Assembly (NCBI GenBank): GCA_031288415.1
Contig: JAITRL010000063.1
Span: 1-35,745, forward strand
Source: Deltaproteobacteria bacterium
Lineage (GTDB): Bacteria; Desulfobacterota; Desulfarculia; Adiutricales; Adiutricaceae
Direction: 5' to 3'
DNA: 35,745 bases
Part shown: piece by piece, positions 1 to 35,745 of the stretch
Numbering within the stretch: position 1 is the first letter of the stretch
Layout: each line of letters opens with the position of its first letter
Notes under the pieces: model-generated
What the model was told of the DNA's origin: nothing
Database searches by the model: none
What the model saw: the letters and a program-made list of their open reading frames with translations, nothing else
Program-made: the position numbers and the translations under genes

Positions 1-1578
1 GGAAGGGCGCTGGCCGCGGCCTGTTCCTTCCCGGTCTCGGACGGGCTCGAGATCTACACCAACTCGCCCAAGGTGCGCGAGGCCCGCCGCCTGGTGGTGG
101 AGCTCCTCCTGGCCAACCACCCCCAGGACTGCCTCACCTGCGACCGCAACCAGACCTGCGAGCTCCAGAAGCTGGCCCTGGACCTGGGCGTGAAGGAGGT
201 TCGCTTCGAGAAGTCGAAGCCGACCTGGGAGATCGACCGCACGAGCCCCAGCCTGGTGCGCGACCCCAACAAGTGCGTGCTGTGCGGCCGTTGCGTCAGG
301 GTCTGCTCCGACAAGCAGACCTGCTCGGTCTACACCTTCGCCAACCGCGGCTTCAGCTCCATCGTCACCCCCGCCTTCGGCAAGGGCCTTGGCGAGGTGG
401 CCTGCACCCTCTGCGGGCAGTGCTCCTCCATCTGCCCCGTGGGAGCGATCACCGTCAAGGACGACACCGAGGCGGTCCTCAAGGCCATCGACGACCCCGA
501 AAAGATCGTGATCGTGCAGACGGCCCCCTCGGTCCGCGTGGCCCTGGGCGAGATGTTCGGGGCGCCTTCGGGCTCCATCGTCACCGGCAAGATGGTGGCG
601 GGCCTCAGGCGCGCCGGCTTCGACCGGGTGCTCGACACCAACTTCACCGCGGACGTCACCATCATGGAGGAGGCGACCGAGTTCCTCCACCGCCTCGAGT
701 CGGGCGGCAAGGACAAGCTCCCCATGATCACCAGCTGCTCGCCGGGCTGGATCAACTTCATGGAGATGTTCTACCCCGACCTCGTCGAGCATCACTCCAC
801 CTGCAAGAGCCCCCAGCAGATCTTCGGCGCCCTGGTGAAGACCTTCTACGCCGAGCGGGAGAAGCTCGACCCCTCCAAGATCGTCTCCGTCTCCATCATG
901 CCCTGCACCGCCAAGAAGTTCGAGTGCACCCGGCCCGAGATGAACGCCTCCGGCTACCAGGACGTGGACTACGTGCTCACGACCAGGGAGCTCGGCAAGC
1001 TCTTCAAGAGCCTGGGCATCTCGTTCGAGGACATCAAGCCCGAGGAGTACGACCCGATCATGGGCATCGGCACCGGCGCGGGCACCATCTTCGGGAACAC
1101 CGGCGGGGTCATGGAGGCGGCGCTCCGCACCGCCTACGAGGTCGTGACCAAGAAGACCCTCCCCTCCATCGAGCTGACCGCCGTCCGCGGCATGGCGGGC
1201 CTCCGCGAGGCCGAGATAGACCTCGACGGCACCAAGATCAAGGTCGCCATCGCCCACGGCCTCGGCAACGCCCGGAAGATCATGGATGCCATCAAGGCCG
1301 GCAACCCCAACAAGTGGCACTTCATCGAGGTGATGGCCTGCCCCGGCGGCTGCATCTCCGGCGGGGGCCAGCCCATCGCCCACGACATCAACTACCGCGC
1401 CAAGCGCATCGCGGGCCTCTACGACGACGACCGCCACCTGGCCCTCCGCAAGAGCCACGAGAACCCCGAGGTCCAGGCCCTTTACAACGAGTACCTCAAG
1501 GAGCCGGGCGGCCACCTCTCCCACAAGCTGCTCCACACCACCTTCCACAACGCCCACATGGATCTCTTCACGGCGTAG
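1..1578 (+). CDS. hndD: [FeFe]-hydrogenase catalytic subunit, HndD type (5' end outside window)
   Basis: The frame is open from base 1, so the listed GTG start at 73 is internal and the gene begins upstream. The visible 525 residues start at the end of an N-terminal [2Fe-2S] domain (AAACSFPV), followed by a His-Cys3 [4Fe-4S] site (HPQDCLTCDRNQTC), then two [4Fe-4S] ferredoxin motifs (CVLCGRCVRVC and CTLCGQCSSICP). The H-cluster domain shows the three signatures TSCSPGW, MPCTAKKFE and EVMACPGGCISGGGQP. This order is that of HndD of NADP-reducing, or electron-bifurcating, cytoplasmic hydrogenases. In that family the subunit carries the active site of a multi-subunit enzyme, and HndABC-like partners would be expected upstream of the window. 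The first signature has Ser where TSCCPGW is common. The call as [FeFe]-hydrogenase is very secure. The HndD assignment rests on domain order and could be another trimeric or tetrameric group A enzyme. Confidence 0.95.
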   Translation, partial: GRALAAACSFPVSDGLEIYTNSPKVREARRLVVELLLANHPQDCLTCDRNQTCELQKLALDLGVKEVRFEKSKPTWEIDRTSPSLVRDPNKCVLCGRCVRVCSDKQTCSVYTFANRGFSSIVTPAFGKGLGEVACTLCGQCSSICPVGAITVKDDTEAVLKAIDDPEKIVIVQTAPSVRVALGEMFGAPSGSIVTGKMVAGLRRAGFDRVLDTNFTADVTIMEEATEFLHRLESGGKDKLPMITSCSPGWINFMEMFYPDLVEHHSTCKSPQQIFGALVKTFYAEREKLDPSKIVSVSIMPCTAKKFECTRPEMNASGYQDVDYVLTTRELGKLFKSLGISFEDIKPEEYDPIMGIGTGAGTIFGNTGGVMEAALRTAYEVVTKKTLPSIELTAVRGMAGLREAEIDLDGTKIKVAIAHGLGNARKIMDAIKAGNPNKWHFIEVMACPGGCISGGGQPIAHDINYRAKRIAGLYDDDRHLALRKSHENPEVQALYNEYLKEPGGHLSHKLLHTTFHNAHMDLFTA

Positions 1579-1698
1579 GAAGCCTTTAGCCTCGCCGCTC
1601 CGTCGGGAAGCGGCCCGCGCGGCCTGACCGCGCGGCGCCTGTCACCCCTCCCCTTCCGGGGCCGTAATGCCCCTGAAGGCGCGGACACTCAGCATGAC

Positions 1699-1732
1699 AA
1701 GGGCCGGGATGCCTTCAGTCCCGGCCCTTTTC
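1699..1732 (+). terminator. Rho-independent terminator after the hydrogenase gene
   Basis: A perfect stem of nine G/C-rich pairs (GGGCCGGGA with TCCCGGCCC), extended by two A-T pairs, closes a nine-base loop and runs into CCCTTTTCG. It lies about 120 bases after the hydrogenase stop and marks the end of that operon. Confidence 0.85.
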
Positions 1733-1739
1733 GTTTCGT

Positions 1740-3283
1740 CGTCGGCCCGAGGGTAAAGTTCCGGCGGGCCGAGCGGCAGAAAAAGTTCCGGAGGGCCGAG
1801 CCGCAGAGAAGCGGCGACGGCGGAAGCGCGCCGCGGGAGGGAGAGCGGCCCGCCGGAGCGGAGAGGGGCAGCGCGGCCGGCAAGGCCGCGTCAGGGGCCC
1901 GCCGGCCTGAGACGCGAGCGGCCTGCAGGAGGGCAGCTTGCGCCCCGGATCCTGCGGCAGGGGCATCGTCCCGATCCCCTGCGGGCGCCCGAAGGGAGAA
2001 AGACCGCCCAGGCCTGGCCGTGAGCCAGAGGTTTTGCGGGTTAACGACGGGGGATCAAGCGCGCGGGAGGGGCCTTCGGCGCGGGACTGCCGCGGCAAGC
2101 GGCATTAAACGAAAACGGGCAGGGCTTCGCCGGAGCCTGGGCAAAGGAGCGCCGGAAGCGAAGACGCGGCGGCGATGCCGGAGAGGCGGGGCAGGGGTTT
2201 AAGTCGCGTAGCGGCGGCGTCTCCGCCGCAAGGGGAGCCGGCAGCGGAATCATGGGCGGACGTGCTTTCGCTTGACGGCGAACAGGCAGCGACTCATTGG
2301 ACCGGCGATGATGCGGCGCTAAACGGGACAGAGGGGAACTTCGGCGCGACGCCGGCCTGGTCTTCCTGTCATCAGGCCTTCCGGCGCCGTTTGCGGAAAA
2401 GGGCGCAAGGGGGCCGCCATGCGGCGTCTGTGGGCTGCGGTTCAGGACAAAAAGCCCGGAGCCGGCAGAGAGGAAGGCTACGGATTTCGGCAACGCCCGC
2501 CCGGATCGCGGCGGAGGGAAAGGTCTGGCAGGGGGGGAAGAGGCGGAAAACGGTTGACAAACGTGACGAAAACGGTAAAAAATGTGGCTAATCGTTCCCT
2601 GAACTGCCTGTTTTCCCTCAGATCCCGCCGGTTCCGTCAACGGGGCAGGCTGATTACCGGCAACTATACGCATGAGACGTTGAAAGACGTGATTTTGCGC
2701 CACATGAAAGTTTTGTGACGAATCAAACTGAAATCGCCAGAGGCCGCCTTACGGCCGCGCGCTGCGCCCTGGCCGGCGGCGGCCGCAGGGGGCCCGGAGG
2801 CGCTTAAAGCCGGCCGAACGAAGAGGCGACCGGACAAGCGCCGGGGGGATTAGCCCGGAATGGCAGGCCGCGCCGGAAATCGCCCCCGCTCAGGCGCATG
2901 GCCGGGCAAGGGTGACCGCCGCCGCCCCGGCCCTTGGCGGCCTTGAAACAATCCGGCGAGGTCTTGCGGCCGGGCGGGAAAACGGTTCCGCCGGGAGCGC
3001 CATTACCGGAAGCGGCGGCCGCGCCTGCCTTGGCGGCGAAAATCGGCTCAGCCGTCGCCGCAGGCGACGCGGCCTTCCTGAAAGCGGGGGGAACGGCGCC
3101 TGCGGCGCTCCCCCGTCGTCGGCAGGCCCCTGGGCCGACAGGGCGTTTTTCAGGACCGCTTCCCCGCCCCGCGCCGGCATTGCCGGTCAAAGGCGAACCG
3201 GTTCCGGGCGCGAGGCGTGATTCGGCTTCGCGGGCCGGCCGCAAACCTGGCCGCGTCAAGGCAGGTTTTCCGGGAGAGTCAGG
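1740..3283. other. Gene-poor GC-rich spacer
   Basis: No recognisable gene is seen here. The ORFs in the track overlap on both strands, are Arg/Pro/Ala/Gly-rich and match no family I know. They are expected from a stop-poor, GC-rich sequence. A patch around 2550-2740 is visibly lower in GC and holds a possible promoter. The last bases before 3284 provide only a modest Shine-Dalgarno sequence (GGGAGA) for the chemoreceptor gene. Confidence 0.6.
2554..2582 (+). promoter_or_regulatory. Possible sigma-70 promoter in spacer
   Basis: A perfect -35 (TTGACA, 2554-2559) is followed after 16 bases by TAAAAA, which matches four of six -10 positions, in a locally AT-richer patch. What it would transcribe is unclear. 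The chemoreceptor start is about 700 bases downstream. Confidence 0.35.
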
Positions 3284-5197
3284 ATGGGCCTAAAATCCAA
3301 AATAGCCATAGGCTTCGCCGCCATATGCCTCATTTTCATCGCGGTCAGCGTTATAGTCGCGGTAGAGCTCGCCGCGATCAGCTATGAGACCCATGAGCTG
3401 AACAACGTCATCACGCCGAGCGCCGCCAAGGCCGCCGAGCTCAAGTACTCGGTGACCCGCGAGGCGCTTCTGATCGCGGGTTACGCCGAGTCCGGCCAGG
3501 ACGGGCTTTGGGCGGCCGCTACGGAGGTCAGGCGGCTCAACAACGCCATGGCGGAGGAGCTCAAGGGCCCCGTCGGACTCCTGTCCGCGGACCGTCCTGA
3601 GCTGGCCCAGGGCCTTGCCGCGTTCGAAAGCAGCTACAGGAGGTTCCAGGAGTCAAGCGAGAGGCTGCCTGAGCTGAACCGTTCGGACCGGGACACCTGG
3701 GACAAGACGCTGAAGGAATATGACGGTTTCCAGGAGGCTTTGCGCGGATACGAGCAGGCCATGGACGAGCGGCTTGCGGCCTCCCTGCGGTCCGGGGCGG
3801 AATTTTCCGAACTCAAGATCCAGTACCGGAGGGTGGCGAGCGCAGCCGATCTCAGACGGCAGGGGGGGGATTTCTTCGCCACGCTGCAGGCCGGCCATCT
3901 CACGCGCGACGTGTCGGCCCTGGAGCGGTCGGCATCCATGCTCGAGCGGCTCAGGACAGCCTCGGAGGCCATCCGCGACGACACCAGGTTCCCGGCCAAC
4001 AAGGCGCTGCTGGAGACCGTGCTCTCTTCGCTGGCGGGGTGCAAGGAGGCCATAAGCCGGCTCAAGGTTTCCATAACCGCCAGCGCGTTCAGCATGACCG
4101 AAGGGGCTGAGGCCAGGAACCAGGCCATAGAGGCCATAACCGGGCTCTCCGGCGATTTCGGCCGGATGACGCGCGAGTTCGCGGAAATGACGGGGAGCTC
4201 CATCGGAGCGAGCCGGCGGCTCTTGCTCGTCGGAGTGGCGGCCGCGCTCGCCTTGAGCGCCGTCATGTCGATCCTGCTGATAAGGGGCATCGTGGGGCCC
4301 CTCGTCAGGATTTCCGAGGCCCTGGCCGACGGCTCCGTCGACGTGGACATGACGGCCGGCGAGATCTCCTCGGCTTCCGGGAAAGTGGCCGACGGCAACG
4401 CCCGCGCGGCGACCGCCCTGGAGGAGACGAGCGCCAGCGTGGAAGAGCTCTCCTCCATGACCCGACGCAACACGGAGAACGCGCTGAGGGCGAGGGAAGT
4501 GATCACCGGCGCGACCGAGTACGCCGCGAAGAGCGCGGAGAGCTCCGATCAGACCATGGACAAGGTGATGGAGGCCATGAACCAGATAGCGGCGAGCGGG
4601 AGCGAGATCGGCAAGATCATCAAGACCATCGACGAGATCGCCTTTCAGACGAACATTCTCGCGCTGAACGCTTCCGTGGAGGCGGCGCGGGCGGGGGAGG
4701 CCGGGGCCGGCTTCGCCGTGGTGGCCGATGAGGTCCGCAACCTGGCCATCAAGTCCAAGGAAGCGGCCAAGAACACCGGAGAGCTCATAGCGAACACCAT
4801 AGACAACATCAGCTTAGGCACGCGCCTGGTCAGGCAGTCCTCCGAGACGTTCAATGCCGTCGTCGAGAGCGTCAAGAAGGTGTATTCCTTAATCGGGGAA
4901 GTGGCCGAAGCATCCAAGCAGCAGGCGGCCGGCATAAGCCAGATCAACGCGGCGATCCGCCAGCTGGACCAGGTGACGCAGGGAAGCGCCGCCGTGTCCG
5001 AGGAGACGGCAAGCCACGCGGCCGTGCTTTCCCGCAACGCGGATCACCTTGAGGAGCAGGTGGAACAGCTGTTGCGCCTCATAGAGGGGAGCGCCGCCCG
5101 GCACCTCGCCACCGCCCGGGAAACCGCAGGCGCCGCCGGCCAGGGGGCCGGCCGGGGCGGAGGGCCCGCCGGAAGACTTTTGCCGCCCGCCTCATGA
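3284..5197 (+). CDS. Methyl-accepting chemotaxis protein
   Basis: This 637-residue transmembrane chemoreceptor would sense a periplasmic ligand and control CheA/CheW. The first transmembrane helix is at about residues 5-30. An all-helical periplasmic region of about 275 residues follows, which fits a helical bimodular (HBM) sensor better than a short four-helix bundle. The second transmembrane helix is at about 310-332, then a HAMP linker. The cytoplasmic signalling hairpin at about 450-490 carries the conserved DEIAFQTNILALNASVEAAR and GFAVVADEVRNLA stretches. The extreme C-terminus is Gly/Ala/Pro-rich and lacks a CheR-docking pentapeptide such as NWETF. The ATG at 3284 follows GGGAGAGTCAGG and puts the first transmembrane helix directly at the N-terminus. 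No chemotaxis genes lie nearby, so it appears to be a stand-alone receptor. The ligand cannot be predicted from the sequence. Confidence 0.95.
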   Translation: MGLKSKIAIGFAAICLIFIAVSVIVAVELAAISYETHELNNVITPSAAKAAELKYSVTREALLIAGYAESGQDGLWAAATEVRRLNNAMAEELKGPVGLLSADRPELAQGLAAFESSYRRFQESSERLPELNRSDRDTWDKTLKEYDGFQEALRGYEQAMDERLAASLRSGAEFSELKIQYRRVASAADLRRQGGDFFATLQAGHLTRDVSALERSASMLERLRTASEAIRDDTRFPANKALLETVLSSLAGCKEAISRLKVSITASAFSMTEGAEARNQAIEAITGLSGDFGRMTREFAEMTGSSIGASRRLLLVGVAAALALSAVMSILLIRGIVGPLVRISEALADGSVDVDMTAGEISSASGKVADGNARAATALEETSASVEELSSMTRRNTENALRAREVITGATEYAAKSAESSDQTMDKVMEAMNQIAASGSEIGKIIKTIDEIAFQTNILALNASVEAARAGEAGAGFAVVADEVRNLAIKSKEAAKNTGELIANTIDNISLGTRLVRQSSETFNAVVESVKKVYSLIGEVAEASKQQAAGISQINAAIRQLDQVTQGSAAVSEETASHAAVLSRNADHLEEQVEQLLRLIEGSAARHLATARETAGAAGQGAGRGGGPAGRLLPPAS

Positions 5198-5638
5198 TGC
5201 GGGCTGAATGCCCTAAGGTCCATGATCCGCGGTTTTGGGGAGGCGATCAGCGGCAGGCGCCTAAGGCTCCCGGCTGAAGGCCGGCCCCTCAGCCGCGGAG
5301 GGGGGCGCCGCCTGCGCCCCTGCGGCTCCTGACCGCCGGCGCCGCCTGAGGCAGGCGGGGTTCCTTGGACGGAACGCGGCTCCCGCGGCTCCGGCAACGC
5401 CCTTTCGCGTCTCGGCGGAGCGCCGTCCTTGCGGCCCTGCGGGAGGCAAGCCGCGGCCCGGCCCTGCCGCCGGCGTGAAACGGAACGCGGGGGCCTCTCC
5501 GGGCCCGCGGCGCGCTTAAAGCGCCTGGGGGCAGCCCGGACGGCCGGCGCCGGGCGGAAAGAGCCCTGCGGCGGCCGGGGACGTCTTTGGCCGCGCGGAA
5601 ACCGCGTTGTAGCAGGAGGATGGAGGGCTTTCGCGACG
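5198..5638. other. Intergenic spacer between convergent genes
   Basis: GC-rich sequence between the chemoreceptor and the convergent dehydrogenase gene. I see no credible gene and no U-tract terminator for the chemoreceptor. The ORFs listed here are composition artefacts. Confidence 0.55.
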
Positions 5639-5681
5639 AAAAACGGCCGAAAACCGCCCCCGGAGGGGCGGTTTTCGGCCG
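5639..5681 (-). terminator. Rho-independent terminator of the glucose dehydrogenase gene
   Basis: A perfect 16-pair inverted repeat (CGGCCGAAAACCGCCC with its complement) has a six-base loop. It is flanked on the left by five A residues, which read as a U-tract on the minus strand. It lies about 65 bases beyond the stop of the minus-strand gene, so it terminates that transcript. Confidence 0.9.
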
Positions 5682-5745
5682 GAGGGTCATCGGCCTGCCG
5701 GAAAGCCGGAGGCCGGGGGCTTGGCCGCCGAAGGCCGCCCGCAGG

Positions 5746-7134
5746 TTACTTGCCCTTGTACTCGAAGACCAGAAGCGAGCCCGGGTTGGCGGGCTGCTGG
5801 GACGGGAGGCCGTTCTCGTCCAGGTGGTTTCCGGTCTTGTCGGTGATGACGTAGATGGACTTGCCGTCCGGGCTGATCAGGACCTGACGGTAGCGGTTGC
5901 GGGTGTGGAAGTACTTGACGATGTCGCCCTGGGCCTGCTTGCGGTCGGCGCTCAGGGGCACCCGGTAGAGGGCGCCGTTCTTAAGGCTGGAGATGACGAT
6001 CGAGTTCTGCCAGGCCTTGATCGGGCCGTCGGCCGGATAGTAGTCCAGGCTGGCTGGGGCGATGGTGGCCCAGCCCAGGTAGGCGAGCGCCCCGAACTTG
6101 GCATCCTGGAAATTATAGGCGCTGGGCATGGTGTAGAAGGTCCTGACGGGCTCCTTGTAGTCCTTGCGGTCCCACTTGGTTTCCTTCTCGGATGGTTGGT
6201 CGGGCGGCAGGTAGACCGAGCCGTCGATCTTGTCGCAGCCTTCGACCGCGGACCAGTTGATGTAGGCGTAAGCCTGATCGTCGGGGTAGCCGGCGATGAG
6301 CGGCCAGCCGTAGTTGCCGCCTGAGACGAGGATGTTGAGCTCGTCGTCGGTGGAGGGGCCCTGCTCGACCTCGAAGAGCTGGTCGTCGACGAACTTCAGG
6401 CCCTGGGGGTTGCGGTGCCCCGCGGTGAAGACGTGGCTCTTGACGCCGTTGAAGGCCGGGTTGTCGTCGGGGATGCTTCCGTCGGGGTTGAGGCGCAGCA
6501 CCTTGCCGACGTACGCCGACCAGTCCTTCGCGGCGACCTCGTCCGCCGTGGGGAGCCTCTGGGCCTCGTTGAGCTTGCAGCGGTTGGCCCCCTGGTTATG
6601 GCCCAGCTCGCCTTTGCTCAGGTAGAGCTTGCCGTCAGGGCCGAAGACAAGGCGGCCGCCCTGGTGATCTGTCCAGGCGGGGAGGCCGGAGAAGATCTCC
6701 TTGGGGTCGGACAGCTTCTTGGAGGCCTTGTCGTACTTGTAGGTCACGATTTTCTGGAGCTCCTTGTCGCCGTCCATGTAAGTGTAGGTAACGTAGAGGA
6801 GTCCGGAGGAGTCGAAGTCAGGGGCAAGGGCCAGGCCGAGCACCCCCTCGTGCTGAGGGCCGGTCTTCACGTCGGCTATCTCGACCAGCACGGCCTTGCT
6901 GCCTGTGGCGGGATCCACCTCGGTGATCTTCTTGCCTTCGCGCTCGGTGATCCAGAGCTTGCCTTCCGGCCCCCAGATCATGCCCCAGGGCGAGTCGAGG
7001 CCCTCGGCGACGACCTTGCCGGCAAACGGCTCGGCCACGGCGATCTCGTCACCGGGGGCCGCGAAGAGAGCGGGCGCGGCCAGGGCCGCCAAAACGAAAA
7101 ACAACGCGAAAACCATAAACCGATTCATTGACAT
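5746..7134 (-). CDS. gdhB: Soluble PQQ-dependent glucose dehydrogenase (sGDH, GdhB family)
   Basis: The 462-residue protein is an exported beta-propeller enzyme. In the family it oxidises aldoses such as glucose to the lactone with pyrroloquinoline quinone and calcium in the periplasm. From memory it is collinear with the Acinetobacter calcoaceticus soluble enzyme. Shared stretches include DHQGGRLVFGPDGKLY, GHRNPQGL, EQGPSTDDELN, GGNYGWP and NRYRQVLISPDGK. Key residues look retained: the catalytic-base His157 in DHQ, Arg241 in GHRNPQG, Lys385 in SLKNG, and Arg414 and Arg416 in NRYR. A signal peptide (MSMNRFMVFALFFVLAALAA, then PALFAAP) defines the N-terminus. The ORF-track start at 7236 is too long, because the Shine-Dalgarno GGAGGT at 7139-7144 precedes ATGs at 7134 and 7128. 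No PQQ-synthesis gene is in the window. Family membership is firm, the actual sugar less so. Confidence 0.93.
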   Translation of the reverse strand: MSMNRFMVFALFFVLAALAAPALFAAPGDEIAVAEPFAGKVVAEGLDSPWGMIWGPEGKLWITEREGKKITEVDPATGSKAVLVEIADVKTGPQHEGVLGLALAPDFDSSGLLYVTYTYMDGDKELQKIVTYKYDKASKKLSDPKEIFSGLPAWTDHQGGRLVFGPDGKLYLSKGELGHNQGANRCKLNEAQRLPTADEVAAKDWSAYVGKVLRLNPDGSIPDDNPAFNGVKSHVFTAGHRNPQGLKFVDDQLFEVEQGPSTDDELNILVSGGNYGWPLIAGYPDDQAYAYINWSAVEGCDKIDGSVYLPPDQPSEKETKWDRKDYKEPVRTFYTMPSAYNFQDAKFGALAYLGWATIAPASLDYYPADGPIKAWQNSIVISSLKNGALYRVPLSADRKQAQGDIVKYFHTRNRYRQVLISPDGKSIYVITDKTGNHLDENGLPSQQPANPGSLLVFEYKGK

Positions 7135-7153
7135 TGAGACCTCCTGAACCAAA

Positions 7154-7172
7154 GGCGCTTCGAGGAAGCGCC
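7154..7172 (-). promoter_or_regulatory. Leader hairpin just upstream of the gdhB ribosome site
   Basis: A perfect 8-bp inverted repeat (GGCGCTTC / GAAGCGCC) with a 3-base loop ends ten bases before the GGAGGT ribosome site on the minus strand. It could affect translation initiation or mRNA stability. Confidence 0.5.
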
Positions 7173-7193
7173 GGACTCCGGGCGGGATAGGAC

Positions 7194-7214
7194 AAGCGTC
7201 GTCGGCCGACGCTT
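7194..7214 (-). promoter_or_regulatory. Inverted repeat in the gdhB upstream region
   Basis: A perfect 8-bp inverted repeat (AAGCGTCG / CGACGCTT) has a 5-base centre and lies 21 bases further upstream than the first hairpin. It may be a second leader hairpin or a dyad operator for a repressor or activator. The sequence alone does not decide. Confidence 0.45.
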
Positions 7215-10200
7215 CCGCCCCGGTGCGGACAGACATGACAAACCAAAGAAATTCAACCGGCCGTGCCGGGAAGACGAGGCGCGGGAGGCATCCCGGCCTT
7301 GCGGGGCGGCGCGGCCCTGCGGCGGGTCCTGAGTGGCGGCCCGCAAGGCCCGGGCGCGGGCCCGCAGGGCCCTACGCGGCAGGCCCAAGTCCAAGAAGCC
7401 GCGCCCCGGGCTTACGGGCGGGAATCGAGCGGGCGTCGGCGCAGGGCCCGGAAAAAAAAGCCTGCAAAGCCTGCAAGGTCGCCTCCGGCGCCTCGCTAAA
7501 GTCAGGCGCGCCGGCGTCGCGGGCCATGATATCCCCACGGCGAGGGCCGCAGGGAAGGCGCCCGGGACTTGCCGGGCGTCCCGGGCCGTTTGGCGGGGCG
7601 GCTGAAGGAGGCCTCAGCCGATATAAAGGTTCCGGCCCCAGGCGCGGCCGGGCGCCTGGGAAAAGGGCCGGGCCGCGGCATGGCTTTGGCGGGGGCGGGT
7701 CCGGACCGGCCGACAGGGACGTCCGGAGACCGCAGGCGCCGGGCTAAGGGGCCGCGGGGAAACAGGCCTGGCCCCCGGCCTGAACCGCTCATGAAGGCGC
7801 GGCGCCGGCTAAGAGCCCCGCCGCAAGGGAGGGAGCCTCATGCCTGCGCATGCCGCCTCATGCGTCTCATTCCCTGCATGCTTTTCTGCAGGTATTTCCT
7901 GTCCAATAAGGTAGCGGACTTCACTTTCAGCCCGGAGCGCCCGGCAAGCGAGGCGCGCGGAAGGCCGTTCGGGGGGGGATAGGGGGGCGGCCAGGCGGCA
8001 CCCGGCGGCGCTTGATAAGCTACAGGCCGCAGGCAGGCGCGGGCGCCTCGGGCGGCTTGGCAACGGTCAGGCTGCAGACGGCCGGGAACAAGGCGCAACG
8101 CGCCAGGCAAGGCTCGAGACTGCAGGGAAAGCCAGTCCTTCGCTCCCGCTTCCGGGCAAGTGCGGGAAGCGGTTTTCGGGAACCGGCGACAAGGAAAATG
8201 AGCTAATCAGAACCCGATTTCGCAAATGTTAAGGCAATGATGGCACAATTTATGTAAAGGCTCATCAGGGAGCCTGGAAGCCGAATCAGGCGCCCGGGAG
8301 GGCCGCTGACGTTTCTCGGCCTGCCGCGCCGCGGCATGGGGCTCTGCCGGCAAGGCGCCCCCGGTTCAGGCGCCGCGGCCCGGCGAACGGGTCAGGCCCG
8401 GGAATTTACAGGGCCGGCCGGAACGCGGCTTGCGGCCGGTAATCGCGGGCGGTCCGGCTGGTGAGGCGCGGGGCCTCCTTTCCTCCGGTAGGCAAGATAC
8501 CAGCATACGGCCGCGCTGTCAACGAGTCTCCCTCCGGGACCCCTGAGCCCGGTCGCCGCGCCTCCAATCGAGGCGGAGGCCCCTGAGCCCGTCCAGGCGG
8601 CTTGTGGGGTGCCGCCGAGGCTGTCAGGAGCCGGCACAGCGGCGGCGGCCCTGGTCGAAGGTCAGCCTGCGCGGGAAGGCTGAAGCCGCGGCTTGCAAAG
8701 AACTGTTCCGCCCGCCGGGACGGGTCCGGTCCCGTTGGGAGGGAGTTCAGGATGGAAGCGCGGGCGGAGCGGCGGCCGCGCCGGCCTGAAATTCGGAGGC
8801 CGCCGTGATTCATTTCGGCATCGGAACGTTTTTCGAACGCGGGAATGATTTTCGGCTTTGTCGGCGACGGCTTCGTTTACGGGAACGCCCGAACATTGCC
8901 GCGCGCGGATTCATGTGACATCCGGTCAAGGCTACGCCTGCCGCCTGCCGAGGGCAGGTCAGGTTTTCCGCCGCTTTCATCCGGTCGAGGCGCTTCGGCG
9001 CGCGGTGAAGCCGCGCCCGTCACTGAATCATGCCGCCATTGTCAAGGCCGCGACGATTCTAAACCGGGCTTCCGAAACAGGCTCTCAGGCTGTCCCGGGC
9101 GGCGGCGATCTTTCAGGCTGTTGCGGGGTCGCCGCTGGCGGGCAGGCCGACAAATCCGGCGGGCTGTCTTCAGCGCGCGAAAGCGAAGGCTATTTTTTTG
9201 GGGGGAGGCTTGGCGCAGGGTCCGGCGCCAAGGCGCCCGGCGCCGGGCCGTATCCCGCCGCCTGGATCTCGCGCCCGAAGCGGCTTAAGCGGTTTAAGGC
9301 CGCCGCCGGCATACCCAGGGCGCTCCGGCGGAAGTCGGCATGTTCCTCAAGGCGGCCGGAAGTATCCAAGCGGGGGGACGGCGCCTTTTCCGGAAAAGCC
9401 CGGCCAGGCGGCCGCGGAAGGCAAGGCAGGCTGAAATCATCGCGATTTTCCGGTCGCGGATTCAGGAGGCTTCCGAGGCCTGCGCGGCCGGGGACGCTTC
9501 ATGCTCGGCGTCTCGGCGAGGCCGCGCCGGCGCCGGCCGGATCAGAAGCAAACGCCGGAACGACGGGGGATGTTGGTTCTCGGGGGGGCGCGCAGGTGAT
9601 CATGGCGGGGCTCCGTTTACGCCCCGAGGGCGCTTTTGCGCGCAGGCTCATGCGGCAGGAGCCTGCAGGCGCGAGGGTCGGGTCTCAAGGCCAGGGAAAG
9701 CCGGAGGCGCCGCAAGACGGCGTCAGCGGGGGCATTGGCCGCAGGGAAGGCTTGCCCCGCGAGGGGCGCGGCTTCGCTTTTCAGGCAGCGGCTTGGCCCG
9801 GCTTGGGAAAGCGGGCCGCGGCACGTCTCAGGCAAATATGAGGGAGACTGAAGGCGGAAGCAGGATCAGGAGCCTGTCGAATTGAGCCTGAAGCGGCCTT
9901 GGCCCGGGCTGTCAAGGCTTCCGGCGGCTTGGCCGTCGAAGTCACCTGCAAGCCGCGCGATCCGGCATCCGGGGGCCTGAAGGACGGCGCGGGGACACCC
10001 TGCGGCGTACCGGCGGAAGGCGCCAAGGTTGACATGACGTTGGCCCGCGCCGGGCTCGGGGGCCGTTAATTCCGCTCCCCGGAAAGCCGGGGGCGGGGCA
10101 GGCAAAGCGGCTGTCGCGGGGTTCATGGCTCAGCCGCGTGGCCGGATATCGCGAGCGGTTGAAAGCGCGCGGCAAGCGAGCGGCGCTGTCGGCGATTGGC

Positions 10201-10350
10201 GGGAGGATCGGCCTTAAGGCAGGCCGGATTCCTGCCGGATGACTCCGACAGGGTCGGCCCTGCCGGCGCCTGCGCGGGAAAGCCTGCAGCAGCGGGGCTT
10301 AGGTGAGTCAGGGAAGAGCGCCGCGGCCTTCCGTACTTGCGGCTTCGCCT
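7215..10350. other. 3.1-kb gene-poor GC-rich region
   Basis: This is the longest stretch without a recognisable gene. Many overlapping ORFs of up to 327 aa exist in both directions, but their translations are Arg/Ala/Gly/Pro-rich, show no domain or membrane pattern and mostly lack ribosome sites. A lower-GC patch near 8195-8270 contains no complete gene. I could not identify decayed genes by eye, although erosion of former genes is one possible origin of this DNA. Confidence 0.55.
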
Positions 10351-10953
10351 CTAAGGGCGGAGGGGGCGCGGCGGCCGGGCGCCGGGGTCAGCGGAAGGTT
10401 TGGCGGGCTCGGTCTTTGGATCGTTGGGTTGATTCTTTTCCGCAGGCGGCTGACAAGGCAAAGCGCCGCTGTTTATCGGGGTCGTCTGCCTAATGCAAGG
10501 GTCAGCATCAGCAAATTTTATTTTGACTAGCAAGTTAGGGTCGAAGTTGATTTTTAAAATTTCAGGCAAATTTTCCGGAAAAGTCAGGTTTTCAGGTAGT
10601 TGTATGTTAGGCAAAGATTCCATAAAAGGCATAAATGAATTGTAAATATTAGAGTATAAATGATATAATAGTATATCATAATAAGTATGAGCAAGATAAT
10701 TACCGATATCACATAAAGGTTTCCATTTTATTTGTTTATTTAGATGTTGAATAACATTATCATCGATCCGCGAAAGCACTTGTATTGATCTTGAGTATTT
10801 TAAGATATTATAAACTAATGAATCAAAAATAAAGAATTCAATAACAGGGCGTTGTATAGAAACAATAGGAGTGATAAATGATAAATTATTATTTGAAGTA
10901 ATAATATCTAAAATACAATAATTAAATGTAGTATTTAAGCGAAAATCAGCCAT
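10351..10953 (-). CDS. HEPN-domain (DUF86/HepT-like) protein with chimeric C-terminus
   Basis: The first ~150 of 200 residues look like a HepT/DUF86 HEPN protein, the RNase toxin partner of an MNT nucleotidyltransferase. It is all-helical, with WKPLCDIGNYLAHTYYDI matching the region of the Rx4HxY active-site motif. Here the Arg position is Gly84 (GGT), while His89 and Tyr91 are kept, so RNase activity may be reduced or lost. The last ~50 residues, from about FADADPC onward, are encoded by GC-rich DNA of the flanking genome and are Pro/Ala-rich. This suggests that the original stop was lost at the islet edge and the frame now runs into host sequence. The start overlaps the upstream antitoxin gene by eight bases, the usual order and spacing for this pair. 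The family call is from pattern and gene context, and overall similarity is moderate. Confidence 0.7.
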   Translation of the reverse strand: MADFRLNTTFNYCILDIITSNNNLSFITPIVSIQRPVIEFFIFDSLVYNILKYSRSIQVLSRIDDNVIQHLNKQIKWKPLCDIGNYLAHTYYDILLYHLYSNIYNSFMPFMESLPNIQLPENLTFPENLPEILKINFDPNLLVKIKFADADPCIRQTTPINSGALPCQPPAEKNQPNDPKTEPAKPSADPGARPPRPLRP

Positions 10954-11278
10954 TTAGTTGGCCTAAAAATTGTTTGAAAGGGCGGGCATAACTGAAAATA
11001 TGTTTAGCGATCAATGGTCTTAATTCTAAATCTTCAAATAAATCTACTTTGATATCTAAAAGAACTTCTAAATCGTCATAAAAATGCACATAATCATTAT
11101 AATTAAAATAATTTTTTGATTTGAAGGTATATATAAGATCAAGATCACTATTTTCAGTGTCTTCGCCTCTGGCGACGGAACCGTGAATTTTGACGTCGGT
11201 AAACCCCAATTGCTCGTATTTATTGACAATCTCAAGGACCTTGTCCCTGTTTTCTTTCAGTTTTTCGGTGGGTGTCAT
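10946..11278 (-). CDS. MNT-type minimal nucleotidyltransferase, antitoxin of HEPN pair
   Basis: This 110-residue protein has the nucleotidyltransferase signature GSVARGEDTENSDLDL at residues 33-48, that is GSxxRG followed by the two metal-binding aspartates in SDLDL. A third acidic position lies in the later LLDIKVDLFEDL segment, as in MNT proteins. In studied MntA-HepT systems the MNT partner AMPylates the HEPN toxin and so neutralises it. Start ATG at 11278 is preceded by a strong AAGGAGGG ribosome site. It comes first in the two-gene unit and overlaps the HEPN gene by eight bases, so the two are probably translationally coupled. AT-rich codon use marks it as foreign. The active-site residues look intact, in contrast to the altered HEPN partner. 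The family call is confident. The toxin-antitoxin role is inferred from the pairing. Confidence 0.85.
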   Translation of the reverse strand: MTPTEKLKENRDKVLEIVNKYEQLGFTDVKIHGSVARGEDTENSDLDLIYTFKSKNYFNYNDYVHFYDDLEVLLDIKVDLFEDLELRPLIAKHIFSYARPFKQFLGQLNG

Positions 11279-11306
11279 GATGTACCCTCCTTGAAATTAC
11301 TAATAG

Positions 11307-11327
11307 CAAATATCCGTCCAAATATCC
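11307..11327 (-). promoter_or_regulatory. Direct repeat in the MNT gene leader, candidate operator
   Basis: Two exact copies of CAAATATCC (11307-11315 and 11319-11327) are separated by three bases and lie about 30 bases upstream of the MNT start. A 12-bp centre spacing suits a protein binding one face of the helix. Autoregulation is common in toxin-antitoxin operons but is only inferred here. Confidence 0.4.
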
Positions 11328-11470
11328 ACACAAAGAGCCAAGCGGAGATGAAGCACGGCAAGTGCCAATCTCTTATGGAATTTTTTTGTACTAAAAAACT
11401 AGAAGAATTAGTAAGAAGAGTTAAAAAATAAGAAATTGCAATTGTATTTGGAAAAATTATGATCGGCAAA

Positions 11471-12009
11471 AGTTAGCTGGTTTGCGGCGTCAGATGCACC
11501 GGCGGGCGCAAAGCACGCAAATTCAATCGCGGAAGCGCACCGATAAAACATGTCCGTGGCAGTTTCTGTCTGGTTGGAAAATATGCGCCGGAACTGTTTT
11601 CCTTAAAGAGGAAAAGGGCGAGGAAGAGAAAACGAGCGGCAACTGACTGCAGGCGTCAAGGGAACAGGCCTGCAGGCGAAAGCGGCCGGCGCGCCGGAGC
11701 GGCAGGTCCGGCGGAAGAGTCGGGGCCTGCCCTTGCCGGCGGCATGGCGGCGCCCGCCGGTCAGCCTATGGCGCGCGCGGGATTTCGGCGGGCAACCAGG
11801 CTGTCAGCGCGGAGCCTGCGGAGTCCCCGTGAGCCGGTCCGGCGGAAGGCTGCCTCTCTCCTTAAGACGGGGCCTGAAGCCTCGTCGCCGGCGGCCAGGG
11901 AGGCCATATCGCGCCATCCGGCAGGCGGCCGGCGCCAGGATTCCTGCAGGCGCAGGAAGCGCGGGGCCTGTCGGGAAAAATCCAGGGAGACGGCGGGAGG
12001 CCGCAACGG
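11471..12009. other. GC-rich spacer between islet and tRNA gene
   Basis: No credible gene is seen in this stretch. Short ORFs on both strands are Arg/Ala-rich and overlap one another. The composition returns to the host level at the left edge. Confidence 0.5.
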
Positions 12010-12052
12010 AAAAAACCCTAAACCCTTGGTTTTGCAAGGGCTTAGGGTTTTA
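12010..12052 (-). terminator. Rho-independent terminator of the tRNA-Glu transcript
   Basis: On the minus strand, AAACCCTAAGCCCTT pairs with AAGGGTTTAGGGTTT (one G-U pair) and is followed by a run of U. It lies 20 bases beyond the tRNA 3' end and fits termination of that transcript. Confidence 0.85.
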
Positions 12053-12071
12053 AGGCGTTGAAGGCCTAGCC

Positions 12072-12147
12072 TGGTAGTCCCAAGGGGACTCGAACCCCTG
12101 TTTTCGCCGTGAGAGGGCGGTGTCCTAGACCGCTAGACGATGGGACC
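12072..12147 (-). tRNA. tRNA-Glu (anticodon CTC)
   Basis: A complete 76-base cloverleaf can be folded. The acceptor stem is GGTCCCA with TGGGACT (first pair G-U), the D arm is GTCTAGCGGTCTAGGAC, and the anticodon arm is CCGCC-CTCTCAC-GGCGA with CTC at positions 34-36. The T arm is AGGGG-TTCGAGT-CCCCT. Discriminator A73 is followed by an encoded CCA. The top pair of the anticodon stem is a C-A mismatch. CTC reads GAG, the codon expected to dominate in this GC-rich genome. It is a single gene with its own terminator. Confidence 0.95.
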
Positions 12148-12573
12148 TCAACGGGAAGAAAAAAATAGCAGGACCTGGCGGAAAAAGCAAGCCTTTTGCC
12201 TGCGCGCGGAGCACAGGCGCAGGCCGTCGCAGGGGGCGCCGTGAGCATGACAGGACAGTTCGAAGCAGGCTCTGACGGTTCATGGACAGTGTCCGGCTTC
12301 CGGGGCGGAATGCGGTAGGTATCCGGGAAATGCCGGCGGGCCCTGGAAGGAGCGGGAGGCTTAGGGAGGGCTTCCTCGGAGGCTCGTGCCCCGCTTCATT
12401 GGCCGGGCCCGGCGCTTGAGGTTTGCCTGGGAGCCGACTGCGGCGATGCTGCCGGGCGCGCCTGGGCGGCCTTATTGCGGAAAGAGCTCTTCAGGCGCGG
12501 GCAGGGATTCGCCGGCCAGGCCGCGAGAGGGCCGGGGGGCAGACGGGGGGCGCCGGTCCGCGCCGCGCGGCCG
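12148..12573. other. Spacer between divergent tRNA and haem operon
   Basis: GC-rich sequence with no recognisable gene. It should contain the minus-strand tRNA promoter, but I could not identify a convincing -35/-10 pair. Confidence 0.45.
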
Positions 12574-12602
12574 TTGATTAAGGGTTGCCGCGCTGTTAAA
12601 AT
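12574..12602 (+). promoter_or_regulatory. Sigma-70 promoter of the fmdB-hemC-cobA/hemD operon
   Basis: TTGATT (12574-12579) and TAAAAT (12597-12602) are separated by an ideal 17-base spacer, four and five matches to consensus respectively. Transcription would start near 12609, about 140 bases upstream of fmdB. It is one of the best promoters in the window. Confidence 0.7.
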
Positions 12603-12608
12603 AGAAGA

Positions 12609-12722
12609 TACCCCGCTTCCGGGGGAGCCCCCCCCGATGGCCTGTCCGTGCCGGGAAAATAGCCCGGAGGGCGGCGGCGCCCGGCATGCCTTTCCCGCAC
12701 CGGTCGGGAAAGGCGTTTTTTT
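12609..12722 (+). ncRNA. Candidate leader RNA or attenuator ahead of the tetrapyrrole operon
   Basis: Between the promoter and a terminator lies about 114 bases of structured RNA. It opens with a perfect CCCCG-CTTC-CGGGG hairpin. In the middle, CCGGG (12651-12655) can pair locally with CCCGG (12663-12667), or, as TGCCGGG (12649-12655), with CCCGGCA (12680-12686) directly before the terminator stem. Such competing pairings next to a terminator are typical of attenuators and riboswitches. It matches no riboswitch class I recognise. It could also be an independent small RNA ending at the terminator. Confidence 0.4.
12688..12722 (+). terminator. Intrinsic terminator inside the fmdB leader
   Basis: A perfect ten-pair stem (GCCTTTCCCG / CGGGAAAGGC) with a seven-base loop is followed by seven T residues, only 26 bases before the fmdB start. 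Its placement after a good promoter and before an operon suggests conditional termination. Confidence 0.85.
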
Positions 12723-12748
12723 CGGGCGCTTTCCGAAGGATCACAGTC

Positions 12749-13021
12749 ATGCCTATCTACGAGTTCAAGTGCAGGGAGTGCGGCAAGGAGTTCGAGGACC
12801 TGGTCCTCCGGGCCGGGGAGGGCGGCCAGTGCCCCGCCTGCGGAACGGCAGGCGCGGAGAAGCGCATGTCCAGCTTCCGCAGCCGGACCGGCGGCGGAGG
12901 CGGCGGCTACGGCGACTTGGGTGATTTCAGCGACTACGGGGGGGCGTCACAGTCCGGGGGCGGCTCTTCCTGCGGGGGCTGCACCGCCAGCTCGTGCGCT
13001 GGGTGCGGGGTATCCCGCTGA
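12749..13021 (+). CDS. FmdB-family zinc-ribbon protein
   Basis: This 90-residue protein begins MPIYEFKCRECG, the hallmark of the FmdB/CxxC zinc-ribbon family. Two CxxC pairs (Cys8/Cys11 and Cys28/Cys31) would bind one zinc. A flexible Gly/Ser tail ends in further cysteines (SCGGC, SSCAGC). The molecular role of the family is not settled. It is often annotated as a putative regulator. The ATG at 12749 has AAGGA eight bases upstream, and the ORF-track start at 12686 lies inside the terminator hairpin and is rejected. The gene is first in the operon and is followed almost immediately by hemC, so it may be co-expressed with tetrapyrrole synthesis. A role in metal or sulfur handling for that pathway is only a guess. 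Confidence 0.88.
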   Translation: MPIYEFKCRECGKEFEDLVLRAGEGGQCPACGTAGAEKRMSSFRSRTGGGGGGYGDLGDFSDYGGASQSGGGSSCGGCTASSCAGCGVSR

Positions 13022-13029
13022 AGGCCCCG

Positions 13030-14082
13030 TTGCGCATAGGGGCGAGGGGGAGCCCCCTGTCGCTCGCCCAGACCGGGTCGGTCGCAAGGGAGCTGGAGGC
13101 CGCGAGCCCGGGGCTCGCCGTCCAGATCGTGCCCATCCGCACCAGAGGGGACGATCCCGGCAGGGCTCCCCTGGGCGCGGCCGGGATCAAGGGGCTGTTC
13201 GTCAAGGAGATAGAGGACGCCCTGCTCCTGGGGGCCATCGACCTGGCCGTGCACAGCGCCAAGGATCTGCCGAGCGCCCTCCCGGAGGGCCTCGCTTTGG
13301 GGGCCGCCCCCCGCCGGGCATCCCCTTTTGACGCGCTCATAGCCGAGGGCGCCGCCGGCGTGGGCTCCTTGAAGAAAGGCGCCAGGGTAGGCACGTCGAG
13401 CCTGCGGCGCCGGGCCCAGCTTCTCGCCCTGCGGCCGGATCTGGCGATCGTGCCGTTGCGCGGCAACCTGGACACCCGCCTCGGCAAGGTGGTCTCAGGG
13501 GAACTGGATGCCACGCTCCTGGGGGCCTCCGGGCTGAGGCGCCTCAAAGGCGAGGCCTTCCCGGTCAGTGAGATCCCCCCCGGCGAGATCCTTCCGGCGC
13601 CGGGGCAGGGCCAGCTGGCCCTGGAGCTCAGGGAGGGCGACGAGGATACCCTGCGCCTCTGCGCTCCCCTGAACCATGCCCTGTCCGAGGCCGCGCTCGC
13701 GTGCGAGCGGGCCTTCATGGCGGCCCTGGGCGCGGGATGCCAGACCCCGGCCGCCGCCTGGGCCAGGATCGAGGGAGGCGCCTTCGTGGCGAGCAGCCTC
13801 GTCTGCGAGCTCGACGGGAGCCGTACCCTTAAGGCCGAAGGCCGCCTGGAGGGTTTCCGCGCGATCCCCGAAACCGGCGCGGTCTCCCCTCCCTCTTCAG
13901 TTGCTTTTTCAGAGCCCGCCCCGGCGGCCGCAGGCGGCCCCGGCGGAGCAGGCGGCTCCCGCGGCTCCGGCGAGGCCGCCCCTGACCTGGAGGCGGCCCG
14001 CGGCCTGGGCCGCTCCCTGGCGGAAAGGCTCCTGGAGGCGGGAGCGGCGGAGATCATCGCCAGGGCGGAAAGGGGTATCTAG
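13030..14082 (+). CDS. hemC: Porphobilinogen deaminase (hydroxymethylbilane synthase)
   Basis: The enzyme joins four porphobilinogens into hydroxymethylbilane in the cytoplasm. The N-terminus RIGARGSPLSLAQT, the catalytic-aspartate motif VHSAKDLPS (Asp79) and the Arg-rich GTSSLRRRAQ segment are diagnostic. Cys237 in GAGCQTP would carry the dipyrromethane cofactor. At 350 residues it is about 40 longer than usual, because a Pro/Ala/Gly/Ser-rich linker (about residues 285-320) interrupts the C-terminal domain. I prefer the TTG at 13030, which has AAGG five bases upstream and starts directly at the conserved RIGARGS. The ORF-track GTG at 12994 would overlap fmdB by 28 bases without a ribosome site. 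HemC lies between fmdB and cobA-hemD and supplies their substrate. Confidence 0.95.
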   Translation: MRIGARGSPLSLAQTGSVARELEAASPGLAVQIVPIRTRGDDPGRAPLGAAGIKGLFVKEIEDALLLGAIDLAVHSAKDLPSALPEGLALGAAPRRASPFDALIAEGAAGVGSLKKGARVGTSSLRRRAQLLALRPDLAIVPLRGNLDTRLGKVVSGELDATLLGASGLRRLKGEAFPVSEIPPGEILPAPGQGQLALELREGDEDTLRLCAPLNHALSEAALACERAFMAALGAGCQTPAAAWARIEGGAFVASSLVCELDGSRTLKAEGRLEGFRAIPETGAVSPPSSVAFSEPAPAAAGGPGGAGGSRGSGEAAPDLEAARGLGRSLAERLLEAGAAEIIARAERGI

Positions 14083-14086
14083 CCTT

Positions 14087-15589
14087 ATGTCCGGCACGGT
14101 TTACCTTGTTGGCGCGGGGCCCGGCGACCCCGGGCTCCTCACGCTCCGCGCGGCGGAGCTTTTGCGCAGGGCGGATGTGGTGGTCTACGACCACTTGGCC
14201 TTTCCCGGGCTCCTGGATCTCGTCCGCGAGGATGCCAGGATCGTTTACGTCGGCAAGGAGGGGGCCTGCCATACCCTTTCGCAGGAGGGAATCAGCGATC
14301 TGCTGGTGGCGGAGGGCCGCGCCGGCAACAGCGTGGTGAGGCTCAAAGGAGGCGACCCTTATATCTTCGGAAGGGGCGGCGAGGAGGCCTTGCGGCTAGC
14401 CGAGGAGGGCATCGCCTTCGAGGTGGTGCCCGGCGTGAGTTCCACCTGCGCGGCCCCGGCGTACGCGGGAATACCGCTCACACACAGGGATCTTTCCAGC
14501 CAGGCCGTGCTCGTCACGGGCCACGAGCGGCCGGACAGGGACGGCTCGGCCCACAACTGGAAGGCCCTGGCCGCCATCGGCACCCTCGTGGCGGTGATGG
14601 GGCGCGAGAGGCTCCCGGAGATCTGCCGGGCCCTTACCGAGGCCGGGAAGGATCCAGCCACCCCCGCCGCGCTGGTGGAGTGGGGCACCACGCCGCGCCA
14701 GCGCACCGCCGAGGGCACGCTGGCGGATCTACCCGAGCTGGCCGACTCCATGGGCATCAGGCCCCCGGCCCTCTTCGTGTGCGGCCCGGTGGTGAGCCTG
14801 CGGGGCAAGCTCGCCTGGTTCGAGAGAAGGCCGCTGTGGGGCCGCTCGGTCGCCGTCACCCGCACCCGCTCCCAGGCTGGGAGGCTTTCCGCCGCCCTCA
14901 GGGAGCTGGGGGCGCGAGTCGAGGAGAGGCCCGTCATAACCTTGAGCGAGATCGACCCCAACCCCGCCCTCGACATGGCCTTCTCCCGCCTCGCCTCCTA
15001 CCGGTGGATAACCTTCACGAGCCCCAACGGGGCCGGCATTTTCCTGCGCCGCCTTTTCTCCCGGGGCCTGGACGCCCGGAGCCTGGCCCGCTCCCGCATA
15101 GCCGTCATCGGCCCTGGCACGGCGGAGGCCTTAAGGCCTTACGGGCTGATCCCCGACCTGGTGCCCAAGGCTTTCGTCGCGGAAGGCCTCCTGGAGGCCT
15201 TCCGGGGAGCCGATCCCGGGGAGCTCCTGCTGGCCAGGGCGCTCAAGGCCCGCGACGTGCTTCCTGAAGGCCTCCGCGCCATGGGCTTCAGCGTGGAGGT
15301 CCTTCCGCTGTACGAGACGGGTCACCCCGGCCCGGATCCTTCCTGGGACCCGGAACTCACGGATCTCGTCACCGTCACGAGCGCCAGCTGCGCCGAAGGG
15401 CTCGCCATGTCCGTCCAGGAAGGGTCCAGGGGCGGGGTCAGGGTCGCCTCCATCGGTCCCGTGGCCTCCAGGGCCGCCAGGGACTTGGGCTTCCGCGTCG
15501 CAGTGGAGAGCCCTGCGAGTTCCATCCCTTCCCTGGTCGAGTCCATAACCGCATACTTCAGGTCCGGGGCGGCCGGGCCTGCGGGCTGA
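14087..15589 (+). CDS. cobA-hemD: Uroporphyrinogen-III C-methyltransferase / uroporphyrinogen-III synthase fusion
   Basis: This 500-residue bifunctional protein makes precorrin-2. Residues 1 to about 245 form the SAM-dependent uroporphyrinogen-III methyltransferase, with VGAGPGDPGLLTLRA, LKGGDPYIFGRGGEE, PGVSS and GIPLTHR motifs. From about residue 250 (GRSVAVTRTRSQAGRL) to the end is a HemD-type uroporphyrinogen-III synthase with its typical weak conservation (TFTSPNGAG, AVIGPGTAEAL, VTVTSASCAEGL). The ATG at 14087, four bases after the hemC stop, starts exactly at the methyltransferase domain. The ORF-track start at 13676 lies inside hemC in another frame. Such fusions are usual in Desulfovibrio-like bacteria and many anaerobes and feed siroheme, cobalamin and the siroheme-dependent haem route. 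Confidence 0.96.
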   Translation: MSGTVYLVGAGPGDPGLLTLRAAELLRRADVVVYDHLAFPGLLDLVREDARIVYVGKEGACHTLSQEGISDLLVAEGRAGNSVVRLKGGDPYIFGRGGEEALRLAEEGIAFEVVPGVSSTCAAPAYAGIPLTHRDLSSQAVLVTGHERPDRDGSAHNWKALAAIGTLVAVMGRERLPEICRALTEAGKDPATPAALVEWGTTPRQRTAEGTLADLPELADSMGIRPPALFVCGPVVSLRGKLAWFERRPLWGRSVAVTRTRSQAGRLSAALRELGARVEERPVITLSEIDPNPALDMAFSRLASYRWITFTSPNGAGIFLRRLFSRGLDARSLARSRIAVIGPGTAEALRPYGLIPDLVPKAFVAEGLLEAFRGADPGELLLARALKARDVLPEGLRAMGFSVEVLPLYETGHPGPDPSWDPELTDLVTVTSASCAEGLAMSVQEGSRGGVRVASIGPVASRAARDLGFRVAVESPASSIPSLVESITAYFRSGAAGPAG

Positions 15590-16320
15590 GCGGGGCTTGA
15601 GCGCCGGCGGGATTGAGGCCGCCGGCCGGGCTGCGGGACAAAACATCGGCCGGGCCGCAGGGCCAGGCCGCAGGACAAAACCGCCCGCCTAGCCGCGGAG
15701 CCATGCCGCCGGAGAAAGCTTCAGGCCGGGCCGCGCAGCCCCTCGGCCCGCGGCATGATCAGGCCTGCGGGGCCGCCGGCCGGCCGGGCGCCCGAACGGG
15801 GGAGGGCTGGAATGCCTGCGGAAAGCGCTTGACACGGCGGGCCGCGGATCGGAAACTGTATTTCAGTCCCATGGCCGTCAGCAAGTTTGCCCGCAGGATA
15901 CGCCGCCCGCAGGAGTAATACGCCCGCCGGGACTCTGCCCGGCCTGCCGCCTTCCGGAAAAGCGTTTTCACGCCTGCCCGGCCGCGCGCGAGGCGCCGCT
16001 TGCCCCCGGAAAATCCAGCCCCGAAACCTCCTGCGGGCAGCCAAAGCGCCGGCCGGCCTTTGCCTGAAAGCCGCGGACAGCCAAAGCGGCGGCAGGCCCT
16101 TGCCCGAAAATCGCTGACGCAAGGAGCGGCGGCCGCGCGAAGCCTCAAGGCGCCGGCGGGCCCGGAAAGCCTCAAGGCCGAAGGCGGCGGCAAGAGCGGA
16201 AGGCCGCGCGGCGGAGGCGCGGGAAGCGGCCGCGGCCGGAGCGTTCCCTGCGCGGACTCCTGAAGGGTTTTTTTTCGCGCGCGGTTGGCCCGCTTGCCGG
16301 CTTTCCGTCGCGCGCCTCCT
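15590..16320. other. GC-rich spacer after the tetrapyrrole operon
   Basis: No recognisable gene is present, and no clear terminator follows the cobA-hemD stop. A TTGACA near 15829 has no acceptable -10 at normal spacing. A run of eight T at 16267-16274 lacks a convincing stem. Confidence 0.5.
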
Positions 16321-16400
16321 TCCGCGGCCTTCGTTTTCCTTGGACAGCGGTTCTCCGCGGCCTCAGTTTTCCTTGGACAGCGGCGCTCCGCGGCGTTTCA
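16321..16400 (+). repeat. 33-bp direct tandem repeat upstream of the helicase gene
   Basis: Two adjacent 33-base units begin TCCGCGGCC and share TTTTCCTTGGACAGCGG (16321-16353 and 16354-16386). A third, decayed copy starts at 16387 with TCCGCGGCG. They differ at a few positions only. Confidence 0.85.
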
Positions 16401-16470
16401 CTTTTCACGACTGCCGCTTTCCCTGCCGAACCGTTTTTTCCGCCGGCGGCTCTCCGCCGCCGCGGCTTTC

Positions 16471-16534
16471 CGCGCCTATCGCTTTCCGCGCCTATAGCTT
16501 TTCGCGCCTATCGCTTTTCGCGCCTGAATCTTTT
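16471..16534 (+). repeat. Four-unit 16-bp tandem repeat directly upstream of the helicase gene
   Basis: Units CGCGCCTATCGCTTTC, CGCGCCTATAGCTTTT, CGCGCCTATCGCTTTT and CGCGCCTGAATCTTTT lie head to tail. The array ends 25 bases before the GTG start and touches the ribosome-site region, so it would be in the 5' leader or the promoter. Copy-number change could alter expression. Confidence 0.9.
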
Positions 16535-16559
16535 CACTGGACTCCAAGGAGGCACCGCT

Positions 16560-18845
16560 GTGACGACGCCGGACTTCACGAGCACCCTGAACGCCGCACA
16601 GCTTGAGGCCGCCGCCTTCGACGGCGGGCCGCTCCTGATTATAGCCGGGGCCGGGACCGGGAAGACCCACACGCTGGTGAGCCGGGTGGCCTGGCTGATC
16701 TCCAGGGGCGTGGCGCCGGAAGGCATACTGCTTCTCACGTTCACGCGCAAGGCGGCCGGCGAGATGCTCCAGCGCTGCGCGGGCATGGCGGGCGCGCGGG
16801 CGGGCAGGGTCTCCGGGGGGACATTTCACTCCCTGGCCTACTCCCTGCTCCGGGCCGAGCACAGGGCGGCCGGCTACCCGCCGGGCTTCGGGATCCTCGA
16901 TCAGGACGACGCGGAGGCCCTTGTGGGCCGTATCCGCGACTCCTGGCCGCTCCGGGAGGGCAAGACCGGCTTCCCCACCAAGTCCAAGATCCTTCAGATC
17001 ATCAGCCGCTCGATCAACAGGGAGACGTCCATAAAGGACACGGTGAAAGCCCGTTTCGATTACCTGTCCAAGCATGTCAGAGACATCGAAGGCATAGCCG
17101 AAGAGTACGCGAGCCGCAAGCTGAGGAACGCCGTGATGGACTTCGACGATCTCCTCGTTAAGCTCGCGGAGGTCCTGGCGGGCGATCCCGAGGCGCGCGA
17201 GCGCATGGCCTCCCGTTACACCCACATCCTGGTGGACGAGTACCAGGACACCAACCCGGTCCAGGCCCGCATCGCCTGGCTGCTCGCCAGGGAACACCGG
17301 GAGATCACCGCGGTCGGGGACGATGCCCAGTCCATCTACGGCTTCAGGGGGGCGGACTTCAGGAACATCATGGAGTTCCCGAAGATCTTCTCCCCCGCCG
17401 CGATCATCAAGCTCGAGATCAATTACCGGAGCTTCGGGAGCATCCTGAAAGTCGCCAACAGGGTGGCCTCCGGGGCCAGGGAAAAGTACGAGAAGGCGCT
17501 GAGCGCCGCCCGCGGGGACGGGCCTCCCCCAGTCATGGTCCTGACCGAGGACCTGCGCGCCGAGGCCGCCTGGGTCGGGGGGCGGATCGAGGATCTCCTC
17601 TTCTCAGGGGAAGACCCGACCGGCATCGCCGTGCTCTTCCGGGCGGGCTTCCACTCCATCGAGCTTGAGCTCGAGCTTATCCGCCGCGGCATCCCTTACG
17701 TCAAGTACGGGGGCAGGAAGTTCCTGGAAAGCGCCCACGTGCGGGATTACCTGGCCTTCTTCCGCCTTGCGCACAACCCGGCGGACGAGATCAGCCTCAT
17801 GAGGATACTTCAGCTGTTCCCCGGGGTCGGGCGCAAGGCGGCTTCGGACGCCGCGGCCTGGGTCCAGGAGCGGCCCGCGCGCCTTCTGGACTTTGGGGAG
17901 GCGCCGTTCAGGGGCCGCGCGGCGGGCGCGGTCGCGCCTCTCGCCGGGCTGTTCGCGGAGATCTGCCGCGACGGCGTCTTCGACGGGGACCCCGGGGAGA
18001 TCCCCGGGCTGATCCTGGACTTCTACCAGCCTCTCATGCCGAGGCTCTACCCCGATGACTTCCCTGACCGTCAGGATGACCTCGAGCAGCTCCGCATTCT
18101 GGCGGACTCCTCGGCCTCGCTCTCTGCCTTCCTCGCGGAGGTGACTCTCGAGCCGCCTAACGCCTCCCATGCCGGGGAAGCGCCCGCCGAGGGCCCCCGC
18201 CGCGACGTCGTGCTGTCCACCATACACTCCGCCAAGGGACTCGAGTGGAAGACGGTGTTCATCGTCTCGGCGGTGAACGGGAGGATCCCCTCCTCCTACG
18301 CCCTGGCCAGCGAGGACGAGATGGAGGAGGAAAGGCGGCTGTTTTACGTGGCCGTGACCAGGGCCAAGGACGAGCTCTACGTCATGTGCCCTGAGGAAGT
18401 CGGCGATTCCCGGAACCCTTACTCCGCCTCGGCGGCGAAGCCCACGCGTTTCCTGGACGGGCTCCCCAAAGGCGCGATGGACGTCATCATCCGTTCCGGC
18501 GGCAAGGTGGAGTACGGCGACGTCTACCCTGGCGGCTCCGGAACCCTGGACTCCCAGGACGGGGACTTTTCCGACGATGACGGCTGGGGGCCGGGCTTTT
18601 CCGACGACTCCCAGCTCGGCGCGGAACTCCCCGCGAAGCGGAGGGCGGCGGCCCGAAAGCCCGCCGCAAGGCCCGCTTCAGATACGGAGATCGTTTTGGA
18701 GCCCGCGAAGGGCGAGAGGGTGCGCCACCAGACCTTCGGGGAGGGCATGGTGTTGAGTTCCGAGAACGGCAAGGCCCTGATAGACTTCGATTCCTGCGGC
18801 AGGAAGTCAGTGGTCTGCCGTTACGCGCGCCTCACCAGGGTCTGA
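16560..18845 (+). CDS. UvrD/PcrA-type superfamily 1A DNA helicase
   Basis: This 761-residue ATP-dependent 3'-5' DNA helicase would act in DNA repair or replication restart. It shows the full motif set: Q-motif region LNAAQLEAA, Walker A IAGAGTGKTHTL (about residues 27-38), LLLTFTRKAAGEM, GGTFHSLAY, Walker B VDEYQDTN (from 224), VGDDAQSIYGFRGAD, INYRS, STIHSAKGLEWKTV and FYVAVTRAKDELYV (about 595). The C-terminal VRHQTFGEGMVLS resembles the Tudor-like tail of PcrA that contacts RNA polymerase. An acidic, low-complexity linker (DSQDGDFSDDDGWG) precedes it. The GTG at 16560 has a strong AAGGAGG seven bases upstream. It is monocistronic as far as visible. Whether it is the main UvrD or a paralogue cannot be told from the window. 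Confidence 0.95.
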   Translation: MTTPDFTSTLNAAQLEAAAFDGGPLLIIAGAGTGKTHTLVSRVAWLISRGVAPEGILLLTFTRKAAGEMLQRCAGMAGARAGRVSGGTFHSLAYSLLRAEHRAAGYPPGFGILDQDDAEALVGRIRDSWPLREGKTGFPTKSKILQIISRSINRETSIKDTVKARFDYLSKHVRDIEGIAEEYASRKLRNAVMDFDDLLVKLAEVLAGDPEARERMASRYTHILVDEYQDTNPVQARIAWLLAREHREITAVGDDAQSIYGFRGADFRNIMEFPKIFSPAAIIKLEINYRSFGSILKVANRVASGAREKYEKALSAARGDGPPPVMVLTEDLRAEAAWVGGRIEDLLFSGEDPTGIAVLFRAGFHSIELELELIRRGIPYVKYGGRKFLESAHVRDYLAFFRLAHNPADEISLMRILQLFPGVGRKAASDAAAWVQERPARLLDFGEAPFRGRAAGAVAPLAGLFAEICRDGVFDGDPGEIPGLILDFYQPLMPRLYPDDFPDRQDDLEQLRILADSSASLSAFLAEVTLEPPNASHAGEAPAEGPRRDVVLSTIHSAKGLEWKTVFIVSAVNGRIPSSYALASEDEMEEERRLFYVAVTRAKDELYVMCPEEVGDSRNPYSASAAKPTRFLDGLPKGAMDVIIRSGGKVEYGDVYPGGSGTLDSQDGDFSDDDGWGPGFSDDSQLGAELPAKRRAAARKPAARPASDTEIVLEPAKGERVRHQTFGEGMVLSSENGKALIDFDSCGRKSVVCRYARLTRV

Positions 18846-19367
18846 GGCGCCCGCCTGCCTGCGGCAGGTCGCGGCTACAGCCGCTGCCGCCCTGGCTGAA
18901 GTTGCGGCCGCCTTCAGGCGGAAGCCTGCAGCGGGGCCATGGCCCGAGGCTTGGCCGCGTCGGGGCAGGGCCGGGGGCGGGCCAGGGGCCTGGACTGCGC
19001 CGGGCCCTGAGAGGTTGCCGGAGGGGCGGGGAGGGATAGGCAAAAATTCCCGCGCAGGCCGCTCCTGGAAAGGATCGGCCTGCCGGAATGACATCTCCAG
19101 GAAACCGCGGTCGCGAGGGCACATGGACGGCCTGCGCGGGAGGCGCCCGGCATCCCGGAGCTTGGGCAGCCGCCGCGCCGTACCCGGCGGGATTTAGGCG
19201 GGCCTTGTAAATGAGCGCCTTCCCCGCCCGGATCTTCCCCGACGCCGGAGACGGGCGGGGCGGGCCCTGCGGCGGGCGGTTCGAAGCGCGGCCGCGCGCG
19301 TGACAGGGGAGCTGAAGGTTCCCGTGGCCCTTGCCTTCCGGGCGCGGGATTTCTGGGCCTTTTGGCG
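18846..19367. other. GC-rich spacer between convergent genes
   Basis: No recognisable gene is seen. Inverted CCTGC/GCAGG repeats after the helicase stop lack a U-tract. The listed ORFs are shadows of composition. Confidence 0.5.
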
Positions 19368-19769
19368 TTACCAGACCGAGGTGGAGAGGCTTCCGGCCGC
19401 GGCGGGGTCGAAGTTGCAGGCAATGTTGTCGCACACGATGACAGGCGATCCGTCGGTCTTGAGCCGCAAGGAGAACCTGAAGCCGTAAGTATTGTCCTCC
19501 GGGTTCCCGTACACCGTGAGCGGGCCGTAGAGGATGTCCGGGAGCTTGACAAGGCCGGCTACGCGTTCAAGTTCAGAGTAGTCGTCGCAGTATCGGCCGG
19601 TCTCGGCGCGGTAGGCCTCCTCGGTCACTATTACCATCAGATATGCCTTCTTGACGTTTGGGTCGTCCGAGGCGGGCGCGCGCGCCGGGATGGCGACAGC
19701 CAGAAGCGGGAGCAGTAAGGGGAGGAACGCGAACAGGACGTGTTTCGGGGTTCTGGAAAGAGCAGTCAT
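19368..19769 (-). CDS. Small exported protein, pseudopilin-like, unknown function
   Basis: The 133-residue product has a signal peptide (residues 1 to about 31, core VLFAFLPLLLPLLAVAI, then PARA) followed by a small domain. The segment YRAETGRYCDDYSELERV resembles the region after the N-terminal helix of type IV pilins or GspG-like pseudopilins. There typically follows a short sheet, here YGPLTVYGNPEDNTYGFRFSLRL. Three cysteines in the mature part include C-x4-C near the end (VIVCDNIACNF). The pilin prepilin-peptidase site (GFTLIE-like) is absent, so it would be a periplasmic or secreted protein rather than a real pilin. The ATG at 19769 follows GAGAGGT and gives a proper signal peptide, while the track start at 19790 adds seven residues. 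I do not recognise a family with certainty. Confidence 0.75.
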   Translation of the reverse strand: MTALSRTPKHVLFAFLPLLLPLLAVAIPARAPASDDPNVKKAYLMVIVTEEAYRAETGRYCDDYSELERVAGLVKLPDILYGPLTVYGNPEDNTYGFRFSLRLKTDGSPVIVCDNIACNFDPAAAGSLSTSVW

Positions 19770-19886
19770 GGTGACCTCTCGCTGCGGCATGCGGCAGGGC
19801 TGCCCCGAGGGTTAGGCCGCGCCGTGACGTTTCAGGGCGGCCGGAGCGGGCGGGAAAAGGAAACCCGGTCGCTAAGGAGAAGAAGC

Positions 19887-20030
19887 AAATTTCAATATAG
19901 GAAAATATATAATATAAATTATATTTATAAAATAATAGTATAATGATTTAAAATAATATTAAAAAAAATATAAATATTTTGAAGATGCCAAATAAAGCCA
20001 TCTTAGCTTGCTATTCTATCGCCCGGGCCA
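19887..20030. other. Extremely AT-rich tract
   Basis: About 110 bases are almost pure A/T (for example ATATATAATATAAATTATAT) inside a roughly 70% GC region, ending with a small AAGATG/CATCTT hairpin. It contains no gene. It lies between divergent genes (19769 minus, 20374 plus), so it could be a strong promoter or UP-element region, a nucleoid-protein binding site or a remnant of foreign DNA. No DnaA box was seen. Confidence 0.7.
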
Positions 20031-20373
20031 GTCTTGATGCAAAGCTCCGGCCTCAAGGCGCCGACTCCTCGGGATTTGTATAATGGCGGAGGTTTTCCGC
20101 AAGAGCCCGGGCTTTGGGAAGTCCGCCTCCGATCCTTCAGATCCCGAAAGCGCCTGTTGCCTTGCCGCCTTTTCCAGGCTACGCCGATCCTTGCCAGGCC
20201 TTGCCGGCGTACCCTGCCGCAAATCACCAGCAATGCCCCGCAATGACACGCGTTGACCCGTCGCCGTGTTCCGCCGTGATTTCACGACCCCGCTCCCCGA
20301 CGTGATTGCCCTGAAGTCGCTGCAACCGGTCTCCCTATTCCCTATAAGCCGCGAAGCGGCAACGGTTTGAGCC
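20031..20373. other. Leader region of the large membrane protein gene
   Basis: No gene is visible. A consensus -10 (TATAAT, 20079-20084) lies 290 bases before the start of the downstream gene but has no good -35. The rest is a pyrimidine-rich stretch with loosely repeated CCGATCCTT- and TTGCC-like words. Confidence 0.4.
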
Positions 20374-23334
20374 ATGAGTGCCCCCCTGTCCGCGGCGCTG
20401 GCCTTCACTGCCTTCTTCCTGGCCTATACGGTCTCCCTGGGGTTCTGGGGACGGCTGATCCTCAGGCTCTGCGGCGCGAGAGGGGGGCTGGCCTACGGCT
20501 CGCCCCTGCCGGTCGCGGCCTGTCTGGGGGTCATGGCGCTTCTCCTGCGGCATGCAGCTTCCTTCGGCCGGGGCTTCGAGGAGGCTTACGCGGCGATCTT
20601 CCTTCAGGGGTGCGTGGGAGGGCTGGCGGAGGGGGGCCTCTGGCTATACAGGCGCTTCCGGGCTTGGCGGGTGGCCAGGCGGGAGGCCTCTGAGGCCGGG
20701 GCCGCGGGGCCGGCGGCTCCTGAGGCAGGCCTAGAGGGGCAAGGCCTCCCTGCGCCCGCCCAAGCCTCCCGGCCGGCCCGTGAGGCCCGGGAGGCCCGTG
20801 GCGGCCCGGTCCCTCAGGACCCTGCGGACGGGCCCTGGGCCCTCGCGGCCTCGGCGGCCGCGTGCTTCGCCTTCACCCTTTACTTCTCCCTGATCAGCCC
20901 CAGCAGGCGGCCGGACCCCTGGCTCTCCCCCGCCATAGACCACTACGCTTGGGTGTTCGGAGCCGACTACTGGCGCGAGGCCTTTGCTCCCGCGCGGTTC
21001 CTCATGGAGGCCCCCCAGGCCTGGTTTCAGGATGCCTTCGGCCAGCATGTCAGCCTGGGCATGTTTTCCTCGATTCTCGGGGGACTCTCCCTGGCTGAGC
21101 CGCCGCTTTACGCGGCCGCGCTCTTGGCCTGGACTGCCGCCGCTCTCTTTGTCCTCATCCGGGGGCTGACCGGCCTCTCCCGACTCCTGTGCTTCCTGGC
21201 CGCAACGGGCGCGGTCGCGGGGCCCTTTTTCGGCCACCTCGTGTTGAACGGCTCCTTCGCGCACCTCTTAGCCGTTTTCGGGCTGGCTGCGGCCCTCTGC
21301 GCCTTCCTGATCCCCGGGCGCGAGGCGAGCCCGCTGGGGAGGGGGGCCAGGGTCTTCTTTCCCGTGCTGTTTCTCTTCATGGCCTATCAGGCCGGCTTTC
21401 CGGTCCTCATGTGCCTCCTGGCGGGGGCGGCATGCCTGGCAGGCCTCCTGAAAGGCTCCCGCCCCCGCGAAGGGCAGGAGGTGCCTCAGCCTCCTCAGCC
21501 CTCCGCCGGGGACCCGCGCCTCCGGCCGCGGCGCCCGGCCGTCTCGAGGGGGCCGCGGGCGGCCCTGCGGAAACTCAGGGGCGCCCTGAGGGAGCCCTGG
21601 CGGCCGCTGCGCGCGGCGTTCCTGAGCGCCGCCCTCGCCTCCCTCTTGTCCCCGCAGACCTTCCTGTGGACACTGGGGAGGCTGCGCTCGGCGGCGAGCC
21701 AGGTTTCCGGGACGAGGCTGGGGCTGCTCGATCCGCTCCTTTTCTCGGGAATTCCCCACGTGAACCTGAGCCTCGCCGCCGAGGCCGCGCCTGGGGGAAG
21801 CTCCCTGGCGTGGGCGGCCGCTTTGGCGGCGTTTCCGGCCCTCTGGGCCGCCGCGTTTTTCCCCTTTGCAGGCAAGGCCGGGGTGGGCTCCGCCCGCACA
21901 GGGGCCGAAGACTCGGGTGAGGCCCCGGAACCGGCAGAGGCCGCGGCCTTGCGGAAAGCCTCCGTCCCCCTGAAGCCTTCCGGTTCCCGGAGGGCCCGCG
22001 GCTCCCGGAGGGCTGACGGCTCCCGAAAGAGCGCCGGCTCACGAATGCCCGCCGGCTCCCTGGACGTCCCCGGCGCCCTGACCGGCCCGGCCGCGGTCGT
22101 CGGCGCCTTGAGGCCTTGGGCGGCCTGGAGCCGGGCGGGCCTGAGCGCCCTTTGCGCGGCGTATTACCTAAGCCTTCTGGCTTACCTGGGGATCTACCTG
22201 GTCAGGGGCGACAGCTACCAGCTGTGGAAATTCGCGGCAATGACGGCCCTTCCGTTGTCCTGGATCCCGCCGGTCCTGCTTTTCCTGGCGCTTGAGAGGC
22301 TGTTCTGCCGCAGGCGGAGGGCTGGCTTTGCCGCCTCCATCGCCGCGTGCGCGGCGCTGGCGGCGGGGGCGGCGTTCCTTGCCCCCGCCCCCGGCACGGA
22401 AGGGAGGCCGGCGCGCCCCTGGTCGCTTCTCCCCATGATTTCAGAGGTCCTCAGGGCGGGCAGCGAGGGGGAGGGCGTGCAGCTGGCCGTCTACGATCTC
22501 TCTTCGGCCGCCAAAAACATGGCGGCCCTCATCCTGTCCGAAAAAAGGCCCGGCTCCCTGGCCCTCGCGGTCAAGGGGGCCTACTTCATCCCTGACAACC
22601 CGGACTATTTCCGGCTGCTGGCCCCGGGGACGGCGTTCTACACGGACAGGGTGTACCCCGGGCCTTACGGGGGCGACTTTTCGGATCCCCCGCCGCGGTT
22701 CCGGCTCAAGCGCTGGGATTACGCTGACTTTGTCCTGCGGGGAGCTGTCGCCTGGATCGACGGGGTCTACCGCTTCACCGGCGACCTCACGCGCCCCGAG
22801 GCCCTCTTGGCTGTCCTGCCCCCTGCGGCCCTCCGCGGGAGGGACATCGTCCTGGAGGTGACCCTCGCCCAGACGAAAGGCGCCGGGGATCCACGCTGCG
22901 GCAGGGTCCTGGCTCTGGCTGGCGGCCCTGAGTCTGCGGCCCTCGAGCTGGAGCTCGAAGGCGGGCCTGAGCCTCCTGCGGCTTCCGGCTTTGCGGGGCC
23001 CGTCTCTTCCGGGCTTCCTGAAGCCTCATCGGTCAAGATCCCGGTCCCCCGCGAAGCCTTCTCGGACGGCCCCGCGCTTGTGAGGCTGGGTTTTCCCGGC
23101 TTTGCCCGGCTGCTTCCGGCCGGCGGGCCTCCGCCGGCAGGGGCTCAAGCGGAGGCGGGCTCTTGGGCGGCCTTCTCGGCGCGGCAGGGAACGGCTCCGG
23201 GCGCCTCCGCGGAAAACTTCCTGTGCGACTATGTGTTCAGGAAGGCGGATATGCGGGCGGCAGCGGACGACGGGGCGGGCCCTCCCGAGTCTACCGGGTC
23301 TTCCGATGATTCCGGGTCTTCCGATGATTCCTGA
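20374..23334 (+). CDS. Large polytopic membrane protein with C-terminal soluble domain
   Basis: The 986-residue protein has about 11-13 hydrophobic helices. Two or three lie in the first 95 residues. A charged Ala/Pro-rich linker (about 95-150) precedes a main block to about residue 380. Another polar linker separates it from a last block around 580-680, and about 270 residues of non-membrane sequence follow. The layout, with a loop PDPWLSPAIDHYAWVFGADY after the linker and an extracytoplasmic tail, recalls GT-C-fold glycosyltransferases or other envelope-polymer enzymes, but I recognise no signature and assign no function. Residues about 536-563 contain GSR-type repeats (GSRRARGSRRADGSRKSAGS). 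The C-terminus is an acidic duplicated GSSDDS. Start ATG 20374 has only a weak ribosome site, so an alternative start cannot be excluded. It stands alone with no linked glycan genes. Confidence 0.8.
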   Translation: MSAPLSAALAFTAFFLAYTVSLGFWGRLILRLCGARGGLAYGSPLPVAACLGVMALLLRHAASFGRGFEEAYAAIFLQGCVGGLAEGGLWLYRRFRAWRVARREASEAGAAGPAAPEAGLEGQGLPAPAQASRPAREAREARGGPVPQDPADGPWALAASAAACFAFTLYFSLISPSRRPDPWLSPAIDHYAWVFGADYWREAFAPARFLMEAPQAWFQDAFGQHVSLGMFSSILGGLSLAEPPLYAAALLAWTAAALFVLIRGLTGLSRLLCFLAATGAVAGPFFGHLVLNGSFAHLLAVFGLAAALCAFLIPGREASPLGRGARVFFPVLFLFMAYQAGFPVLMCLLAGAACLAGLLKGSRPREGQEVPQPPQPSAGDPRLRPRRPAVSRGPRAALRKLRGALREPWRPLRAAFLSAALASLLSPQTFLWTLGRLRSAASQVSGTRLGLLDPLLFSGIPHVNLSLAAEAAPGGSSLAWAAALAAFPALWAAAFFPFAGKAGVGSARTGAEDSGEAPEPAEAAALRKASVPLKPSGSRRARGSRRADGSRKSAGSRMPAGSLDVPGALTGPAAVVGALRPWAAWSRAGLSALCAAYYLSLLAYLGIYLVRGDSYQLWKFAAMTALPLSWIPPVLLFLALERLFCRRRRAGFAASIAACAALAAGAAFLAPAPGTEGRPARPWSLLPMISEVLRAGSEGEGVQLAVYDLSSAAKNMAALILSEKRPGSLALAVKGAYFIPDNPDYFRLLAPGTAFYTDRVYPGPYGGDFSDPPPRFRLKRWDYADFVLRGAVAWIDGVYRFTGDLTRPEALLAVLPPAALRGRDIVLEVTLAQTKGAGDPRCGRVLALAGGPESAALELELEGGPEPPAASGFAGPVSSGLPEASSVKIPVPREAFSDGPALVRLGFPGFARLLPAGGPPPAGAQAEAGSWAAFSARQGTAPGASAENFLCDYVFRKADMRAAADDGAGPPESTGSSDDSGSSDDS
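23298..23333 (+). repeat. 18-bp perfect direct duplication at the end of the membrane protein gene
   Basis: GGGTCTTCCGATGATTCC occurs twice head to tail immediately before the TGA stop and encodes the terminal GSSDDSGSSDDS. The identity of the copies suggests recent slippage. Confidence 0.9.
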
Positions 23335-23962
23335 GGTTCGGGAGACGCCCTCCAGGCGGCAGGCCGCCTCAGGCGGCGCCTGAGGCGGCCGAGGGCGCGC
23401 GGGAAGCCGCCGCCGCGGCGGCGGTGCGGCAGCCTGCTTCAGGACGGCAGGATAAACCTGGGTGACAGGCCGCTCCGGCCAGCCATGCTAATGCGGGTCG
23501 GCAGGGCGCTCCAGGCCGGGAGGCGGCGAGGCCTTCTGGAGGCCGCCCGGGCCGGGAGGCGGCGGGGCCATCTGGAGGCCGCCTGGGCCGGGAGGCCGGG
23601 CCGGCGCCCGTTAAGCGCCTGGGCGGGATAAGCGAGGCGCCGGCGGCCTTTTCTCTAAGAGAGGGACTGCGAGACGTCCTGAACCGTTCCGCCGGACTTC
23701 GCGCGGCGCGGCGGCCTTGCGCGCTTGACGGCGAGCCTCAGGCGGCCGGGGGCGCCAAGCCTCGCGGGAGGGCCCGGATCGTCTGCCGGCATATCGGCTC
23801 ATTGCGGCATGGCCTTTGCGAAGGTTCCGGGAAACGTCAGGCGCGCAAGGGGCCTGCGAGCGGAAGCCGATCGTCGCCGGAGCCGCTCGTCCGCGCCGCC
23901 TTCGGCCCGCCCCGCAGGGCTTTTTGGAGCAAGGGGCATTAAGGCGGCATGGCGGGCTGGAA

Positions 23963-24450
23963 CGCTTGCCGACTTGCGGGGCGGCGGAGGCAGGCAGCAT
24001 GTTTTCCGCGGCGGCGGCGTGCCGTGCAGGAAAAACTGATGCGCGTCGGCAAGGAATCGCCGATCGCCTTGCCGCGCGACGGCGGCAGGCGGCATCTTCT
24101 CCGCAGCGGCAGCGTGCCGCGCAGGAATAACTGATGCGCATCGGCAGGCGGAATCGCCGATCGTCTTGCTGCGCAAAGGCGGAAGGCCTCATGTTTTCCG
24201 CAGCGGAAGCGTATAGCGCAGGAATAACTGATACGAATCTGCTGGCGGGAATACCGAATCGCTTGACGGCGCAACGGCGGCAGGCCGCATGTCTTACGCG
24301 GCGGCAACGGCGTGCGCAGGAATAAATCATACGATTTAACGAGCGGGAATCACCAGCGCCCTTTACGGAGCCGGGATTGCAGGGCGCATGTCTTATGCGG
24401 CTACGGTGTGCCGCGCAGGAATAAATCATGCGATTTAACGGGCGGCGAGG
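23963..24450. repeat. Five-unit degenerate tandem repeat, period about 97 bp
   Basis: Units start at about 23963, 24065, 24162, 24260 and 24357. The best-kept word is GCAGGAATAACT or GCAGGAATAAAT at 24026 (as GCAGGAAAAACT), 24121, 24218, 24316 and 24415, i.e. spacings of 95, 97, 98 and 99 bases. Upstream of it each unit has a GCATGTTTTCCGC-like block, and downstream an inverted repeat such as GATGCGCATC. Because the period is not a multiple of three, the long minus-strand ORF (23611-24429) reads the copies in shifting frames, so the array is not protein-coding. It is not CRISPR-like, because the whole unit is repeated. Confidence 0.85.
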
Positions 24451-24708
24451 GCTTCCCGCGCGCGTTTCGGCAGAGGGCGGGGAAAAAAAATTTTGTCTGA
24501 AGCCTCAGGAGGACTGCCGCTTGCGGCAGCCGGGCAGGCCGCGGCAAGCGGCACAAGCCTCCTTCCGCAGGCGGAATGAGGCTTGTGCGCGCGGCCGGCC
24601 GGGGCAGGGAAGCGGCCGCAACGGAAGATGCGGTAAGATGCCGGAGGGGACGCTTACGGCATTCGCGCGGCAGTTCCGAAAACGGCGCGCCAGGGCGCGA
24701 AAATGCGG

Positions 24709-24736
24709 TTGATCTCGCCGGATTAATGCCTATAAT
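24709..24736 (+). promoter_or_regulatory. Sigma-70 promoter in the folC upstream region
   Basis: TTGATC (24709-24714) and a perfect TATAAT (24731-24736) have a 16-base spacer. The nearest recognised gene downstream is folC, about 680 bases away, so the promoter may give folC a long leader or drive an unrecognised short transcript. Confidence 0.6.
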
Positions 24737-25171
24737 GGTGAATCGGGCTTTTGGCAATTGCTTGTGAAGGGGGATTCCTGCGGACCGGCGCTGCCTGCGG
24801 CGCCGCAACCCGCCCCGAACGCTTTTTTCAGAGCCCGCCTTGTCTGGCGGCCCGCGGCCTTTGCCGGGCGGTCCAGGCGCCGCGCGCATTTCAGGTTTGC
24901 CGCCTAAGCCGTTTTCTTTCCCGGGGTTTCCTCATTTCAAGCCTTCGTTTATTTTCAAGACCGGGAAAGCCTTGTCAGTTGCGCCATCCGCAAGGGCTAT
25001 TCCGTATCTGGCGCCTTTTCATAGCCCAAGGATTTTTGTTTTTGCAAGGAAACCGCCGTCGCCCGCAAGCGCCATTGCATGGCAAGCCCCTTTGCGTTTC
25101 CGGCGTTCTCAAGCTCAAAGGCGTCTTGAGCGCGGGGCGTATCCGTATTCCCGGGCTTCTGTAATCCCGGG

Positions 25172-25300
25172 TTTCTCCGGCTCCAATGTCGCTCCGGTTC
25201 AGGGCATCTCCGGTTTCAAGGCGGCCTGAGTCCAGGGCGGCTCCGGTACCAAGGCTTCCGGGAGCCTGGATGACCCCGGTTCCAGGCGCCTCCAGTTCTT
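25172..25300 (+). repeat. Degenerate CTCCGGTTC-type repeats upstream of folC
   Basis: At least five variants of the word CTCCGGTTCMAGGC (for example CTCCGGTTCAGGG, CTCCGGTTTCAAGGC, CTCCGGTACCAAGGC, CCCCGGTTCCAGGC) occur at 17-32-base intervals. The array is decayed and has no constant period. Confidence 0.55.
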
Positions 25301-25423
25301 AAGTCCTTATCCCGCTTCATGCCTATTCGCCGCAAGCCTTTCCCCCTTCCGGGAAGGCCAGGCGCGCGGGCCGCGCGGCGGGTTTTCCGCCGCAAGGGGC
25401 GCGACTCCCGCAGAGGGGCGGGC

Positions 25424-26779
25424 ATGAGCTACCGGGACACGATAACCTCCATCTTCGACCTGCAGAAGTTCGGCATGAAGTTCGGCCTGGACTCCATGCG
25501 CGCCATACTCGCCCGCCTCGGCAACCCCGAGGCCGGGGGCCGCTACGTGCACCTGGCGGGCACCAACGGGAAGGGCAGCACGGCGGCCATGATAGCCGCG
25601 GCCCTTTCCGCGGCGGGGCTGCGGACCGGGCTTTACACCTCCCCGCACCTGGTGACCTTCCGGGAGCGGATCCGGGTGGACGGGGAGCTCATGAGCGAGG
25701 AGGAGGTGATCGGGCTCGCGGGGGAGGTATGGAAGGGCTGCGATCCTGAGCATCCGCCGACCTTCTTCGAGTTCGTGACGGCCATGGCCTTCCTGCGCTT
25801 CAGGCGCGCCGGCGCGGACGTGGCCGTGCTGGAGGCCGGGCTGGGGGGGAGGCTGGATTCCACCAATATCATTGCCCCTCTCGTCGCGGCCGTCACCAAC
25901 ATCGGCCTGGAGCACACCGAGCACCTGGGGGGGACCGTCGCCGAAATCGCGGCCGAGAAGGCCGGGATCATCAAGCCGGGCGCCCTTTTCGCGGGCGGGC
26001 GGCTCGTGCCGGAAGCCAGAAGGGTCTTGGACGGGCGGCTCGCCGCCGCCGGGGTCAAGGGCCTTTTCCTGGGGGAAGGCTTTTCGGCCGAGACCGTGTC
26101 AGAGGACGAGGGAAGGCCCGTCATCGACTACCGGGGCCCCGGGTGGACCGTCAAGGGCCTCCGCGTCAACCTCGCCGGGCCCTATCAGGCCGACAACGCC
26201 GCGTTGGCGGCAGCCGTCCTGGAGCTGCTCGCCTCAGTCCCCTCCGAGGACGGGGGCGGGCCCCTGTTCAGGATAGGCGAGGATCATGTCCGCCAGGGCC
26301 TTTCGCAGGTCTCCTGGCCCGGCCGGGGCGAGGTCATCGCCCCCGGCCTCTGGCCTCCGGGCCGCAACGGCCGCGCCCCCCTGGTCCTGGACGGCGCCCA
26401 TAACCCCGACGGGGCCGCTTCCTTCGCCCAGTACCTCAGGCGCCGCCCGCGCAGGGAGCTCCATCTTATCGTGGGAGTCATGGCCGACAAGGACGTGGCC
26501 GGGGTCCTGGGGCCGGTGCTCGCTGAGGCCGACCGCCTCTACCTGACCAGGCCCGTGTACTTCAGGGCGGCTTCCCCTGAGCTTCTCCTGGAGCGGATCC
26601 GCGCCGCTTCCGGGGAGCCGGGTATCCCCTGGGGGCTCTACCAGGAGTTGCCTGAGGCCATCGAGGCGGCGGCCAGACAGGCGGGTCCCGAGGATCTGGT
26701 GGTCATCTCGGGCTCGCTCTTCACGGTGGGCGAGGCCAGGGCCTACCTGACCGGGGAGAGCGTCATCGAGTCCAACTGA
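25424..26779 (+). CDS. folC: Folylpolyglutamate synthase / dihydrofolate synthase
   Basis: This 451-residue Mur-ligase-fold enzyme adds glutamate to dihydropteroate and/or folates with ATP in the cytoplasm. It shows the P-loop GTNGKGST (about residues 46-53), the family motif YTSPHLVTFRERI, the omega-loop and acidic motif EAGLGGRLDSTN, NIGLEHTEHLG, and the C-terminal-domain motif DGAHNPDGA (about 323-331). The Lys of AAEKAGIIKPG would be the carbamylated lysine of the family. The start ATG at 25424 follows GAGGGG and leads directly into the usual N-terminus (MSYRDTITSIFDLQKFGMKFGL). The ORF-track extension to 25319 is Arg-rich and rejected. The gene stands alone, with no accD or DedD/SPOR neighbour as seen in enterics. 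Confidence 0.95.
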   Translation: MSYRDTITSIFDLQKFGMKFGLDSMRAILARLGNPEAGGRYVHLAGTNGKGSTAAMIAAALSAAGLRTGLYTSPHLVTFRERIRVDGELMSEEEVIGLAGEVWKGCDPEHPPTFFEFVTAMAFLRFRRAGADVAVLEAGLGGRLDSTNIIAPLVAAVTNIGLEHTEHLGGTVAEIAAEKAGIIKPGALFAGGRLVPEARRVLDGRLAAAGVKGLFLGEGFSAETVSEDEGRPVIDYRGPGWTVKGLRVNLAGPYQADNAALAAAVLELLASVPSEDGGGPLFRIGEDHVRQGLSQVSWPGRGEVIAPGLWPPGRNGRAPLVLDGAHNPDGAASFAQYLRRRPRRELHLIVGVMADKDVAGVLGPVLAEADRLYLTRPVYFRAASPELLLERIRAASGEPGIPWGLYQELPEAIEAAARQAGPEDLVVISGSLFTVGEARAYLTGESVIESN

Positions 26780-27005
26780 AGGCGCCGGGGCCGGCCATTG
26801 GCCCTGTCGGGACCCCTGGCCGGCCGTCTGAGCCGAATAAAAACGCTTTGAACGCATCCAACCCCGGCAGACCCGCGACAAATTTTAAACTCAAACCGAA
26901 ACACGCCGATGTTATCTATAAGGAGACTGAAAGGCCACGTCTGACTTGCCCCGCAGGCCAGAACGGGACGATTGAGGGAAAACCGGCTGACCTCCGTCAT
27001 TCGGC

Positions 27006-27041
27006 GGCCATGACGGCCATGACGGCCATGACGGCCATGAG
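27006..27041 (+). repeat. 9-bp tandem repeat (four copies)
   Basis: GGCCATGAC is repeated four times head to tail (the last copy ends GAG). The unit could be translated as Ala-Met-Thr, but no gene frame is supported here. Confidence 0.9.
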
Positions 27042-27112
27042 GGCCGGGAGGAGCCTGGCTCGCGCGGCGGCCGGCCTTCGCGGGGCAGGAGGCCCCGGAC
27101 CGCCTGACATGC

Positions 27113-27235
27113 CGAGATCCTGAAACCCTGAAACGCGGAATCCTAAAATCCTGATATCCAGAGATCTTGAAGCCATGAGGCCCTGAATCCGAAAATCCTG
27201 ACGCCCTGATTTCCCCAGACCCTTGAGTTCCGAAG
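27113..27235 (+). repeat. Degenerate ATCCTGA/CCCTGAA repeats upstream of lptD
   Basis: About eight variants of ATCCTGAAA or CCCTGAAT follow one another at irregular 8-18-base distances (ATCCTGAAA, CCCTGAAAC, ATCCTAAA, ATCCTGAT, ATCTTGAA, CCCTGAAT, ATCCTGAC, CCCTGATT), ending about 30 bases before the lptD start. Confidence 0.65.
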
Positions 27236-27266
27236 ACACCTCAAACCCTGCTGTACGCATGGAGCC

Positions 27267-30020
27267 GTGATGGACAAAGGCTTTCCACAGGACCGGGAGG
27301 GGCGGCGGCGGCCGCCCCGGAGGCGCTCCGGCCACGCCCCGCCCCCCAGGAGCGCCCCGCGCTTTGTGGGGGCGGGGAGCGTCTCTTGCCCCCGGCCCGG
27401 AAGCCCTGACGCCGTATCCCCGGCAGGGAGAGGCTCCGCCCGGGCGGCGCCGCGAAGCCGCGCCTGCGGATCCGCCCGCCGCAGGCCGGCGCTCCTGGCC
27501 CTGGCCGCCTCATTGGTGTTGGCGGCGGCCGACCCTCTCCAGGCCCAGTTCCGGGGGGATTCGGGGTTCGAGATCCAGAGCGGCGACGTCTGGGGCGGCA
27601 CGTTCGACGGGGCGGGGCTCCTGCCGGGCGAAATGCCCTACGATCCTTTGGCCCCTCCCGCGAGGCCAGGCGCGCCCTCAGGGGATGGTTCCGCGGCCGC
27701 AGGGCCCGGGGGGGCAGGCGAGCCTCCCGGCGGCAACCCGCCCCGGGTCCGCATGGTGATGGATGACGGGAGCGGCGACGAGCCCGTCGTCATCGAGGCG
27801 GATTACGTGGACTACGCCGAGGAGGAAGGGCGGCTCTTTTTCCAGGGGCTGGTGAAGATCAGCCGGGGGGCCGAGGTTATGACCGGCGACCGGGCCATGT
27901 GGCACGACGGGACCCGGAGCGCGGAGATTTCCGGCGATGTCCGCGTCTATACCGCCGACTTCGCGGCGACGGCGGAGCGGGCGGCGGTCAACATGGACCT
28001 GCGGCTCGCCAAGATCTTCGACGGGCGGGCCTTCTTCCCCTCGAGGCATTATTACATTGCCGGCAGCGTTCTGGAGCGGCGCGGCGAGGAGGCCCTTTAC
28101 GTGGAGGACGGGGTCTTCACCACCTGCGACGGGCCCGACCCCGCCTGGAGCCTTACCGCGGAGCGGCTGACCGTGAACCGGGAGGGGGTGGCCGAAAGCG
28201 AGGGGGTGACCTTCCGGACGAGGTGGGCGCCCCTGGCCTACATCCCGTACCTGCTCGCGCCCGTCAAGACGGAGCGCTCGACGGGGTTCCTGCTCCCGGA
28301 GATCGGGAGCTCCACCCGGGACGGCTTCGTGGTGTCCCTGCCGTTCTTCTGGGCGGCGCGGGAGGACTGGGATCTCACCATCCTCCCGGTCTACCGCTCC
28401 TCCCGTGGCTTGGCGGTCACCCTGGAAGCCCGCTACAACCTCAACGTCGGCGAGGGAATCTGGCTGGTCACGTCCCTGACCGACCGCAAGCCCGAGACCT
28501 TCCGGTACCGCAGGGGCGGCGGCGAAAAGGCGGCCAAGGACCTCTGGTGGGTGCGCGCCCAGAACTCCTGGAACCTGGACGGCTGGAACGTGAACCTGGA
28601 TCTCGACTTCGTCTCGGACCCCAACTACCTCTACAGCTTCCGGAACGACCCGGACGGCTTCTACTATTCCAGCCTGCTCTTCCAGGAGCACTTCGGCCGC
28701 ACGCTGAACGAGGAACTGGACTCCAGGAGGCTTTCGACCCTGTTCGCCCAGAAGTCCTGGACGGACAGCTATTTCCGGGGGACGGCCAGCTACACCGACG
28801 ACCTGTACAGCCGCGGCAACCTCGACACCCTCCAGGTCGCGCCCAGCCTGTACTACGCCATCGCCGCCAGGCCCCTGCCGGAGGGGCTGGCCGCGAGGCT
28901 TCCGGGCGGCGGGCCTCGCTTCAGCCTGGACCTGCAATACGACTACTACACGCGCCGCACGGACAGGGACTCGCCCGTCGACGAGACGGGCCACAGGCTC
29001 CTGGCCTCGCCGGCCTTCCACTGGCGCTGGGACGCCTTCGGCAGCCTCAGCTTCCTGGCCAAGGGGGGCATGGACCTGAACGTCTACGCCCCCAAGGGCC
29101 GGAGGCCCGATGAAGCCGGGGCGCTCGCGGCGGATCACGACGGATTCTACTCCAGCCTCGGCGGCGAGGCCTCGCTGGAGGTCTCCACCACGCTCTCCCG
29201 CGTCTACGGGGGTTCCGAAGGGGACGCCTACCTCCACCAGGTGACGCCGTTCGTGGCCTTCGAGCTGCGCGAGTCGCCTGACCAGGATGACATGCCCTAC
29301 TTCGACGAGTTCGACCGGAGCCTCCGCCGCCAGACCTTCCGCTACGGCCTCCGGTCCTCCGTCACCTCCAGGACCGCCGCCCCGCAGGGGGCGGATCCCT
29401 CCGCGGCGGGGGGCTACGTCTACCGCGAGATCCTCAAGGTGGGCGTGTTCGGGAGCTACGAGTTCGCCGACAACCTCAAGTGGGCCGCCAGGGAGTACGC
29501 CCGCTACTTCACCACCGGGTACTTCGACAGGGGCACCGGGCCCGTGGAATTCGAGGTCGAGGTTTTCTTCACGCCCTTCTTCAGCGCCAGGGCCATCTCC
29601 AGCCTGGATATCCGGACAGGGGACTTCACGGGACACGATGTCTTCCTGGACCTGAGGGACGGCCGGGGCGACAGCATCTCGCTCATCTACGACTACGACA
29701 AGCCCAGGCTCGAGTACGGCCCGGCGGAATACGACACGGTGAACCAGCTGCGCGGCGACGTGAACCTCGAGCTTGCCTCAGGCTGGTCCTTCGGGGCTTC
29801 TTCCCGCTACGACTTTCAGGAACAAAGAGGCCTGGAGACCTACCTCAGGCTCATGTACACCGAGCAGTGCTATGCCGTGAGCCTGATCTGGGCCGACTCC
29901 GGGGATGATCGGAGGGTGTCCCTCATGGTGGACCTCCTGGGCCTCGGGTCTTTCGGGGACAGCGCCCAGCCCGCCGGAGGCAAGGGCCTCACCGGCATGG
30001 GGGAGGGAGGCCTGTACTGA
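27267..30020 (+). CDS. lptD: LPS-assembly outer membrane protein LptD
   Basis: The 917-residue protein inserts lipopolysaccharide into the outer leaflet of the outer membrane together with LptE. A signal peptide core (LLALAASLVLAAADPLQAQ) lies only at about residues 75-95, behind an unusual Arg/Pro-rich extension, so the true start may be internal. After a Gly/Pro linker comes the OstA/LptA-like domain (VVIEADYVDYAEEEGRLFF, GDRAMWHDGTRSAEISGDVR). The LptD barrel follows, with RWAPLAYIPYLLAPVKTERSTGFLLPEIG as a hallmark stretch and Tyr-rich amphipathic strands to the end. Two cysteines stand at the family positions for the interdomain disulfide: Cys287 (TTCDGPDPAWSL) and Cys868 (YTEQCYAVSL). 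Single instead of paired cysteines is common outside enterics. The GTG at 27267 and the ATG at 27270 are both possible. Confidence 0.93.
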   Translation: MMDKGFPQDREGRRRPPRRRSGHAPPPRSAPRFVGAGSVSCPRPGSPDAVSPAGRGSARAAPRSRACGSARRRPALLALAASLVLAAADPLQAQFRGDSGFEIQSGDVWGGTFDGAGLLPGEMPYDPLAPPARPGAPSGDGSAAAGPGGAGEPPGGNPPRVRMVMDDGSGDEPVVIEADYVDYAEEEGRLFFQGLVKISRGAEVMTGDRAMWHDGTRSAEISGDVRVYTADFAATAERAAVNMDLRLAKIFDGRAFFPSRHYYIAGSVLERRGEEALYVEDGVFTTCDGPDPAWSLTAERLTVNREGVAESEGVTFRTRWAPLAYIPYLLAPVKTERSTGFLLPEIGSSTRDGFVVSLPFFWAAREDWDLTILPVYRSSRGLAVTLEARYNLNVGEGIWLVTSLTDRKPETFRYRRGGGEKAAKDLWWVRAQNSWNLDGWNVNLDLDFVSDPNYLYSFRNDPDGFYYSSLLFQEHFGRTLNEELDSRRLSTLFAQKSWTDSYFRGTASYTDDLYSRGNLDTLQVAPSLYYAIAARPLPEGLAARLPGGGPRFSLDLQYDYYTRRTDRDSPVDETGHRLLASPAFHWRWDAFGSLSFLAKGGMDLNVYAPKGRRPDEAGALAADHDGFYSSLGGEASLEVSTTLSRVYGGSEGDAYLHQVTPFVAFELRESPDQDDMPYFDEFDRSLRRQTFRYGLRSSVTSRTAAPQGADPSAAGGYVYREILKVGVFGSYEFADNLKWAAREYARYFTTGYFDRGTGPVEFEVEVFFTPFFSARAISSLDIRTGDFTGHDVFLDLRDGRGDSISLIYDYDKPRLEYGPAEYDTVNQLRGDVNLELASGWSFGASSRYDFQEQRGLETYLRLMYTEQCYAVSLIWADSGDDRRVSLMVDLLGLGSFGDSAQPAGGKGLTGMGEGGLY

Positions 30021-30333
30021 CGGCCTTCGCCTCCGGCAAGGGGGCCGGGGGTCCGGAGCCTTTTCCGGAAAGCTTCGCCTTCAGGCCCCTCATGGGGCGC
30101 CTTTAGCCTCAGGGGCCGCTTTCCTGCGGGAGGCGGCCCTTTGAGGAAGCCCGCCGCGCCCGCCCTTTCCGGGCCTCCTGCGGCTTTTGCGGCGCGGGCC
30201 CTCAAGCCCCCGTGCCGGAGGCCCGGGATGCTGCCGCCCTCGAATCCCGCCGTCAACGGGGCTTAGCCCTCAGCCGCCTTCGGCCTTTTTTGTGCGCCAG
30301 GCCTTATAAATTCTCCCCCCGCAAGGAGTCCAC
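30021..30333. other. Spacer between lptD and the AICAR transformylase gene
   Basis: GC-rich and without a gene. It ends with a short GCCG-CCTT-CGGC hairpin followed by six T residues (30274-30291), a weak terminator candidate for lptD. A TATAAA (30305-30310) may serve as -10 for the next gene but has no clear -35. Confidence 0.45.
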
Positions 30334-31632
30334 ATGTCTACCAGCCAGTACAGGCAGGTCCTCACCGACAGCTTTCCGCCGGAGATATCCGTCACCATAG
30401 GGGAGACCACCCTCGTCTACCGCAAGGAAGTCTATACGCTCAAGGATGCCCAGGGCGGGGAGCGGACCGACGGGCTGCGGTACGGGGAGAACCCCGGCCA
30501 GGAGGCGGCGCTCTACCGCCTCGTGAACGGGAACCTCGTCATCGCCGGGGTGGAGTACGTAAGGCCCGGGCTTCCCCTGGTCTCCGGGCTCTCGGAGATG
30601 GATCCCCGGACATCCATGATGTACGGCTGCCGCAAGCACCCCTCCAAGACCAACCTGACCGACGTGGACTCGGCCCTGAACGTGCTGAGGTACGTCTCCG
30701 GCTCCCCGGCCGCGGTGGTGGTCAAGCACAACAACCCTTCGGGCGCCGCCGCCGACCCCTCGCTCTCCGAGGCCTTCCGGAAGGCCTACGAGGGCGACGT
30801 CGTGGCCGCCTTCGGGGGGGCGGCGGTGGTGAACCGGCCCCTGGACAAGGCGACCGCGGAGATGATGAACTCCAAGTACCTGGAGGTGGTGGCCGCCCCC
30901 GACTACGAGGAGGGGGCCGTGGGCATCCTCTCGGCCAAGCCGGATCTGAGGATCTTCAAGATCTCCAACATCACGCGCCTCTCCGAGCTCGCCCACAGGA
31001 GGTTTCTGGACTTCAAGTCCCTGATCGACGGCGGACTGGTCATCCAGCAGTCCCCCGACAACAGGATCCTGTCTCCGGCGGACTTCCTGCCCGCCGAGTG
31101 CGAGAGCAAGGGCAAGACATACAGGGCCGGGCGCGCCCCCGACGCCAGGGAGCTCGCGGATCTCGCCTTCGGCTGGGCGGTGGAGCAGGCGGTGGTCTCC
31201 AATTCCGTGCTCTTCGTCAAGGACGGGGCGACCGTCTCCATCGCCGGCGGCCAGCAGGACCGCGTGGGGGTGGTGGAGATAGCGGTCTTCAAGGCCCGCC
31301 GCAACTTCGCGGAGCTGCTGAGCTTCCGCAGGCGCGGGGCCGCCACCCAGGACCTCGCAAAGAGGCTTGGGGAAGAGCCGGCCCTCCAGAAGGACCTGGA
31401 CTCCTTCCGGGAGGAGGCGGCCGCCGCCAGGGGAGGGCTCCCCGGCTCCGTCATGGTCTCCGACGCCTTCTTCCCCTTCAGGGATGCCCTGGATGCCGCG
31501 ATCAGGGAAGGGGTCACCGCGGTCGCGCACCCCGGCGGGGCCATCCGCGACTGGGAAAGCATCGAGGCGGCCAACGAGGCCGTGCCCCAGGTGGCCATGG
31601 TGTTCACCGGCCAGCGCGCCTTCAAGCACTGA
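30334..31632 (+). CDS. Phosphoribosylaminoimidazolecarboxamide formyltransferase (AICAR transformylase, stand-alone)
   Basis: This 432-residue enzyme transfers a formyl group from 10-formyl-THF to AICAR, the penultimate step of purine synthesis. Diagnostic motifs are RYGENPGQEAALY (family RYGENPHQ), VVVKHNNPSGAA with the catalytic Lys131-His132 pair, EAFRKAYEGDVVAAFGG, FGWAVEQAVVSNSVLFVKD and the C-terminal SDAFFPFRDALDAA plus QPGGSIRD-like HPGGAIRD. The N-terminal MGS-like IMP cyclohydrolase domain of bifunctional PurH is absent. The protein begins with a short segment that leads directly into the transformylase. IMP cyclohydrolase must therefore be encoded elsewhere (a separate PurH fragment or PurO). 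The ATG at 30334 has AAGGAG seven bases upstream. This split form is known from Desulfovibrio-like bacteria and some others. Confidence 0.94.
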   Translation: MSTSQYRQVLTDSFPPEISVTIGETTLVYRKEVYTLKDAQGGERTDGLRYGENPGQEAALYRLVNGNLVIAGVEYVRPGLPLVSGLSEMDPRTSMMYGCRKHPSKTNLTDVDSALNVLRYVSGSPAAVVVKHNNPSGAAADPSLSEAFRKAYEGDVVAAFGGAAVVNRPLDKATAEMMNSKYLEVVAAPDYEEGAVGILSAKPDLRIFKISNITRLSELAHRRFLDFKSLIDGGLVIQQSPDNRILSPADFLPAECESKGKTYRAGRAPDARELADLAFGWAVEQAVVSNSVLFVKDGATVSIAGGQQDRVGVVEIAVFKARRNFAELLSFRRRGAATQDLAKRLGEEPALQKDLDSFREEAAAARGGLPGSVMVSDAFFPFRDALDAAIREGVTAVAHPGGAIRDWESIEAANEAVPQVAMVFTGQRAFKH

Positions 31633-32710
31633 GGCGGGGAAGGGCTGTCCGGCGCGGGGGAGGCGGGGCCATGGGCAGGCCGTAGCGAAGAGGCAGCCCC
31701 GGGCCAGGAGGAAAACGGGACCGGGGCGGTTAGGGCAACCGTTCCCGCGCCTGTTCCAGTCGCCCTGCGGGCTTGGCGTGAGCTGAGGCGGCCGGCGGAT
31801 CGCGCGCCGCTCTTGGGAGTCCTGTGAGTTCCGGCCCCCATCTCGCCGCTCTTGGCCGGTTACGGCGGACATGCGGCGGCGGCCCTCCCTCCGGCCGAGG
31901 GCTGGGCCGGGCGTGCCCGTTGCGGAACCGGGCCTCAACCGGAGGGCGCAGTCCGGATCGCCGTCAGGCCTGTTCCGGCCTTTCGAGGCGTTGTCCAGGC
32001 GTTTGCCTGGCGCCATGTCACGGGCCGGGGTCTCCCTGGCCCTGCCCTGGCGGGCCTGTCCAGGGAGCTGCCGGGCGCCCGCCTTGCGGCCGATCCCCGG
32101 ATGGCTGGCCGGGAAATGGGACATTGCCGGCAACCATGCCCCTGGCCGGCGGGCGGAACACGGCCCGCGCGGCCGGCGGCGGCGTTTTCGGGGCGGCTTG
32201 GCGGCCTGTCCGGTTTTCCTCAGGCTTTTTCAGCGGCCGCGGCGATCGGGAAGACCGATGCCGGCCGCTTTGTTCATTGTCCCGTGGGTCTGCCGCTCCA
32301 GTCAGGGCACGTCAGGCTGGCCGCGGATCCGTCAAGATGCAGCCTCAATGCCTGATCGCATGGAGCGGTTCCTTGCGGCAGGTCAGCCCGGGCAGGCTTT
32401 GCGGCTTCAGGCCGGGGGGGGAGGAAGGCCTCGCCAGGGCGCGGGCGGCAAGCCTGAAGCCGGAACGAGACCCTCCGCGGCCGCCGCGGGAGGGGCTCCG
32501 GGGGACTCTGGACGGCAGGGCCTTGAGGGCCGGGGAAAAGGACGGGTTCGGGGGCCTTCCGGCCGCGCGCCCCAGGGCTCATGCCGCCGTCTTCGCGTAA
32601 GGCGGCATCCTGGAGGGAAATTCCGGGGAACTGCCGGGCGGCAACCGACGACGGGGCGCGGCAGCGGCCCTGACGGCCGGGCGGAGCGGAAGAAGGCCTG
32701 CGGGAAGGGG
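31633..32710. other. 1.1-kb GC-rich spacer between convergent genes
   Basis: No recognisable gene or terminator is present. Overlapping ORFs of 167-330 aa on both strands are Arg/Gly/Pro-rich and mutually exclusive. None has a domain or a convincing ribosome site. Confidence 0.55.
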
Positions 32711-34099
32711 TCAGAAAGCTTCGGAGAAGTCGTTGACCCGCGTGCTGTCGGCGATGGACGTGCAGGTCCTGTATGCTATTCCCAGATACGAGTTTAAGAA
32801 CGCGGTGAACACGAAGTAGTTCGCGCAGACGGCCGCCAGGTAACCTGCGGACAGATCGGCCGGGTTGAGGAAACTTCCGGTCATGTTCCGGGCCGAGTTC
32901 ATCTCCGACATGGCGAGGGCTGTCATGAAGACGGTCGCGATCACCCCGATCATGAGGAAAACGGCGAAGATCTTCAGACGGTTGCCTTTGGTGAGGGCCA
33001 GGCTGCGGCGGACGGCCTGCATGGCGCCGAGCTCCTCCAGGACCATGGAGGGGACCGTCAGGCTGCACGAGACATAAATGAAGAAGAGGGCGATCGCGAA
33101 GCCCAAGAGGAAAACTATGCCGATGACGCCCGACGCGGCTGAACCTGCCGCGCTGGCTAAAGGCACTAAGATCGCCAGGGGGATCGCAAGGCCTATCGCG
33201 CATAAGAAAATGATCAGCATGAGAAGCAGGTACGTCGGGGTCCTGCGGAATGACATCCCCAGGCACTGCAAGGCGTCAAGCTCGTTTCCGTCGGAGTCGG
33301 GGGTGGCGGCCGCCACCGCTCCCATGCAGACCATGTAGGCTATGGAGAAGGTCAGGTTGAACATGAAGACAAGGCCCGGGCGGCCGTTGCTGACGGCCGC
33401 CTGCGAGAGGATCATCGGTATGGCGGAGATGAGGGTGAAGCCCAGAACCGGGCCGGGCCGGGCCTTAATGAAGGCCAGGGTCTCCCGGATGCTCTCGAAG
33501 ACCTTCAAGGCTCCAGGATTCGTCTGGGGCTCATGGAGGCCGGCGGACGGGGGCCGGTAGCCCTGCCATTGGCCTTGCGCGGGCTGGCCGGGATACTGGC
33601 GGGGGGGTTGCCCCGGATAGCTCTGCCATTGTCCCTGGGCCGCCTGGCCGGGCTGCCTCGGGTAGCCCTGTCCCGGCGCCTGGGGTGCAATCTGGCCTGT
33701 CTGCCCCGGGTAGCTCTGCCATTGGCCCTGGGCGGCCTGGCCAGGCTGCCTCGGGTAGACCTGTCCAGGCGCCTGGGAGGCAGGCTGGCCGGGTTGCCCA
33801 GGGTAGCCCTGGCCCGGAGCCTGGCCCGGAGCCTGAGGAGAAGCTTGGCCGGGCTGGCTCGGGTAGACCTGTCCCGGGGCCTGGGGGGCCGCCTGGCCGG
33901 GCTGGCCCGGGTAGACCTGCCCCGGGGCCTGGGGAGCCGCCTGGCCGGGCTGGCCCGGGTAGACCTGCCCCGGCGGCTGGGGGGCCGCCTGGCTAGGCTG
34001 CCCCGGGTAGGCCTGGCCCGGCGACTGGGAGGGAGGCAGTCCGGAGGCTGACGGCTGGTTCTGTCCAGGCGGTGGCGAGGGCTTCCGTAAATCTTGCAT
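32711..34099 (-). CDS. Membrane protein with long Tyr/Pro/Gly/Gln-rich repeat N-terminus
   Basis: The 462-residue protein has two parts. Residues 1-190 are a disordered, Pro/Gln/Gly-rich tail with ten copies of a 16-residue-type unit around [16 protein letters not shown]. Residues about 215-462 hold six predicted transmembrane helices. A loop [20 protein letters not shown] before the fifth helix is like that in the membrane domain of glycerophosphodiester-phosphodiesterase-type (DUF975/YciC-like) proteins. No enzymatic domain is present. The ATG at 34099 has AAGGAC upstream. The track start at 34366 overlaps the neighbour and is rejected. The adjacent upstream gene (34336-35202) encodes a related six-helix protein. 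The function is unknown. The tail is probably cytoplasmic and might mediate protein interactions or clustering. Confidence 0.82.
33557..34018 (-). repeat. In-frame 48-bp coding repeats (YPGQPGQ units)
   Basis: About ten units of mostly 45-48 bases encode [15 protein letters not shown] variants (Tyr-Pro at residues 31, 47, 63, 79, 99, 115, 130, 146, 161 and 169). Two later units have the variant [13 protein letters not shown]. All keep the reading frame. Confidence 0.9.
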
Positions 34100-34335
34100 G
34101 ACATGTCCTTTTATCCGGGCCCAGGCCCCTTGAACAGGCCTGTAAAATCTGCTCGGCGGCTTTGAGACCCGTATGATATTGCTCGGTCGGGTAAACTCGT
34201 GGAGTCGCCGGCGTTCGCGCGGGCCCAGAAGCGGCCAGGCCTCAGAGCGGGCGGGGCCAAGGGCGCGAGGGCCCTCGGCGCGGCCGAAAACTGGAGCGTC
34301 AAGGAATTTACCGGGCGGAGGTCCCGAGCGCCTGC

Positions 34336-35202
34336 TTAAGCGGGGGGCGGGGCTTCCGCCCTCCACGTCTCAGGTTCCCGGAGCTGGGACAGGCGCAGCC
34401 GGCAGTAAGCGGCCGTCCCCGCGATGGACGTGAGGTAGAAGATAAAATAAAGCAGGGCGGGGAACGCGGCGCCTGCGGAGGCGGGATCTTTTAAGGCGGA
34501 GACGAAGTCAGCCAGGGCCGTGGCGGCGAAGGAAGGAAGAAGGACCGCGAAGGCCGCCGGCCTTGCGCCTTTGGAAATCCTGAAGGCCCGAAGGACGGAG
34601 GCCACGGGGCCCAGCCTTTCGGTCGCGCTGATCGCTGCTGCCAGGGAGAAGACGGCGCCGGCAAAGCCGACGGCCAGGAGGGCGGCGATAACGACAAGCA
34701 GGTCCCAAAGGGTTCCGGCCTTTCCGGCGGGGCCGCCCTGAGTCCACTGGTAGAAGCTGACGATCAGCCTGTAGCCTAAGAAAGAGTAACAGATCCAGTA
34801 AGGTACGGCTAGCGCGGCGAGGAACGGGGTCCTGGAGGCAGCCAGGGCAAGGCACCTGAGAGGCCCGCCAGGCCAGGCGCCCGGAGGAGCCGTCGATGGC
34901 AGGGCCCCATCGGTCCGGCCGGCAGACGGAGCGGAAGCCGCGAGCGCGGCGGCGGCCGCGCAGCCCAGAAAGGCCAGGGAGGCCAGGAGGTTCAGGAGAA
35001 GGGACAGGACAAAGTGTCCATGCCCGGAGAGGAGCCGGGAGGCGGCCTTGAAGGCCAGGCAGACTGCGGCGAAAAGGGCCAGCGCGCCAGGGCGGGCGGC
35101 CATGAGCCTCAGGATCAACCGGAGGAAGGTCCCGATCCTGAGCACGGGGGCCGCGCGGGGTTCAGGCTCATCCGCTCTCCAGGGCTTGAGGTACTCTTCC
35201 AT
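34336..35202 (-). CDS. Polytopic membrane protein, related to its downstream neighbour
   Basis: The 288-residue protein has about six hydrophobic helices (for example [62 protein letters not shown]). The segment [30 protein letters not shown] parallels [28 protein letters not shown] of the downstream gene, so the two look like diverged paralogues of the same membrane-domain family. This copy lacks the repeat tail and has only a short acidic N-terminus ([18 protein letters not shown]). The ATG at 35202 follows GGGAG. The track start at 35307 adds 35 residues with no ribosome site and is rejected. It is transcribed first from the promoter at 35340-35369 and, with a 236-base gap, possibly together with the repeat-tail protein. 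The function is unknown. Confidence 0.8.
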
Positions 35203-35339
35203 AACGGCTCCCTTGGAGGCCCAGTCACGGCCCCATACCTGAGCCGCCAGGAGCTTCGGCGGGCTGCGGCGGCATAGCGGCGCCGCAGGCGCAGGGAGGC
35301 GCGGCAAAGGGAGGGCGCAAACATGGCGTCAAGGCTGTC

Positions 35340-35369
35340 ATTATAGGAGCCGCCCCCCAGGCCGGTCAA
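35340..35369 (-). promoter_or_regulatory. Sigma-70 promoter of the two membrane-protein genes
   Basis: On the minus strand, TTGACC (35364-35369) and a perfect TATAAT (35340-35345) are separated by 18 bases. The predicted start near 35333 leaves a leader of about 130 bases before the ATG at 35202. Confidence 0.75.
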
Positions 35370-35389
35370 CCAACGGAAGAAGTTGGGCA

Positions 35390-35623
35390 TTGGGGATGTA
35401 TTTCCTCTTCCTTCTCTTTCCGGCGGCTTGTTCGGCCTTTCCCGCAACCGTCCGTTCCTGCGGCGGCCAACGCGTCGACAACCGACGGCAGGCCGCGCCG
35501 GAAGCCTTTGAGGGAGCCTGTTGCCTGGCCGCGCCCGCCCGCTCAGTTGGCCGGGCGCAAGATACCTTCGCAACGGAGATAGTTCAGGGTCGCGCCGACG
35601 CTTGTGCGGAAGTTCCGGCTTAA
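35390..35623 (+). CDS. Possible small exported peptide (low confidence)
   Basis: A 77-codon frame begins MGMYFLFLLFPAACSAF, which could be a short signal peptide with a Cys, but the start would be TTG or the ATG at 35396 with no clear ribosome site. The rest is Ala/Arg-rich with no family resemblance. It is listed because it is the only candidate in the right-hand 540 bases. Confidence 0.2.
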   Translation: MGMYFLFLLFPAACSAFPATVRSCGGQRVDNRRQAAPEAFEGACCLAAPARSVGRAQDTFATEIVQGRADACAEVPA

Positions 35624-35745
35624 GCGCAATAATGTTCACTCAAGGATTTCAGGAATGGGGCAGTAAAGCCTATTTAAAGGCTGATTTCTTCTCCTAACGT
35701 TATAAGAACTCATCTTTCGCTTAACGCCTCGTGGGTTGCTAACCC

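Follow-up and report, generated by a model that had tools for sequence, protein, structure and literature searches.

Two overlapping genes on the reverse strand lie in an AT-rich islet of the window, by which we mean the whole 35,745-nucleotide stretch of DNA analysed. The first-pass annotation had placed a HEPN/MNT pair between 10351 and 11470; both genes are read there, although the pair itself stops at 11278. The features at and near the islet are:

10946..11278, minus strand: MNT, a MntA-like minimal nucleotidyltransferase, first gene of the pair (110 aa)
11138..11182, minus strand: GSx10DxD nucleotidyltransferase motif, MNT residues 33-47, read in the sequence
10351..10953, minus strand: HEPN (HepT-like), second gene of the pair (200 aa)
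10789..10791, minus strand: HEPN Arg55, aligned by hhalign with the invariant HepT Glu ('IGE')
10681..10704, minus strand: degenerate Rx4HxY motif, Gly84-NYLA-His89-Thr-Tyr91, placed by the canonical Arg column
10351..10464, minus strand: Pro-rich, basic C-terminal tail of HEPN, residues 164-200, ALPCQPPAEK...RPPRPLRP and stop, defined by comparison of copies
12072..12147, minus strand: tRNA-Glu (CTC), upstream of the islet, found with ARAGORN

The two genes overlap by 8 bp, and a Shine-Dalgarno-like AAGGAGG for the MNT gene is found at 11286-11292. The GC profile agrees with the earlier description of a sharply AT-rich islet in DNA of about 70% GC, falling to 0.25-0.40 between ∼10430 and ∼11450 against ∼0.71 around it. 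Both frames are longer than chance gives: the AT-rich core of HEPN has 157 stop-free codons, compared to a maximum of 115 and a mean of 55 in 1000 dinucleotide shuffles, and the length of the MNT frame was equalled in three of 1000. A 64-aa frame at 11275-11469 has no significant family match, its sole Pfam match being under that family's cut-off. We also note that the surrounding ∼5.4 kb (7250-12650) is GC-rich with long overlapping frames and looks gene-poor besides the islet and the tRNA-Glu; a Pfam search with two of these long frames gave no match.

The host genome (G000) contains four copies of the pair, all with the same gene order: C77 in the window, C144, C132 and C308. The assembly is 83% complete in 381 contigs, and further copies may exist. 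C77 and C144 are intact, and the other two are pseudogenes, C132 with a frameshifted HEPN and C308 with stops in both genes and without the 3′ half of HEPN. The tRNA-Glu of the window lies ∼0.8 kb from the islet, and a degenerate tRNA-Glu also stands alongside the pseudogene pair of C132 (L177, ∼3607-3913); the upstream flanks of these two copies, including the tRNA-Glu, are 77% identical over 320 bp. Because of this common flank, it is probable that C77 and C132 derive from one duplicated segment carrying both tRNA and islet.

The same tRNA-Glu adjoins the hemC neighbourhood in the congeners G003 and G001, and in G003 the 2.4 kb 3′ of it have a GC content of 0.68-0.81 and no islet. The suggestion that the genes were acquired is thus borne out to the extent that the islet was probably gained at this site, being absent from the same tRNA-Glu/hemC neighbourhood in a congener. 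No tRNA-derived direct repeat that could mark an attachment site was found at the other end of the islet. Searches for the HEPN family covered 60 related genomes, 395 from the same phylum and 63 from the same class, with one genome taken per species, and recovered it in its own genome only; none was found in the congeners, the matches within the phylum are ordinary HepTs, and no relatives were confirmed in phages, plasmids, viral contigs or genome contigs. A scan with MNT returned one distant rumen MAG among genome contigs and no match among viral contigs. HEPN/MNT pairs as such are numerous in the host family, with up to 13 Pol-beta domain matches per genome, and most of the MNT-linked HepTs sampled there keep Rx4HxY. 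The intact C144 copy adjoins a gene (L002 2406-3600) that by eye resembles AAA-ATPase-like proteins of the DUF1703 type.

The first gene reads as a clear minimal nucleotidyltransferase. It scores above the Pfam cut-offs for Polbeta (E 4e-10) and NTP_transf_2 (E 2.5e-9), matches the PADLOC candidate model PDC-S09 (E 4.7e-22), and also matches NCBIfam MntA_antitoxin (E 7.6e-9), at 35.4 bits, under the 60-bit equivalog cut-off. The PDC-S09 match is to MNT alone and is therefore uninformative as to the HEPN partner. MNT shares 75-81% identity with its three paralogues, and its motif, GSVARGEDTENSDLD, reads GSx10DxD and is the same in three copies, with a near-identical version in the fourth, so that the signature is intact, as was first described. 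In the 5′ part of the gene the copies share 83-92% of their DNA sequence, against ∼70% elsewhere. We considered a mosaic origin for this segment and rejected it, since its synonymous divergence (0.43-0.71) overlaps that of the remainder (0.63-1.5) and stronger protein constraint mostly explains the similarity. Between C77 and C144, dN/dS is 0.07 for MNT residues 1-49, 0.34 for residues 50-108 and 0.42 for HEPN, pairwise values that average over the past and are no proof of selection today; they nonetheless make a convincing case, at the level of sequence comparison, that the MNT signature was kept under strong purifying selection.

The second gene is a divergent relative of HepT. Profile-profile alignment (hhalign) of the two intact HEPN copies with 14 HepT proteins gives a probability of 93% (E 3.7e-7), and an HMM of Arg-bearing HepTs matches the window HEPN with an E-value of 1.8e-4; the Pfam HepT-like family matches weakly (E 0.047, 13.9 bits, below the gathering score of 23.5). 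No PADLOC model matches HEPN, a sequence search of solved structures gave chance matches only, and a structure prediction of HEPN alone reached a pLDDT of 38, too low to be of use. By these alignments HEPN is a distant homologue of HepT whose sequence has diverged beyond the reach of the Pfam HepT-like threshold.

The two alignment methods agree in placing Gly84 (GGT, 10702-10704) in the Arg column of Rx4HxY, with His89 and Tyr91 on the motif His and Tyr, as had been proposed for the Gly; hhalign also places Trp77 on a conserved Trp of HepT. The residue 84 column has Gly in C77 and C132, Ile in C144 and Asp in the wreck of C308. The full Rx4HxY motif is thus found in none of the copies that bear the motif region, Gly or Ile replacing Arg in each while His and Tyr are kept. 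A single-base change, CGT to GGT, had been offered as an explanation of the Arg loss; as a recent event in this copy it is contradicted by the paralogues, which hold Gly or Ile in this column. Because no other copy has an Arg, the parsimonious reading is that it was already absent in the common ancestor of the copies. More generally, a lone odd active-site residue is best compared with paralogues before decay is called.

The same comparison bears on the C-terminus, where the frame had been thought to run on for some 50 codons into host DNA. The compositional part of this description stands, as GC3 is 0.68 in the last ∼50 HEPN codons and 0.20 before. The shift to GC-rich codons is common to C144, however, and three copies have similar tails, with 25 of 37 residues identical between C77 and C132, 21 of 37 between C77 and C144 and 27 of 37 between C132 and C144 (57-73%), above the 49% identity of the whole HEPN between C77 and C144. 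All three tails end in RP and a stop. Among HepT-like proteins a Pro-rich basic C-terminus occurs in 13 of 33 from the host family and 1 of 42 from other families (p 4e-5, by a criterion set after the sequences were seen). Its conservation among the three copies, together with the frequency of Pro/basic tails in the host family, shows the tail to be native and not read-through. The endings of HepT-like proteins in the host family (G000-G036) include TPRP, PKFKP and PRLKP, and such endings are rare in the other families of the phylum.

The initial picture, in which C77 recently lost its Arg through one base change and its frame reads on into host DNA, can be drawn from C77 by itself, whose codon 84 is one base from CGT and whose final ∼50 codons are GC-rich; against copies that all lack the Arg and a tail conserved to the same end in three of them, it has become very improbable. 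Subfamily homologues with a native Gly and an extended C-terminus had been named beforehand as grounds for giving it up; C132, now frameshifted, has both features, and C144 comes close, with Ile and a long tail.

A second conserved residue is altered as well. The 14 reference HepTs have an invariant Glu in a helix preceding the motif, and in its column the window HEPN has Arg55, within a KYSRSI sequence present in all four copies; the HMM likewise assigns C144 and C132 an R at this position. Among ∼70 HEPN domains sampled across the host phylum, a small set with relatedness ignored, the helix Glu is present in 60 of 64 Arg-bearing domains and in none of four independent Arg-less cases (the window family, G015 C11 and two domains in G001 C215; Fisher p 9e-5), suggesting that Glu and Arg tend to be lost as a pair. 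The aligned copies show that both the Rx4H Arg and the helix Glu had disappeared from HEPN by the time the copies split, and that the His and Tyr of the motif, the Trp of the helix and the Pro/basic tail were retained.

The significance of these losses depends on what the Arg does, and here the published HEPNs disagree. In Shewanella HepT the same change, R97G, ends toxicity (PMC4621449), while the Legionella HEPN remains toxic and RNase-active as R98A or H103A, its motif Arg and His being dispensable and Q44/E47 binding Mg2+ (PMC11586414). Because of the Legionella mutants, Arg loss alone is no proof of inactivity, and we have considered that HEPN may still be a toxin, an active ribonuclease whose catalytic site has been rebuilt and which MNT would neutralise through AMP on Tyr91. 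Arg55 might supply the positive charge of the motif Arg, or His89 alone might suffice. The presence of Arg55 in all four copies, at the position of a Glu invariant among the reference HepTs, would fit such a rebuilding, as would the retention of His89 and Tyr91 in both intact copies and C132, a HEPN dN/dS below 1, and the Legionella HEPN itself, toxic through residues other than the motif Arg. We nonetheless think it rather unlikely, given that R97G abolishes toxicity in Shewanella HepT, that the Legionella site would be lost here too should E47 be the counterpart of the helix Glu, and that no structure places Arg55 near His89, the HEPN model having so low a pLDDT. The bolder formulation, of a toxin whose active site was relocated by a move of Arg from the Rx4H motif to the helix-Glu position in a multi-copy family confined to a single genome, strikes us as doubtful.

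It was also suggested that this is a tamed toxin on its way to decay, which holds for the two pseudogene copies but not for the window copy, whose frames are kept and which is not obviously decaying. The whole family might nevertheless be a selfish module in slow decay, its toxin disarmed once and its copies drifting since, with the intact frames merely unbroken as yet. The lesions of C132 and C308, and the degenerate tRNA-Glu duplicate beside C132, are what such a history would leave. C77 and C144, however, both retain two open frames at a synonymous divergence of ∼0.8, nonsynonymous change has been held down in HEPN (pS 0.50, pN 0.28), and their net length difference consists of whole codons only, in the tail region; for residues 160-200 alone (pS 0.40, pN 0.28) the gap is too small to tell. 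We consider slow decay of the module unlikely, a little more so than a rebuilt ribonuclease.

We favor, with middling confidence, the interpretation that this is a divergent MntA/HepT-type pair in which HEPN has probably ceased to act as an Rx4H ribonuclease, having been retained as the Tyr-bearing partner of an active MNT. MNT would be produced first and then bind HEPN, and, to judge from the motifs, would place AMP on Tyr91 as MntA does on HepT; in MntA/HepT the motif Tyr accepts the AMP and GSx10DxD forms the transferase site (PMC7641770). HEPN would then be a tamed, non-RNase protein serving mainly as acceptor and partner of MNT, and any leftover growth effect could come from RNA or MNT binding. 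In most HEPN domains fused to MNTs the RNase residues are missing, and a role in substrate binding or regulation has been proposed for such domains (PMC3710099). Of the two outcomes first put forward, a HEPN acting without RNase activity seems more likely than a tamed toxin on its way to decay.

In its architecture the pair resembles the type VII MntA/HepT systems of Shewanella (SO_3165/SO_3166), Aphanizomenon and Legionella, with MNT first, HEPN second and the genes overlapping, with GSx10DxD in MNT, and with a HEPN whose motif has its His and Tyr and is preceded by a conserved Trp. It differs from them in that HEPN is without the Rx4HxY Arg, has an Arg at the helix-Glu position, carries a long Pro/basic tail and falls under the Pfam HepT-like cut-off; membership of type VII, with a toxic HEPN neutralised through AMP transfer, is putative. 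The class II HEPN/MNT pairs (PF05168/PF01909; PMC7641770) are similar in combining an intact MNT signature with a HEPN that has a Tyr but no Rx4H RNase motif; their HEPN is, however, a separate family, and that of the window resembles the class I HepT (PF01934) and keeps the His. The Shewanella and Legionella HEPNs leave the Arg requirement in dispute, and a family that occurs naturally in several copies, with Arg and helix Glu both replaced and MNT intact, provides a test of the role of HEPN without its RNase motif.

Arg-less HEPN genes occur at two other loci of the phylum sample. In G015 C11 (L179 775-1303) a 176-aa HepT-like protein has Ser at the positions of both the motif Arg and the helix Glu, and its tail is rich in Lys. 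In G001 C215, from the same genus as the host, there are neighbouring degenerate HEPN genes (L095 42-582, 1020-1794); one is a 258-aa double HEPN with Lys replacing Arg and Tyr replacing His in its first half, and the other has Ala for Arg.
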